Assembly: GCA_944324215.1 (NCBI GenBank)
Contig: CALUVP010000162.1
Span: 1-53,520, forward strand
Direction: 5' to 3'
Length of the DNA stretch: 53,520 nucleotides
Source of the DNA: Candidatus Gastranaerophilales bacterium
Lineage (GTDB): Bacteria > Cyanobacteriota > Vampirovibrionia > Gastranaerophilales > Gastranaerophilaceae
The translations under genes were made by a program, and so were the position numbers. Positions 1 through 53,520 of this stretch are shown here, piece after piece; position 1 is the stretch's first letter, and every line of letters starts with the position of its first letter. Under the pieces are notes generated by a model that saw only the letters and a program-made list of their open reading frames with translations, searched no databases and was not told the DNA's origin.

Positions 1-115
1 ACATTACTCACCCGTCCGCCACTTTCCTCTGACCGAAGTCAGATTCTCGTTCGACTTGCATGTATGAAGCACGCCGCCAGCGTTCGTCCTGAGCCAGGAT
101 CAAACTCTCCATTGT
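1..115 (-). rRNA. 16S ribosomal RNA, 5' end only (truncated by window edge)
   Basis: The reverse complement contains the universal 27F site (AGAGTTTGATCCTGGCTCAG, at 89-108). It is followed by the conserved GACGAACGCTGGCGGCGTGC and then the V1 hairpin, ending in the conserved stretch before GGCGGACGGGTGAG. Aligning the 27F site to E. coli position 8 places the mature 5' end near 115. Only about the first 115 nt are present; the rest lies left of the window. Confidence 0.97.
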
Positions 116-397
116 CAGAAAGTTTATGTCCATTATCTTACCTCTTAGTAAGACGCTCGAACTTCATTTTTTGTCCTTATCATTTAACGAATTAACAAGT
201 TTTTTCGTCTTTAGCTATTCTGTTGTCAATGTGCACAGTTAATCCCTTAACTAGATTACATTTAATTTACTGCTTTACTTCTGCTATTTATAAAAGTAAC
301 GGTTTTAATTCGTGTTAATTATCCGACTACTAAACCTTCCTCAGACTGAACTCATTGCTCTTATTAACACCGGAGGTTTCCTCTCCGAACGTTTCCT

Positions 398-425
398 ATC
401 TTATATCATCAATTTCTTTTGTCAA
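398..425 (-). promoter_or_regulatory. rRNA promoter P2 (TTGACA-16-TAAGAT)
   Basis: On the minus strand, TTGACA (420-425) and TAAGAT (398-403) are separated by 16 bp. The same pair and spacing precede tRNA-Gln at 33446-33473. The predicted start is near 391. Confidence 0.75.
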
Positions 426-442
426 CATCTTTTTTTTTGCTA

Positions 443-460
443 TTTACATTTCGTTACATT
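443..460 (-). promoter_or_regulatory. Upstream element copy 2 (before P2)
   Basis: This 18-bp tandem element reads TTTACATTTCGTTACATT on the plus strand. It matches the copy at 638-655 at 16 of 18 positions and lies 17 bp upstream of the P2 -35 box, roughly -53 to -70. It may be an activator site or UP-like element. Confidence 0.5.
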
Positions 461-481
461 GACGATATAAAATTTCAAAGT

Positions 482-583
482 GCTACGTTTATATTTCGGC
501 TTCCGGTGGTGTCCTTCCGATAAATCGGCTACCGTTGGCACCTTAGTGTAAATCACTTTCTTTACGCACTGTTTCCAGCGCGT
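482..583 (-). ncRNA. Structured 5' portion of the rRNA leader
   Basis: Starting at the predicted P1 start, the minus-strand RNA forms consecutive hairpins. ACGCGCUG-GAAA-CAGUGCGU (564-583) has a GNRA tetraloop. AGUG-AUUUA-CACU lies at 545-557 and CCGA-UUUA-UCGG at 517-528. A GGUG/CACC closing pair (near 508-542) brackets the third. The sequence is more GC-rich than its surroundings. I could not match it to a named riboswitch or RNA family. Confidence 0.45.
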
Positions 584-589
584 TCCACC

Positions 590-618
590 ATTATAAAATA
601 CAAATTTTTAAAAATCAA
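590..618 (-). promoter_or_regulatory. rRNA promoter P1 (TTGATT-17-TATAAT)
   Basis: On the minus strand, TTGATT (613-618) and a consensus TATAAT (590-595) are separated by 17 bp. The predicted start is near 583, exactly where the structured leader begins. Confidence 0.75.
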
Positions 619-637
619 GTAGTTTCTTTTTTATGGT

Positions 638-655
638 TTTACATTTGTTTACATT
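638..655 (-). promoter_or_regulatory. Upstream element copy 1 (before P1)
   Basis: The plus strand reads TTTACATTTGTTTACATT, 19 bp upstream of the P1 -35 box (about -56 to -73). It is nearly identical in sequence and placement to the element upstream of P2. Confidence 0.5.
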
Positions 656-734
656 CTAGACCAAATACACTTTTTGCCCACTTTAAACCTGATTAATTAA
701 ATATTCATTTATTGTTTGTTATATAATATCTAGC

Positions 735-1139
735 ATGGAAAGCTTAGCAGAATTTATTCAATTAAAAAGAGAAAAAGCCGGATTATCAATTACCGGACTT
801 GCGCATAAAACTAACATCAAAATAGAAACTCTTGAAGATATTGAAGCGGGAAAAGAATTGTTCCTGTCTGTTACGCAAAGACAACAAATAGCAAGAGCCC
901 TTAAGTGTTCTCCGCAGGATCTAAAAATGAGAGAAAAAAATTTCCAATTCGATGTTATTGGTGATGAAGTTATTGACAACTTGAAAAAAAGAATACTTAA
1001 TCATGAAACAAATCTTAAATGCCCTATTTGCGGAGAACCTCTTGTTTGTAGAATTGCTAAAATGCATGACTTGGAAGATAATCTTATTCTTCAACCCAAA
1101 GCACACTGCGTTAAATGCATTTTTCAAATTAAAGAATGA
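735..1139 (+). CDS. XRE-type HTH protein with C-terminal zinc ribbon
   Basis: This is a 134-residue cytoplasmic protein. Residues 4-60 look like a Cro/C1-type helix-turn-helix (LKREKAGLSITGLAHKTNIK followed by LEDIEAGK). Residues 95-130 carry two cysteine knuckles, CPIC and HCVKC, consistent with a zinc ribbon. It is probably a small DNA-binding regulator; the target is unknown. A consensus TATAAT at 722-727 lies 7 bp before the ATG and no Shine-Dalgarno is visible, so the mRNA is probably leaderless. The gene is divergent from the rRNA operon, and its 3' end overlaps convergent ogt by 11 bp. Confidence 0.8.
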   Translation: MESLAEFIQLKREKAGLSITGLAHKTNIKIETLEDIEAGKELFLSVTQRQQIARALKCSPQDLKMREKNFQFDVIGDEVIDNLKKRILNHETNLKCPICGEPLVCRIAKMHDLEDNLILQPKAHCVKCIFQIKE

Positions 1140-1587
1140 CACCTTCTTTTCTCAGTAATTTTTTCTTTAACTCTATACCATAAGCATACCCTACCAATGA
1201 TTTATCAGAGCCTATGACACGATGACAGGGTATTATTATCGGAATAGGATTCTTATTAACTGCATTTCCTACTGCTCGAGAAGCATGTTCGTTTCCCACA
1301 CTCATTGCTAATTCCTTATAGGAGATCGACTTACCATAAGGAACTTTTAAAACTTCACCCCAAACTCGCTGTTGAAAATTTGTCCCTTTGGGGTTCAATG
1401 GAATACTAAAATTTCTTAAAGCACCTTCTAAATATGCAAAAATTTGCCTATAAGTTAATTCTATAACTTCTGATTCTCTATATTCGGCATGAAATGTTGC
1501 TGTTGAAAAGTACAAATTTGTTATAAATCCTCGCTCCTCTACCAGCGTTATATCACCTATTATAGTGCTTTTTGTATAATAGTTCAT
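1129..1587 (-). CDS. ogt: Methylated-DNA--protein-cysteine methyltransferase
   Basis: This DNA repair enzyme transfers the O6-alkyl group of guanine (or O4 of thymine) to its own cysteine in a suicide reaction. The active-site motif IIIPCHRVIG is complete, with acceptor Cys121 and His122. The preceding RAVGNAVNKNPIP helix-turn-helix/Asn-hinge region (104-116) is typical of the family. At 152 residues it is a single-domain Ogt-type protein without the Ada regulatory domain. It converges on the HTH gene with an 11-bp 3' overlap. Confidence 0.95.
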   Translation of the reverse strand: MNYYTKSTIIGDITLVEERGFITNLYFSTATFHAEYRESEVIELTYRQIFAYLEGALRNFSIPLNPKGTNFQQRVWGEVLKVPYGKSISYKELAMSVGNEHASRAVGNAVNKNPIPIIIPCHRVIGSDKSLVGYAYGIELKKKLLRKEGVIL

Positions 1588-1642
1588 GTTTAAAAGATAG
1601 CATAAATTTGATTTATTTGCTAAAATCTAAACAGAGGTTTGT

Positions 1643-3166
1643 ATGAACAAGAAAATCTTAACTTTTATATTTTTATTGTCTCTTTGTAATGTTTGTCATG
1701 CAGGAGAAAAAAATGACCTTAGAAGTTTATTTTTAAACAACAAAGCCAACATTTGCGCGATTAATTTAAGAACGTTTAACGCTAAAGACACTAATGGAAA
1801 TGAAATTATTGATAAAAATGAAGAAAGCGGAAATTTTCTTAATGCCGTCGAAAGGCTAGATGAATTAAAAAAGCTGAATATTAATACTGTACATGTACTG
1901 CCGATTACTCCGACAGGAAGACTTAAAGCTCTTGGAACTGCTGGTTCTTTATATGCTGCAGAAAATTTTTGGAGTATTAATCCGCAGCTTGTCGACAAAA
2001 ATTCAGAGCTTAATGACATGGAACAAGCCAGAAGATTTGTTGATGAATGCCACAAAAGGGGGATTAGAGTTATAATTGATTTGCCTAGCTGCGGAGCGTA
2101 TGACCTATTCCTTACACACCCTGAATTATTCATCAAAGACAGCAGACAATGCTCTATTGTTCCTACTGATTGGACTGATGTAAGATTATTTAAAACAGGA
2201 TCTAACAAAAGACTTAATCAAGACTTGATTGATGCACATAAAAAATTTGTAGACATGGTCCTGGATATTGGTGCAGATGGAATTCGAGCTGACGTCGCTA
2301 CTATTAAACCTTTTAATTTCTGGGTTAATATTATTAATTATGCAAGAACAAAAGACCCTCAATTCATGTTCCTTGCTGAAGCATCTGATTCCTGGAGAGA
2401 GCCACCAAGCGTATATGCTCCATTTACTCCTTATGATAAATTATTACAAGCAGGGTTTGACGGATATTATGGAAGCTTTTTTAACCTAAAAGACTGGAAC
2501 GCACAAGATTTTATTGAACACATTAAATTTAATTTATCATTTCTTAATTCTTATAAAGAGCCTAAAAGTGTTATACTTAGCTTTACTACGCACGACGAAG
2601 TAAGTCCAATTCTTCTTCACGGAGAAAATTTCTCTATTATGATATCTTGGCTTAATGCTACATTACCTTTCAATCCTTATTGCATTGACGGATTTTTCTC
2701 TGGAGATACTTATCTCTACAAATGGGCAAATACAAAAGCTAGTAGATCAGAAACTGATGATGACTATTATTTTGTACATAGAGGAAAAATGGATTTATTT
2801 AACTTCTCAAGAAAACCTGAAGGGGGTAACGAAAACATTCTAAATAATTTTAAAATAGCTTATAACTTTAGACAAAATAATATTGATTTGATTACAAAGG
2901 GTGATTTTAATCCGATAAAAACCAATAACGATAAAGTTTTTGCATTCTCTCGTTCTCTAAAAAATTCTAAAATCATTGTTTTAGGAAACTTGGATTTTAA
3001 AAACCCGCAAAATGGAATTTCTATCAAAGTCAGAAATTTGAATAAAAAAATAGAGTTGGATTTGTTAACTGGTAACGACAATGTTAAATTGGTAAAAAAT
3101 AAAATTCATACAGACCTGAATCCTGGAGAAATTAAAGTTATTCAATTAAAGAAAATTATTTCATAA
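1643..3166 (+). CDS. Secreted alpha-amylase family (GH13-type) glycoside hydrolase
   Basis: The 507-residue protein has a signal peptide (1-20, ending CHA). An EF-hand-like calcium loop, DTNGNEIIDKNE (49-60), lies near the N-terminus. A (beta/alpha)8 GH13 domain follows, recognised by GADGIRADVAT (nucleophile Asp217), FLAEASDSW (acid/base Glu246) and SFTTHDEVS (Asp318). The usual first conserved region (DxxxNH) is degenerate here (IDLPSCGAYD, 146-154), so substrate or activity may differ from classical amylases. The C-terminus (about 410-507) looks like the usual beta-sandwich. Sense context: next to an L,D-transpeptidase gene on the same strand. The start has an upstream AGAGG. Confidence 0.85.
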   Translation: MNKKILTFIFLLSLCNVCHAGEKNDLRSLFLNNKANICAINLRTFNAKDTNGNEIIDKNEESGNFLNAVERLDELKKLNINTVHVLPITPTGRLKALGTAGSLYAAENFWSINPQLVDKNSELNDMEQARRFVDECHKRGIRVIIDLPSCGAYDLFLTHPELFIKDSRQCSIVPTDWTDVRLFKTGSNKRLNQDLIDAHKKFVDMVLDIGADGIRADVATIKPFNFWVNIINYARTKDPQFMFLAEASDSWREPPSVYAPFTPYDKLLQAGFDGYYGSFFNLKDWNAQDFIEHIKFNLSFLNSYKEPKSVILSFTTHDEVSPILLHGENFSIMISWLNATLPFNPYCIDGFFSGDTYLYKWANTKASRSETDDDYYFVHRGKMDLFNFSRKPEGGNENILNNFKIAYNFRQNNIDLITKGDFNPIKTNNDKVFAFSRSLKNSKIIVLGNLDFKNPQNGISIKVRNLNKKIELDLLTGNDNVKLVKNKIHTDLNPGEIKVIQLKKIIS

Positions 3167-3206
3167 TAAGTAGCAAAAATTTATTTTTACAAGATTTTAT
3201 AAAGGT

Positions 3207-3812
3207 ATGAACATATCAAATAACTTTAAAATTATTGGAACGTCTTTAATTATTTCAGCATTACCAATTTTTAAAACACCGACCCTTGCTCAAGATTACA
3301 AATACAAAACGGATTCATTCGAGTATAGAATTCCTCCAAAGGGAACTGAAGACTTTGATGCCTTAAAAGATGCACCTGATCCAGCAATATTAATTAAAGG
3401 TGAACATGTTAATGCTAAAATTATTGTGAATTTAAGCAAAAATGTTTTATATAAATACAATGACGACGGAATTGCTGAAAAAGCTTACCTAATAGCTAGC
3501 GGGAAACCTAAAACTCCTACAGATAAGGGGGTTAGAATTGTAACTCACATTGAAACTTTTCCATATAAAACGGCTCCCTATGGTACAAAAAGAAGAAGAA
3601 ACCCTTCTGCATATGGACCAAAGATTATTTGCCTTAATATAATAAATCCTGAAACAGGAATACAATCTCAAACTGGAGAATTTATCCACGGTAATAATAA
3701 CCCTAATAGTATAGGAAAATATGTATCAAAGGGGTGCATGAGAATGGATAATGAAGTTATCAAACAACTCGCAAAAGAAGTTAAAAGAGGAGATATTGTT
3801 ATTATACAATAA
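3207..3812 (+). CDS. L,D-transpeptidase (YkuD domain), exported
   Basis: This enzyme cross-links or modifies peptidoglycan in the periplasm through a catalytic cysteine. An N-terminal hydrophobic segment (about 7-28) acts as signal sequence. The YkuD domain spans about 70-201. The catalytic motif is complete, with FIHGNNNPNSIG (His161) and SKGCMRMDNEV (Cys177, Arg179). The start is preceded by AAAGG. Only 40 bp separates it from the GH13 gene, so the two may be cotranscribed. The 3' end lies 3 bp from the convergent der gene. Confidence 0.92.
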   Translation: MNISNNFKIIGTSLIISALPIFKTPTLAQDYKYKTDSFEYRIPPKGTEDFDALKDAPDPAILIKGEHVNAKIIVNLSKNVLYKYNDDGIAEKAYLIASGKPKTPTDKGVRIVTHIETFPYKTAPYGTKRRRNPSAYGPKIICLNIINPETGIQSQTGEFIHGNNNPNSIGKYVSKGCMRMDNEVIKQLAKEVKRGDIVIIQ

Positions 3813-3815
3813 CTC

Positions 3816-5156
3816 TTACTTCTTTTTCTCTGCTCGTTCTCGAAAAGCCAATCTTATTGGAGTACCACTAAACCCAAAGGCTTCTCTTAACTTGTTTTCC
3901 ATATATCTTTTATAATGATCTTTTATTAAATCTTCACTATTTACAAAAAATACAAAAGTCGGAGGAGCAATCGAAGCCTGGGTTGTATACATTATTTTTA
4001 ACCTTTTATTTCTTATTGACTGAGGCGGATTCAATGCATAAGCTTCATTTACAACCTTATTCAACAAACCGGTCGCAATTCTTTTGGTTCTTTCTTGTTG
4101 AACTTCCAAAACTTTCGTAAATATCTGATTTAATCTTTGATGTGTTACTGCACTTATAAATATTTTCGGAACATAATCAAGAAAAGGTATCTCATGAGCT
4201 AACTTTTCACTAAACTTGTTTAGAGTGTTAGACTTCTTACCCTCTATTAAATCCCATTTATTTATCGCTATAACCATGCCTTTTCCAGCTTCTGTTATAA
4301 TCGAAGCTATTTTTTTATCTTGATCAGAAATCCCTTCTTGAGTTTCTGTTGCATCTATAACTAAAACCGCAACATCACATTCCTTTATCGTTCTTATTGC
4401 CCTATCTACAGCAAATTTCTCTACACCATAATCTACTTTTGCTTTTTTTCTTATTCCAGCCGTATCAATTATCGTAAACTTTTGATCATTGTATACTAAA
4501 TTTGAATCAATACTGTCTCTCGTTGTTCCAGAAATATCTGATACGATTACTCGTTTTTCGCCTAATAAAGCGTTTACTATTGAAGATTTACCAGCATTTG
4601 GTCTACCGACAATCGCAATTTTTATTTCATTTTCATCCTCAATTTCATCATCTTCTTCAAAATCAGACGTCACCTCTTCTAACAAATCCCCAACTCCACC
4701 TGAACCGTGAAGAGCAGATATTGCAATAGGATCTCCTAGAGCTAATGAGTAAAAATCCGCTAACATAGATATCTGATTATGAGAATCAACCTTATTTACC
4801 GCCAAATACACAGGCTTTCCTGATTGACGTAAGATATTAGCGATATCTATATCAACAGGAGTGGAACCTGATATGCCATCTACTATAAAAATTATCTTAT
4901 CAGCTTCAGAACAAGCAATCTTGGCTTGATCATATACTGAAAGCATTATATCATCTTCATCACCGGGAATAATACCCCCTGTATCAATTACTGTAAACAA
5001 CTTATTCTGCCACTCTACATCAAAATAAATTCTGTCACGAGTAACACCAGGCATATCATCAACTATTGATTGACGCCTGCCTACTAATCTGTTTACAAAT
5101 GTTGATTTCCCTACATTCGGTCTACCGACTACTGCTATAACTGGTTTTCGTTTCAT
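3816..5156 (-). CDS. der: Ribosome biogenesis GTPase Der (EngA)
   Basis: This tandem-GTPase factor is needed for 50S ribosomal subunit maturation. The first G domain has GRPNVGKS (11-18), DTGG (58-61) and NKVD (121-124). An acidic linker (166-177) follows. The second G domain has GRPNAGKS (184-191), DTAG (231-234) and NKWD (299-302). A C-terminal KH-like domain (about 355-446) completes the family architecture at normal length (446 aa). A TAGAGT -10-like box lies 9 bp before the ATG, suggesting a very short 5' UTR. Confidence 0.97.
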   Translation of the reverse strand: MKRKPVIAVVGRPNVGKSTFVNRLVGRRQSIVDDMPGVTRDRIYFDVEWQNKLFTVIDTGGIIPGDEDDIMLSVYDQAKIACSEADKIIFIVDGISGSTPVDIDIANILRQSGKPVYLAVNKVDSHNQISMLADFYSLALGDPIAISALHGSGGVGDLLEEVTSDFEEDDEIEDENEIKIAIVGRPNAGKSSIVNALLGEKRVIVSDISGTTRDSIDSNLVYNDQKFTIIDTAGIRKKAKVDYGVEKFAVDRAIRTIKECDVAVLVIDATETQEGISDQDKKIASIITEAGKGMVIAINKWDLIEGKKSNTLNKFSEKLAHEIPFLDYVPKIFISAVTHQRLNQIFTKVLEVQQERTKRIATGLLNKVVNEAYALNPPQSIRNKRLKIMYTTQASIAPPTFVFFVNSEDLIKDHYKRYMENKLREAFGFSGTPIRLAFRERAEKKK

Positions 5157-5195
5157 AATAGATTTACTCTAACATAAATTAATTTCTTTGTATAG

Positions 5196-5864
5196 TTATC
5201 TTAACGTTCTAGCTATTTTTGCTTGAATTGCATTGGCCCTTGTGATATAACGAGACAATTGCTCATACTTGTCAACAGACTCACCATATGGAGTTTGCAA
5301 TGTCATCAACTCATCAACACTTTTATTTATGTTTTCTAATTTATTTAATGACTGCTTAATTTCTTGAACAGATGCTATTTTTCCAGGTAATTTTGAAATT
5401 AAAATATCACGGAATACTCTCATTTGTGAATTGAATTTTTCTACTTTTTCCCTTAACTTTGGAGATAATATATTAAAAATTCCACCAGATATCTTTGTAG
5501 AAATACTTTTCTCGTTATATATTTGAGACAAAATTTCCAAATCTTCTTTCAACAAACGCTTTCTACTCATCAAATGTTCTATTGTATCATAATCACTTAT
5601 GTCGCGAGCAGATTGAATTTGGTCATCAATAGATTGATATTCATCCTCTATTTTAGATATTTTATATTCTAATTTTAACAATTCATCAGACACATCCTTA
5701 TAAGCATCCTCTCTTAAGAGGTTATAATCATAGTCATTCAAGCGTCTCATCGGTTCTTTAATAGAATCTTTTGACAATATATTACCCTGAGCCTGAAAAA
5801 AATTTTCACCACATTTAGACATAAATAAATTATTACTGCTTATATTTGGTTCATTCCCGTCCAT
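5196..5864 (-). CDS. Coiled-coil protein of unknown function
   Basis: The 222-residue protein is charged and largely helical, with heptad-like stretches around residues 55-110 and 145-205. It has no signal peptide or membrane segment, and I recognise no family. The start is set at the ATG at 5864. TTGAAG (5895-5900) and TATAAT (5872-5877) with a 17-bp spacer place transcription exactly at this ATG. A TTG at 5900 would extend the frame by 12 residues but lies inside the -35 box. It follows the csrA-linked TPR gene and may belong with that group. Confidence 0.75.
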   Translation of the reverse strand: MDGNEPNISSNNLFMSKCGENFFQAQGNILSKDSIKEPMRRLNDYDYNLLREDAYKDVSDELLKLEYKISKIEDEYQSIDDQIQSARDISDYDTIEHLMSRKRLLKEDLEILSQIYNEKSISTKISGGIFNILSPKLREKVEKFNSQMRVFRDILISKLPGKIASVQEIKQSLNKLENINKSVDELMTLQTPYGESVDKYEQLSRYITRANAIQAKIARTLR

Positions 5865-5871
5865 AACTTTA

Positions 5872-5900
5872 ATTATACTATTAAAAATACTTACCTTCAA
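5872..5900 (-). promoter_or_regulatory. Promoter giving a leaderless transcript for the 5196-5864 gene
   Basis: TTGAAG-17-TATAAT, with 7 bp from the -10 box to the ATG. It overlaps the 3' end of the upstream TPR gene. Confidence 0.65.
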
Positions 5901-6462
5901 TTTTATTCTGTAATTTTAACGCTGGATAATAATCTGGAAGCAACTTCAAACACTCTCCTATATAAGTATAAAAGTTTTCTAAATCATTTACCATCAAATA
6001 GTATTTTGCCAACATAAAATGTAATTCTGCATCATTATAATAAATTTCTTTTGAAATATTCATATATTTTAAAGCTGCTGAATAAAACTTATTTTCATAC
6101 ATTACACGAGCAGCATATTTATAAACTTCCTGATTTAAAGTCGAAAACATTTCCAATGCACCTAATAAATGTTCTACATAGCTGACTTTTTTATTTTTTA
6201 TTAATAAATCCAAATCAATTTCATAGAAATTTCTTATTTGAAAATATGTTGGATATTTTTTCAAAAAACCCTGCAATACAGAAACCAAAACTTCACCCCA
6301 AATGGCTCGGGGAGAATCTAATTCTTTAAATAACTTACCGGCATTATTCAAATCTTCATCTAAAATTAATAAGTAAGCCTGCTCTAGAGATTTTGGGTGG
6401 ATCTCCAACTCTGAACTGTCTTCATAAAAAAAGAAAAATATTTTGCCATTATGAGTTAACAT
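5881..6462 (-). CDS. TPR-like helical repeat protein, coupled to csrA
   Basis: The 193-residue protein's second half (about 100-190) has TPR-type repeats, e.g. AELHFMLAKYYLMVNDLENF and the following repeat. No export signal is seen. The start overlaps the csrA stop by 14 bp in another frame, which implies translational coupling. Its position directly behind fliW-csrA suggests a partner or regulatory role in the same pathway, but this is inferred from context only. Confidence 0.75.
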   Translation of the reverse strand: MLTHNGKIFFFFYEDSSELEIHPKSLEQAYLLILDEDLNNAGKLFKELDSPRAIWGEVLVSVLQGFLKKYPTYFQIRNFYEIDLDLLIKNKKVSYVEHLLGALEMFSTLNQEVYKYAARVMYENKFYSAALKYMNISKEIYYNDAELHFMLAKYYLMVNDLENFYTYIGECLKLLPDYYPALKLQNKIEGKYF

Positions 6463-6793
6463 TATTTTTATTAATTTTTATAGAATTATTACGAGCTTTT
6501 TTATTTTCTTCCACTAAAACTTCATCAGACTGCTGAGAAACAACAGCTTTATCGTTTAATACTGTCCCACCTTTTATCAAATTTGATACTGAATCTACAG
6601 CTGAAACATCAGAACTTTTTCCTATCATATTTGCCAATTTTATCTGTAAATAGATTTCTTCTCTGTAAATTTTTACATCTTTATCCGCTTTTATTGCTAT
6701 TTTACAAACTCCACTTCTTGATTCGACAACAGTTATTTCAATATTGTCGTTTATCATAATTTTCTGACCGTTTTTTCTTGTAATTACGAGCAT
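6449..6793 (-). CDS. csrA: Translational regulator CsrA with long C-terminal extension
   Basis: CsrA binds GGA-containing hairpins in mRNA leaders and usually represses translation; FliW antagonises it. The N-terminal ~65 residues match the family. Arg6 and Arg44 (motif REEIYLQI), the main RNA-binding residues, are present. The protein is 114 residues, against about 60-75 in most bacteria. The extra ~50 residues are Lys/Asn/Ser-rich and probably disordered. It lies 18 bp downstream of fliW and overlaps the next TPR gene, the order seen in FliW-CsrA systems. Confidence 0.93.
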   Translation of the reverse strand: MLVITRKNGQKIMINDNIEITVVESRSGVCKIAIKADKDVKIYREEIYLQIKLANMIGKSSDVSAVDSVSNLIKGGTVLNDKAVVSQQSDEVLVEENKKARNNSIKINKNNVNS

Positions 6794-6811
6794 TTTACTC
6801 CTTAAAGCTAA

Positions 6812-7240
6812 TTAATTTTTAAACATAGGATAACTAATATCGTATCCTGAACCTGAAAGCACTACCTGACCAGCTTTTTGATTAGCGACATTAAATATTA
6901 ACGGTGCTAACAAATTTATTGTCGTTCCTTTCGGGTCATCTTGCGGTATTGATGTTATATTCATTACTAACAAATTTTCAACGCTTGATATTTCCAAAGT
7001 ATCAACCACGTTATCTGGTAAATCAATCGAGTAATCAAAGTTTAGAGTGGCTACAGATATTATTGGAAATGCCAAAGCTGTGTCTTCAACAGATTGAAGC
7101 CATTTAAACAAAGAATCCTTACTTGGTTCTATTATGATAAATTTCTTTAAATTATCGAAACCAATAATGGGCAAAATAAAATCAAAAATACGTCCTTCAT
7201 CAATTTCAATTTCACCAAATCTGATAGTACTTAATATCAT
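6812..7240 (-). CDS. fliW: Flagellar assembly factor FliW (CsrA antagonist)
   Basis: FliW binds CsrA allosterically and is itself sequestered by flagellin, linking flagellin synthesis to secretion. The 142-residue length and the features FGEIEIDEGRIFDF (7-20), SVEDTALAFPIISV and NLLVMNITSIPQDD fit the family. The order is fliW then csrA, 18 bp apart. An upstream AAGAAAGAG serves as ribosome site. No flagellin gene occurs in the window, so the sensed substrate cannot be named. Confidence 0.93.
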   Translation of the reverse strand: MILSTIRFGEIEIDEGRIFDFILPIIGFDNLKKFIIIEPSKDSLFKWLQSVEDTALAFPIISVATLNFDYSIDLPDNVVDTLEISSVENLLVMNITSIPQDDPKGTTINLLAPLIFNVANQKAGQVVLSGSGYDISYPMFKN

Positions 7241-7252
7241 TCTTACTCTTTC

Positions 7253-7993
7253 TTAAAAACCTATTGACATTTGATTTGTTAACAAAGATTGGATAAGTTG
7301 AGGAGACATATTTGAATCCCCGTTTAACATTTCCATAATACTTGATTGCTTTGCGCTTCCTCTTGTTAACAATGATAAATCATTCGCTTGACCATTTAAA
7401 AGGTCAACTAACCCAGCTCTTTGCAACACGTGCATTGCTGCGACAATTTCCTCGTCTGTTGGTGCAGCAGATGATGAAAAATCTTTATACTCTTTAAACT
7501 GAGCTGGATCAACATTTCCTCCCCTGTTCATTTCACGCATTAGATTTTCTATTTTATGTCTTTCATAGTCACTTCTTACTTGAGGAGACAAGCCTGTTCC
7601 ATATTTTCCTTGTATGAAGCTATCCAGGGGTGAAACCTCCTGCACAGACTCATTACATTTATCAGGTGTTTCAAGACAAGTGCGACCCTTTTTTGCATAC
7701 TTACCCAATTGGCTATCAGGTGACAAATTAATTACTTTTGCATAATTTTCAATAGCTTCAGACTTCTTACCCATCTGAGCTGAAGCCATTGCTAAATAGT
7801 AATAAGCTAAGGCATTTGAAGGATCCTTTTCAACAACCTTTTTCAAGGTTTCATAGCATTGGGTATAATTCTTTGCTTTATAAAATTTTATTGCTGTATT
7901 TACAGCCGGGGTAGCAGCAGTCTTGGCTTCTACTACGGGAACATTTATTAAACATAATAGCATTACTAAAAAAATTAAAATTCGCTTTTTCAT
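7253..7993 (-). CDS. Exported TPR protein
   Basis: The 246-residue protein has a clear signal peptide (1-23, VVEA cleavage region). TPR repeats follow at about 30-100, e.g. NYTQCYETLKKVVEKDPSNA and the AYYYLAMASAQMGKKSEAIE repeat. The remaining helical, polar C-terminal half has no recognised domain. It is 12 bp upstream of fliW on the same strand, and GAAGGG precedes the ATG, so it probably heads the fliW-csrA operon. It likely acts in the periplasm as a scaffold; partner unknown. Confidence 0.82.
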   Translation of the reverse strand: MKKRILIFLVMLLCLINVPVVEAKTAATPAVNTAIKFYKAKNYTQCYETLKKVVEKDPSNALAYYYLAMASAQMGKKSEAIENYAKVINLSPDSQLGKYAKKGRTCLETPDKCNESVQEVSPLDSFIQGKYGTGLSPQVRSDYERHKIENLMREMNRGGNVDPAQFKEYKDFSSSAAPTDEEIVAAMHVLQRAGLVDLLNGQANDLSLLTRGSAKQSSIMEMLNGDSNMSPQLIQSLLTNQMSIGF

Positions 7994-8080
7994 AATTACC
8001 CTTCTTATTTCATATTACAATTATTATACATAATGCAACAGATCTTAATATCCATCATATAATTGAATTATACTATATTT

Positions 8081-9031
8081 TTATAATGTTAACAAGGCAT
8101 GTGTCAATATAAAATCAGAGATTTCTTTTTCTATTGAAACAGAATACAAATTATTAATTTCTTTTATAAAATAACACGGACTGGTCACATTTACTTCTAT
8201 AATTTTTCCATCAATTACATCAAGCCCAGCCATATATATCCCCATAGAAGATAAACTCTTTGCTACATATGTAAAGTTAATTTGTTCCTCTGAGCTTAAT
8301 TCAGACTTTATAATAAAATTATCATCATGAGTATTAAATTTAAAATCATCTTTTGTTGGTAACTTTTTAATACAATAAGGAAGAATATTATCACCTAAAG
8401 TTAGTACACGTTTATCCCCTTGTACAACTTCAGGTATAAACTTTTGAACCATAACTAACGTTGTTTCATTATTCGTCATGGTATTTATTATAGTTCTTGT
8501 ATTAGGATCCCCCTCATGTAAATACATAACACCAGAGCCAAAACATCTATTCAAAGGCTTTAAAACAATCTGTTTTTGTATTAATAAAAAATCCTCTATT
8601 TCACTTAAAGAGGCTGTAACTATATTTTCAGACATCAAATCTTTAAAATACACACTATGTAATTTTTCATTAAAATTTCTAATAGACTTTGGCGAATTTA
8701 TAACCTTTGGTTTAGTTACAAAATCAAAGATATATGTAGCATTAATATAATCTATATCAACAGGAGGATCCGGCCTAAACATTACTAAATCAAAATCGTT
8801 TATTTCTACCGTATTGACAATATTCTCATAAAAAATATTATCATTTTTTAGATAAGACCTGTAACATTTTGTATAAGCTACATCAGCTCTCAATGATATG
8901 TTTGGGATAGTGGAAATATAAACTTCACATTTCCTACTTAGCAAATCTTTTATCATCCAAAAATTTGTCACTAATTTGTTAAACTCAAAGTATTTAAGCT
9001 CTACTTTATCAATTATAAATAACACTTTCAT
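8081..9031 (-). CDS. gshB: Glutathione synthetase (ATP-grasp)
   Basis: It ligates gamma-glutamylcysteine with glycine using ATP. Family signatures seen are MFRPDPPVD near residue 80, the ATP-grasp region LKPLNRCFGSGV, QKFIPEVVQGDKRVL and the C-terminal GLDVIDGKIIEVNVTSP. Length after start correction is 316 aa, normal for GshB. I chose the ATG at 9031 over an in-frame start at 9067. A TTGTAT-17-TAGAGT promoter ends 7 bp before it, and the homologous N-terminus MKVLFIIDK begins there. GshA is not in the window. The gene is divergent from the phosphoesterase gene. Confidence 0.93.
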   Translation of the reverse strand: MKVLFIIDKVELKYFEFNKLVTNFWMIKDLLSRKCEVYISTIPNISLRADVAYTKCYRSYLKNDNIFYENIVNTVEINDFDLVMFRPDPPVDIDYINATYIFDFVTKPKVINSPKSIRNFNEKLHSVYFKDLMSENIVTASLSEIEDFLLIQKQIVLKPLNRCFGSGVMYLHEGDPNTRTIINTMTNNETTLVMVQKFIPEVVQGDKRVLTLGDNILPYCIKKLPTKDDFKFNTHDDNFIIKSELSSEEQINFTYVAKSLSSMGIYMAGLDVIDGKIIEVNVTSPCYFIKEINNLYSVSIEKEISDFILTHALLTL

Positions 9032-9038
9032 AGTACAA

Positions 9039-9067
9039 ACTCTAACACTAATAAATCTAATATACAA
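9039..9067 (-). promoter_or_regulatory. gshB promoter, leaderless
   Basis: TTGTAT (9062-9067), 17 bp, TAGAGT (9039-9044), then 7 bp to the gshB ATG. It abuts the divergent promoter of the gene at 9109 (TTGACT 9069-9074, TATTAT 9093-9098). Confidence 0.5.
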
Positions 9068-9108
9068 GTTGACTTGTAGGACAAAAATGCTTTATTATTA
9101 TTTAGGTT

Positions 9109-10092
9109 ATGACAAAATATCAGAAGAAGAAAAAAGAATCTTTATTTTCTAAATTTGTTAATTTTGTATTAACAATTGTTGTCGCGTGCGCAATTGGTTC
9201 TCAAGTCTGTACCGCTGCTAATAATAACCTTAGAATTGCTCAGATAAGCGATGCACATTTTTCTTCGTTTGAAGATAATACTTCTTATAAATTCTTAAAA
9301 AAATCAGGAGCATTGCTGGATGATGCAATTTTTCAAGTTAACACATCAGGCCCTTACGATTTTGTGATATTTACGGGGGATTTGATTAATGTACCTAAAG
9401 TTTCTGAACTTGAAATTTTTATAAATAATCATGCCAGCAAGCTCATTTATCCTTGGTACGCCATACCAGGAAATCATGATATCAGTATTGACGGACCTTT
9501 AACAAAAAGAAAATTTTTAGAACTGCTTGCCACCAACAATGAGAATATGAATCAAAAAAATATCTACTATGCCTTTACTCCTAAAAAAGGATTTAGAGTA
9601 ATTTGTTTAGATTCTGTTATTGACTATAAAATTACTACGAATGGTGAAATTTCCAATGAAGAATTTTTGTGGTTAAAGGAAGAGCTAGACGAACATGTTA
9701 AAGACACTATAGTTGTTTGTACACATGTTCCTATAATCGAACCTTATTCGAGCTCTAATCACAGGCTTATTAACGATTATGAGGTAAGAAAACTTCTTAA
9801 ATCCCATAAAAATCCTGTTATTGTACTGCAAGGACATTATAATGGTGCCAAAGCTAAACAAGATGATAATTTACTTGTAATATCCTGCCCTTCTTTAGTA
9901 ACTTACCCGAATGCATTTAGAATTATCAACATAAATTCGAATAAAAATAGAACTCTTGTTGACATATACTTAAAAGAGACATCGCTTAAGAATATTCAAT
10001 CCCGTTCAAAACTCAGACTTATAGGTTCTGAGAAATTATATGGAGATGAAAGTGACAGAAATGCTACGTTTAAATTAGGAAGGAAAGAATAA
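9109..10092 (+). CDS. Calcineurin-like metallophosphoesterase, membrane-anchored or exported
   Basis: A hydrophobic segment at residues 17-36 after a lysine-rich N-terminus targets the protein to the envelope. The metal-binding motifs follow: QISDAHF (Asp48, His50), FTGDLIN (Asp91), GNHD (121-124), THVP (His206) and GHYN (242-245). The last motif is normally GHxH; the final His is Asn here, which may alter the metal site or specificity. The substrate is unknown. TTGACT-18-TATTAT lies just upstream and leaves a 5' UTR of only a few bases. The stop overlaps the next start (TAATG), so the three genes 9109-11569 form an operon. Confidence 0.85.
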   Translation: MTKYQKKKKESLFSKFVNFVLTIVVACAIGSQVCTAANNNLRIAQISDAHFSSFEDNTSYKFLKKSGALLDDAIFQVNTSGPYDFVIFTGDLINVPKVSELEIFINNHASKLIYPWYAIPGNHDISIDGPLTKRKFLELLATNNENMNQKNIYYAFTPKKGFRVICLDSVIDYKITTNGEISNEEFLWLKEELDEHVKDTIVVCTHVPIIEPYSSSNHRLINDYEVRKLLKSHKNPVIVLQGHYNGAKAKQDDNLLVISCPSLVTYPNAFRIININSNKNRTLVDIYLKETSLKNIQSRSKLRLIGSEKLYGDESDRNATFKLGRKE

Positions 10093-11021
10093 TGGCTGAT
10101 GAATTTAGAATAAAGTTTAGAGGTGTTAGAGGAAGTTTCCCTGTTGCGGATAAGAATTTCTTGAAATATGGAGGAAATACAGCCTGTATAGAGATTCACG
10201 CAGGAGAACACCTTATTATTCTTGATGCTGGAACAGGCTTAATAAGTCTTGGAAATGAGCTTATGCAAAAATATATAGAATCAGGCATAACTATAACAGA
10301 CAGGACACCTGTTAAATGCACGATACTTTTAAGTCATATTCATTTAGACCATATTCAAGGATTTCCATTTTTCAGACCTTGCCACTTGGCATCTACAAGA
10401 ATGTGTTTAATGGGTGGAGTTAATTATAATGAAACTTTAGAAGATGAATTAGCAAAAATATTATTCACAAAATCTTTTCCATTAGATTTAGGAGATATTG
10501 CTGCTGATTTAAAAATATTTGACCTTAATGAAACTAATTACGTGATATTTAAGAATGGCGAGATGCCTCGAGTGGTTCGTGTTAACGAATTAAAAGACGG
10601 AGACTATTCGGAAGATGATGTAGTTATCACCTGCTATAAATCTTATGCTCACCCACAAAATGGTGTTTTTGTTTATAGAATTGAGTATAAAGGCAAAGCG
10701 CTTGTATATGCAACCGACAAAGAGAGTTACCCTGGGGGAGACAAAAAACTTATTAAATTTGCTAAGGGATGTGATTTGTTAATTCATGATTCTCAATATT
10801 CTACAGAAGATTATTTAAGCATATATGTTCCAAAACAAGGATATGGACACTCAACTTTTGAAATGGCTCTGGATTGCAAGCAACAGGTAGGTGCTAAACA
10901 GTTGGTATATTTCCACTATGATCCGGGGTATAACGATGAAAAACTTGATTTGCTAGCAGAAGAGTATGCTTCCAGAGACGCTGTTTTTGCTTATGAAGGG
11001 CTAGAAATCAATTTATTATGA
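10092..11021 (+). CDS. Metallo-beta-lactamase-fold hydrolase
   Basis: The signature SHIHLDHIQG gives HxHxDH ligands His82, His84, Asp86 and His87. The N-terminal GVRGSFPV and YGGNTACIEI, plus the later LIHDSQYS and FHYDPGY ligand regions, match the subgroup annotated as phosphoribosyl 1,2-cyclic phosphodiesterase-like/PhnP-like hydrolases. The 309-residue protein has no signal peptide, so it is cytoplasmic. The start overlaps the stop of the phosphoesterase gene, and its own stop overlaps the next ATG by 4 bp. Substrate unassigned. Confidence 0.85.
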   Translation: MADEFRIKFRGVRGSFPVADKNFLKYGGNTACIEIHAGEHLIILDAGTGLISLGNELMQKYIESGITITDRTPVKCTILLSHIHLDHIQGFPFFRPCHLASTRMCLMGGVNYNETLEDELAKILFTKSFPLDLGDIAADLKIFDLNETNYVIFKNGEMPRVVRVNELKDGDYSEDDVVITCYKSYAHPQNGVFVYRIEYKGKALVYATDKESYPGGDKKLIKFAKGCDLLIHDSQYSTEDYLSIYVPKQGYGHSTFEMALDCKQQVGAKQLVYFHYDPGYNDEKLDLLAEEYASRDAVFAYEGLEINLL

Positions 11022-11569
11022 AAAAAATAGTTTCACTATTTATACTTTTTATATTAATCTTCTGTTCCGGATATAAAAAGCCTTACAAGTATACTATAGA
11101 TGCAGGTAAAGATGCTTTTTATCACAATAATGTAGGTTTGAACTACCTTAAAGACAGAATTTATTATGCTGCAATTCAAGAATTTAAAATAGCCATACAA
11201 TTGAGTCCAAACACTCAAGCTACTGCAATATTCAAGAATAATCTTGGTGAAACTTACAATTTTATAGGGTATCCAGACATGGCAAGGGTCTGTTTTGAGG
11301 ATGCTATTAAGCTTTATGGACTTAATTTTAAGTATTACATTAATTTAGTAGACTGCTATAAAAAATTAGGAATTGTTAATTCTAAAATAAAAGAGCTTTC
11401 CAATAGTGAAAATCCTTATGATAAAATTACGCTTGGACTTTTATATATACAAAATGGCGAAACAAGAAAAGGTATAATTATACTAGATGAACTCTGCTCG
11501 CAAGAACCCGATTTGATTATAACAGGAGCGATAAAACAATATCTAAAAGAAGTTACCTCTAAACTCTAA
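11018..11569 (+). CDS. Envelope TPR protein (signal peptide)
   Basis: The 183-residue protein has an N-terminal hydrophobic signal (5-17). Cys16 follows LIF, a poor lipobox, so lipidation is uncertain. TPR repeats span about 37-165 (e.g. YYAAIQEFKIAIQLSPN). It is the third gene of the 9109-11569 operon, joined by an ATGA overlap. Its stop directly abuts the stop of the convergent gene at 11570, with no terminator between them. Confidence 0.78.
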   Translation: MKKIVSLFILFILIFCSGYKKPYKYTIDAGKDAFYHNNVGLNYLKDRIYYAAIQEFKIAIQLSPNTQATAIFKNNLGETYNFIGYPDMARVCFEDAIKLYGLNFKYYINLVDCYKKLGIVNSKIKELSNSENPYDKITLGLLYIQNGETRKGIIILDELCSQEPDLIITGAIKQYLKEVTSKL

Positions 11570-12136
11570 TTATTTAAAAAATTTACTCATTCTTCTTACA
11601 ATAATATTATTAAATTCTTCCGCTGTTCTCTCTATTTGTTTATTCTCAATAACACTACTTTGTATTAAAGTAAAAATTTTCGAAGAATCTGCACCCAACA
11701 ATTTTACAAAAGATTCTATTGATGATTGTACAACGTTTTTAAAACCAGAATCCGTTTGACATAAACCGTTTTGCATCATCCTCCTCGTTATGCTCGCTAG
11801 CAATGTATAAGCCTTTAAAGTAGCCTTCTCCTCTTGTTTATATAAAACATTTTTACTCAATTCTATTAATTCTTCACCAGAATACATTGACCTATTATCA
11901 AAAAAAAGAAAACCTTCTCTGTCTGCAAATTTTGAAAATACAACATTTAATACATCACTATCTGGCTCCTTTCCCATTAGTTTACGAACCTGATTAAATT
12001 CATCCAAATCATTATGCTCTTTGTTATCCAATTGCATTGACATGAACATCATATGCATATAATCTGATCTTAAATTATTATGTATTAAGTTTTTATATCC
12101 TTGAAATTGTATATTATTTTGATTCGTTATTTTCAT
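11570..12136 (-). CDS. Uncharacterised 188-residue helical protein
   Basis: I do not recognise the family. The N-terminus, KITNQNNIQFQGYKNL, is polar and resembles a short secretion-type leader rather than a Sec signal. The remainder is predicted mostly helical (MHMMFMSMQLDNKEHNDLDE, then an Arg/Met-rich helix near 115-125). There are no cysteine motifs or membrane segments. Its promoter region is shared with the divergent MEMO1-AMMECR1 gene. AGGAG lies further upstream and AAGGG only 2 bp before the ATG. Confidence 0.65.
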   Translation of the reverse strand: MKITNQNNIQFQGYKNLIHNNLRSDYMHMMFMSMQLDNKEHNDLDEFNQVRKLMGKEPDSDVLNVVFSKFADREGFLFFDNRSMYSGEELIELSKNVLYKQEEKATLKAYTLLASITRRMMQNGLCQTDSGFKNVVQSSIESFVKLLGADSSKIFTLIQSSVIENKQIERTAEEFNNIIVRRMSKFFK

Positions 12137-12164
12137 ACCCTTATAAAACTCCTAAAAATTTTTT

Positions 12165-12193
12165 TTGCTATTGATTAAAAATTATTCTATAAT
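12165..12193 (+). promoter_or_regulatory. Promoter of the MEMO1-AMMECR1 gene, leaderless
   Basis: TTGCTA (12165-12170), 17 bp, consensus TATAAT (12188-12193), then 6 bp to the ATG at 12200. Confidence 0.6.
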
Positions 12194-12199
12194 AACACT

Positions 12200-13582
12200 A
12201 TGAATAAGGAAACTAATTTTGCAGGAACATTCTATCCGAAAGATCCTGATGAATTAAATAATTTGCTTAACTCATACAAGCAGGAAGTCAACATTGACTT
12301 CAAAAGTAAAGCAATTATAGTACCACATGCAGGCTACGCTTATTCCGGACACGCTGCCATGGCAGGATTTCAGTTTCTCGAGCCGAGCGAAAATATCTTC
12401 ATTATAGCCCCTTCACACCATGTAAGTTTTAATAATATAGCTATGCCTGAGTACTCATTCTTTGAAACTCCTTTAGGAAATTTGGAAGTAAATAAAAGGC
12501 TAATCAAAGAAATTGCAGAAAAATTTCCCTGCGTTTTAAGTAACGAAATATTTGAAAAAGAACATTCTATAGAAGTACAACTTCCTTTTTTGCAGAATTT
12601 GTTTTTTCCACAAAGACAAAGTGCTGCTGATTTCGTCAAAAATCTAAAAAAAATAGGACGAAAAATTAAAATCATACCAATTTTAACAGGAAATTGTGAT
12701 TACCGTCTAATATCAGATATAATTTCAACTTATTGGGAAAACTCTTCCTTTATTATATCTTCAGACTTGAGCCACTTTTATCCACAACAGCAGTGCAGAC
12801 AAATTGACACTTATACAGCAACTATAATAGAGACAGGTAAAATTGAATTTTTGGAAAACGCTCAAGCCTGTGGAATAGTTGGAATAAAAGGGTTAGTGGA
12901 TTTTGCTAACAACAATGACTGCACGATGATAAGAGCCGAAATGTATAATTCCGGAGATATTAGCAACGACAAAGATAGAGTTGTAGGATACGGCTCTTGG
13001 TTTCTGTATACAGATAACAGAAATAGTTTTATTGAAAAATACTGTTCTGAATACGTTCTTAATGCTGCTAAAGAAAGTGTTCTTGCGGCAATTAATAACA
13101 AAGAATATATTCCGCATAATATTCCAACAGTATTAACTGAATTTGGAGCATCTTTTGTAACGATTAAATACAATGGCAAACTTAGAGGATGCATCGGTTC
13201 TATTTATCCTACTAAACCTCTTATTTTAGATATTATTGATAACGCAAAAAATGCCGGCTTCCAAGATCCAAGATTTAACCCGCTTACAAGTGAAGAATTA
13301 GATAAATTAAGTTTCTCTGTTTCAATTTTATCTTCTATCGAAAGAATTAATTTCAAAGATGAAAGAGATTTGCTTTCTAAAATTTATCCACACGGAATTA
13401 TAATAATAGAAAGAGATAAAAGAGCTGTATATTTACCTGTTGTTTGGGAACAATTACCGGATAGAGAAATTTTCTTAAATTCCCTCAAAGAAAAAGCGGG
13501 ACTTCCGCCAGAATACTTCTCAAGAACTCTTGAAGCTTATAAATTTGACGCTCTTTATATTACAGATGAAGTTACAGAATAA
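12200..13582 (+). CDS. AmmeMemoRadiSam proteins B and A fused (MEMO1-AMMECR1)
   Basis: Residues 5-275 are a MEMO1-type domain, recognised by AGTFYP (8-13) and VPHAGYAYSGH (His43, His51), with IIAPSHH and SSDLSHFYP further on. Residues 280-455 are an AMMECR1 domain, recognised by the near-invariant LRGCIGS (about 327-333) followed by DPRFNPLTSEEL. These two domains plus a radical-SAM enzyme define the AmmeMemoRadiSam system, whose chemistry is not settled. Here two are one 460-residue chain, and the radical-SAM partner is not in the window. The 3' end overlaps convergent galE by 11 bp. Confidence 0.92.
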   Translation: MNKETNFAGTFYPKDPDELNNLLNSYKQEVNIDFKSKAIIVPHAGYAYSGHAAMAGFQFLEPSENIFIIAPSHHVSFNNIAMPEYSFFETPLGNLEVNKRLIKEIAEKFPCVLSNEIFEKEHSIEVQLPFLQNLFFPQRQSAADFVKNLKKIGRKIKIIPILTGNCDYRLISDIISTYWENSSFIISSDLSHFYPQQQCRQIDTYTATIIETGKIEFLENAQACGIVGIKGLVDFANNNDCTMIRAEMYNSGDISNDKDRVVGYGSWFLYTDNRNSFIEKYCSEYVLNAAKESVLAAINNKEYIPHNIPTVLTEFGASFVTIKYNGKLRGCIGSIYPTKPLILDIIDNAKNAGFQDPRFNPLTSEELDKLSFSVSILSSIERINFKDERDLLSKIYPHGIIIIERDKRAVYLPVVWEQLPDREIFLNSLKEKAGLPPEYFSRTLEAYKFDALYITDEVTE

Positions 13583-14573
13583 TTCCTGATTTTATTCTTA
13601 CTAATTTATTCTCCCATTCATTTGCTGTTTTTATACTGTATAAGAGATCATTTTGGGGTTGCCAATTTAAAATTTCCTTAGCTTTTTTGTTATCTGCAAT
13701 AAGCTTTGCGGGATCTCCTGCTCGTCTTGGACAAATCTCTAATGGAATTTTTCGTTCTAAAACCTCTTCACAAGATTTAAATACTTCTTTTACACTGTTT
13801 CCGTTTCCTGTTCCTAAATTAAAATAATCGGTTTTACCACCATTATTTAAGTATTCTAAGGCTTTTATATGCGCTTGTGCTAAATCCTCTACATTTATAT
13901 AATCCCTTATACAAGTTCCATCAGTAGTTTCGTAATCATCCCCAAACATCTTAAAACTTTTTTTACTGTCAGATTTTAAAATATTCGGAATCAAATGAGT
14001 TTCAGGAGCATGCCATTCGCCTATCCTTGCTTTTGAATCAGCTCCTGCGACATTAAAATACCTTAACCTGACAGATCTTAAACCATAGGCTTTATCATAA
14101 TCATCCATAATACGCTCAACCATTAGTTTTGAATTCCCGTATGCATTAATAGGATTTTGAGAATGATTTTCATCAATAGGTACATAATCAGGCTCGCCAT
14201 ATGTTGCTGCGGTTGAAGAAAAAACAATTTTTTTAACATTAAATTCTAACATTGCGTTTAATAAATTTAATGTCCCATAAACATTATTGTAATAATACTT
14301 TTGAGGATTTTTTACACTTTCTCCTACCTGAGAATACGCTGCAAAGTGTACAACTGATTCTATTTTATTTACTAGGAAAACTCCTCTTATATCATCAATA
14401 TTCTTTAAATTTCCTTGTATAAATTTTAAATTTCCATATTTATTCAAAATATCAATTATCTCAATATGCCCAAGTTCTAAACTATCAAAGATAATGACAT
14501 CCTTGCCCATCTCTAATAAAGCTAAAGCTACATGACTTCCTATATACCCTGCGCCGCCTGTAATTAAAATCAT
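13572..14573 (-). CDS. galE: UDP-glucose 4-epimerase
   Basis: This SDR enzyme interconverts UDP-glucose and UDP-galactose with bound NAD+, supplying sugars for LPS or other glycans. The Rossmann motif GGAGYIG (6-12), the Ser/Thr of FSSTAATYG (118-126) and the catalytic Tyr145/Lys149 pair (AYGNSK) are present. At 333 residues it is full length. The ATG overlaps the recF stop, so it is probably cotranscribed and coupled with recF, an unusual pairing. Confidence 0.95.
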   Translation of the reverse strand: MILITGGAGYIGSHVALALLEMGKDVIIFDSLELGHIEIIDILNKYGNLKFIQGNLKNIDDIRGVFLVNKIESVVHFAAYSQVGESVKNPQKYYYNNVYGTLNLLNAMLEFNVKKIVFSSTAATYGEPDYVPIDENHSQNPINAYGNSKLMVERIMDDYDKAYGLRSVRLRYFNVAGADSKARIGEWHAPETHLIPNILKSDSKKSFKMFGDDYETTDGTCIRDYINVEDLAQAHIKALEYLNNGGKTDYFNLGTGNGNSVKEVFKSCEEVLERKIPLEICPRRAGDPAKLIADNKKAKEILNWQPQNDLLYSIKTANEWENKLVRIKSGIIL

Positions 14574-15652
14574 CTTACAAGTCCTCCATTCTCAACTTTA
14601 TATATTATAACATCTTTCAAAAATTCATCCTCAAATAATACGGTATCTACTGAAGTAATTATTGTTTGTGTATCATTTTCTATTGATTTTAAAAGATAAT
14701 TTTGTCTTGTCTCATCCAATTCTGCTAAAACATCATCCAATAATAATATTGGGGAAAATCCCGTTTTTGTTTTTATTATTTCTAATTCTGATAATTTTAA
14801 AGATAAAACTAAAGTTCTCTGCTGACCTTGAGAGGCAAATTTTACGGCATCTAAACCATTTATCATAAATTCTATATCATCCCTATGAGGCCCTAAACAA
14901 GCTTGATGTCTTGCAATTTCTTCTTGGCGCCTTTCTTCAAGCTTTTCTTTTAAATACTCACAGATTTCACCTACCTCGTTATAAGGACATGTATAATTTA
15001 AACTAAATATCTCCGAATTACTTATTATATTATGTTTTTTAGCAGCAATTTCTGAGATTTCTTTTAAGAATTTCTTTCGCAAAAATATTATATTAGCACC
15101 TGTTACAGCCAATTGTTCATTATAAATATCTAATAACGTTTCATCGATAATATCTGATTTTAGTAAATTGTTTTTTTGAATTCTGATTTTATCGTATTTA
15201 GACAATCTTTCATCATAAGCAGGATATATTTGAGAAATAGCCCTATCTAACCAATCCCTTCTATCTTGAGGTGCTCCTCTTAAAAGTAACAAATCTTTCG
15301 TGGAAAACAAAACAGTTTTTACAACTAATTTAAAATTCTTAGGAGTTGTTTTGACCTTATTTACTTTTATCGCACGTCTTTTATCCCTATCTAAAGAATA
15401 ATCTAATTCAATTTCCGTACTATTCTTTTCTACAAGAGCAGAAATCTCAAAACTTTCTTTGCCAAATTGTATTAAATCACTAATTGTTGAAGTTCTTGGA
15501 CTCTTTAAATCCGATAAAAAATATATGCTCTCTAAAATATTAGTTTTACCTTGAGCATTTTTGCCTATAATCAATGTTTTGCGACTCTTAAAATCGATTT
15601 TTACATCTGTACAATTTCTATAATTTTTAAGCTCAATATTTACTAATCTCAT
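14570..15652 (-). CDS. recF: DNA replication/repair protein RecF
   Basis: This SMC-like ATPase loads RecA at gaps. The Walker A GKNAQGKT (30-37), the signature FASQGQQRTLVLSLKL and the Walker B ILLLDDVLAELD are complete, and the 360-residue length is normal. It is not beside dnaA or dnaN; dnaA is 29 kb away. An extended -10 (TGG-TATACT, at 15659-15664) sits 6 bp upstream of the ATG without a Shine-Dalgarno, which suggests a leaderless mRNA. Confidence 0.96.
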   Translation of the reverse strand: MRLVNIELKNYRNCTDVKIDFKSRKTLIIGKNAQGKTNILESIYFLSDLKSPRTSTISDLIQFGKESFEISALVEKNSTEIELDYSLDRDKRRAIKVNKVKTTPKNFKLVVKTVLFSTKDLLLLRGAPQDRRDWLDRAISQIYPAYDERLSKYDKIRIQKNNLLKSDIIDETLLDIYNEQLAVTGANIIFLRKKFLKEISEIAAKKHNIISNSEIFSLNYTCPYNEVGEICEYLKEKLEERRQEEIARHQACLGPHRDDIEFMINGLDAVKFASQGQQRTLVLSLKLSELEIIKTKTGFSPILLLDDVLAELDETRQNYLLKSIENDTQTIITSVDTVLFEDEFLKDVIIYKVENGGLVR

Positions 15653-15802
15653 AGAACAAGTATACCACAGCTTAGACTTATTATTTTAAAACATATAGAA
15701 ATTAACTTAGTAGTTAGCTGAAGTAGGGTTATGAAAATTTTTACAATACATTATCGTATAGTTAACCAAATCATAGATAAAAAATTTTGTGAGGTAATAA
15801 AA

Positions 15803-16363
15803 ATGAAACAAATAATTCCAGAAAAAAGTTCAGAAAAAGTAGCCAAATTTTTACAAAAAAATTCTCTTCACAAAAGAGATTTTGCTGAAATGATAGGGGT
15901 TACTCTATCTTATGTTTATAACTTAATAGACGAAACAGTTCCATTTTCGACAAGGGGAACAACGATAGAGAGAATTGCAACAGTCATGGATATTGAGCCA
16001 GAAGAATTTCCCGAATATAGAATCCCACAAGAACCTATACTTATAGACGAATCTATTGAAACCCTTAGAGATTACATAAAGGAAAACAAATTAAGCATTG
16101 TATCATTCCTAAAATCATTTCCGCGCAAAAAACGTATTGACATCGTTGATATTTTAAGAGGAGCACTACCTATTCCTATAGATTACAAAGAACTTAAAAT
16201 GATAGGAAAAACTTTAAATATTCCAGATGAAGAAATTTATAACATGTGGGAGCTTAGAATTAAACAAGTCCTAGAATCCGCAGGAATGAATGTTTATGCA
16301 AATTCCGGGTTGGTAACTTCTATGTTTGACTGTGCAAGAAAGTATTTATTAAATGAAAAATAG
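15803..16363 (+). CDS. HTH-domain regulator
   Basis: The 186-residue protein has an XRE-like helix-turn-helix in its first half (KRDFAEMIGVTLSYVYNLID, then STRGTTIERIATVMDIEPEEF). A second helical region (about 90-180) contains another HTH-like stretch (DYKELKMIGKTLNIPDEEIY). I chose the ATG at 15803 because GAGG lies 8 bp upstream; an in-frame ATG at 15731 lacks one. A TATAGT at 15757-15762 would give a 35-nt leader for this start. Target unknown. It is divergent from recF. Confidence 0.75.
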   Translation: MKQIIPEKSSEKVAKFLQKNSLHKRDFAEMIGVTLSYVYNLIDETVPFSTRGTTIERIATVMDIEPEEFPEYRIPQEPILIDESIETLRDYIKENKLSIVSFLKSFPRKKRIDIVDILRGALPIPIDYKELKMIGKTLNIPDEEIYNMWELRIKQVLESAGMNVYANSGLVTSMFDCARKYLLNEK

Positions 16364-16400
16364 GCAATTTTTTTACACTAAATTACTTTATATATATAAG
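16364..16400 (+). promoter_or_regulatory. CAATT...TACTTTATA motif, site 1 (no gene downstream)
   Basis: GCAATTTTTTTAC (16364-16376) and TACTTTATATATATAAG (16384-16400) are 20 bp apart start to start. The site at 28940-28978 has identical spacing. Only a terminator lies downstream, so a very short transcript is predicted. Confidence 0.5.
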
Positions 16401-16456
16401 GTTAGAAAAGGTTGTAGAAAATTTTAAATCCGGTTCTAAAACCGGATTTTTTTTAT
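16401..16456 (+). ncRNA. Candidate ~50-nt small RNA
   Basis: The segment lies between the motif at 16364-16400 and the terminator at 16426-16456. It has no start codon or reading frame. Its first 25 nt (GGTTAGAAAAGGTTGTAGAA) resemble the untranslated leader of the gene at 33562-34563. It could equally be a dead promoter. Confidence 0.3.
16426..16456. terminator. Bidirectional intrinsic terminator
   Basis: AAATCCGGTT/AACCGGATTT with a 4-base loop (CTAA), followed by a T run on the plus strand and flanked by A/T on the other. It lies between the HTH gene and convergent lpxB. Confidence 0.8.
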
Positions 16457-17574
16457 ACTAAAGCTTTTTGAATTTCATTTGCAACTTCTTGAGCCGAATA
16501 CATATCAGAAAGTTTTTCTCTTACATTTCCCAATTTAACAATAACGTCATCACGATATTTTTTATCATATAATAATTTCTCGGTTTCATAACAAATATTC
16601 TCAACACTAAACTTTGTCTGAATAAGTTCTGGAACAATATCCATATCAGTTATAATATTTGGTAAAGAAACTTTCTTTATACACCTTAAAAGCAAATATG
16701 CTAAATACAAAATCCAAGGCCCTTTATACCCAATAATCATAGGAACCTTATATAAAGCAGCTTCTAAAGCAACCGTACCTGAAGCTAAAATCAGAGAGTC
16801 AGAAACACTTAATAAAGCCTGATTTTCTCCTTTGACAACCTTAAAATCAGTATCTTTGACGTATTTATCAAAAATATTATCACTCAAATTTGGAGCATGA
16901 GAAATACAAAACTGTATTTCTGGATGTAATTTTTGCAATTTCTTTGCCGAATTTATAAAAGTTCTTGCCAAAAACTTCAATTCCAAAGGTCTTGACCCTG
17001 GGAAAATTGATACCAAAGGTCTGTTGACATCCAGCCCGTGTTTTGCAAAAAAATCTTCGCGACAAGCTTTTTCAGGCAGCTGTTTTACAAGAGGATGACC
17101 GCAATAATGTACATTTATACCATAATCCCTGTACATTTCCACCTCGAAAGGGAATATACAAAGCACTTCATCTACATATTTTTTTATCCCTTTAATTCGC
17201 CATTTTCTACTTGCCCATACCTGAGGCGGGATATAATGAAAGACCTTTATTCCACTGTTTTTTAGGCGTTTTGCAATCCTTAAATTAAAAGTTCCGTAAT
17301 CTACAAGCAAGACCAAATCTGGTTTATAAACGTTTAAAATATAATCAGAAACTCTCTTTTCTAAAGCTAAATGTTCAAAAGCCATTTTTAAACTAAATCC
17401 GAACCCTGACATCTTAGAATGATCACAAAATATTTTGGAAGCAAACTTCTTTAAATTTTCTCCCCCAATACCTTCTATAACAACATCGGGCATCTGTTTC
17501 TTAAGAATTTCTGCCACACACCCTGCATGAATATCTCCTGAATATTCTCCTGTTATTATAAAAACTTTCTTCAT
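16453..17574 (-). CDS. lpxB: Lipid-A-disaccharide synthase
   Basis: It joins UDP-2,3-diacylglucosamine and lipid X to make the tetraacyl disaccharide of lipid A at the inner membrane. The N-terminus FIITGEYSGDIHAG is diagnostic. GIGGENLKK, DYGTFNLRIAKRLK, SIFPGSRPLELK and the C-terminal GTVALEAALYKVPMIIGY complete the GT19 pattern at a normal 373 residues. It sits 6 bp downstream of lpxI and ends at the terminator 16426-16456, the last gene of the bamA-lpxB run. Confidence 0.96.
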   Translation of the reverse strand: MKKVFIITGEYSGDIHAGCVAEILKKQMPDVVIEGIGGENLKKFASKIFCDHSKMSGFGFSLKMAFEHLALEKRVSDYILNVYKPDLVLLVDYGTFNLRIAKRLKNSGIKVFHYIPPQVWASRKWRIKGIKKYVDEVLCIFPFEVEMYRDYGINVHYCGHPLVKQLPEKACREDFFAKHGLDVNRPLVSIFPGSRPLELKFLARTFINSAKKLQKLHPEIQFCISHAPNLSDNIFDKYVKDTDFKVVKGENQALLSVSDSLILASGTVALEAALYKVPMIIGYKGPWILYLAYLLLRCIKKVSLPNIITDMDIVPELIQTKFSVENICYETEKLLYDKKYRDDVIVKLGNVREKLSDMYSAQEVANEIQKALV

Positions 17575-17580
17575 AAAATC

Positions 17581-18396
17581 TTACACTGCCATTACTACAA
17601 TGTTATGCTTATTTGCATACTTAATAACATCTTCTCTATCAACAATAATTGTTTCTCCAGCCTCAACTGCTATTAAATCTGCTTTGTATTTTTTCATTGT
17701 CTTTAATGTCCTAAGCCCAATTGCAGGAATATCAAAACGTTTGTCTTGAGAAGGTTTTGCAACCTTTATAACTCTTGAATGGTTCTTAGCAATTTTGCAC
17801 CCTCGTTTAATACATTTATCGGTACCCTCAATTGCCTCAACCGCCATAACCATTTTATCCTTTATTACTACAGACTGACCTATATCTAATTTTCCTGTTT
17901 CTTTTGCAAGCCAATAACCGTAATTTACATCATCTATCTGTTCTTGACTCGGCTGTGATATTCCTAATACTCCTGACGGTATCATAAGTTTTTTTATAAA
18001 CAATGTTTGATCCAAAATTGTTATGCCAATCTTCTCTAGCTCATCTATAATCATTAACATAACTTTATCATCATTGAGTCTTATGGCTTTTTTTATAAAT
18101 TCCACCGCTCTTGAATCAAATTTTGGACGTTTTAACAATATAGTCTTGCTAACCTTTCCCAAGAAAGTTATTTGTTTTATTCCTTCTGACTTTAATGTAT
18201 CCTCAATTTTTTGCACTTCTCCAGGACAAAAAGAATAAACTTTTGAGCAGTATTTTTTTAATTGCGAACAATTGTCATTTGAAAGCGAAATTGCAACAAC
18301 ATCAAAACCGTTTTCTTTCGCGTACTGAGCCATTTTTACAGGCAAAAGACCGTCTCCTGCTATCAAACCTTGTTTTTGTTCCAATACTACTGACAT
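17581..18396 (-). CDS. lpxI: UDP-2,3-diacylglucosamine pyrophosphatase LpxI
   Basis: It hydrolyses UDP-2,3-diacylglucosamine to lipid X, the step done by LpxH in E. coli. The 271-residue protein matches the LpxI (DUF1009) family: GLIAGDGLLP near the N-terminus, FLGKVSKTILL, GYWLAKETGKLDIGQSVVIK, VEAIEGTD and the C-terminal VEAGETIIVD. It lies 6 bp upstream of lpxB, which uses its product. A strong AGGAGG precedes the start, with TAAAAT upstream, so a secondary promoter is possible. Confidence 0.95.
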   Translation of the reverse strand: MSVVLEQKQGLIAGDGLLPVKMAQYAKENGFDVVAISLSNDNCSQLKKYCSKVYSFCPGEVQKIEDTLKSEGIKQITFLGKVSKTILLKRPKFDSRAVEFIKKAIRLNDDKVMLMIIDELEKIGITILDQTLFIKKLMIPSGVLGISQPSQEQIDDVNYGYWLAKETGKLDIGQSVVIKDKMVMAVEAIEGTDKCIKRGCKIAKNHSRVIKVAKPSQDKRFDIPAIGLRTLKTMKKYKADLIAVEAGETIIVDREDVIKYANKHNIVVMAV

Positions 18397-18489
18397 TCTT
18401 AAATCCTTTCCTCCTACATACCACGTATTTTACTATAAACATGGTTTTTTCAAAAGAATTTTAAACTTTTTGGGTTTACATTATTAAGC

Positions 18490-19965
18490 TTATGAAACTT
18501 TTCCAACAAATTTTATATTATAGTTACTTACCAATTCTTCATAAGCCAAAACTGTCAAGTCTTGGATAAACTCTGACATAATCACAAAAACCATGTGCCT
18601 TATATCCATCGGAACCGCCACAATTGGAGATACTATCTTCTTTGATTTCGCAAATTTCATAAGTTTTGTAACTATATCTTGTATTTCTGTTGAATCTATA
18701 CGTATAATCGACTCTTCTTCATCCTCCTTGAAAAATGAATATATTTTATCAATTATCTCGTCTGAAAACTCTATAACTTTCAGCTCGCCATCCTGCGCTA
18801 AATCTTTTATTATATGCTTTGATAGAGCCAAACGAACTTTGTCTAACAAATCTTCTTTAGTTGGCTCATTGGCATAATCATTTATTTTCTCAAAAATATA
18901 AACTATATTTTTTACTGAAACATGTTCTCTTACAAGACAAGTTAGCAAGTATTTCAAATCGGATGCAGTTATAAAATCAGGAATTATATTGTCTACCAAG
19001 AAAGAATTTGTTTCTATAACCTTTTCAACATATTTATTAACATCGTTGTAGTCCATAATATCAGAAACTTCTTTTACAGCAATATATTCAATAGCTTTAC
19101 CAATGTATTCGACAGCAGTAAGTCCCTGCACCCAAAAATCTTTCACCTTTTCCTTCGGTAACCAAACCATTTTTTTACCGGTTATATCATCAGTTACAAC
19201 AATGTCTTCTTCTGATGATTTATACCCTTTTAATTCATCTTTATAAAAAGCCACACATTCAGGAAATACAACTGATCGAAAAACTTCAATATCGTGTATT
19301 TTTATATTAAATTCATTTTGCAAAAGCTCATCACTATTATGAAAATGTATGTGAGGAATTACATATCCCAAACGCTCTGCTAATTTTTGACGAATTTTTA
19401 CAGTTTCAGCAAGAAGATTATCATTCTCTTCCATTGAAACCACTTCCAGAATTTCTTCCGATAAATTAACAACAAACTTTTCTTCTTTGATTGCAGTATA
19501 CATAGCATCTGGAGAAATTTCATTTACCAACTGTTGTTTCAATATATCTAACTGCCTCAACTCATCTGACATCTGATTGTTTAGCTGCTTTTTCTTCTCC
19601 GGTGACAAATGCTCGCTTTCTAACTGTGACTTTATTTTTTTTATTCGTTCTTTTTGATTAGCAATCTTAAGTTGAATTTCTTTACACGAAGCGTATGGAC
19701 TCGATGGTGCCGCAAGCATTTTTTCCATTCGATACTTGAAACTTGTTATATTAACGATATCATCTAAATCTGTAGAATCTTCTTCCTGTTTTTCTCTCAT
19801 AAAAATACAGTTAAAATCATAAGATGATTCTGTTTCCACCTCGTGCATAGTATATAAATCCCATCCGGCATCAGACATTTCATTTAACAAATTTTCTAAT
19901 GCCTGCGCATCATCTGTTGGGACTGATTTTATTAAATATTGCATTCTTTTATTAAACATCGTCAT
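18490..19965 (-). CDS. DUF4177-like module fused to a soluble FlhA (FHIPEP) cytoplasmic domain
   Basis: Residues 7-60 resemble DUF4177 (ALENLLNEMSDAGWDLYTMH). Residues about 95-148 are a charged coiled coil. Residues about 165-491 follow the FlhA/SctV C-terminal domain throughout: IRQKLAERLGYVIPHIHF, then LLTCLVREHVSVKNIVYIFE, and the final LTVLAYEELVSNYNIKFVGK. The membrane half of FlhA is absent and no hydrophobic segment is present. The gene overlaps pdp by up to 14 bp; ATGs at 19965 and 19959 are both possible, and AAGGA favours 19959. It lies inside the bamA-skp-lpxI-lpxB cluster. A role in docking export substrates or chaperones is inferred. Confidence 0.82.
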   Translation of the reverse strand: MTMFNKRMQYLIKSVPTDDAQALENLLNEMSDAGWDLYTMHEVETESSYDFNCIFMREKQEEDSTDLDDIVNITSFKYRMEKMLAAPSSPYASCKEIQLKIANQKERIKKIKSQLESEHLSPEKKKQLNNQMSDELRQLDILKQQLVNEISPDAMYTAIKEEKFVVNLSEEILEVVSMEENDNLLAETVKIRQKLAERLGYVIPHIHFHNSDELLQNEFNIKIHDIEVFRSVVFPECVAFYKDELKGYKSSEEDIVVTDDITGKKMVWLPKEKVKDFWVQGLTAVEYIGKAIEYIAVKEVSDIMDYNDVNKYVEKVIETNSFLVDNIIPDFITASDLKYLLTCLVREHVSVKNIVYIFEKINDYANEPTKEDLLDKVRLALSKHIIKDLAQDGELKVIEFSDEIIDKIYSFFKEDEEESIIRIDSTEIQDIVTKLMKFAKSKKIVSPIVAVPMDIRHMVFVIMSEFIQDLTVLAYEELVSNYNIKFVGKVS

Positions 19966-21283
19966 CTTCTTCCTTTGAACTTATTATTTTATATATCAAA
20001 TTATTAACAGGAGGTTTTGTATCATTTATTGAAAATGCATCATCACAAAATCTCTGTGCAGCTTTTGTAGCTTCTTCACTATTTGAATATATTGTATAAA
20101 GCGTTTCACCTTTATGCACATACTCACCGCTTTTCTTATTCAAATATATTCCAACACTTAAATCTATAGGTTTTGAACTATTTTCTCTTGCAGCACCTAA
20201 CTCTTTTAAAGCTAAAGATATATTGTGAGCATTTATAATTTGAACAAAACCATTTTTCTTAGACTCACACTCGACTTTAAAACTTGGCAAAGTAAATTTA
20301 TCGTAGTTATCCAAAACTTCAGCCGCACCACCTTGAGCAATAATCAGTTCTCTGAATTTCTCCAAAGCCTTACCCGAATTTACAAGACTTTTTAAGTATA
20401 AATCAGCCTCTTTGCTATTATCAAACATTTCCATTTGCAATAAAACAGTAGATGCTATAGCATAAGTAAGTTCCGCTAAGTCCCCTTTTTTAATTTCTCC
20501 CTTTAAGAACTGAATTGCTTCAATAACCTCTAGCGCATTTCCTACTGCTCTGCCTAAAGGCTCTTCCATAGAAGAAACAATTGCTGTAACAGATTTGTTA
20601 ACAAGTTTGCCGACCTCAACCATCAATTTTGATAGTTGAACAGCATCCTCAGGAGAATCTTTATAAGCACCCGAGCCGTATTTTACATCTATAATTATGT
20701 TTGATGCGCCTGATGCAATCTTTTTAGCTATTATAGAAGATGCTAGCAAATAATCTGAATCTACTGCGGCAATATAATTTCTTAAAACATACATTCTTTT
20801 ATCGGCAGAAGCCAGATCATCAGCCTGAGATGCTATAACTGCATTGATATTCTTGACCTGATTTACAATCGCATGAGTCGACAAATTAGTATTAAAGTTT
20901 GGTATAGATTCTAACTTGTCAACAGTCCCTGCAACACTTCCCAGACCTCTATCCGCAAGCTTTGCAACAGGCATGCCGGCTGCTGCAAGTAACGGAATGA
21001 GAGTTATCGTAACTTTGTCTCCTACACCACCTGTAGAATGTTTATCTATAACTTTGGAAGATAATTCATCAAAATTTATAACCTTACCGGACTTTCCCAA
21101 AGCCTCTGTCAAAAAAGCAGTTTCTTCAACGCTCATTCCCTTAAAACATACAGCCATTAACCACGCTGCGACCTGTGATTCAGAAACCGTTCCGCTCATA
21201 TAAGAAGAGATTATATAATTTATCTCATCCTTTGTTAATGAATAGCCACGTTTCTTTTTTTCAATCAGGTCAACAATATTCAT
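19952..21283 (-). CDS. pdp: Pyrimidine-nucleoside (thymidine) phosphorylase
   Basis: It phosphorolyses uridine, thymidine or deoxyuridine to the base plus (deoxy)ribose 1-phosphate. The signature KHSTGGVGDK lies at 81-90. AAAGMPVAKLADRGLGSVAGT, the DVKYGSGAY motif and SSMEEPLGRAVGNALEV complete the family pattern, and the 443-residue length is typical of Pdp. It starts 2 bp downstream of the skp stop and overlaps the FlhA-C fusion gene, so it is cotranscribed with envelope genes. That placement is odd for a salvage enzyme. Confidence 0.95.
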   Translation of the reverse strand: MNIVDLIEKKKRGYSLTKDEINYIISSYMSGTVSESQVAAWLMAVCFKGMSVEETAFLTEALGKSGKVINFDELSSKVIDKHSTGGVGDKVTITLIPLLAAAGMPVAKLADRGLGSVAGTVDKLESIPNFNTNLSTHAIVNQVKNINAVIASQADDLASADKRMYVLRNYIAAVDSDYLLASSIIAKKIASGASNIIIDVKYGSGAYKDSPEDAVQLSKLMVEVGKLVNKSVTAIVSSMEEPLGRAVGNALEVIEAIQFLKGEIKKGDLAELTYAIASTVLLQMEMFDNSKEADLYLKSLVNSGKALEKFRELIIAQGGAAEVLDNYDKFTLPSFKVECESKKNGFVQIINAHNISLALKELGAARENSSKPIDLSVGIYLNKKSGEYVHKGETLYTIYSNSEEATKAAQRFCDDAFSINDTKPPVNNLIYKIISSKEEDDDV

Positions 21284-21285
21284 TA

Positions 21286-21732
21286 CTATTTAGTACCTTT
21301 CAACTTTGTGATTACGCTATCCGTAATATCAACACCGCCGACAAAAACACCTCTTACATCCATAATGGCATCAAGTTTTTGTTCTACCATAACTGCTTTT
21401 GCTGCTTCTTTAATCTTATTAAAAACTTCTTGTTCTCTTTTTGTTTTTAATGCAACATATGCAGATTCTTTTGCTTTAAATTCTTGTGCTACTTTTTCCT
21501 CAAAAGTCTGCTTCTTTAACGGAGTGTCTAAAGCCTTATATTCTTTTTCCTTATCAACAAGAAATTGCTGCATCTCTAAACCTTTTGCATCAACTTCTTT
21601 AGTTACTTGTTTAGCGTAATCATAATTATCAATTACCTTTACATAATCTATATACCCAACACCACCTGCATGTGCAATACCAGCAAATGCAGTCATAAAT
21701 AAAACAACAAGACCTAATTTTAATTTATTCAT
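21286..21732 (-). CDS. skp: Periplasmic chaperone, Skp/OmpH family
   Basis: It holds unfolded outer-membrane proteins in the periplasm for BamA. The signal peptide ends at AHA (residue 22). The mature start GVGYIDYVKVIDNYDYAKQ fits the OmpH family. A long charged helical hairpin (about 45-115) follows, and a short beta segment near the C-terminus (AIMDVRGVFVGGVDITDSV) closes it. The 148-residue length is normal. It lies 36 bp downstream of bamA on the same strand, the conserved bamA-skp order. Confidence 0.92.
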   Translation of the reverse strand: MNKLKLGLVVLFMTAFAGIAHAGGVGYIDYVKVIDNYDYAKQVTKEVDAKGLEMQQFLVDKEKEYKALDTPLKKQTFEEKVAQEFKAKESAYVALKTKREQEVFNKIKEAAKAVMVEQKLDAIMDVRGVFVGGVDITDSVITKLKGTK

Positions 21733-21768
21733 ACAACCTCCTATTATTTAACAATTATTATACACTAT

Positions 21769-23676
21769 TTAGTACATCATGTCACCTACACCAAAAGTAA
21801 AGTAACCATTAGGCGAGCCATTTGGTCCAGGATTTGTAAGCGGTAAGCCATAGTCTACAGACAAAGGTCCTATACCAGGCATATTTATCTTTAAACCAAT
21901 ACCAGCAGTAATTGCTTGAATTGGTCTATCATATAAAACACTTGAAATTGTTGGATCAAATACTCTACCTGCATCAACCCAGAATGTCAGCCTTAAATTC
22001 TGTAAGAAATTAACTTTCAATCTATCTACAAAAGGTATTGGTGTTGCAAGTTCCGCAGAACCCATAATGAATGCAGTACCTGTACCTACACCATTAACTT
22101 TATAACCTCTGATTGTATAAGGACCACCTAAACGATATGCCATAATTTCAGGCATTTCGTCACCGTGAACTCTTATACCACCTCTTCCGGTAAAGGTCAA
22201 TGATGACTTCTTAGCAATTGGTATAAATTTCTTTGCCATACCTGTCAAACGACCGTTTGTTTTACCAAAGCCGTCCAGCCCGAAAGCTTCTTCATACCTA
22301 ACAGAAGCTAAAACACCGTGTCTTGGATTTATAGACGAATCTCTAGAATCATACGCTAAGCCAGGAGCTAAACGTAAGAAGAATCCTCCATCTAACTGTT
22401 TTGCTCTCTCAGCTATATCCAAATTGTGTTGTTTATACAAATTAGCAATATTATTAGCGTCGCCTTCACTTAAGTGAATATATTCTACACCTGTTGTAAA
22501 GGTAGAAGAAAGATTTCTGTTAAACTTCATCCTATGAGCAACAGTGCCCTCTATACCGATACGGCGCTCTATTGCAAGTGGAATCTGATAGCTACCCAAA
22601 TCTCTAAAATATATTTTACTCATCAAAGAGTTATCAGCATTTAAAAAATGAGGTTCAAAAAAGCTTAATTCAGCTTGATAATTCATATGACTCTTGATTG
22701 AAGAATCACTCATTAAAATACCTGAACCAACTAAACCTGTTAAGGAAACTCTTTGATTCATTCCTCTAAAGTTATTATCAGAAATACCAACAGAACCAAA
22801 AGCACCCGTTGCAGAATCCAAACCACCGCCTATAGAAATAGATGCAGTCCTTTGTTCTTTCAAATCTATTGTAATATCAAACTTATCCGGATCCTCTTCT
22901 GAAACTTCAATTGTTCTATTTACATCCTTAAATGCTTGTGTTGAATATAACCTTACCAAGTCCTGTCTTAGTTGATTTTCGTTATAAACAGTGCCTGGCT
23001 CTGTCATAATATTTCTTTCAATCACATACTCTTTAGTTTTCTCATTACCGGCAATCATAATTTTATTGATCTTACCTTCTGTAATGCTTAAATTAAGAGT
23101 TCCATCAGGATCATCATAAATTGAATCTATTTTTGAAAGAATATACCCTTTTGAATAATAGCATTCGTTAATTTTTTCCAATGCTTGGTTGATAGCTGTA
23201 ATATTTTGGGGCTTTCCTTTTAGTGGAAGTAAATATTGCATAATCTCATCTGACGAAACTACCGTATTTCCCTCAATTGTAAAATCTGTGACAGGAATAT
23301 TTTCTTCAACGATTATTTTTAAAGAAATAGTACCGTTGGAATTTTTAACAGGAATTGCCTTCATTCTTTCTGTGAAATATCCCATACGGAAAATTGTTTT
23401 TAAATCTTGCTGCATGGCATCTTTATCATATAAATCACCTTTTTTGAGAGACATTTTGGACATTATGTACTCTGGTTTGATAATGTTTGCACCAAGAATT
23501 TCTATATCATTGATATAAGAGATATTAGAATTTTCTGAAGCGGATTCTTCTGTATATTCAGGATCATTGAGCATATCATCAACTTCATCAGCAAAAACAA
23601 CACTCGTTGTCGTAATTGCACCAAGAAGTAATGTAAATATTATTAAATTTTTGTATATACTTGATAGATTAGCCAA
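21769..23676 (-). CDS. bamA: Outer-membrane protein assembly factor BamA (Omp85)
   Basis: It folds and inserts beta-barrel proteins into the outer membrane. A signal peptide (1-29, VVFA) is followed by about three POTRA domains (roughly 52-118, 120-195, 200-272) and a barrel from about 285. The barrel holds SIGGGLDSATGAFG, AYDSRDSSINPRHG and the conserved lid-loop motif YTIRGYKV. Proteobacterial BamA has five POTRAs; three is usual for cyanobacterial-type Omp85. The start is a TTG with GGAG upstream; an in-frame TAG lies immediately before it, so no longer start exists. First gene of the run down to lpxB. Confidence 0.95.
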   Translation of the reverse strand: MANLSSIYKNLIIFTLLLGAITTTSVVFADEVDDMLNDPEYTEESASENSNISYINDIEILGANIIKPEYIMSKMSLKKGDLYDKDAMQQDLKTIFRMGYFTERMKAIPVKNSNGTISLKIIVEENIPVTDFTIEGNTVVSSDEIMQYLLPLKGKPQNITAINQALEKINECYYSKGYILSKIDSIYDDPDGTLNLSITEGKINKIMIAGNEKTKEYVIERNIMTEPGTVYNENQLRQDLVRLYSTQAFKDVNRTIEVSEEDPDKFDITIDLKEQRTASISIGGGLDSATGAFGSVGISDNNFRGMNQRVSLTGLVGSGILMSDSSIKSHMNYQAELSFFEPHFLNADNSLMSKIYFRDLGSYQIPLAIERRIGIEGTVAHRMKFNRNLSSTFTTGVEYIHLSEGDANNIANLYKQHNLDIAERAKQLDGGFFLRLAPGLAYDSRDSSINPRHGVLASVRYEEAFGLDGFGKTNGRLTGMAKKFIPIAKKSSLTFTGRGGIRVHGDEMPEIMAYRLGGPYTIRGYKVNGVGTGTAFIMGSAELATPIPFVDRLKVNFLQNLRLTFWVDAGRVFDPTISSVLYDRPIQAITAGIGLKINMPGIGPLSVDYGLPLTNPGPNGSPNGYFTFGVGDMMY

Positions 23677-23773
23677 CTATCCACTCCACAGCGTCTCTTA
23701 AATATTCTATCACAAATATTTAAATAAAAAAAATATAAAATTTATTATTTACAAAACGAAAAATTCCTTCTTA

Positions 23774-23802
23774 TTGACAGTCATAAATTTTACTGCTACT
23801 AT
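23774..23802 (+). promoter_or_regulatory. udp promoter (TTGACA-17-TACTAT)
   Basis: Consensus -35 at 23774-23779 and TACTAT at 23797-23802. The 5' UTR is short and carries a strong GGAGGGG ribosome site before the ATG at 23832. Confidence 0.7.
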
Positions 23803-23831
23803 TAAACTTTCTTTTATGGAGGGGATAAAAA

Positions 23832-24587
23832 ATGAAATATTCTACTGATGGTTTGCAATATCATATAGGACTTAAAGAAGGTGACATAGGTGAATATGTT
23901 ATATTACCGGGAGACCCTAAAAGGTGTAAAAAAATTGCTGAGTATTTTGAGGATGCAAAACTTGTTGCAGACAGAAGAGAGTTTACAACATATACAGGAT
24001 TCTTGAACGGTGTAAAAGTCAGTGTTACCTCAACAGGTATTGGCGGACCGTCTGCTGCCATTGCTTTAGAAGAGCTTGTGAAAGTTGGTGGTAAATATTT
24101 CATAAGGGTTGGAACATGCGGAGGCATGGATACTAATGTAAAAAGCGGAGACTTAGTTATTGCAACAGGTGCCATCAGAATGGAAGGCACTTCAAAGGAA
24201 TACGCACCTATAGAATTTCCTGCTGTAGCAAATTATGATATTGTAACATCACTTATTAATGCAGCAAAGAAACTTAACCAGAATTACCATGTCGGAATAG
24301 TAGAATGTAAAGATTCTTTCTATGGACAACATAGTCCTGAGCTTATGCCGGTGAACTATGAGCTTACAAATAAATGGAATGCTTGGCTAAAATTAGGAAC
24401 TTTAGCTTCTGAGATGGAATCAGCAGCATTATTCACTGTTGGCAGTTATCTAAAAGTAAAAGTCGGCTCAGTATTCCTTGTTGTTGCAAACCAAGAAAGA
24501 GAAAAACTTGGTTTAGAAAATCCAGTGGTTCATGATACAGATAGTGCAATAAAAACCGCTGTAGAAGCTATCAAATCAATGATTTAA
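23832..24587 (+). CDS. udp: Uridine phosphorylase (PNP/UDP family)
   Basis: It phosphorolyses uridine (possibly other nucleosides) to base and ribose 1-phosphate. Family features are [18 protein letters not shown] near the N-terminus, [35 protein letters not shown] (phosphate loop) and the ribose-binding [15 protein letters not shown]. The 251-residue length is normal. It has its own promoter and a strong ribosome site, and is divergent from bamA. Together with pdp it gives two pyrimidine nucleoside phosphorylases in one window. Confidence 0.92.
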
Positions 24588-24608
24588 TTTTTGATGTAAA
24601 ATGTTTCT

Positions 24609-25154
24609 ATGAAAATATGTATTTTTCCTGGAACTTTTAATCCTATTCACGAAGCTCACCTTAAGGTGGCTGAGTTTGCGTTAACACATTATGGATTTGA
24701 CAAGGTTATTTTTATACCTTCTTATATTCCGCCGCACAAAGAACTGAAAAAAAATTTGGCTAAACACCGCTTCAACATGGTAAAACTGGCAACAGAAAAC
24801 AATCCAAGATTTGAAGTTTCGGATATTGAATATAAAAACGAAGGAAAATCTTATTCTCTAATAACGGTAAAAGAAATTATGAAACAGTACAATATCCAGG
24901 AAAAACTCAGTTTTCTCATTGGAACGGATGCCTTTGATAAAATAGACACTTGGTATAAAGCAAACGAATTAAGAGAGCTTGTACATTTTATAGTTTTTCC
25001 TAGGGGAGTGAATATTTCAGCAAAACATCTTTGGGATTATGAAATTGCGCCGTTAGAATTTCTGGACATATCATCTACACAAATACGTAAAACTCATAAT
25101 GATACAATAAAGGAAGTAAAGGATTATATAGAAAAAAATGACTTGTACGCTTGA
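24609..25154 (+). CDS. nadD: Nicotinate-nucleotide adenylyltransferase
   Basis: It adenylates nicotinate mononucleotide to deamido-NAD. The nucleotidyltransferase motif FPGTFNPIHEAHL (5-17) and the C-terminal ISSTQIR (154-160) are complete, with PSYIPPHKELK between. At 181 residues it is typical. A TAAAAT at 24597-24602, 6 bp before the ATG, and the lack of a Shine-Dalgarno suggest a leaderless start. It overlaps yqeK by 17 bp, and NadE at 47216 completes the pathway. Confidence 0.95.
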   Translation: MKICIFPGTFNPIHEAHLKVAEFALTHYGFDKVIFIPSYIPPHKELKKNLAKHRFNMVKLATENNPRFEVSDIEYKNEGKSYSLITVKEIMKQYNIQEKLSFLIGTDAFDKIDTWYKANELRELVHFIVFPRGVNISAKHLWDYEIAPLEFLDISSTQIRKTHNDTIKEVKDYIEKNDLYA

Positions 25155-25701
25155 ATACATAAATAACTGGTTAAAAGCAAACTTAACCCAAGAACGGTAC
25201 GAACACTCGCTGGGTACCGCTGAGTGCGCACAGAAACTTGCAGAAAAATTTGGCATCGATACAAATAAGGCATATTTTACTGGTCTTATACATGATTGTG
25301 CAAAATGCTTACCAATAAACGAAACTGATAAAATCATTAAAGAATTTCTAAAACTCGGAGAAGAAGAACTTTGTAGCCCTAAAACGCACCATGCACCGGT
25401 TGGAGCTTTTATTGCACAGAGGGAATTCGGAATAGATGATGAAGAAATTTTATCAGCAATAAGATGGCATACCATCGGAAAAATTGGGATGACAGACTTT
25501 GAAAAAATAATCTTCCTTGCTGATAAACTTGAAACACGCACCAGACCTTGTGAAATATGTGAACCAATTTGGGAAGCTCTGGATAATGGTCTCGATAGTG
25601 CATTATTTCTCTGTTACAAAAATACTATCAAAAGTCTTGTTGATAGAGATTTAAGAATATGTACAACGACTATAGATATTTACAACAGTTTGCTCAAATA
25701 A
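25138..25701 (+). CDS. yqeK: HD-domain hydrolase YqeK (probable Ap4A hydrolase)
   Basis: YqeK enzymes symmetrically hydrolyse diadenosine tetraphosphate. His23 (EHSLGTAECA) and His52-Asp53 (LIHDCAK) are the metal ligands. HHAPVGAF, IRWHTIGK and LADKLETRTRP supply the later HD-domain features. The 187-residue length is normal. The nadD-yqeK order, here with a 17-bp overlap, is a conserved bacterial pairing. The usual third partner rsfS is absent. Confidence 0.92.
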   Translation: MTCTLEYINNWLKANLTQERYEHSLGTAECAQKLAEKFGIDTNKAYFTGLIHDCAKCLPINETDKIIKEFLKLGEEELCSPKTHHAPVGAFIAQREFGIDDEEILSAIRWHTIGKIGMTDFEKIIFLADKLETRTRPCEICEPIWEALDNGLDSALFLCYKNTIKSLVDRDLRICTTTIDIYNSLLK

Positions 25702-25718
25702 AGAAGTCATTGTATAAT
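25690..25718 (+). promoter_or_regulatory. Promoter of the 25725 gene, leaderless
   Basis: TTGCTC (25690-25695), 17 bp, consensus TATAAT (25713-25718), then 6 bp to the ATG. The -35 lies inside the 3' end of yqeK. Confidence 0.6.
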
Positions 25719-25724
25719 TAAATT

Positions 25725-26873
25725 ATGAGGACGAGGTTAGCTGGACTATTATTATTAAGCGTATTATGTATGAATACAGCTTTTGCAGACACACCTTTCC
25801 AAGGTCATGCTGAATTTGACGATCAATATACAGAATTGGATAAGGAGCTGTTTACCGGTAAGAAAGAGACTTTAGAAAAACGTGATATTATCCAAATGAC
25901 AGTTTCTCAAGTTTTGGATGGTTCTTTTTCGATTGAAGGAGATGAGTTTTTTGCAGAAGTAACAAGCGATGTTGTTGGAGATAAGGGAGTTATTATACCC
26001 AAAGGGACCGTAGCACACGGAGTCATAACCCAAACAAGTGAAGCTAAAAGACTCGGACGTGATGGATATCTTAGTTTAAGTTTTGATTACCTTGTAACAC
26101 CTGACGGGCGTGAAATTCCTATAGAGGGAAGTATGTCTACTAAATTACATCCAATCAAAGCTGCAACAAAAATAATAGCAACCGATGTAGGATATACTGC
26201 TGTCGGAGGACTTGCTGGAGGCTTATTTGCAGTTCAAGCATTAGGTCTGGAAGCCGCTATTGCTTCTCAAGGTTATACTGTTGCTGGAGGTGCTGCTCTT
26301 GGTGGAACTATTGGTTTAGGAATGTCTCTCTACAGAAAAGGTAAAAATGTTCTAATTGCTCCGGGAGACGAAATAAAAGTTCGCATTTTATCAGATGTCG
26401 AATTACCAGTCTATAGAGAAGAAGCTTTAAAACAAAAAGAATTACATTATCCTGGGCTTGATATAAGAATTGCTAATATTCTATACGAAAAAGACCCTTT
26501 TGGAGAAGTTAACACTATTACTTTGTCGCTTTCAATTTCTAACATGTCAAAAAAAGCTATATCAGGTATGGATTTAGCCTTGATGAATGATTACAATGCA
26601 ATTTACAATCCTTCAATTTTCGGGGATACAAAGCTTCTGTTTTCACAGCTTAAACCAGGAGACAGATATGCCGGCAAAATTTCTTTTGCAGTAAATAATG
26701 TTAAACAATCCTTCTGGCTAATTGTAAATGATAGAGCTACAAACAAACCCCTCGCCAAGATTTCTCTTGATAATGCATACAAAAATGTCTCAAAAGATGT
26801 AAAAAAACGTAATGAAAAAATGCGCAAAGGCAAAAAGAACTTCTACAAAGAAGAAGGTCCTTTTGACATATAA
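25725..26873 (+). CDS. Exported envelope protein with beta domain and glycine-rich segment
   Basis: A signal peptide (1-22, TAFA) precedes a 360-residue mature protein. Residues about 55-150 form a beta-rich domain built around VIIPKGTVAHGVITQ and YLSLSFDYLVTPDGREIPI. A glycine-rich hydrophobic stretch (about 152-205) follows, then DEIKVRILSDVEL. The same order of elements occurs in the protein at 32525. The C-terminal part (about 245-345) looks like an immunoglobulin-like beta sandwich, and the tail is Lys-rich. The first domain is loosely reminiscent of TrbI/VirB10-type beta domains; function unknown. It is probably periplasmic or outer-membrane associated. Confidence 0.75.
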   Translation: MRTRLAGLLLLSVLCMNTAFADTPFQGHAEFDDQYTELDKELFTGKKETLEKRDIIQMTVSQVLDGSFSIEGDEFFAEVTSDVVGDKGVIIPKGTVAHGVITQTSEAKRLGRDGYLSLSFDYLVTPDGREIPIEGSMSTKLHPIKAATKIIATDVGYTAVGGLAGGLFAVQALGLEAAIASQGYTVAGGAALGGTIGLGMSLYRKGKNVLIAPGDEIKVRILSDVELPVYREEALKQKELHYPGLDIRIANILYEKDPFGEVNTITLSLSISNMSKKAISGMDLALMNDYNAIYNPSIFGDTKLLFSQLKPGDRYAGKISFAVNNVKQSFWLIVNDRATNKPLAKISLDNAYKNVSKDVKKRNEKMRKGKKNFYKEEGPFDI

Positions 26874-26897
26874 CATAAATTCCTGCATTTTTATTCA

Positions 26898-27443
26898 TTA
26901 ATCAAGGTCATAATTTAACATCGAAACAACTTTAACTCCGTTGTTTTCAATTTTTTCTCTGCCTTTTAGAGGATCTAATTCTATTATGAAAGCCGCAGCA
27001 ACAACCTCTGCCCCAACTCGCTTAACAAGATTACAAGCAGCAACAGCAGTTCCGCCAGTTGCAAGTAAGTCATCAATTACTAAAACTCTGTAACCTTCTT
27101 TGAGAGCATCTGCATGCATTTCTATAGTATCTGTTCCATACTCTAATGAATATGTCTCTTTTATTGTTTCAGCAGGTAATTTGTTTGGTTTTCTTATTGG
27201 AATAAAACCTACCCCCATTTTATTTGCAAGAGCTGCTCCAAAAATAAAACCTCTCGATTCTATACCTGCAATATAATCAATTTTTTCATTTTTAAAATTT
27301 TCAAAAAGATATTCAATACATAAGTCAAAAGCTTTTGGATCTTTCACAATAGTAGTAACATCCAAAAACAGAATTCCTTCCTTTGGAAAATTCGGAACTT
27401 CTCTAACATTTTCTCTTACATATTTCAAATCTTTAATATCCAT
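26898..27443 (-). CDS. apt: Adenine phosphoribosyltransferase
   Basis: It converts adenine plus PRPP to AMP. The PRPP loop VLVIDDLLATGGTA and the adenine-binding region SRGFIFGAALANKMGVGFIPIR are complete, and the N-terminal VPNFPKEGILFLDVTTI is diagnostic. The 181-residue length is slightly above average. AAAGAGG lies upstream of the ATG. It follows the GT2 gene by 35 bp, so the two are probably cotranscribed. Confidence 0.96.
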   Translation of the reverse strand: MDIKDLKYVRENVREVPNFPKEGILFLDVTTIVKDPKAFDLCIEYLFENFKNEKIDYIAGIESRGFIFGAALANKMGVGFIPIRKPNKLPAETIKETYSLEYGTDTIEMHADALKEGYRVLVIDDLLATGGTAVAACNLVKRVGAEVVAAAFIIELDPLKGREKIENNGVKVVSMLNYDLD

Positions 27444-27478
27444 CTATTTATACCTCTTTAAACTATATTGTAATAAAT

Positions 27479-28831
27479 CTAAACACCAACTGTTTCCAAT
27501 TCCTTTTCTTGAGCCTGTTGCGCTTCAACAACTAAACCGTGGGCAGTTTTTCCCCAGTTCAAATCTTTCTTGCAGAATAATATCTTACCACAAATAAAAA
27601 GCTCCATCGGAAACCAAATTATCAAAAAATAAACAGTAGTCTCAAAAGCTTGTTTTAAAGCCTTCATCCTTGAGAAATGGTCATACCTTCTCAAGCTATA
27701 TCTAATAGCAAAAATAAAACCTAGACCGACAACCGAAGATACTATAAGAGAAGACCATAGAACATTATGTAAACTGTACGGATCTGTCTTGTCAGTAAGT
27801 AGTTTTACTACTCTAAAAAAGACTTCCATCATAAACCACAACGGCATTATAAACTGTGTAATGTATATAGCCATATCAAGTCTTGCTCTTAGGGACATTT
27901 TTTTTGATTTCATCGCCTCAAAAAAATACTCTAAATATCTTCTAATAGTTCCCTCTAGCCATCTTCGGCGTTGTCTGAACAAAGGTTTGACGCAAACAAT
28001 ACCTTCTTCATAAACAAGAGCCTCGGGACAAAAACGAACGTCCCAACCTTTTATATGAAGCCTAGTAGACATATCCAAATCATCAGTTATTGTGTAATTG
28101 TTCCAGCCGTGAATATCCTCAAGTGCCTGTCGTTTTATAAGTTCACCGTTACCTCTAAGTTCAACCGCACCCTTCACAGCATCGCGTCCTACCTGTAAAT
28201 ATGTATCAAAAGTATACTCGTTATTTTGACACCTTGTAAGAAAATTGACATCTTTATTTCTAATAATCTTTCTCGCCTGAACGGCACCAACATCAGCCGG
28301 CTCAAGTTGTGGAACCAATTTATTTAAGAAATCCGAGTCAACTGTAGCATCAGCATCAAAAACGAGAATTGCATCACCCTTAGCAATTTTAAACGCATCA
28401 TTTAAAACTGCAGATTTTCCTGAAAAAGCATCATCATCACGTATTAAAGCTTTTACATTTTCATGCTTTTCTTCAAGAGATTTAATAATCGATGCGGTAC
28501 TATCAGAACTTCTATCATCAATAACTATAACCTCAAAAGCCGGATAATCCATTTTTAAAACATTCTCAACCGTATTTGCAATAACAGCCTCTTCGTTATG
28601 AGCAGGTATCATAACTGTTACAAAAGGTTTATAATTTTCGTTAACCACAGGCGGATGTTTTTTTAATTTACGTTTTTGGTACTTTGTCGCAGCTATTGAA
28701 TACAAACCATAAGTAACCATACACACACACAAAATAATGAATCCGACGATCGTATTTACATAATTCTGAAATACATACAAAAATACGCCAAGACACGATA
28801 ATATTATAAATAGAAGTATTCTTTCTCTCAT
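27479..28831 (-). CDS. Membrane glycosyltransferase family 2 (polysaccharide synthase-like)
   Basis: Two N-terminal membrane segments (about 5-20 and 28-47) precede a cytoplasmic GT2 domain with MIPAHNEE (74-81), DDRSSDST (105-112), DADAT (159-163), TDDLD (249-253) and QRRRW (287-291). C-terminal membrane segments lie at about 325-345, 360-382 and 405-425. This D,DxD,D,QxxRW layout is that of processive synthases such as poly-beta-1,6-GlcNAc or cellulose synthases. No PgaB/IcaB-type partner is in the window, so the polymer cannot be named. GGGGAG precedes the ATG. Confidence 0.88.
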   Translation of the reverse strand: MRERILLFIILSCLGVFLYVFQNYVNTIVGFIILCVCMVTYGLYSIAATKYQKRKLKKHPPVVNENYKPFVTVMIPAHNEEAVIANTVENVLKMDYPAFEVIVIDDRSSDSTASIIKSLEEKHENVKALIRDDDAFSGKSAVLNDAFKIAKGDAILVFDADATVDSDFLNKLVPQLEPADVGAVQARKIIRNKDVNFLTRCQNNEYTFDTYLQVGRDAVKGAVELRGNGELIKRQALEDIHGWNNYTITDDLDMSTRLHIKGWDVRFCPEALVYEEGIVCVKPLFRQRRRWLEGTIRRYLEYFFEAMKSKKMSLRARLDMAIYITQFIMPLWFMMEVFFRVVKLLTDKTDPYSLHNVLWSSLIVSSVVGLGFIFAIRYSLRRYDHFSRMKALKQAFETTVYFLIIWFPMELFICGKILFCKKDLNWGKTAHGLVVEAQQAQEKELETVGV

Positions 28832-28939
28832 AATCTCCCCAGCAATAATACAATTATATCAAAAACATTAACTTTTATTTCAAAATCCCGAAAAAAATAA
28901 ATTCAATTTTACATTTCTTAACAAAACGCACTAAAAAAA

Positions 28940-28978
28940 GCAATTTTTTTACCTTTAAATACTTTATATATACATAAG
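28940..28978 (+). promoter_or_regulatory. CAATT...TACTTTATA motif, site 2
   Basis: GCAATTTTTTTAC (28940-28952) and TACTTTATATATACATAAG (28960-28978) precede the 93-residue gene. The spacing is identical to that at 16364-16400. Confidence 0.55.
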
Positions 28979-29001
28979 AGATATTTAAGAGAGGACAAAA
29001 G

Positions 29002-29283
29002 ATGTTATTCACTACTCAAACTGTTTCAAACGAAGAAATTAAATCTTTAGACAACTTCTTTAACGAATTTGAAAATGTTGAAAATAACTTTGTTGAAGAT
29101 ATTGAAACACCTGTTTCTAAATACATTACATCTCTTGTTAGCTCTTGCTATCAAAAATCTGTTAACGACATCGCTAACACAAAAGTCGGTAACAAAATCG
29201 TTAGAAAAAGAAACCTTCAACAAGTTATGCAAGAATCGTTCTTCTACGGTGCTAACAGATTCGGTAACAATTTTATAGCATAG
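29002..29283 (+). CDS. Small polar protein of unknown function (93 aa)
   Basis: I recognise no family. It is Asn/Glu/Lys-rich with a probable amphipathic helix at 8-35, no signal peptide and one cysteine (Cys51). GAGAGG lies 12 bp upstream of the ATG. The promoter motif at 28940-28978 is shared with two glycine-rich protein genes, which suggests co-regulation. It is monocistronic: about 180 nt of untranslated RNA with a long hairpin follow before the terminator at 29466-29495. Confidence 0.72.
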   Translation: MLFTTQTVSNEEIKSLDNFFNEFENVENNFVEDIETPVSKYITSLVSSCYQKSVNDIANTKVGNKIVRKRNLQQVMQESFFYGANRFGNNFIA

Positions 29284-29616
29284 TAACTTTATCTATACTA
29301 AAAAGAAAAAATCAAAAAAAGAAAAGAACATCCGGGTTTAAAATCTTCATATATGTTCTTTCTTTTCAAACTTATACAAAGGGTCGAGTAGTTAAATTTT
29401 AAATTACAAAACCCATTTACCCCCAACTCTCTTATATAATCTTACATCTTACTAAAATAGGTTTTACTCCCTAATTAAAATGGGGAGTTTTTTTTGTTCA
29501 TACTTAATAAGATTATTTTTATTTATATTCTGTGATATTGTAAACAAATTTTACAAAAAGTGATATAAGCTTTTGTGAGTTTTCTTTTTACCAAATTTTT
29601 ATAGTAAAATCTTTAT
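29284..29616 (+). other. Intergenic region with hairpins
   Basis: No gene is visible. A long-loop hairpin (AAGAACAT/ATGTTCTT, about 29325-29365) is followed by the terminator at 29466-29495. An inverted repeat, TTGTAAA-CAAAT-TTTACAA (29538-29556), lies about 50 bp upstream of the symporter -10 box (TAAAAT 29605-29610) and could be an operator. Confidence 0.45.
29466..29495 (+). terminator. Intrinsic terminator
   Basis: ACTCCC/GGGAGT stem with a short A-rich loop, followed by eight T residues. Confidence 0.75.
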
Positions 29617-31083
29617 ATGAATTTAGATGCCGCTATAGATAGTGTATTATCTCCAGTTGCCGACAAAATTTCCGGTTTTATATTCTCTTATATAACAATA
29701 GGAGGGGTAAGAGTGGAATTTCTTGTCGCTCTTTTAATTATTGCGGCTGTGTATTTCACTTTTAGAACAAGATTTATCGGTATATGGGGCTTCAAGCATG
29801 CTATTAAGCTGATTACTAATAAATATAAGCACAACCCAAACGGATATCAAAGAAAGAAAAAAGGAGAACTGTCATCATTTCAAGCTCTTAGCGCAACGAT
29901 TTCAGCATCAGCAGGTATTGGTAATGTTGCAGGTTCTGCGGCTGCTGTTTCTATTGGAGGCCCTGGAGTAATTTTCTGGATGATAATAGCAGGATTTTTC
30001 TCTATGGCTTTGAAATTTTCAGAAGTTTTATTAGGTGTAAAATTTAGAAAAATAAATCCGGACGGAACAGTTTCAGGAGGACCTATGTACTACATACTTG
30101 TAGGACTAAGAGGAAAATATTCACAAAAATTTGCTCCTGCACTTTCAAAAATTTACGCTTTATGCTGCATATTTGCCATGATTGGCGGGTGGAATTTATT
30201 CCAAATAAATGCTATGACTGCACAATTTACAGAAGTAACAGGAGGTAATAACAGCATTTTTGCTAACAACGGCTGGATTTTAGGAATAATCGTTGCTGTT
30301 ATTACTTGGTTTACAATAATTGGAGGGATAAAAGCTATTGGAAAATTTACTTCCAAAGTAACTCCTATTATGTGTTCTTTGTACGTTTTAAGTGCTTTTC
30401 TGGTTTGTTTAGTGAATATTCACCATTTACCAGAAACTGTTGTATTGATTTTAAGAGAAGCATTTTCTCCAAAAGCAATGACTGGAGGAGCTCTTGCTTG
30501 TATGCTCTGGGGCTTTAGGCGTGCAATGTTTGCTAATGAATCTGGCTTAGGTACTGCACCGATTGCATTTTCCGCAGTTAATACTAATAAACCTGTCGCA
30601 CAAGCTTTTATTTCTATGTTACAACCTTTTGTTGATACTGTTATTGTAGGAGTAGCAACAGCTTTTGTTATCGTTGTATCTAAAGTGTATGTTAACGTGG
30701 ACGGAATTGCCGGAATAGAACTTACATCAAAAGCTTTCGCAACAATATGTCCTTGGTATCCTATAATTTTAACAATCATGGCTAGCTGTTTCGTGATATC
30801 AACAATGCTGTGCGGGTCTTATTATGGTCTGAAAGCTTGGAATTTTCTATTCGGATACTCAAATAAAAAAAATCGTATTTTTCAAGCTATTTACTGCATT
30901 TGCATAATTGCCGGTTCAGCTATGAATTTTAAAAGCATAATAAATCTTTCAGATGCTGTCACTTTATTTCTAGCCGTTCCCAATCTAATTGCTGTATTTG
31001 CACTTTCTAATATTGTAATAAAAGAATTAAAACGATATTGCGAAAGATATGAAATTTCACAAGACATAGTAGACAAAATATAG
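29617..31083 (+). CDS. Sodium:alanine/glycine symporter (AGCS family)
   Basis: This inner-membrane protein of 488 residues has about ten or eleven hydrophobic segments. Family signatures are SSFQALSATISASAGIGNVAGSA (about 87-109), GGPGVIFWMIIAGFF and the diagnostic ANESGLGTAPIAFSA (about 307-321). It imports alanine or glycine with Na+. TAAAAT lies 6 bp before the ATG and no Shine-Dalgarno is present, so the mRNA is likely leaderless. A possible operator lies upstream at 29538-29556. Confidence 0.95.
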   Translation: MNLDAAIDSVLSPVADKISGFIFSYITIGGVRVEFLVALLIIAAVYFTFRTRFIGIWGFKHAIKLITNKYKHNPNGYQRKKKGELSSFQALSATISASAGIGNVAGSAAAVSIGGPGVIFWMIIAGFFSMALKFSEVLLGVKFRKINPDGTVSGGPMYYILVGLRGKYSQKFAPALSKIYALCCIFAMIGGWNLFQINAMTAQFTEVTGGNNSIFANNGWILGIIVAVITWFTIIGGIKAIGKFTSKVTPIMCSLYVLSAFLVCLVNIHHLPETVVLILREAFSPKAMTGGALACMLWGFRRAMFANESGLGTAPIAFSAVNTNKPVAQAFISMLQPFVDTVIVGVATAFVIVVSKVYVNVDGIAGIELTSKAFATICPWYPIILTIMASCFVISTMLCGSYYGLKAWNFLFGYSNKKNRIFQAIYCICIIAGSAMNFKSIINLSDAVTLFLAVPNLIAVFALSNIVIKELKRYCERYEISQDIVDKI

Positions 31084-31156
31084 TCTTAATTAATTCTTTA
31101 CTTGCAGGGTATAGTTAAATAGTGTACAATACACTAACAATAAGGATGACATTATT

Positions 31157-32461
31157 ATGCCAAAAATTTATTTCGTGGATGTTACCAATAGAGATGGTGT
31201 TCAAACATCAAGACTTGGACTTGCCAAACTTCAAAAAACAATCATCAATCTTATGCTTGATGATATGGGAGTGACGCAATCTGAGTTTGGATTTCCGACA
31301 ACTATGCACGAATTAAATTACCTCAATGCAAACTTAGAATTAGTAAAACGCGGAGTTATAAAAAAAACAAAACTTTCTGGCTGGATGCGAGCAATTGCAT
31401 CAGATGTTGAACAGTCTTTCACAAATTGTCCTCTTCTCGAAAATTGCAATCTATCTCAATCCACATCAGAACAAATGATAAATGGTAAATACTTAGGCAA
31501 AAAAACACCTCAAGATATATTATATATGACTTGCGAAGCTGTAGAATGCGCAGTTTCTAAAGGTGCAAAAATTATCGGAGTAAATGCAGAAGACGCTTCA
31601 AGAAGTGATCTTGACTATCTAATAAAACTTGCTAAAGAAGTAAAAAAACTCGGTGCTTATCGTTTTAGATATTGTGATACTTTAGGATATGAGGATCCGA
31701 GTACTACATACAATCGAATTTATAGACTTGCAAAAGAGGCACAAATGCCTATAGAACTACATTATCATAATGATTTAGGAATGGCTGTTGCTTGTTCAGT
31801 AGAAGGTGCAAAGGCAGCCGTTGATGCTGGAGTTGATGCATATATTAATACTGCAATAAATGGTATGGGAGAACGCGCGGGTAACGCAGATTTGGTATCT
31901 TGTCTGCTTGCTTGTTTAAAATCTGCGGGATTCAAAGACAAGTACCCAATTGATGAAAAAATTGATTTAAGTAAATCTTGGAAACTTGCAAAGTACACAG
32001 CGTATGCGTTTGGTCTGCCAATTCCAATTAATCAACCTGCTGTTGGTGATAATGCCTTTGCACATGAATCCGGTATTCACGCGGATGGTGCATTAAAAGA
32101 CAGAAGAAATTATGAATTATATGACTTTGAAGAACTCGGACGTGGTGAACCCGAAATTATTGAAACCGGCAGAATGATTACTACGGGTGAATACGGTGGT
32201 ATCAAAGGATTTAGAAACGTTTATGACAAGTTAGAAATAGAATTTAAAGATGAAAATGAGGCAAGAAACATCTTGGAATTAGCTCGTTACGCTAACGTTC
32301 ATACACAAAAGCCATTAACAGAAAGTGAGCTAAAATTCATATATCATTATCCTGATATAGCAGCAAAAATAATGACAGTTTCTCCATTCTACAACCCGGA
32401 AGGTGAACTTCAAAAACGACTTGAAAAGGGTTCTGTTGCAATGCCTTATCAGATTATTTAA
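31157..32461 (+). CDS. Isopropylmalate/homocitrate synthase family enzyme
   Basis: The protein is a TIM-barrel acyl-CoA:2-oxoacid condensing enzyme of the HMGL-like family. DVTNRDGVQTSRLGL (7-21), the metal-binding HYHNDLGMAVACS (about 202-214) and GMGERAGNADL are present, followed by the HESGIHADG motif. At 434 residues it lacks the C-terminal regulatory domain of long LeuA proteins. LeuA, NifV/homocitrate and citramalate synthases cannot be told apart from sequence reading alone, and no pathway partners are nearby. TTGCAG-17-TACAAT and AAGGA lie upstream. Confidence 0.88.
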   Translation: MPKIYFVDVTNRDGVQTSRLGLAKLQKTIINLMLDDMGVTQSEFGFPTTMHELNYLNANLELVKRGVIKKTKLSGWMRAIASDVEQSFTNCPLLENCNLSQSTSEQMINGKYLGKKTPQDILYMTCEAVECAVSKGAKIIGVNAEDASRSDLDYLIKLAKEVKKLGAYRFRYCDTLGYEDPSTTYNRIYRLAKEAQMPIELHYHNDLGMAVACSVEGAKAAVDAGVDAYINTAINGMGERAGNADLVSCLLACLKSAGFKDKYPIDEKIDLSKSWKLAKYTAYAFGLPIPINQPAVGDNAFAHESGIHADGALKDRRNYELYDFEELGRGEPEIIETGRMITTGEYGGIKGFRNVYDKLEIEFKDENEARNILELARYANVHTQKPLTESELKFIYHYPDIAAKIMTVSPFYNPEGELQKRLEKGSVAMPYQII

Positions 32462-32472
32462 GCAAAAAAAAT

Positions 32473-32507
32473 AAAAAGCACTTGATAAAATTTATCAAGT
32501 GCTTTTT
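32473..32507. terminator. Bidirectional intrinsic terminator
   Basis: Near-perfect 17-bp palindrome, with left arm 32473-32489 and right arm 32491-32507 around GCACTTGATAAA. A and T runs flank it, so it serves both converging genes. Confidence 0.85.
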
Positions 32508-32524
32508 GTTATACAACTTTATTT

Positions 32525-33235
32525 CTATTTACAAATACTTATATCATCTAAGACAATAGCATAAACTGTTTCACCTTTTTTAGCTTTGTAGTGACAGCCC
32601 GGAGTAATAAGCCCAACTGCAAGACCAACACCACAACCAATAGGAATACCTATTGCTAACCCCGCACCAATTTCTGCAGGATTTGGAATAAATGCAAAAC
32701 CAACACCGGCACCTGCACCTACAATACCTAAAGTAAGAGTTGATAACACAAGCTTTCCTGTAGTTGTCCAAGGACCTTCTTTTAACTTATAATCCTTAGT
32801 AAAAGGTCTTGCTTTAATATCTATACAAGTATTGTTTGGAAATACGATTTTTCTGAATATCAGACTAACTCTTGCATTTTTATTGAACCACTTTGGTTTT
32901 TCTACGTTTATCACTTCTGCAACAATCTTAGTTCCACATGGCAGTAACAGAGTACCTTCTCTTGTATAAAGAGCTTGCGGCACGACAAAATGAACCATTT
33001 CACCAGCTTGAGAGCATTTTGAGAAAAACTTTTCATCAAAAACAAACTGTAATACGTTACCTTTTTCTATTACATTTCTTAAATTTGTAACAGTTACAAC
33101 GTTACAAGGAGCTTGTTTATGAACATCTAAGTGCTCAATCGCTTGAGTCTGCTCCGCACACTGAGCCAATACAGGAACTGTATTAATACTCAAAAGACTT
33201 AGTGTAAAAAAGAATGAAAGAATTTTTTTTTTTTT
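32525..33235 (-). CDS. Exported glycine-zipper envelope protein; start obscured by a poly-A tract
   Basis: The mature part has a beta domain around LLLPCGTKIVAEVINV, VSLIFRKIVFPNN and CIDIKARPFTKDY. A glycine-rich membrane-like segment and a short YAIVLDDISI ending follow, the same order as in the 25725 protein. The first usable start codon is TTG at 33193, but the frame runs on upstream to 33235. There it encodes a lysine run and ILSFFFTLSLL, which complete an excellent signal peptide. No ATG, GTG or TTG is available for it because of 15 consecutive A residues. Start undetermined; function unknown. Confidence 0.72.
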   Translation of the reverse strand, partial: KKKKILSFFFTLSLLSINTVPVLAQCAEQTQAIEHLDVHKQAPCNVVTVTNLRNVIEKGNVLQFVFDEKFFSKCSQAGEMVHFVVPQALYTREGTLLLPCGTKIVAEVINVEKPKWFNKNARVSLIFRKIVFPNNTCIDIKARPFTKDYKLKEGPWTTTGKLVLSTLTLGIVGAGAGVGFAFIPNPAEIGAGLAIGIPIGCGVGLAVGLITPGCHYKAKKGETVYAIVLDDISICK

Positions 33236-33323
33236 TTAATACCTCTTATTTACATCATATATTTTTAATCACAAGTAGTATAACTTATTTTCAAATTTTT
33301 CTCAATAGTCCAATAGATTTTAC

Positions 33324-33351
33324 AAAAAAAAAGAGCCCACCAAGGCGGACT
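33324..33351 (-). terminator. tRNA-Gln terminator
   Basis: On the minus strand, an AGTCCGCC...GGTGGGCT hairpin with G-U pairs runs into a stretch of nine T residues directly after the tRNA. Confidence 0.7.
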
Positions 33352-33358
33352 TTATAAT

Positions 33359-33434
33359 TGGCTGGGACGGAAGGATTCGAACCTCCGAGATGGCTGGACC
33401 AAAACCAGCTGCCTTACCACTTGGCGACGTCCCA
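33359..33434 (-). tRNA. tRNA-Gln (anticodon UUG), CCA encoded
   Basis: The cloverleaf folds fully: acceptor TGGGACG/CGTCCCA, D arm with AAGTGGTAAGG, anticodon stem GCTGG/CCAGC with loop TTTTGGT (anticodon TTG), and T arm GGAGG-TTCGAAT-CCTTC. Discriminator G is at 33362, and CCA at 33361-33359 is encoded. Confidence 0.97.
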
Positions 33435-33445
33435 TCGCATTTACT

Positions 33446-33473
33446 ATCTTAGAATATCAATATTGATTGTCAA
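33446..33473 (-). promoter_or_regulatory. tRNA-Gln promoter (TTGACA-16-TAAGAT)
   Basis: Same -35, -10 and 16-bp spacing as rRNA P2. The predicted start lies about 5 nt before the tRNA. Confidence 0.75.
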
Positions 33474-33494
33474 GAGGTGTTTTTTTATTTTCTC

Positions 33495-33528
33495 AAAAAA
33501 GGCCTAGAAAAAAATATTTTCTAAGCCA
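33495..33528 (-). terminator. Terminator of the Gly/Met-rich protein gene
   Basis: Minus strand GGCTTAGAAAA...TTTTCTAGGCC followed by TTTTTT. Confidence 0.7.
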
Positions 33529-33561
33529 TATATAAGATTAATAATAGGAGGGTATTTTTTC

Positions 33562-34563
33562 TTAATCTCTTGAAAATTGCCATACTACATCTGCACCTAG
33601 AGCCAGAAGCGCAGCCCATTTACTATATTTTGCAGCTTTCTTTAAACCATTTTCAAATGTGCATGCCTTTAATTTTTTACCATTTTCTTTTATTATTTTG
33701 CCTGCTTCATCTCTTACATAATCTGTACCTAAAAACTTTCTAACATTAGAGCTTAAACAAGCACCAATTGCTGCAAGACTTAGTCCAGCTCCATACCCTG
33801 CAGCTGCTACTGTTGCACCTTCTGCTGCTCTACCACCAATGCCACCAATTTTTTGCATTCTATCTTTGCCACCTTTATTATCAATACTTGTTCCATATAC
33901 GTAGCTTAGTGCTTCTTCTGTATATTTTTTATGATAATCTTTATTACCAAAAAACTTTTCATTGAAACCATGCATTAAAGCTGTTTCGCCAAATCTTTCT
34001 ATATCAGACCTTAAACTTACAGTTTCACCTGATTTTTTGGATATAATTTCCGCATACATACTTTCAATTACTTGTCTTACTGATTTTGCAGGATCCTCAT
34101 TTGGATTTTCTTTGAAATATTTATTGAACTTTTGATACAATGAACATTTTATCTTATCATACTCCTGACAAATACCATCAGAATCATGAGCTCTTATCTT
34201 TTCTGCCAAATTTACAATTGAAGTTTGCAGACCATGGTCAGCCATTGCTTTTTCAAACATAGCTGCATCTTCTGCCTTATATGCATTAGTTTTATTCTCT
34301 AACAACAAATTATGCATTGCTCCTGAATGTACCAGTTGACTTTTTTCCATATCTTGATAAACATCATTCATTTGCTTCATATAAGCCGGATACATTCCCA
34401 TCATTCCAGACATACCCAAGCCAGCCATTCCCATTCCGCCAAATCCCATAAAAGATGGATTATAAAATGAGCTATATGTGCTATTACCTGGCAATCCATA
34501 CATACCAAGACCACTCATATATGGATTATTACCGATTCCTGTTATGCCAAACGGATATGACAT
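33562..34563 (-). CDS. Gly/Met-rich protein of unknown function
   Basis: The 333-residue protein has a low-complexity N-terminus (1-60) rich in Gly, Met, Tyr and Pro (e.g. FGGMGMAGLGMSGMMGM) and no Sec signal. A soluble helical middle (65-225) contains three cysteines. Near the C-terminus, GGIGGRAAEGATVAAAGYGA leads into a hydrophobic stretch (about 245-275), and a second hydrophobic segment lies at 312-330. I recognise no family. AGGAGG precedes the ATG, and the CAATT/TACTTTATA motif lies upstream. Composition and promoter link it to the repeat protein at 42666. Confidence 0.75.
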   Translation of the reverse strand: MSYPFGITGIGNNPYMSGLGMYGLPGNSTYSSFYNPSFMGFGGMGMAGLGMSGMMGMYPAYMKQMNDVYQDMEKSQLVHSGAMHNLLLENKTNAYKAEDAAMFEKAMADHGLQTSIVNLAEKIRAHDSDGICQEYDKIKCSLYQKFNKYFKENPNEDPAKSVRQVIESMYAEIISKKSGETVSLRSDIERFGETALMHGFNEKFFGNKDYHKKYTEEALSYVYGTSIDNKGGKDRMQKIGGIGGRAAEGATVAAAGYGAGLSLAAIGACLSSNVRKFLGTDYVRDEAGKIIKENGKKLKACTFENGLKKAAKYSKWAALLALGADVVWQFSRD

Positions 34564-34608
34564 AATGACCTCCTACTAAATTTTTGTTATTTTTATAACC
34601 TTTTTAAC

Positions 34609-34647
34609 CTTACATATTTATAAAGTATTTTTATATTGAGTAATTGA
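34609..34647 (-). promoter_or_regulatory. CAATT...TACTTTATA motif, site 4
   Basis: On the minus strand, TCAATT begins at 34647 and TACTTTATAAATATGTAAGG at 34627, the same 20-bp register as the other sites. The downstream leader (GGTTAAAAAGGTTATAAAAA) resembles the sequence after site 1. Confidence 0.5.
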
Positions 34648-34739
34648 TACTTTGTAGACTTTTCTTAATAAAAGTTTACAATTTATAATCATATTATTTT
34701 GTTGTATTATGTTAAAATAGGTGAATTGGGGAGCTGAGA

Positions 34740-35465
34740 ATGAGAATTGAAGCTAAAAATCTAGTTAAAATTTATGGTGACAGAAGCGTTGTTAATGATG
34801 TTTCTTTTTTCATGGATAAAGGCGAAGTAGTTTGTTTGCTCGGTCCAAACGGTGCCGGTAAAACTACAACTTTTTACATGATTGTCGGATTAGTTAAGCC
34901 TAATACTGGAAGTGTATTTATTGACGATAAAGAAATCACAACATGGCCAATGAACTTGAGAGCAAAAGAAGGTATCGGATATTTACCGCAGGAAAATTCC
35001 ATTTTCAGAAAGTTGACTGTTGAAGAAAATATTCAATTAGTTTTGGAAATGAATGATAAATTGACTGTCAATGAAAAGAAAATGAAGCTTGAAGAATTAT
35101 TAACAGAATTTGGTGTTATGAAGCTTAGAAAGTCTCCGGCGGTGGCTCTTTCGGGTGGAGAAAGAAGACGTGTTGAAATTGCAAGAGCACTTGCTGCAAG
35201 CCCTGATTTTATGTTATTAGATGAACCTTTTGCCGGAATTGATCCTATTGCTATTGGAGAAATCAAGGACAATATTAGAAAAATTTCTGAAGAAAAGGGA
35301 CTTGGAGTTTTAATTACTGACCACAATCCAAAAGCAACTCTTTCCATTACTGATAGAGCTTACGTAATCTTTGACGGTAAAATTAAAATTCAAGGCAAAA
35401 GCTTGGATGTCGCAAACGACCCTGTGGCAAAGGAATTTTATTTAGGAAAGGATTTCAAATTATAG
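34740..35465 (+). CDS. lptB: LPS export ABC transporter ATPase LptB
   Basis: It powers LPS extraction from the inner membrane with LptF/G. Walker A GPNGAGKT (35-42), signature LSGGERRRVEIARAL (137-151) and Walker B FMLLDEP (157-163) are present. GIGYLPQENSIFRKLTVEEN is typical of LptB rather than other ABC ATPases, as is the 241-residue length. GGGGAG precedes the ATG. The permease gene starts 1 bp after its stop. Confidence 0.95.
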   Translation: MRIEAKNLVKIYGDRSVVNDVSFFMDKGEVVCLLGPNGAGKTTTFYMIVGLVKPNTGSVFIDDKEITTWPMNLRAKEGIGYLPQENSIFRKLTVEENIQLVLEMNDKLTVNEKKMKLEELLTEFGVMKLRKSPAVALSGGERRRVEIARALAASPDFMLLDEPFAGIDPIAIGEIKDNIRKISEEKGLGVLITDHNPKATLSITDRAYVIFDGKIKIQGKSLDVANDPVAKEFYLGKDFKL

Positions 35466-35466
35466 A

Positions 35467-36591
35467 ATGAAAAAACTTTTCACTGTTTATGACAGATATA
35501 TTTTTATGCAAGTCCTTACTACCACTATTGTTGCTATATTGTTGTTTACAATTGTGTGGATTGCTCCTGAAATGCTTTTAAATACCATAAAAAAAATTCT
35601 TGCTCACGAATATACCGTAAAAACAGGAATCATGGTTCTTGTATATGAATTACCTAAAATTCTTGGTAAAGCTTTCCCTGTTGGACTGTTATTAGGCTCC
35701 TTATTTACTTTCGACAAACTTAGCAAAGACTCTGAACTTACTATATTTAGAGCTGTTGGCATGTCGTTTTCTAGAATTTTGCGTCCCCTTCTAGTTCTGA
35801 GCTTCATTGTTACATATCTTTGTTTTGTAACTTATGATAAGTGGATACCATATTCTTGCCAAAAACTGCAACAAATAAAGGGGGGCGAATCTCTTACACA
35901 ATATATATATACTCAAAAAGATGAAAATAATCGTCCTGAACAAGCTGTTATTGTATCTAGATTTTTCAAAGGAGAAATGACTAATGTTATCGTTTTAAAT
36001 TTTTCAAAACAAATTTTTGATGATTTACACGGGCTTAATAATATCCTCGTTGGTGAAACTGGATATAAAGGAGTTGATAAAACGGGCAAACCTTGCTGGA
36101 TTTTAAATAAAGTAACCTCTTATAATATAAATGAAGATGGTATATTCAAAAGAATTACAAAACAAGACAATGCCTATATATTAAATGGTGAAGATGCTGA
36201 AGATGCATATACAATTATGATTAATTCGACAAAAAGGGACAGGGATATTAATAATAAAGATTTGAAACATTACGTTGATTTATTAAAAAAGGCTAATCTT
36301 GATGAAGATTACAGATTAATGTATAACAAATATTTACAAAGATTCTTTCATCCGTTTGTTTGCGTTTTGCTAGCAATTTTAGGTTGCTTACTTGGCTTCA
36401 GTAAACCTAGAGAACAAAGATTAATAGGTTTTACCATTGCTATAGGATGTATATTTGTTTATTATATTACTCTGCCTTTCTTTGATTTATTGGCAGAAAA
36501 GGGAGTGCTACACCCAATTATAACTGCGGCATTTCCACCTGGAGCTTTTTTATGTGCAATAATTGCGTTTTACAAATCAAGGGATTTATAA
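35467..36591 (+). CDS. LptF/LptG family LPS export permease
   Basis: The 374-residue inner-membrane protein has the YjgP/YjgQ layout: two or three N-terminal membrane segments (about 13-35, 58-80, 100-122), a periplasmic beta-jellyroll (about 135-270) and C-terminal membrane segments from about 300. The motifs LGKAFPVGLLLGSLFTFDKLSKDSE and ELTIFRAVGMS are diagnostic. Only one LptF/G gene is here, so its partner is elsewhere or it forms a homodimer. It starts 1 bp after lptB. Confidence 0.93.
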   Translation: MKKLFTVYDRYIFMQVLTTTIVAILLFTIVWIAPEMLLNTIKKILAHEYTVKTGIMVLVYELPKILGKAFPVGLLLGSLFTFDKLSKDSELTIFRAVGMSFSRILRPLLVLSFIVTYLCFVTYDKWIPYSCQKLQQIKGGESLTQYIYTQKDENNRPEQAVIVSRFFKGEMTNVIVLNFSKQIFDDLHGLNNILVGETGYKGVDKTGKPCWILNKVTSYNINEDGIFKRITKQDNAYILNGEDAEDAYTIMINSTKRDRDINNKDLKHYVDLLKKANLDEDYRLMYNKYLQRFFHPFVCVLLAILGCLLGFSKPREQRLIGFTIAIGCIFVYYITLPFFDLLAEKGVLHPIITAAFPPGAFLCAIIAFYKSRDL

Positions 36592-36592
36592 T

Positions 36593-37405
36593 ATGAAAAA
36601 AATTATTCTTTTTTTACTTTTCCTACTTACTTTTAATACTGCTATTGCAGAACCAATTAATGTTAGTTACGATGATGGAATTTACCATATCATACTTTCC
36701 GGTGATAAAATAAAAAAGCAAATACAATTCATTTCATCACCAACACTAATAACGAACTTAGAAGCTCATAATAAGTCAAATTCGCTTTTGACAATTAATG
36801 CAGGATTCTTTGATCCGAATAACCAGAAGACTATATCTTATATAACAAATGATACACAAATTATTGAAGACCCTATTTTCAATGAAAATATTTTATCAAA
36901 TCCAACTTTGAGGCAAAATTTAAAGAAAATAATAAACAGAACAGAATTTAGAATTCTAGAATGTGATGGTTATTACAAATACGAAATTGCACCCCATAAT
37001 TCTAGAGTAGATTTTCTGTGTTCTATTCAAACTGCAGCTCAAGGGGGCCCTCAACTCTTACCAAGTCTCAGATTAGAGGAAGAATTTTTCATTGTTAAAG
37101 ATAAAGATGGTAACATAATTAGAGAATCAGCGTCAGTTCTACATAAAACTGCCAGAACTCTAATCGGCTTAAAAACAATTGAGGATGGAAAACAAGAAGT
37201 TCATATTTTCATAGTAACAGATAAGCATCCTATCGATATATATGAAGCAAGAGATCTTTGCTCTGCATACAAACTTGATAGCGCTATGGCTTTCGATGGT
37301 GGAAGTTCTACTTCTTTTAATTATAAAAAAATATCAGTAACTTCTAATGAAAACAATGGCAGAACAGGAAGAGCTCTTAAATCTTTTATGATTATTAAAA
37401 AATAA
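36593..37405 (+). CDS. Exported phosphodiester glycosidase (NAGPA domain)
   Basis: The 270-residue protein has a signal peptide (MKKIILFLLFLLTFNTAIAE). The NAGPA/DUF2233 domain follows, recognised by LLTINAGFFDPNNQ, AQGGPQLLPS, ARTLIGLK and the C-terminal AMAFDGGSSTSFNYK. Family members hydrolyse N-acetylglucosamine phosphodiesters. I chose the ATG at 36593 because it begins the signal peptide; a longer start at 36563 would put polar residues before it and overlap the permease. It is the third gene of the lptB operon, so an envelope-glycan substrate is likely. Confidence 0.9.
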   Translation: MKKIILFLLFLLTFNTAIAEPINVSYDDGIYHIILSGDKIKKQIQFISSPTLITNLEAHNKSNSLLTINAGFFDPNNQKTISYITNDTQIIEDPIFNENILSNPTLRQNLKKIINRTEFRILECDGYYKYEIAPHNSRVDFLCSIQTAAQGGPQLLPSLRLEEEFFIVKDKDGNIIRESASVLHKTARTLIGLKTIEDGKQEVHIFIVTDKHPIDIYEARDLCSAYKLDSAMAFDGGSSTSFNYKKISVTSNENNGRTGRALKSFMIIKK

Positions 37406-37430
37406 TATTTTTTAATATTTTTGTAAATAA

Positions 37431-37463
37431 AAATTCCCGATTGCAAAATACAATCGGGAATTT
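37431..37463. terminator. Bidirectional terminator between rplL and the lptB operon
   Basis: AAATTCCCGATTG/CAATCGGGAATTT with a 7-base loop, flanked by T and A runs. Confidence 0.85.
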
Positions 37464-37479
37464 TTTAAATAATGCCAAA

Positions 37480-37854
37480 CTACTTAACTTCAACAGTAGC
37501 ACCAGCAGCTTCAAGTTGTTTCTTGATAGCTTCTGCTTCTTCTTTCTTAACGCCTTCTTTGATAGCTTTTGGAGCACCATCAACTAAATCTTTAGCTTCT
37601 TTTAAGCCAAGACCAGTGATAGCTCTAACTTCTTTAAGAACAGCGATTTTCTTATCAGCTGGAACAGATGCTAATACAACGTTTACTTCTGCATCAACAT
37701 CTTCAGCAGGAGCAGCAGCTGCGGCAGGAGCAGCAGCAACAGCTACAGGAGCTGCAGCAGATACACCAAATTTTTCTTCCATAGCTTTTACTAATTCAGC
37801 AGCTTCTAATAAAGTTAACTTTTCAATTGATTCTAAAATTGCTTCAATACTCAT
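37480..37854 (-). CDS. rplL: Ribosomal protein bL12 (L7/L12)
   Basis: This is the ribosome stalk protein that recruits translation factors. The N-terminal dimerisation helix region, Ala-rich hinge (about 34-50) and C-terminal domain [20 protein letters not shown] and [20 protein letters not shown] are classical, at 124 residues. It lies 52 bp downstream of rplJ and is followed immediately by a terminator rather than by rpoB. Confidence 0.98.
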
Positions 37855-37906
37855 TTTTTTTCTCCTTTTATTTTTTTTTGTTTTTTACGTTGCTAATTGC
37901 ATATTA

Positions 37907-38428
37907 CTATGCAGATTTTTGATCTCTAACTGCTGCCACAGCTCTAACAAGAGATGACATAACAGCATTGACAGAGTTTGCGATACCAGAAGCCGGTGAA
38001 TTGATACAGCCAAGCATTTTTGCATATAGTTCTTCTCTTGATGGAAGATCTGCAAGTGCTTTTGCTTCAGCAGCTGACATTAATTGTCCGTCCATTGCTG
38101 CCGCTAAAATTTCACCCTTCTTAGTATCTTTAATAAATTGTGATAAAGCTTTTGCAGGCGCTACCTGATCCTTGTAACCAAATGCGATTGCTATAGACCC
38201 TTTTAATACCTCAGTCAAAACTTCATAAGGAGTTCCCTTGATTGCGATTTTTGCTAAAGTATTTTTGGTAACCATATAGTCACCACCATCTTTTTGAAGA
38301 GCACGTCTTAATTTAGTAATCTCTTCTACTGACAACCCATTATAATCGGTAACAATTGCAACTTGTGCTTTATCTATTTTTTCTTTGATAAGTGCTACCT
38401 TATCTTCTTTAAAAGCTTTTGTTGACAT
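37907..38428 (-). CDS. rplJ: Ribosomal protein uL10
   Basis: It anchors L12 dimers to the ribosome. KAQVAIVTDYNGLSVEEITKLRRALQ, YMVTKNTLAKIA and the KILAAAMDG region fit L10. The C-terminal tail of 173 residues binds L12. AAGGAG precedes the ATG. It is preceded by a long L10-type autoregulatory leader. The usual rplK-rplA upstream neighbours are missing. Confidence 0.97.
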   Translation of the reverse strand: MSTKAFKEDKVALIKEKIDKAQVAIVTDYNGLSVEEITKLRRALQKDGGDYMVTKNTLAKIAIKGTPYEVLTEVLKGSIAIAFGYKDQVAPAKALSQFIKDTKKGEILAAAMDGQLMSAAEAKALADLPSREELYAKMLGCINSPASGIANSVNAVMSSLVRAVAAVRDQKSA

Positions 38429-38660
38429 TTTTTGCTCCTTTTTACATAACTCTTTCGAGTTCTTTTATAATTTTCGGATTATTTTCCGATCGACCTTTTA
38501 CATACTAAAAAGATTTTGCAATCTTTTCTATAATCGCAAAATCCAACATTAACTTTAAGCTATTTATATTACTAAAGTAGAGTTTAACTCCCGTGGATAA
38601 TCTCGGCTAGCCTTTTCAGATTAAATCCTAACACAAGGATACTAACTGTCTGCGATTACA
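38429..38660 (-). promoter_or_regulatory. L10 leader (autoregulatory rplJ 5' UTR)
   Basis: The 230-nt leader contains CAGACAG and GCCGAG on the minus strand, the kink-turn elements of the bacterial L10 leader, linked by stem sequences (TCCTTGTGTTAGGA; GGCTAGCC). The family lets excess L10-L12 complex repress the operon. Confidence 0.7.
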
Positions 38661-38666
38661 TTTCCT

Positions 38667-38695
38667 AATCTACCAAAACCATTTTTTGATGTCAA
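38667..38695 (-). promoter_or_regulatory. rplJ-rplL promoter (TTGACA-17-TAGATT)
   Basis: TTGACA (38690-38695), 17 bp, TAGATT (38667-38672). The predicted start is near 38660, giving the long L10 leader. Confidence 0.7.
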
Positions 38696-38707
38696 GATTT
38701 TTTTTAA

Positions 38708-40150
38708 CTATTTTTTTCTTTCTGCGCGAATTACTGTCCAATACCCACCTCTAGCAACTTCATAATTCTTAAAATCTCTATCTAAACGTTTTACAAGAGA
38801 GTTCTTAACTTCTGAAAATGTTATAAACATTTCCGGTATTTTTGGATTATTTTTATTCTCTTCCAAAAATTTTTCATCAAAGAAACTAACACTGTCCAAA
38901 AAAACTACAGAGATACTTTCTCCTTTTGGAATTTGAGAAAGTATTTCTGAGGGATTTTTTTTATACAGATGTCTGTTACTTTTACTTATGTATAACAAAT
39001 TTTTATCCTTTAAATTTGCATAGCGATAAAACCTATTTGGTTCATAATATGTAAATATAACATTTTGAGAATTTTGTTTATTTAATATATCGCCAACTAT
39101 CTTATTTCCCTCATTTCTTTTAAGCTTTGTAACATAAAAAGGAGAGAAAAAAGCACTCAAGTGAAATAAAACAAATAACGATAATAGAATTACCCCATAT
39201 CGTTTCATTTTTTCAAACCCTAAAGCTACAAATAATATCAGTATTGGTAAAATTTCTATAGAATATTTAGTAATGAAAACAAGCTTTCCAAAATAAGAAG
39301 CTATTGCCATCACAGATATCATCCCTAAAGCTATTACAGCAAGGCCTCGTTTTAAGCCTGCAATCATCCCACAAAAAGCTATTATAGTCGGGACAGTAAG
39401 CCAGAGTCCAAGAGATTTTTCATAGAAAAAAACCGGAGGCGCAGATATATTATTTGTTAGCACGGGTGAAAAATAATCACTGAATAGAAATAATATATTA
39501 GTATATGAAAAATATCCCCACCATTGAGAAGCAGGTAGCTTCGATAAAATAATATAAGCATACTTGTAAGAAAATACACCTATAAGAGCTATCAATATAA
39601 ATGTTAATGACAATTTTCTTTTTTTATAGAAAATGTAAACCAGTAAAAAAAACACATATATTATTCCAAGAATATGAGTTGATAAAACAAGCACAATCGA
39701 TAAGACATATCCTAAAAGATTTTTCCAATCACTCTTCTTTAAATACCTAATTGTAAATAATAGAGAAAGTGCCGAAAACAAAAACAAAAGCGAATAAAAT
39801 CTTACTTCTTGCGAATAATAAACCAAGAAAGATAAAGTCGAAGTAATTAAAGCAGCAAAGTAAGCAGCTTTTTTAGAAAATTCTTTCCCTACCAAATACA
39901 TTACAGGTATTGCCAAAACCCCAGGGATAACTGATGTAAGCCTTAAAACAGTATCAGAGAAATGAATAAATGGTTTAAGGTATATGTAATACAGAGGCAT
40001 ATGACACTGTTTAAGAACTTCTTGCCAAAAACCATAAAAAAAAGGGGTAGAAGAGACATACCAACTTACATACTCATCATTCCACAAACCTTCAGGCTTT
40101 ACTATATAAGAAAGCCTTAGTATTAATCCCAAAATAACTATATAAAACAC
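38708..40150 (-). CDS. Multi-spanning glycosyltransferase (GT39/ArnT-like)
   Basis: The 480-residue inner-membrane protein has about nine to eleven hydrophobic segments. The first external loop carries GLWNDEYVSWY with the Asp25-Glu26 pair typical of polyprenyl-phosphate-sugar-using GT-C enzymes. PLYYIYLKPF and FLVYYSQEVRFYSL also match the family. A soluble C-terminal domain (about 340-480) faces the periplasm. The start is GTG with AAGGAG upstream; an in-frame TAA lies just before it. It is divergent from a dolichyl-phosphate-mannose-synthase-like GT2 that could make its donor. Confidence 0.85.
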   Translation of the reverse strand: MFYIVILGLILRLSYIVKPEGLWNDEYVSWYVSSTPFFYGFWQEVLKQCHMPLYYIYLKPFIHFSDTVLRLTSVIPGVLAIPVMYLVGKEFSKKAAYFAALITSTLSFLVYYSQEVRFYSLLFLFSALSLLFTIRYLKKSDWKNLLGYVLSIVLVLSTHILGIIYVFFLLVYIFYKKRKLSLTFILIALIGVFSYKYAYIILSKLPASQWWGYFSYTNILFLFSDYFSPVLTNNISAPPVFFYEKSLGLWLTVPTIIAFCGMIAGLKRGLAVIALGMISVMAIASYFGKLVFITKYSIEILPILILFVALGFEKMKRYGVILLSLFVLFHLSAFFSPFYVTKLKRNEGNKIVGDILNKQNSQNVIFTYYEPNRFYRYANLKDKNLLYISKSNRHLYKKNPSEILSQIPKGESISVVFLDSVSFFDEKFLEENKNNPKIPEMFITFSEVKNSLVKRLDRDFKNYEVARGGYWTVIRAERKK

Positions 40151-40152
40151 TC

Positions 40153-40181
40153 TTTACCTAATCTCCTTATTTATATATAAT
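40153..40181 (+). promoter_or_regulatory. Promoter of the 40189 GT2 gene, leaderless
   Basis: TTTACC (40153-40158), 17 bp, consensus TATAAT (40176-40181), then 7 bp to the ATG. Confidence 0.6.
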
Positions 40182-40188
40182 ATTTTAC

Positions 40189-41196
40189 ATGACAAAGCTT
40201 ATTATTCAAATACCTTGTTTTAATGAAGAGAGCACACTATTAACAACACTTAACAGTTTGCCTAGAGAAGTTTCTGGTATAGACGAACTGGAAATTTTAG
40301 TGATTAATGACGGCTCTACAGATAAGTCCTCAGAAATTGCAAAAAATTGGGGAGCTTCTGTATTTGAAATAAAACCTAATAAAGGTTTAGCAAACGCATT
40401 CAGATGTGGTCTTAATGAAGCATTAAAGAGAAACGCTGACATTATAGTTAATACCGATGCAGATAACCAGTACTGTGCTGAGGATATTCCTAAATTGATA
40501 AAACCTATACTAGAAGGCAATGCTGATATTGTAGTTGGTGCAAGAGATATTTTATCTATCAAAGAGTTTTCTCCCCTTAAGAAATTCTTCCAAAAACTTG
40601 GTTCTGCAATTCTAAGACTACTGTCTTCCACAAAGGTTGAAGATGCACCAAGCGGATTTAGAGCTTTTTCTAAGCACGCAGCAATTAGAATTAACATTTT
40701 TGATAATTACACCTACACAATGGAAACTCTTCTTCAAGCTAATGCAAAAGGTCTAAAAATAACTTCTGTTCCCATTAGAGTTAATCCCAAATTAAGGGAT
40801 TCAAAACTTGTTAAAAATATTTTTGACTATATTTACAAATCAATGAAAACTACTATAAGAATGTTTATAGTATATAGACCTTTCAGATTTTTTATATCTA
40901 TTGCAGCTATTTTGGCATTTGTGGGAATATTACTTGTTATAAGATTTGTATATTTCTTTTCTCAAGGACTTGGTAACGGACATATTCAATCACTTATATT
41001 TGCCGCAATGTTTTTAATCTCCGCTGTACAACTCGGAGTTATTGCTGTTATAGGAGATTTACTTTCAATTAACAGAAAACTGTTAGAAGATATTCAACTG
41101 AGACTAAAGACTATTGAATATAGCAAAATAAATAATAAAAACCACTTTTTCAAGTTGCAAAGAAAGGAAAAATCGAAGGGAAAAACTTTTCAATAA
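40189..41196 (+). CDS. GT2 polyprenyl-phosphate glycosyltransferase (DPM1/ArnC-like)
   Basis: The catalytic domain (1-225) has IQIPCFNEES (7-16), INDGSTDKS and NTDADNQY (DxD at Asp90/Asp92), with APSGFRAFS later. Two C-terminal membrane helices (about 237-262 and 272-295) anchor it. This layout is that of enzymes moving a sugar from a nucleotide donor onto undecaprenyl phosphate. With the divergent GT39-like gene it forms a plausible two-step module for decorating an envelope glycan. Confidence 0.88.
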   Translation: MTKLIIQIPCFNEESTLLTTLNSLPREVSGIDELEILVINDGSTDKSSEIAKNWGASVFEIKPNKGLANAFRCGLNEALKRNADIIVNTDADNQYCAEDIPKLIKPILEGNADIVVGARDILSIKEFSPLKKFFQKLGSAILRLLSSTKVEDAPSGFRAFSKHAAIRINIFDNYTYTMETLLQANAKGLKITSVPIRVNPKLRDSKLVKNIFDYIYKSMKTTIRMFIVYRPFRFFISIAAILAFVGILLVIRFVYFFSQGLGNGHIQSLIFAAMFLISAVQLGVIAVIGDLLSINRKLLEDIQLRLKTIEYSKINNKNHFFKLQRKEKSKGKTFQ

Positions 41197-41205
41197 AAAA
41201 TCTAT

Positions 41206-42390
41206 CTAACTAAAAATTCCAAAAGTTCTTTCGATATTATCATCTCGAACTTTTTGAATAGATTCCATCTCTGTTGTTATAGAAGTTCGTTCTGTCTCTA
41301 ACTTGCTTAAATCTCTATCGTACTTGGAATCTTTATCATTTATAACTCCAAGTTCATATTCATATTTAGCCTCTGCCTTTTTTAAATCAGCCTCATCCTG
41401 AACTTCTTGCAGATAATTTGTATTTGTACTTGTTGCAATACTTGTTTCAGTCCATTCTTTTTTATTAGTATTATAAACATCAATGGTTACACGTCCTGAA
41501 TTTACCATATTATTTAACCATTCATTTCCCTTTTCTCCGGCTTCACAATCTGGTTCAATTTCCTGACAGCCCCCAGCAGCTTGTATTTTTTCAAATAAAT
41601 TTGCATAAAAATTAAATTCTTGTTGTGGAAATTCCTCTGGAACATCATTAAATTCTGCAGTAGCTGAGTCCGGATCTGTATTAGAAACATCATTCTTATT
41701 TAAACGCATATATTTATATATTTCACTACCATAGTTGTCATACAAAACTTCTCTAAAGTTTTCCAAAGCTTCACGTTTTTCCTTCATCGATGTTGAATCT
41801 GAATTACAAGCCTCCGTTAATGAATTATATGCCTTTTGAAGCTTGTCCTCGGTTGAATGATTTTCATAGACTTTTCGTTCCACATCAGTCATATACAAAT
41901 TGTATAAACCGTTTTCTGCAGTACCATCACCATAATCTTCTCCAGAAATACCAATCCCTACTTCCATTCCCATAGACATTCTCTCTGTATCGTTATCAAC
42001 AGGCCAAGCAAAATCACCCTCCATACCTAACATTGCATATGCAAAAGTATACTTATCGGAGCTAAAATTTTCATATATTTCAGCCGTCTTAGAATCTACA
42101 ATAACTTTACCGGTTTTGGAATCTGTGAGAGAGTATTGGGCAAATCTATTTTCATTATAAGTACATAATGTTGCAAATGTAGCGTCAACAAAGCTCCTAG
42201 TACCATCCCCATTACTATACGCTACTTGAATTTTTTTAGCATCTAAAGCATCACAGTAGTCTTGATACAACTCATCTTTTTGAGTTGCAAGCGCTATTTT
42301 TTGGCTTTCAATGTTTTGAGCTTTATACTCTACATCGTGAAGCCGACTCGTTAGCGTTAGTAATCTAGCTTGTGAGGCTGCCATTCCCAT
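41206..42390 (-). CDS. Coiled-coil protein with flagellin-like N-terminal heptads, family unknown
   Basis: The 394-residue protein has no Sec signal. The first 55 residues (MGMAASQARLLTLTSRLHD onward) form a continuous amphipathic helix resembling the D0-type ends of flagellar axial proteins, and a second coiled coil closes the C-terminus (about 335-390). The acidic middle is unrecognised. I chose ATG 42390 because AAAGG lies 10 bp upstream; an in-frame ATG at 42426 has no ribosome site. It is divergent from the glycine-rich repeat protein. A type III-secreted or surface role is only a suggestion. Confidence 0.68.
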   Translation of the reverse strand: MGMAASQARLLTLTSRLHDVEYKAQNIESQKIALATQKDELYQDYCDALDAKKIQVAYSNGDGTRSFVDATFATLCTYNENRFAQYSLTDSKTGKVIVDSKTAEIYENFSSDKYTFAYAMLGMEGDFAWPVDNDTERMSMGMEVGIGISGEDYGDGTAENGLYNLYMTDVERKVYENHSTEDKLQKAYNSLTEACNSDSTSMKEKREALENFREVLYDNYGSEIYKYMRLNKNDVSNTDPDSATAEFNDVPEEFPQQEFNFYANLFEKIQAAGGCQEIEPDCEAGEKGNEWLNNMVNSGRVTIDVYNTNKKEWTETSIATSTNTNYLQEVQDEADLKKAEAKYEYELGVINDKDSKYDRDLSKLETERTSITTEMESIQKVRDDNIERTFGIFS

Positions 42391-42426
42391 ATTGATATGT
42401 ACCTTTATTGTTTCCCTTGCAATCAT

Positions 42427-42665
42427 TGATTACGGCAAGTTTTAATAAAAACTTTAATAATATAAAGAAATCTTTACAAAAATTTACATGATTACGACTT
42501 TAAATACAAAACTAAAAAGTCTTATGAGAAATTAAACACATATTGCCATATATAATAAACATGTCATAAATGTTAAGTTTTGTAACAATGTAAATACAAA
42601 TTGAAATTTTGAAAAATTAATATACTTTATATATACAAATGATGTAAGTAAACGAGGTACAGAGT
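42427..42665 (+). other. Divergent regulatory region
   Basis: No gene is visible. It holds site 3 of the CAATT/TACTTTATA motif for the rightward gene. A weaker, differently spaced relative (TTCTTTATATTATTAAAG, minus strand, about 42448-42465) lies before the leftward gene. GTAACAATGTAAATAC at about 42585-42600 resembles half of the rRNA upstream element. Confidence 0.4.
42603..42637 (+). promoter_or_regulatory. CAATT...TACTTTATA motif, site 3
   Basis: GAAATTTTGAAAA (42603-42615) and TACTTTATATATACA (42623-42637) are in the same 20-bp register as the other sites, upstream of the repeat protein gene. Confidence 0.5.
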
Positions 42666-43928
42666 ATGACCAGAATTAATTGTCACAGCTCACTTAAGCA
42701 TTATGAAATGTATCACTCCGGATGCGGAGGCGGAAGAAATTATGGCAGTATATTTAATACTACATATAATATTGACTGTAACGGACACAGTGGCTTCTGG
42801 GGCGGCTTCGGTTACGGCTTAGGTAATGCCTTTGGAGGACTATTTAGTGGCCTTTTCCGTGGCGGAATGAATTTTAACTGCTTCGGAATGGGTGGCTTTG
42901 GAATGGGCGGCTTCGGCTTCCCTGGTTTTGGAGGCTTCAACTTCGGCAACTTTGGAGTTCCTTCTTTAGGCGGAATCTTTGGAGATAGATCAAAAGTATC
43001 TGATAGTGAAGACAGTGAAAAAACTGAATCTAAAGAGAAAAAAGAAGCCGATGATAAAAAAGATAAAGAATGCGAGGATCCTGACAGACAAAAACTTGCA
43101 GATCACGTTGCAAGTGTCAAAACATTATTTGCTGATGAGCAAAATTTAACGCCAGACAAATTAAAAGAGTTATACAATAAAATAAAAACTGATATGGAAT
43201 CAAGTAAAGATGAGCCGCATCACACCACAACAGATTTGAAAGAATACGAATCATTATTAAATATACTAAACGACAAAGCAAAAGCCAAAGGCTGGGGCGA
43301 AATAGAAAGCGAGGACTTTGGAAAATCAAGTTCTGCAGCTACTACAGACCCAGCTGCCACAGACCCAGCGGCTACAGACCCAGCAGCTACAGACCCAGCG
43401 GCTACAGACCCAGCAGCTACAGACCCAGCTGCCACAGACCCAGCTGCCACAGACCCAGCAGCTACAGACCCAGCTGCCACAGACCCAGCTGCCACAGACC
43501 CAGCGGCTACAGACCCCGCAGCTACAGACCAAGCTGCCACAGACCCAGCGGCTACAGACCCAGCAGCTAAAAAACAGAAGTATAAAACTGGTTTTACCAA
43601 CTATGATGGTAAAACCGAACTGAAAGACGGAGATGTTATTCAAGCAACAGATGAAAGTGATGTTACAAATCCTACAAAAAATCTCGATAATAAAGTTTCA
43701 AAAATTACAAAATCATCAAGCGGTAAACATCCACAGACTATAACTATATACGATAAAAAAACAGTAATATATACATATAAAGAAACGCGAAACGGAGAAT
43801 TCATCTATTGTAGTGACCAAAGCAATCAGGAATATGTCCTACAAAAGAATTCAAATGGTAAATATGAATTAGTACAATATGAGTGGCACAAAGGTTTCGG
43901 AGAAAAAGATTGGAGTCCAGAAGAATAA
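42666..43928 (+). CDS. Glycine-rich protein with a 15-unit TDPAA repeat
   Basis: The 420-residue protein lacks a Sec signal. Residues 19-107 are Gly/Phe-rich with GFGMGGFG-type runs. Residues 108-145 are highly acidic/Lys-rich. A helical region (145-220) precedes fifteen TD(P/Q)AA units (227-301). A C-terminal domain (302-420), probably beta-rich, includes YKTGFTNYDGKTELKDGDVI. I recognise no family. Repeats of this type often act as flexible spacers in surface or secreted proteins. GAGG precedes the ATG. Promoter motif and glycine-rich N-terminus link it to the gene at 33562. Confidence 0.78.
   Translation: MTRINCHSSLKHYEMYHSGCGGGRNYGSIFNTTYNIDCNGHSGFWGGFGYGLGNAFGGLFSGLFRGGMNFNCFGMGGFGMGGFGFPGFGGFNFGNFGVPSLGGIFGDRSKVSDSEDSEKTESKEKKEADDKKDKECEDPDRQKLADHVASVKTLFADEQNLTPDKLKELYNKIKTDMESSKDEPHHTTTDLKEYESLLNILNDKAKAKGWGEIESEDFGKSSSAATTDPAATDPAATDPAATDPAATDPAATDPAATDPAATDPAATDPAATDPAATDPAATDPAATDQAATDPAATDPAAKKQKYKTGFTNYDGKTELKDGDVIQATDESDVTNPTKNLDNKVSKITKSSSGKHPQTITIYDKKTVIYTYKETRNGEFIYCSDQSNQEYVLQKNSNGKYELVQYEWHKGFGEKDWSPEE
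43344..43568 (+). repeat. 15 x 15-bp tandem repeat (ACAGACCCAGCNGCN)
   Basis: Fifteen in-frame units encode TDPAA. Unit 13 has CAA (Gln) instead of CCA. Three synonymous Ala-codon versions alternate: gct-gcc (A), gcg-gct (B), gca-gct (C). The order is A B C B C A A C A A B C A B C, so copies differ at silent sites but conserve the peptide. Confidence 0.95.
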
Positions 43929-43960
43929 AATAAACCTCCTATAAAAAGGAGGTTTATTTT
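43927..43960. terminator. Bidirectional terminator
   Basis: A perfect 13-bp stem, AAAATAAACCTCC/GGAGGTTTATTTT, with an 8-base loop, shared by the repeat protein gene and the small convergent gene. Confidence 0.9.
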
Positions 43961-44127
43961 ATAAAAACATACTTTCCTTCATAAGGCGAAGGTTCAGGTT
44001 TAACATTCTTTAAAAACTCACCCAGAGAATCAAAAGGATTAGTTATAAACATCTTCTTTTTCTCAACATGAAGAATTTCGTTTGATGATAATAATTTTGT
44101 TACCGCTTCTTCGTTAGATACTTTCAT
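43954..44127 (-). CDS. Small protein of unknown function (57 aa)
   Basis: I chose the ATG at 44127. A TTGACA-17-TAAACT promoter (44155-44183) starts transcription near 44148, downstream of two in-frame GTG codons that would otherwise extend the frame. The product (MKVSNEEAVTKLLSSNEILH and a basic/Pro-containing tail) is soluble and matches no family I know. It is divergent from rpsU and ends within the terminator at 43927-43960. Confidence 0.55.
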   Translation of the reverse strand: MKVSNEEAVTKLLSSNEILHVEKKKMFITNPFDSLGEFLKNVKPEPSPYEGKYVFIK

Positions 44128-44154
44128 ACTTCTTAATTCCGATTGAGACACCAC

Positions 44155-44183
44155 AGTTTAACATCAAGATTAAAGCCTGTCAA
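44155..44183 (-). promoter_or_regulatory. Promoter of the small leftward gene
   Basis: TTGACA (44178-44183), 17 bp, TAAACT (44155-44160). Confidence 0.55.
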
Positions 44184-44215
44184 TAGAAATACGTGCCCAT
44201 TAAATATTTACCCTC

Positions 44216-44244
44216 TTGAAAAAGAGTTTTGGTTGTTTTAATAT
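44216..44244 (+). promoter_or_regulatory. rpsU promoter (TTGAAA-17-TAATAT)
   Basis: TTGAAA (44216-44221), 17 bp, TAATAT (44239-44244), leading to an AAGGTGG ribosome site before rpsU. Confidence 0.5.
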
Positions 44245-44286
44245 AGAAGTGTTACACAAAATGCTATAAAGGTGGTGAAAATATAA

Positions 44287-44460
44287 ATGGCAGAAGTTAA
44301 AGTTGGCGAAAACGAAAGTATCGAAAGCGCTTTAAGAAGATTTAAAAAGAAAATTCAAAAAGCTGGTATTTTATCAGAAGTTAAAAAACGTGAAAGATAC
44401 GAAAAGCCAAGCGTAAAACGTAAACGCAAATCAGAAGCTGCTCGTAAGCGCAAAGTATAA
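44287..44460 (+). CDS. rpsU: Ribosomal protein bS21
   Basis: The 57-residue basic protein [20 protein letters not shown] followed by [20 protein letters not shown] is a classical S21, with an Arg/Lys-rich tail ([14 protein letters not shown]). It belongs to the small subunit and helps initiation near the anti-Shine-Dalgarno end of 16S rRNA. AAGGTGG lies 13 bp upstream of the ATG. It is monocistronic, between its own promoter and an intrinsic terminator. Confidence 0.96.
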
Positions 44461-44469
44461 AAAAAACGG

Positions 44470-44496
44470 CCTGTCAGAAGACAGGTTGTTTTTTTG
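44470..44496 (+). terminator. rpsU terminator
   Basis: CCTGTC-AGAA-GACAGG followed by TTGTTTTTTT. Confidence 0.88.
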
Positions 44497-44519
44497 TAAA
44501 ACTATTTTTAAATTCCCTC

Positions 44520-44548
44520 TTGAAAATATGGTATGTTTATTTTAGAAT
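44520..44548 (+). promoter_or_regulatory. tRNA-Cys promoter (TTGAAA-17-TAGAAT)
   Basis: TTGAAA (44520-44525), 17 bp, TAGAAT (44543-44548). The start is predicted a few bases before the tRNA. Confidence 0.65.
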
Positions 44549-44557
44549 TGGACGTAC

Positions 44558-44628
44558 GGCGACATGGCCAAGTGGTAAGGCAGAAGCCTGCAAAGCTTTT
44601 ATCCCCAGTTCGAATCTGGGTGTCGCCT
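44558..44628 (+). tRNA. tRNA-Cys (anticodon GCA)
   Basis: Acceptor GGCGACA/TGTCGCC, anticodon arm GAAGC-CTGCAAA-GCTTT (GCA), T arm CCCAG-TTCGAAT-CTGGG, discriminator T as expected for Cys. CCA is not encoded; a T run follows directly and may end transcription. Confidence 0.96.
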
Positions 44629-44683
44629 TTTTTTATTGTTAAATCAGCCTTTGGCTTACAAAGTATCACAAATCAAGAATTGC

Positions 44684-46069
44684 ATGGAAAATATAGAATT
44701 AAAACACTTTTGGGAGCAAGTTAAGGAAGAGTTGTTGGGTGTTTTGCCTGAAAATGCTCATCCTTGGATTTATCCTTTGGAAATTTCCGGATATGATAAG
44801 GGTGTTCTTACCGTGGTTACGGGACAAATGATGGGAAGAGATATTTTAAGACGCAATTACTATGATTTGATAACAGAAGCTCTTGTTCGAATTTCTGGAG
44901 ATAAAGATTCAAGATTTGTTATAATTTATGATGAAAATGCCGCTAAAACATTAAAAAAAGAATCTGAGAAACTTAACACAAAAATCTCTGATAAGACTCT
45001 GAAAGAACAGGCTCTTGAAAATTTATCCAACATGCAATCAGCTGCAAATTTGAATTTGAAATATAAATTTGAAAATTTTGTAGTTGGTGAGAGTAATAAA
45101 TTTGCTTACTCTGCAGCTATGGCAGTTGCTAAAAACCCTGCTGGCAAATACAATCCTTTATTTATATATGGCAATTCTGGACTGGGAAAAACTCACTTAA
45201 TGCAAGCTATCGGACATTACATTATTTTTAATAATCCAAAGCTTAAAGTTAAGTATACAAAAACTGAAGATTACGTAAATGACTATATTTCAAACAGTCG
45301 TAAAACTAATAATAACATAGAAAACATGTCAAAATTTAATCGTAAATATACTAATATAGATGTTATTTTGATTGATGATATCCAGTTCATAGAATCAAAA
45401 ATCAAATCAATGGAAAATTTACAATATACTTTTGATAACTTATACAATAAGGGTAAACAAATTGTTATAACGTCAGACAGAGTTCCAAAGGATATTCCAA
45501 CACTTACAGCAGCTTTGTGTTCAAGATTTGAGATGGGCTTGATGTTAGAATTAACACCCCCTGATATTGAAACCAGATTTGAAATTATAAAAAAACTTGC
45601 TGATAACAATGACTTAAAATATGATGAAGAAGCCTTATTGTACATTGCAAAGAATTTTATTAACAATGTAAGAGAGCTTGAAGGAGCATTTACAAAAGTT
45701 TGCGCTTATGCAGAAATTTCAGAACAACCACTTACACTTAAACTTGCTAAAGAGGTTCTAAAGTGTGACAATAATAATGATGAAATAAACTTTGATCAAA
45801 TCGCAAGGGTTACGGCAAGTTATTTTAATATAGATGTAGAAGATCTGAAAGGAACAGCAAGAGGTCAGAAGGTTTCTTTTGCAAGACATTTAGCAATTTA
45901 TTTATGCAGAGAAATTACAAACCAAAGTTTCGTGAATATATCAAAATATTTCAACAAAAAGCATACTACTATAATGTTTGCGTATGAAAAAATAAGAAAA
46001 GAAAAAGACACAAACAAAGAAATTACAAATTCCATAAGAGAAATTAGACAAGCGTTGAAAGTTTTATAG
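44684..46069 (+). CDS. dnaA: Chromosomal replication initiator DnaA
   Basis: It binds oriC and opens DNA for helicase loading. Domain I covers about 1-90 (LKHFWEQVKEELLGVLPENA). The AAA+ domain has Walker A GNSGLGKTH and Walker B VILIDDIQF. The C-terminal DNA-binding domain has the signature ARHLAIYLCREI and KKHTTIMFAYEKI. From the ATG at 44684 it is 461 residues, normal length; an in-frame start at 44636 would only add residues encoded from the tRNA flank. No DnaA-box cluster, dnaN or recF adjoins it, so the origin is probably elsewhere. Confidence 0.96.
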   Translation: MENIELKHFWEQVKEELLGVLPENAHPWIYPLEISGYDKGVLTVVTGQMMGRDILRRNYYDLITEALVRISGDKDSRFVIIYDENAAKTLKKESEKLNTKISDKTLKEQALENLSNMQSAANLNLKYKFENFVVGESNKFAYSAAMAVAKNPAGKYNPLFIYGNSGLGKTHLMQAIGHYIIFNNPKLKVKYTKTEDYVNDYISNSRKTNNNIENMSKFNRKYTNIDVILIDDIQFIESKIKSMENLQYTFDNLYNKGKQIVITSDRVPKDIPTLTAALCSRFEMGLMLELTPPDIETRFEIIKKLADNNDLKYDEEALLYIAKNFINNVRELEGAFTKVCAYAEISEQPLTLKLAKEVLKCDNNNDEINFDQIARVTASYFNIDVEDLKGTARGQKVSFARHLAIYLCREITNQSFVNISKYFNKKHTTIMFAYEKIRKEKDTNKEITNSIREIRQALKVL

Positions 46070-46174
46070 CCTAACGGGATACTCGTTTTCACAAAAATTT
46101 TATGATAAATAATAAGTGTAAGGAGTTGATTAGAGAAAGTATTCTTTAATCTTAGATGAAGGATAACAAATAAG

Positions 46175-47215
46175 ATGTTAGACAATATCAAGCACTTAAT
46201 TTTACTAAAATCCATTGATAAAGATATTTCAGAAAGGGAATATGAAATAGCTTTAGACAAACTAAATTTTCTAATTAAAGAAGAGTTTAAACTCTCTGAA
46301 ACATTCTTAAAAAGAGGAAAACTTTGTCACAAACTACTAATGTATGAAGATGCGTATTCCGATTTTACTTACATTATAACCCATTGTGCCAAAAAAAAAG
46401 AAGCATATTACGAGAGATTAAACCTTAATATTGAGATGTCTAATTTTTATGAAGCTATACTTGATGCAAACAAAATTCTAAGTTGGGATCCAGATAATTT
46501 CAATATTAAAAGAATTAAATTTCTATCTTACGTATTTTCCTCTCAAGAAGAGATTGCTAAAAACTTTATTTTAAGCCTATTTGACTTCAATAAGTATAAA
46601 ACAATTCAATTTATTTTCCAAGAAGTAGCAATTTTACTTTCAGCAGACGAATTGGCAAAAGGATTAAAACTTTTACAAGTTATTGATATGATAGATAAAG
46701 ATAATCCTATCAAACTCTTAAAAGAAGCCAGTATATATGAACTTGCAGGTAAAAACGAGAGAAAAGATGAAATTATAAAAAAGCTCGACTCAGTTTTTCC
46801 AAAATACTTCATCTCTCATTTTAGATTTACAGACATGTATCAAGACAAGGATTTGATGGAAATTTGTTTTCTATTAGAGCTTAGAATATTCGATAAACAG
46901 AATTTATTTGCATACCCTATGAAAATACTTGAAGGATATAAAAATCATATTGAAGGACATATTATAGATTCTAAAGAATGTTTTGAAAAAGCTGTAGAAA
47001 TTAATCCACAAAAACCTGAGGGATACGTACTTCTAGCACAAACACTTCAGTTAATGTCAGGATATGATAACCCTGAATATATGAAAGATGCTGAAAAAAA
47101 TTACAAAATTGCTATGGATATATACCAAAAAGAAAGCTTGAACGATAAAGCAGAAGAAATGAGACGGCAAATCAAACATATTCACTCAGGCGCAAATATT
47201 TACAGCTATAAATAA
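46175..47215 (+). CDS. TPR-repeat protein
   Basis: The 346-residue cytoplasmic protein has TPR-like helices through most of its length, e.g. AYSDFTYIITHC and FYEAILDANKILSWDPDNFN early, and SKECFEKAVEINPQKPEGYV near 270-290. No signal or membrane segment is present. Partner unknown. It follows dnaA by 105 bp. Its stop abuts the nadE stop with no base between, so the two transcripts must overlap or rely on factor-dependent termination. Confidence 0.8.
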   Translation: MLDNIKHLILLKSIDKDISEREYEIALDKLNFLIKEEFKLSETFLKRGKLCHKLLMYEDAYSDFTYIITHCAKKKEAYYERLNLNIEMSNFYEAILDANKILSWDPDNFNIKRIKFLSYVFSSQEEIAKNFILSLFDFNKYKTIQFIFQEVAILLSADELAKGLKLLQVIDMIDKDNPIKLLKEASIYELAGKNERKDEIIKKLDSVFPKYFISHFRFTDMYQDKDLMEICFLLELRIFDKQNLFAYPMKILEGYKNHIEGHIIDSKECFEKAVEINPQKPEGYVLLAQTLQLMSGYDNPEYMKDAEKNYKIAMDIYQKESLNDKAEEMRRQIKHIHSGANIYSYK

Positions 47216-49204
47216 TTAAGACTCCTCCAAAACTAATTTTACAGTTTCATCATTTACACCTTTATAATTAATTTTTGCAGATGTAATTGGTTGCCTATAA
47301 TCATATTTGTTAATAGAGCGCGATTCCACGATTACTGAAGGTGGTAGAATTGACCATTTATAAAGAGCTGTTGACATCCTCCTAAAAAATTTATCAATCC
47401 ACTCAGTCTTTTGCTCAATTGAAACTTCATTATGGGTTTCATATACAAATTTTGTTTGTAATAAATCCTGATAACCTTCATTTTTATTTTCCACTCTCCA
47501 AATAATTTCATCAAGAAATTCGTAAGGCATAAGAGCATCTTCAGCTATTAGTGGCTTACCGGTTTTAGGATCAATAGCAAGTTCTGCTCCAGGTTTTTTA
47601 AGTATTATTGACTCCGGTATAGCGTTTTTTTGTTCTCGATTTGCATTCAACCATCTTGCAAACGCAAATAATTTTGTTTTAGGAACATCCGCAATCGGCG
47701 CAAAACCTCCTGACATATCACCGTTTATGGTAGCATAACCCATATAGAGTTCTGACTTATCAGATGTTGCAATAGGAATACAAGAAGAAAATTCGTTACT
47801 TATTCCCCAAAGAAACATCGCTCTTGATCTCGCCTGAATATTATCCGGAGTAAATGACGTTTTATAACGTCCATCCCACGTTGTTTCCAGCGTTTTAAAT
47901 AAATTATTCAAACACTCAGTAGTTGTATCAATCATCGGTCTTATTGAAGCTTCTGTAAAATTTATTCCAAGATTATGAGCAAGCTTTTCAGCATCAGACT
48001 TGCTTTCTTTACTCGTAATATGAGATGGCATTGATATTCCAAAAACATTTTCTTTACCAATAGCATCAGCCATAAGTACGGCGCATACTGTTGAATCCAA
48101 GCCGCCAGAGAGTCCTAAAACAGCTCTTTTAAAACCACACTTCTTAAAATAATCTCTTATTCCTTGAATTATAGTTTTGTAAGTTCTCTCTAGATCAGAT
48201 TCATATTCAAGTGTGAAAACTTTTTGTTCAGTTAATGACTTATCCAGCCCTTTAGTCAGTGGATAAATTTTACCTATTCCCTTTTTAGGATTAACTATCA
48301 AAAACTGTTCTTCAAAAGATTTAGCTCTTGCTATAAGTTCTCCATTTGAGCCAAAGACTCTACTTGAACCGTCAAAAGAGCTATTATCAATTGCGCCGAC
48401 TTGATTTACATATACAATAGGTGTTTTATATTTTTTTGCAATAAATGAAAGCATATTATGCTTTAATTGTTCTTTTTTAGCTCTAGTAGGAGAAGCTGAA
48501 CAATTTATAAAAATTTCAGGATTTTCTTGTGCAAGCTCCTCTATAGGATCCTTTTCATAAAGATGTTTTTCGAAAAACTCCTTATTGTTCCAACAATCCT
48601 CACATATCGAAATCCCATATTTTTCATATATTTTTGAAACTTCTTGAATACTGTCCTTATCAAAACAACCTAAAGTTTCTGCAGGCTGTACACCTACGAC
48701 AGGAGAAGGTTCAATATATCTGTAATCATTGAACTCAGAATAATTTGGAAGAAGCGATTTTCTTACAATTCCTTGTATCTTTCCATCTCTTAAAATCGCC
48801 ACAGAATTAAAGTATTTTTTACCCTCGGCAGCTTTTTTTCTAGGCTCTACAAAGCCAACAAGAGCAGTAGTCCCGAGCGTAATTTTTGCAAGGCCTTTTA
48901 ACCACTTAATGTTTTCTTCAACAATTATAGGATGTCTGTCAATTGTATCTTCTATAGGATACCCCATAAGCGCCAATTCCGGAAAAACAACACAATCCAA
49001 TCCTATTCTAGAAGCATATTTAATATATTTTGCTATTTTTTTTGCATTATATTCTATATTACCGGCAATGGGGTTAATCTGTGCCATACCAATGTATCCG
49101 CCCTCTAATACTATGCGTCTTAAGCCATCTATAATATTTTGCGGTACATCTTCCCCATTAGAAAACCTTTTATCTACTATTTCTGACAGCTCATACAAAT
49201 TCAT
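47216..49204 (-). CDS. nadE: Glutamine-dependent NAD+ synthetase
   Basis: It amidates deamido-NAD to NAD, taking ammonia from glutamine. The N-terminal nitrilase-type glutaminase has the Glu-Lys-Cys triad in FPELALMGYP, RKSLLPNYSEF and SICEDCWN. The synthetase domain has the ATP loop LGLSGGLDST and later DKSELYMGYAT. I chose ATG 49204 (662 aa), 8 bp after AGAGG, over a TTG at 49210. The promoter TTGCAA-17-TATAAT lies at 49224-49252. Confidence 0.95.
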   Translation of the reverse strand: MNLYELSEIVDKRFSNGEDVPQNIIDGLRRIVLEGGYIGMAQINPIAGNIEYNAKKIAKYIKYASRIGLDCVVFPELALMGYPIEDTIDRHPIIVEENIKWLKGLAKITLGTTALVGFVEPRKKAAEGKKYFNSVAILRDGKIQGIVRKSLLPNYSEFNDYRYIEPSPVVGVQPAETLGCFDKDSIQEVSKIYEKYGISICEDCWNNKEFFEKHLYEKDPIEELAQENPEIFINCSASPTRAKKEQLKHNMLSFIAKKYKTPIVYVNQVGAIDNSSFDGSSRVFGSNGELIARAKSFEEQFLIVNPKKGIGKIYPLTKGLDKSLTEQKVFTLEYESDLERTYKTIIQGIRDYFKKCGFKRAVLGLSGGLDSTVCAVLMADAIGKENVFGISMPSHITSKESKSDAEKLAHNLGINFTEASIRPMIDTTTECLNNLFKTLETTWDGRYKTSFTPDNIQARSRAMFLWGISNEFSSCIPIATSDKSELYMGYATINGDMSGGFAPIADVPKTKLFAFARWLNANREQKNAIPESIILKKPGAELAIDPKTGKPLIAEDALMPYEFLDEIIWRVENKNEGYQDLLQTKFVYETHNEVSIEQKTEWIDKFFRRMSTALYKWSILPPSVIVESRSINKYDYRQPITSAKINYKGVNDETVKLVLEES

Positions 49205-49223
49205 TATCAAACCTCTTTGAGCA

Positions 49224-49252
49224 ATTATACATTACATATAACGTAATTGCAA
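49224..49252 (-). promoter_or_regulatory. nadE promoter (TTGCAA-17-TATAAT)
   Basis: TTGCAA (49247-49252), 17 bp, consensus TATAAT (49224-49229), followed by a short leader with AGAGG. Confidence 0.7.
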
Positions 49253-49254
49253 AA

Positions 49255-50121
49255 TTATAAATTATCGTTCTTTTGTGAATGAACAAAATCTCTAATTTTG
49301 TTTCCTGCCCAAGCTGCTAAACCTGCAATTATAGGTATTGCACAATAAGCTATTGCAGATAATTTATTTACTTTTTTTACTTTCTGAAGCAACGGTCCTT
49401 GAACTCCTACTTCACTAGCTAATTTAACACCACCTATATTTGCAATACATTCTTCTATGGCAAGTGGAGCTGTACTCATTGCAGTTAATAATCCGCAATT
49501 ATTTTTTATAAAATCTGCACAACCTTCTTTTTCCTTGTCATCTTTTTTATTTGTCAACATTGCCGTTGCTGAAATCACAAGTGGTGCAAATATAGCTAGC
49601 GGATCCCTTATTTTGGATAAAATCTTTATTGCAGGATTTTTAGAAATACTATTCAACTTATGCTGTATTTCATGAAAAGCAGATATACCAAATTTATCAA
49701 AATTACATATTATGGCATTTTTTTGAGGATAATAAAAAGCATTTTTACCGTCTATCGTTTGTTTAAATGTTTTATAAGTACCATTATTTTCAACTCGCAA
49801 AATGTGATATATTAGTTTTTCTAATTTTGAACAATATATAGGCTCTATATCAAGTTTTTTTGCCATTTTCGCAGCATTGTCTTTGTTTAAATCAATGATA
49901 TCAAGTTTTCCATAAAGATTATTTTTAAATATAGCATTTTGAACGTACTTCTTTACATTTTCACTCTGTGAATTTTCTAATTTACTTTTCACAAAAATAT
50001 TAATAGGCTTATTCAAACATTTTTTTAAATAAACCTCACTTTCCCAGCCTGCTGCAACTGCCGCACAGCTTAAAAAAGTATTGTATACATCCTTTGTATC
50101 ATAATCAATCGTACTTACCAT
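49255..50121 (-). CDS. Membrane protein with HExxH zinc-protease-like motif
   Basis: The 288-residue protein carries FHEIQHKLN near residues 150-158, an HExxH motif following a predicted beta strand (NAIICNFDKFGISA), as in gluzincin-type metalloproteases. Hydrophobic segments follow at about 172-190, 213-228 and 255-275; EECIANIGG (around 225-233) could supply a third ligand. No Sec signal is present. I recognise no named family. The N-terminal half has eight or nine lysine-rich helices of unknown role. Protease activity is inferred from one motif. Confidence 0.68.
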   Translation of the reverse strand: MVSTIDYDTKDVYNTFLSCAAVAAGWESEVYLKKCLNKPINIFVKSKLENSQSENVKKYVQNAIFKNNLYGKLDIIDLNKDNAAKMAKKLDIEPIYCSKLEKLIYHILRVENNGTYKTFKQTIDGKNAFYYPQKNAIICNFDKFGISAFHEIQHKLNSISKNPAIKILSKIRDPLAIFAPLVISATAMLTNKKDDKEKEGCADFIKNNCGLLTAMSTAPLAIEECIANIGGVKLASEVGVQGPLLQKVKKVNKLSAIAYCAIPIIAGLAAWAGNKIRDFVHSQKNDNL

Positions 50122-50455
50122 ATAGACTTTAATTCCCCATATTATTAATAAAAATATTTTTTTTTGATAATTGCTTTAAAAAATTGTTTTATTAAGTTTT
50201 ATAAATAAAAAAAGAAACAAAAAATAAATTCAGGAGTTTTAAATTAATAAAAGGATTATATTAAAATTAAATCTAAATTCACAAAAGCCATTTTACCAAT
50301 TGCATTAAAAACTAATGTTTCTGCATAAATAAAAGTTGCAATAATGAAACACAACCTGAAATCCTTAATAAATATGACAAAAAAGAATGCTTGGAAAGAA
50401 TTGAAAAAGCATCCTATATGCTCAAAACATATGGTAAGATTTTATCAGGAAATTA
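50122..50455 (+). other. Low-complexity AT-rich gap with possible gene remnant
   Basis: The gap is very AT-rich. It holds AAAGGA at about 50250, a 22-codon open stretch without a start codon (50260-50327), and the beginning of a 48-codon frame listed separately. Its left end carries the upstream region of the HExxH gene, with poly-A and poly-T runs. Confidence 0.4.
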
Positions 50456-50490
50456 TTAATATCCATGTCCTAAATCAGCAGAGTTATTAA
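50344..50490 (+). pseudogene. Short open frame, possible decayed gene (48 codons)
   Basis: It encodes MKHNLKSLINMTKKNAWKEL and continues to HVLNQQSY, ending inside the 3' end of the kdsC-like gene on the other strand. There is no ribosome site and no recognised family. A stop-interrupted open stretch lies just upstream in the same direction. It is either a remnant or chance; low confidence. Confidence 0.2.
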
Positions 50491-50962
50491 TAATTGCATC
50501 GACAACTTCTCTAAAAGCACCATCTCCACCCATAGATGAAGTAATTTGAACTCCTTCTATATTTTTAATTTTTTCTACAGCATTAGGAACAGTTATTGCA
50601 TATTTAGCATAACAAAGTGAATCATAATCATTAATATCATCACCTATATAAACAAATTCATCTTCACTTAGCCCATATCTTTCAAGTATTGACTTTAGAA
50701 CGTCAATCTTTATACGAATACCCTGATGTACCTCTTCCACATTAAATTTTTTTGAAATAATCTCAATCGCGGAATTTTTCTCACCTGAAATAATCCCTAT
50801 TCTGTAACCGTTTTTTCTAAGGATGGAAAAAGCCATAACATCTTTAAAATTAAGTTTTCTTGACATTTCACCTTTAGAATCAATGTAGACACAATTGTCA
50901 GTAACTATTCCATCAAAATCAGTAATTATAAATTTTATTGTGTTAGGAAGTTCTATAGCCAT
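50456..50962 (-). CDS. kdsC: KdsC-type HAD phosphatase
   Basis: The 168-residue protein is of the C0-type HAD family that dephosphorylates Kdo-8-P or nonulosonate-9-P. Motif I is ITDFDGIVTDN (nucleophile Asp15, Asp17), motif II is GIISGEK, and motif IV is VYIGDDINDYD. The gene starts 1 bp after the NeuB-type synthase gene, so the pair likely acts consecutively: condensation with PEP, then removal of the phosphate. Whether the product is Kdo, Kdn or a sialic acid is not decided by sequence. Confidence 0.88.
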   Translation of the reverse strand: MAIELPNTIKFIITDFDGIVTDNCVYIDSKGEMSRKLNFKDVMAFSILRKNGYRIGIISGEKNSAIEIISKKFNVEEVHQGIRIKIDVLKSILERYGLSEDEFVYIGDDINDYDSLCYAKYAITVPNAVEKIKNIEGVQITSSMGGDGAFREVVDAIINNSADLGHGY

Positions 50963-50963
50963 T

Positions 50964-51836
50964 TTATTGTACTCTTCTCAGCTTATCTATTATAGGTAAT
51001 TCTCTTTTATATACTACTTTTATTCCATCACCTAAAAGCAGAGGAGTTTGTCTAATATCTCTTACTAAATGATATAATCCTGCCATTTCAAGACTCGCTG
51101 CCTGATCAGATCCCCAATTTGTTCTATCAGTTGTTATATGTCTTTCAACTGAATTAGCTCCTAAAGCAACTGCTAATACAGAAGGCGTTACTCCCCGTTC
51201 GTGCCCTGAATATCCTATAGGACAAGAAAACTCTTCTCTAAAGGTTTCGATAACTCTCAAATTAGTTTCTTCAGCGTTTGATGGATAAGTCGAGGTACAA
51301 TGATAAATTATCAAATCTTCCTCACCTAAAATTGATACAGCATGTTTTATCTGCTCCATTGTACTCATACCTGTAGACAGTAGAATAGGTTTACCCTTAG
51401 ATTTTGTATACTTCAGCAAATTATCATCAGTTAAGGATGCTGAGGCAATTTTATAACAAGGAACATCAAATTTTTCCATAAAGTCCACAGACTGTTCATC
51501 CCAACAAGAAGCAAACCACATTATACCGTGCTGGCGACAATATGAATCTATTTCTCTATACTCTTCTTCTCCAAACTCCAGACCTCTTTTTAAATCGCCA
51601 TTGGTTTTCCCAAAAACACTAGTTCTTTCCTTGGCCAATTCTTCTTTTGTATAAACAATATCAACAGTACGTTTTTGAAATTTAACCGCATCACACCCTG
51701 TTGTAACTGCAATATCAATCATTCTTTTTGCTAAATCAACCGAACCATTATGATTAATTCCGATTTCAGCAATAATAAAGCATGGAAACCCATCTCCTAC
51801 AATTTTGTTACCAATTCTAACACACTTTTTTTCCAT
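50964..51836 (-). CDS. neuB: NeuB-type nonulosonate (sialic/Kdn) synthase, no SAF domain
   Basis: It condenses PEP with a mannosamine-type sugar or its 6-phosphate. The TIM barrel is complete: FIIAEIGINHNGSVDLAKRM (about 20-39), CDAVKFQKR, CYKIASASLTD, ILLSTGMSTMEQI, CTSTYPSN, GYSGHERGV and VERHITTDRT. At 290 residues it stops where the C-terminal antifreeze-like (SAF) domain of NeuB normally begins. No frameshift remnant of that domain is visible before the next gene, so a short form rather than damage is likely. Coupled to the HAD phosphatase. Confidence 0.87.
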   Translation of the reverse strand: MEKKCVRIGNKIVGDGFPCFIIAEIGINHNGSVDLAKRMIDIAVTTGCDAVKFQKRTVDIVYTKEELAKERTSVFGKTNGDLKRGLEFGEEEYREIDSYCRQHGIMWFASCWDEQSVDFMEKFDVPCYKIASASLTDDNLLKYTKSKGKPILLSTGMSTMEQIKHAVSILGEEDLIIYHCTSTYPSNAEETNLRVIETFREEFSCPIGYSGHERGVTPSVLAVALGANSVERHITTDRTNWGSDQAASLEMAGLYHLVRDIRQTPLLLGDGIKVVYKRELPIIDKLRRVQ

Positions 51837-51851
51837 TAAGACACCATTACA

Positions 51852-52643
51852 TTATAAATACTTTTTGTACAATACAAACTCTTCTGGATCAACCTTATGT
51901 TGAAGACCTTGTTCAACTTTTTCTTCCCCAATATTGCTTGGATTTGTATGAAAAAGCTTATCAATTATACCATCTGAATTTTCTTCTTCATAAATTTCAG
52001 AAAATTCAAATCCATCATTCTCGACATTACTCTCTTTAACTTCTTCCGGCTCAGCTTGCGTTTCTGTCCTTACCTTTGAAATAACTTTAGTAAACCCCGG
52101 AATTTCTATTTTAGGGATTTCAATTTTTGGTATACGAATATTTGGAATTTCTATTTTAGAAAATTCACCTTCTTCTATATCTTCATTCTGACAAGAACCC
52201 AAATCCTTTATCAAATGAATAGAATTAGTGGACGCACCTATCAGCATACGCTTACCGTCCAATTCCACAACGTGAAGCGTTTTATTAGCCCCCAAAGGTG
52301 TTGTAGATATAACGGAAACGTGAGATGCTGAGTTGTCACCCATTTGCCTTTTCATAGTCTTTAGACCAAATTTGTTAAGCTTTGTATACAAAATCCCTGT
52401 CGCATAAATTAAAAGTATAACAAAAATTAAAGACAAAACCATAGAAAATAAATTAGGTTCAGCTACTGTTGGTTGAGCAGCCAAATTATTTACATTATCT
52501 ACAGTCGAGACCGAAGAAGCTTGTGCAGCACTTGCAAGCGGCTCAGGTAAATCAGGAAGAACATCAAACTTTTCAACAGCATAACAGACTTGCGCAACAA
52601 GCCCTACGTATACTCCCAATATTATACCCAAAATCTTTCTCAT
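51852..52643 (-). CDS. fliO: FliO-like flagellar/type III export protein with long tail
   Basis: A signal-like N-terminus (1-22, CYA) and a membrane segment (about 67-87, LFSMVLSLIFVILLIYATGI) precede the FliO core. The core carries ISTTPLGANKTLHVVELDGK followed by RMLIGASTNSIHLI. FliO stabilises assembly of the FliPQR export gate. The last ~115 residues are unusual: an IPxI(E/R) repeat (IPNIRIPKIEIPKIEIPGF), then an acidic tail. No fliP, fliQ or fliR follows; the next genes are neuB and kdsC. The promoter TTGTCC-18-TACAAT overlaps that of the divergent kinase. Confidence 0.82.
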   Translation of the reverse strand: MRKILGIILGVYVGLVAQVCYAVEKFDVLPDLPEPLASAAQASSVSTVDNVNNLAAQPTVAEPNLFSMVLSLIFVILLIYATGILYTKLNKFGLKTMKRQMGDNSASHVSVISTTPLGANKTLHVVELDGKRMLIGASTNSIHLIKDLGSCQNEDIEEGEFSKIEIPNIRIPKIEIPKIEIPGFTKVISKVRTETQAEPEEVKESNVENDGFEFSEIYEEENSDGIIDKLFHTNPSNIGEEKVEQGLQHKVDPEEFVLYKKYL

Positions 52644-52705
52644 TTAAATAAACCTTATTTTCTGTTATAATTGTACCATAAAAAAATAAAATAGGACAAG
52701 TAAGC
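52643..52705. promoter_or_regulatory. Divergent promoters for fliO and the histidine kinase
   Basis: Leftward: TTGTCC (52694-52699), 18 bp, TACAAT (52670-52675). Rightward: TTTAAA (52643-52648), 17 bp, TATAAT (52666-52671). The two -10 boxes overlap, so only one direction can be occupied at a time. Confidence 0.55.
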
Positions 52706-53520
52706 ATGCTTTTCGAAATTTTGGATCATATATTAGGGGATAGTGGAACTTTTTTTATACATATCTTAAATATTTTAGTACTAATTACCTTAATAGCACT
52801 CTTTGTTTTTGCAAGAAAAGCCGGTAAAAATTGGACTAGAGTAAACGATTATTTGGGAGTCATTACAAAAACTGTAAATTCAGTAAGATATGGTGATTTA
52901 ACAAAAAAAATTGAAAAAATGGATTTACCTAATACAGAACCATTGGCAGAAAGCATTAACCGAATGATAGAAACACTTTCTGACAGAGAGAAAATGGTAA
53001 TAGAATCTCAAACAGAATTATACAGACAAAACAAATTACTTGAAGCGGTTATAAATTCCTTATCAGATGGCTTGATAATTTTAGACGAAAATCATAGAAT
53101 CCTAAGGGCTACAACCAAAATCAGCAAATGGTTTGATATTGATGGAAAAAAACTCCTTGGCGAATCTTTGGATGATTACATTAAAATTCCTTCCAGAAGT
53201 CATGTTGAAGATTTAAAAGAATGCGAAATTATTATAAACGCTAATGAATCTAAAAATTTCATTGCAAGTACTATAGAACTAAAATTAGAAGACAAAAAGA
53301 AACGTTTCATTATGATTATACAAAATATCACAAACCAAAAGGAATTGGAGACATTAAAAGAAGATTTTGTAGCAACATTAACACACGATTTAAAAGTACC
53401 AATTATAGCAGAGAAGAACGTTTTAGAGTTATTCCTTAATAATACATTTGGAGAAGTATCTCCAAAACAAAAAATCGCTTTAAAAAACATGCAAACCTCA
53501 AATCAAGAGCTTCTGGATTT
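52706..53520 (+). CDS. Sensor histidine kinase, 3' end beyond window
   Basis: The frame is open from ATG 52706 to the window edge (271 codons). One N-terminal membrane segment (about 18-37, HILNILVLITLIALFVFARK) is followed by a HAMP-like linker (about 45-95) and a PAS domain (about 108-215, NSLSDGLIILDENHRI). A HisKA dimerisation domain with FVATLTHDLKVP follows (phosphoacceptor His227). The catalytic ATPase domain is cut off. AGGA precedes the ATG. It shares a divergent promoter with fliO. Signal and partner regulator unknown. Confidence 0.9.
   Translation, partial: MLFEILDHILGDSGTFFIHILNILVLITLIALFVFARKAGKNWTRVNDYLGVITKTVNSVRYGDLTKKIEKMDLPNTEPLAESINRMIETLSDREKMVIESQTELYRQNKLLEAVINSLSDGLIILDENHRILRATTKISKWFDIDGKKLLGESLDDYIKIPSRSHVEDLKECEIIINANESKNFIASTIELKLEDKKKRFIMIIQNITNQKELETLKEDFVATLTHDLKVPIIAEKNVLELFLNNTFGEVSPKQKIALKNMQTSNQELLD

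What the first reader, a model, noticed from the sequence alone, without database searches (positions are those of the whole stretch)
18490..19965. Soluble FlhA cytoplasmic domain fused to a DUF4177-like module
FlhA/SctV proteins normally join an eight-helix membrane gate to a cytoplasmic substrate-docking ring. Here the complete cytoplasmic domain (about 165-491) exists without any membrane half. It is preceded by a GWDLY-type DUF4177-like domain and a coiled coil. Loss of the gate but retention of all subdomains, down to the last strand, suggests a selected role. It could be a detachable docking platform or an adaptor for export chaperones. I know of no described system with this architecture. 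The similarity is seen in the sequence; the role is inference.
Basis: partly seen in the sequence, partly recalled or inferred. Interest (0 to 1): 0.82.

Follow-up and report, generated by a model that had tools for sequence, protein, structure and literature searches.

The report
Gate-less FlhA ring domain, order-wide
Almost every gut bacterium of the order Gastranaerophilales carries a conserved, membrane-free copy of the docking ring of its protein-export machine next to the normal membrane-anchored versions; this appears not to have been described, and the protein probably serves a second, flagellin-independent secretion apparatus.

Summary
Window 18490-19965(-) encodes 491 aa: an N-terminal beta-alpha-beta-beta domain related weakly to DUF4177, a predicted helical hairpin, then a complete FlhA/SctV cytoplasmic domain (D1-D4, residues ~158-491) without the membrane gate. 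It is no broken fragment: 172 of 173 Gastranaerophilales genomes in a phylum-wide sample match the family profile, the listed members at full length (~490 aa); dN/dS is about 0.03-0.05 and the family is one clade. No full-length match was seen outside the order. Full-length FlhA coexists in nearly every genome. Flagellated members have two: type 1 with FliPQR-FlhB and, in the genomes tested, flagellins; type 2 beside FliF-FliH-FliI. In 20 near-complete genomes without flagellin, the type-1 system is gone, while type 2, one FliP, one FliF and the soluble protein remain. So it most likely serves the type-2, flagellin-independent apparatus ('System B', my name). It keeps ring-forming D1/D3 at ordinary FlhA-paralogue levels, but D4 has diverged, the GYXLI glycine is Ser and the chaperone-dimple Phe is Thr. 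Best reading: an accessory, gate-less ring subunit or docking platform with altered substrate contacts. The role is inferred; the architecture and conservation are shown. New variant of a known kind.

The parts
18490..19965 (-). Gene for the soluble FlhA-C-like protein, 491 aa. The ATG at 19965 or the ATG at 19959 may be the start (most homologues begin at the latter).
19786..19965 (-). N-terminal DUF4177-like domain, residues 1-60, beta-alpha-beta-beta; 'GWDLY' core with invariant W35, L37, Y38, C53-I54-F55.
19516..19701 (-). Predicted helical hairpin, residues 89-150 (helices 90-115 and 122-150).
19480..19515 (-). Linker resembling the FlhA linker of type-2 FlhA, residues 151-162 (SPDAMY; 39% mean identity to type 2, 14% to type 1).
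18493..19494 (-). FlhA/SctV cytoplasmic domain, residues 158-491, all four subdomains.
19952..21283 (-). Upstream pyrimidine-nucleoside phosphorylase, overlaps the start by 14 nt; part of the conserved bamA-ompH-(deoA or udp)-soluble gene order in Gastranaerophilaceae.
21286..21732 (-). OmpH/Skp-like periplasmic protein (named from its sequence and position after bamA), conserved neighbour.
   Evidence: name from sequence, no NCBIfam match
21769..23676 (-). BamA-like outer-membrane assembly factor (named from its sequence), conserved neighbour at the head of the cluster.
   Evidence: name from sequence
17581..18396 (-). LpxI-like UDP-2,3-diacylglucosamine diphosphatase, next gene downstream on the same strand, followed by lpxB (16453-17574). 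Context only.

Best explanation
A vertically inherited, gate-less paralogue of the FlhA export-gate ring. It arose once, before Gastranaerophilales diversified, by joining the FlhA linker plus cytoplasmic domain, most likely of type-2 FlhA, to a DUF4177-like domain and a helical hairpin. SHOWN: architecture, fold prediction, single clade, purifying selection, near-universal presence in the order, coexistence with full-length FlhA, and persistence with System B after flagellin and the type-1 system are lost. INFERRED: it is an accessory cytoplasmic component of System B, a second flagellum-derived type III secretion apparatus (FliE-F-H, FlhA2, FliPQR, FlhB, rod-like proteins, no flagellin or hook cap). 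It would co-assemble with, or stack on, the FlhA2 ring through D1/D3, while its changed D2/D4 and its N-terminal module give a different substrate or cofactor docking surface. As it is not membrane-bound, it could exchange on and off the gate.
For: Profile and fold. Present in 172 of 173 Gastranaerophilales genomes with an FHIPEP hit in a phylum-wide draw, inferred from best E below 1e-100. 33 of 34 same-genus and 21 of 22 other same-order genomes, the two misses being 80-83% complete. Monophyletic with 100/100 support. dN/dS about 0.03-0.05, synonymous sites near saturation. In 20 of 20 flagellin-less f1 genomes FliP is single, FliF is single except G119, no type-1 FlhA remains, and type-2 FlhA and the soluble protein are both present; FlhB is single apart from a weak extra hit in one of 10 tested and FlgD absent in all 10 tested. 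Closer to type-2 than type-1 FlhA in score (125 vs 62 bits) and in the linker (39% vs 14%). D1/D3 identity to type 2 (0.33/0.36) equals that between type 1 and type 2 (0.35/0.33), whereas D4 has dropped (0.19 vs 0.34). In one genome of a sister order (G086) a 289-aa FlhA-C-only protein lies 126 nt downstream of type-2 FlhA on the same strand. In family f7 the gene is followed by fliJ-fliK-flgD-flgE, about 13 kb from the System B core.
Against: In Gastranaerophilaceae the gene sits with bamA-ompH-deoA/udp, not with export genes. The f7 hook neighbours probably belong to the type-1 flagellum, because FlgD is missing from flagellin-less genomes. Other orders of the class have type-2 FlhA without the soluble protein, so System B does not generally need it. 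One genome (G397) appears to have type 2 without it, and one (G369) the reverse (from E-values). No ring or complex prediction could be run. The tree places the family near type 2, but on a long branch beside another long one.
Confidence: 0.5

Rival explanations
1. It is a cytosolic carrier or titrator that works off the membrane: it binds substrates or chaperones of either secretion system and controls their delivery or levels, without entering the gate ring.
For: No gate; AlphaFold and hydropathy show no membrane segment in the core protein. D2 and D4, the known docking surfaces, are the diverged parts, with family-specific conserved residues such as W278 and Y306.
Against: D1/D3 and the linker, the parts that make rings in FlhA, are as conserved as between full-length paralogues. 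The canonical chaperone-dimple Phe is lost.
Confidence: 0.25
2. It has been recruited to envelope biogenesis together with bamA/ompH and no longer has anything to do with secretion.
For: Operon-like bamA-ompH-(deoA or udp)-soluble order in 87 of 105 loci with enough flank, often with overlapping genes.
Against: That order is absent in the other families of the order that have the protein (L036-L053), and the nucleotide-phosphorylase neighbour is swapped between genera, so the cluster looks like a later placement. In f7 the neighbours are flagellar genes.
Confidence: 0.12
3. It works with the canonical (type-1) flagellum, for example in the hook-to-filament export switch.
For: f7 linkage to fliJ-fliK-flgD-flgE.
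Against: The protein is kept in 20 of 20 flagellin-less genomes that have lost type-1 FlhA, the second FliP and the second FliF.
Confidence: 0.08
4. It is a decaying FlhA fragment or an assembly or frameshift artefact.
For: Only the lack of the membrane half.
Against: Same length and architecture in over a hundred independent genomes, strong purifying selection including the N-terminal part, no adjacent membrane half.
Confidence: 0.01

Closest known systems
FlhA / SctV (FHIPEP family), cytoplasmic nonameric docking ring
   Same: Whole D1-D4 cytoplasmic fold, Z 30 to Salmonella and Vibrio FlhA-C; linker and D1/D3 signatures kept.
   Different: No membrane gate; N-terminal DUF4177-like domain plus helical hairpin instead; GYXLI Gly to Ser, dimple Phe to Thr, D4 strongly diverged. 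Coexists with full-length FlhA.
Chlamydia FlhA alongside CdsV (PMC2830194)
   Same: More than one FHIPEP protein in one cell, with flagellar-type proteins beside a type III secretion system.
   Different: There the extra copy is, as I recall, an ordinary membrane-spanning FlhA; no soluble version is known to me (from memory, not tested).
Melainabacteria flagellar gene set (Di Rienzi 2013, PMC3787301)
   Different: The second flhA is not characterised there; as MEL.A1 lacks a filament, it may be this soluble protein (my inference). No gate-less architecture is reported in the passages read.
DUF4177 (PF13783)
   Same: Most N-domains of the family match it weakly; beta-alpha-beta-beta.
   Different: Below Pfam's cut-off for the window's own protein; here fused to FlhA-C and not found separately in the 13 order genomes tested.

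Membership tests
FlhA/SctV export gate (FHIPEP) | Significant profile match | tested here: met
   PF00771 E 9.8e-47, 160 bits over a 29.1-bit cut-off
FlhA/SctV export gate (FHIPEP) | Full-length equivalog (FlhA TIGR01398 or SctV TIGR01399 cut-off) | tested here: not met
   138.8 of 772.1 bits; 92.2 of 692.25 bits
FlhA/SctV export gate (FHIPEP) | N-terminal membrane gate of about eight helices | tested here: not met
   Profile positions 1-311 unmatched. No membrane segment modelled. In the window protein the only 19-residue stretch over the hydropathy threshold lies inside D4, while full-length copies give 6-8
FlhA/SctV export gate (FHIPEP) | Cytoplasmic D1-D4 fold | tested here: met
   VIA Z 30.4 over 323-331 residues to 6ch2 and 7amy
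FlhA/SctV export gate (FHIPEP) | GYXLI switch motif (Gly-368 in Salmonella, PMC9431611) | tested here: not met
   Ser in 95% of 116 members; Gly in 100% of local type 1 and type 2
FlhA/SctV export gate (FHIPEP) | Chaperone dimple Phe-459 (PMC8166844) | tested here: not met
   Thr in 86% of members; Phe 100% in type 1, Tyr 90% in type 2 (the position was equated through the conserved E/D-P-x-F motif)
FlhA/SctV export gate (FHIPEP) | Nonameric ring | not testable with these tools
   No multimer prediction available
DUF4177 | Pfam curated score | tested here: not met
   Window domain 14.6 bits against 25; 17 of 18 homologues hit at E<=1, best 6.2e-5
DUF4177 | Fold | tested here: inconclusive
   beta-alpha-beta-beta model; only weak PDB matches, Z<=5.8, and no DUF4177 structure recognised among them
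Component of System B (type-2 FlhA apparatus) | Kept with System B when the type-1 flagellar system is lost | tested here: met
   20 of 20 flagellin-less f1 genomes
Component of System B (type-2 FlhA apparatus) | Encoded in the System B operon | tested here: not met
   Elsewhere in f1; only near it in f7. A truncated FlhA-C is operonic in one genome of a sister order
Component of System B (type-2 FlhA apparatus) | Physical interaction or secretion phenotype | not testable with these tools
   Needs experiment

The most novel reading that the evidence does not exclude
Type III secretion in an entire gut bacterial order uses a second, detachable docking ring: a gate-less FlhA-C with its own N-terminal module that exchanges on and off the FlhA2 gate of a flagellum-derived, flagellin-free secretion machine and sets which substrates it exports.
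Probability: 0.35. Interest if true: 0.82.

Novelty: new variant of a known kind. Interest (0 to 1): 0.63.

Why it matters
FlhA and SctV are the subunits that join the proton-driven gate to the substrate-docking ring, and how the two halves are coupled is an open question. An order in which the ring half has been inherited on its own for a long time, beside intact FlhAs, is a natural separation-of-function experiment. It also points to a conserved, flagellin-free secretion apparatus in common gut Gastranaerophilales. Earlier work read the incomplete gene sets as an incomplete flagellum or loss of motility (PMC5877343, PMC4451040).

Tried and rejected
Broken-gene or frameshift idea: rejected (no adjacent membrane half, conserved length, low dN/dS). 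Partner is the canonical flagellum: rejected as sole partner, since the protein survives its loss. Neighbourhood as the main clue: in f1 it points to bamA/ompH, in f7 to hook genes, so it does not settle function. I first read the f7 hook genes as System B; FlgD's absence from flagellin-less genomes makes them more likely type-1 genes. N-domain fold search: no PDB match at E<=0.001, best VIA Z 5.8 (KCTD5 C-terminal domain, GNATs), not interpretable. The 340-aa protein between FliF and FliH sits in the FliG position but has no Pfam match, so I do not call it FliG. Hydropathy threshold: 30 of 116 members have a stretch just over 1.6, nearly always inside D4 at about residue 444-468, not a membrane gate. 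Papers: no soluble FlhA or gate-less FHIPEP description found.

Full report
OBSERVATION. The reported ORF is real: window 18490-19965, minus strand, 491 aa, no internal stop. Pfam FHIPEP matches residues 126-481 against profile positions 312-655 of 657 at E 9.8e-47. PDB sequences of B. subtilis FlhA-C (3mix, E 2.4e-22) and H. pylori FlhA-C (3myd) match 147-490. AlphaFold2 with 28 homologues (mean pLDDT 79.7) gives strand-helix-strand-strand (8-58), a low-confidence linker, two helices (90-115, 122-150) and an FlhA-C fold. Foldseek's top matches are FlhA-C and SctV-C structures. VIA aligns residues 161-491 with Salmonella FlhA 360-690 at Z 30.4, rmsd 3.2 over 323 residues. The DUF4177 label is reasonable but weak: 14.6 bits for the window's own domain (cut-off 25), and 17 of 18 homologous N-domains hit it at E<=1, best 6.2e-5.

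NOT A FRAGMENT. The gene next to it upstream on the same strand is a pyrimidine-nucleoside phosphorylase, overlapping by 14 nt. Homologues of the same length are in 33 of 34 same-genus and 21 of 22 other same-order genomes; the two misses are 80-83% complete. They are in 52 of 52 drawn genomes of the window's family, and in 172 of 173 Gastranaerophilales genomes of a phylum-wide draw, judged by best E below 1e-100. Organism names come from record titles of close homologues (Candidatus Gastranaerophilales). Outside the order, the listed matches covered only the FlhA-C part, from about position 122 onward, mostly in open frames of about 700 aa. The N-domain was found only at the head of this protein in 13 order genomes and not at all in three genomes of other orders. 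dN/dS within the genus is about 0.03-0.05, also in the first 95 codons, although synonymous sites are close to saturation.

TWO FULL-LENGTH FlhAs AND TWO APPARATUSES. Flagellated members have two full-length FHIPEP proteins. Type 1 lies with FliP-FliQ-FliR-FlhB (L058, L071). Type 2 lies with FliE-FliF-(unknown, FliG position)-FliH-FlhA2-FliI in f7 (L057). FliP, FliF and FlhB are likewise present twice. Twenty f1 genomes from other genera, all 99% complete, have no flagellin at all. They have one FliP, one FliF except G119, and, of FHIPEP, only type 2 and the soluble protein plus extra partial copies in two. Ten of them were tested for FlhB (single, apart from a weak second hit in G147), FlgD (absent) and rod-type proteins (2-4 hits). 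I call the remaining set System B: a flagellum-type export apparatus with rod-like proteins but no hook cap and no flagellin. The soluble FlhA-C is kept with it in all 20.

EVOLUTION. In a maximum-likelihood tree of C-domains the soluble proteins form one clade (100/100) on a long branch. By score they are closer to type 2 than to type 1 (125 vs 62 bits), and the linker just before D1 keeps 39% identity to type 2 against 14% to type 1. I infer origin from a type-2-like FlhA, but the exact attachment is not settled, because a second long branch joins nearby.

WHAT CHANGED. Mean identity of the soluble family to type 2 is 0.33 in D1a and 0.36 in D3, the same as between the two full-length types (0.35, 0.33). 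In D4 it falls to 0.19, against 0.34 between the full-length types (domain bounds transferred from Salmonella FlhA by memory). The GYXLI glycine, which PMC9431611 describes as critical for the open-close motion, is Ser in 95% of 116 soluble sequences. The residue equivalent to Phe-459 of the chaperone dimple (PMC8166844) is Thr in 86%, against Phe in all type 1 and Tyr in 90% of type 2. PMC8166844 places FliJ binding at the linker and the cleft between D4 domains, so FliJ contacts may also differ. This pattern, ring parts kept and docking parts changed, is why I favour an accessory ring subunit over a plain chaperone adaptor. It remains inference.

CONTEXT. In Gastranaerophilaceae the gene is in an operon-like run bamA-ompH-(deoA or udp)-soluble in 87 of 105 loci. 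In the window, lpxI and lpxB follow, and a terminator-like stem lies after lpxB (a consensus match only). In other families of the order this arrangement is absent. In f7 the gene is followed by fliJ, fliK, flgD, flgE (Pfam), about 13 kb from the System B core on the same contig (L037 and L057 are adjacent parts of G044 C1). Because FlgD is missing from flagellin-less genomes, those hook genes more likely belong to the type-1 flagellum.

RECURRENCE OF GATE-LESS FlhA-C. In G086, of a sister order, a 289-aa FlhA-C protein (Pfam FHIPEP 3.2e-16) lies 126 nt downstream of type-2 FlhA on the same strand. In some Gastranaerophilaceae the N-terminal domain of the FliG-position protein is fused through membrane segments to FlhA-C (L158, L159, 593 aa), and once further to a T3SS ATPase (L056, 995 aa: FHIPEP 8.5e-56, ATP-synt_ab 1.9e-38, T3SS_ATPase_C 7.4e-14). 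Shorter FHIPEP pieces of 105, 213 and 285 aa also occur. These fusions suggest that FlhA-C, the FliG-position protein and the ATPase act together in the type-2 system, and that detaching FlhA-C from its gate has happened several times here.

KNOWN OR NOT. Nothing in the library searched describes a soluble FlhA paralogue. Di Rienzi et al. 2013 (PMC3787301) list two flhA genes among flagellar genes shared by four Melainabacteria, one of them a genome without filament genes; I suspect the second is this protein, but could not test it. The library omits most subscription papers.

VERDICT. The protein fails the defining features of an FlhA gate (membrane domain, switch motif, dimple Phe), so it should be named as an FlhA-C paralogue, not FlhA. 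It is a new variant of a known kind; what it does needs an experiment or a multimer prediction.

Noticed in passing
L056:7697-10684 (G010 C17): 995-aa protein joining the N-domain of the FliG-position protein, membrane segments, FlhA-C and a FliI-type ATPase; not in a flagellar operon.
   Followed up: partly
L158:9042-10823 and L159:8633-10411 (G134 C9, G151 C3): About 593-aa proteins: FliG-position N-domain, membrane segments, FlhA-C; next to response-regulator genes.
   Followed up: partly
L183:5998-6867 (G086 C2, sister order): 289-aa FlhA-C-only protein 126 nt downstream of type-2 FlhA in the System B cluster.
   Followed up: partly
L073:9505-9822 (own genome, C119:17504-17821): 105-aa ORF resembling only FlhA D1, overlapping the 3' end of the System B fliF gene.
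   Followed up: partly
L160:8567-9424, L161:848-1489, L162:203-844: Mini FHIPEP proteins of 285, 213 and 213 aa covering D1 and part of D3.
   Followed up: partly
G000 C87 (L072:1-3653): A second copy of FliG-position gene, fliH and type-2 flhA in the window's own genome; could be a real duplicate or binning contamination (7.8%).
   Followed up: no
Genomes, e.g. G014:C24, G032:C16, G039:C2: Flagellin N-terminal domains at the start of very long open frames (1300-2085 aa) in flagellated members.
   Followed up: no
L169:11294-12316 and equivalents: Protein of about 340 aa between FliF and FliH with no Pfam match; occupies the FliG position in the type-2 operon.
   Followed up: partly
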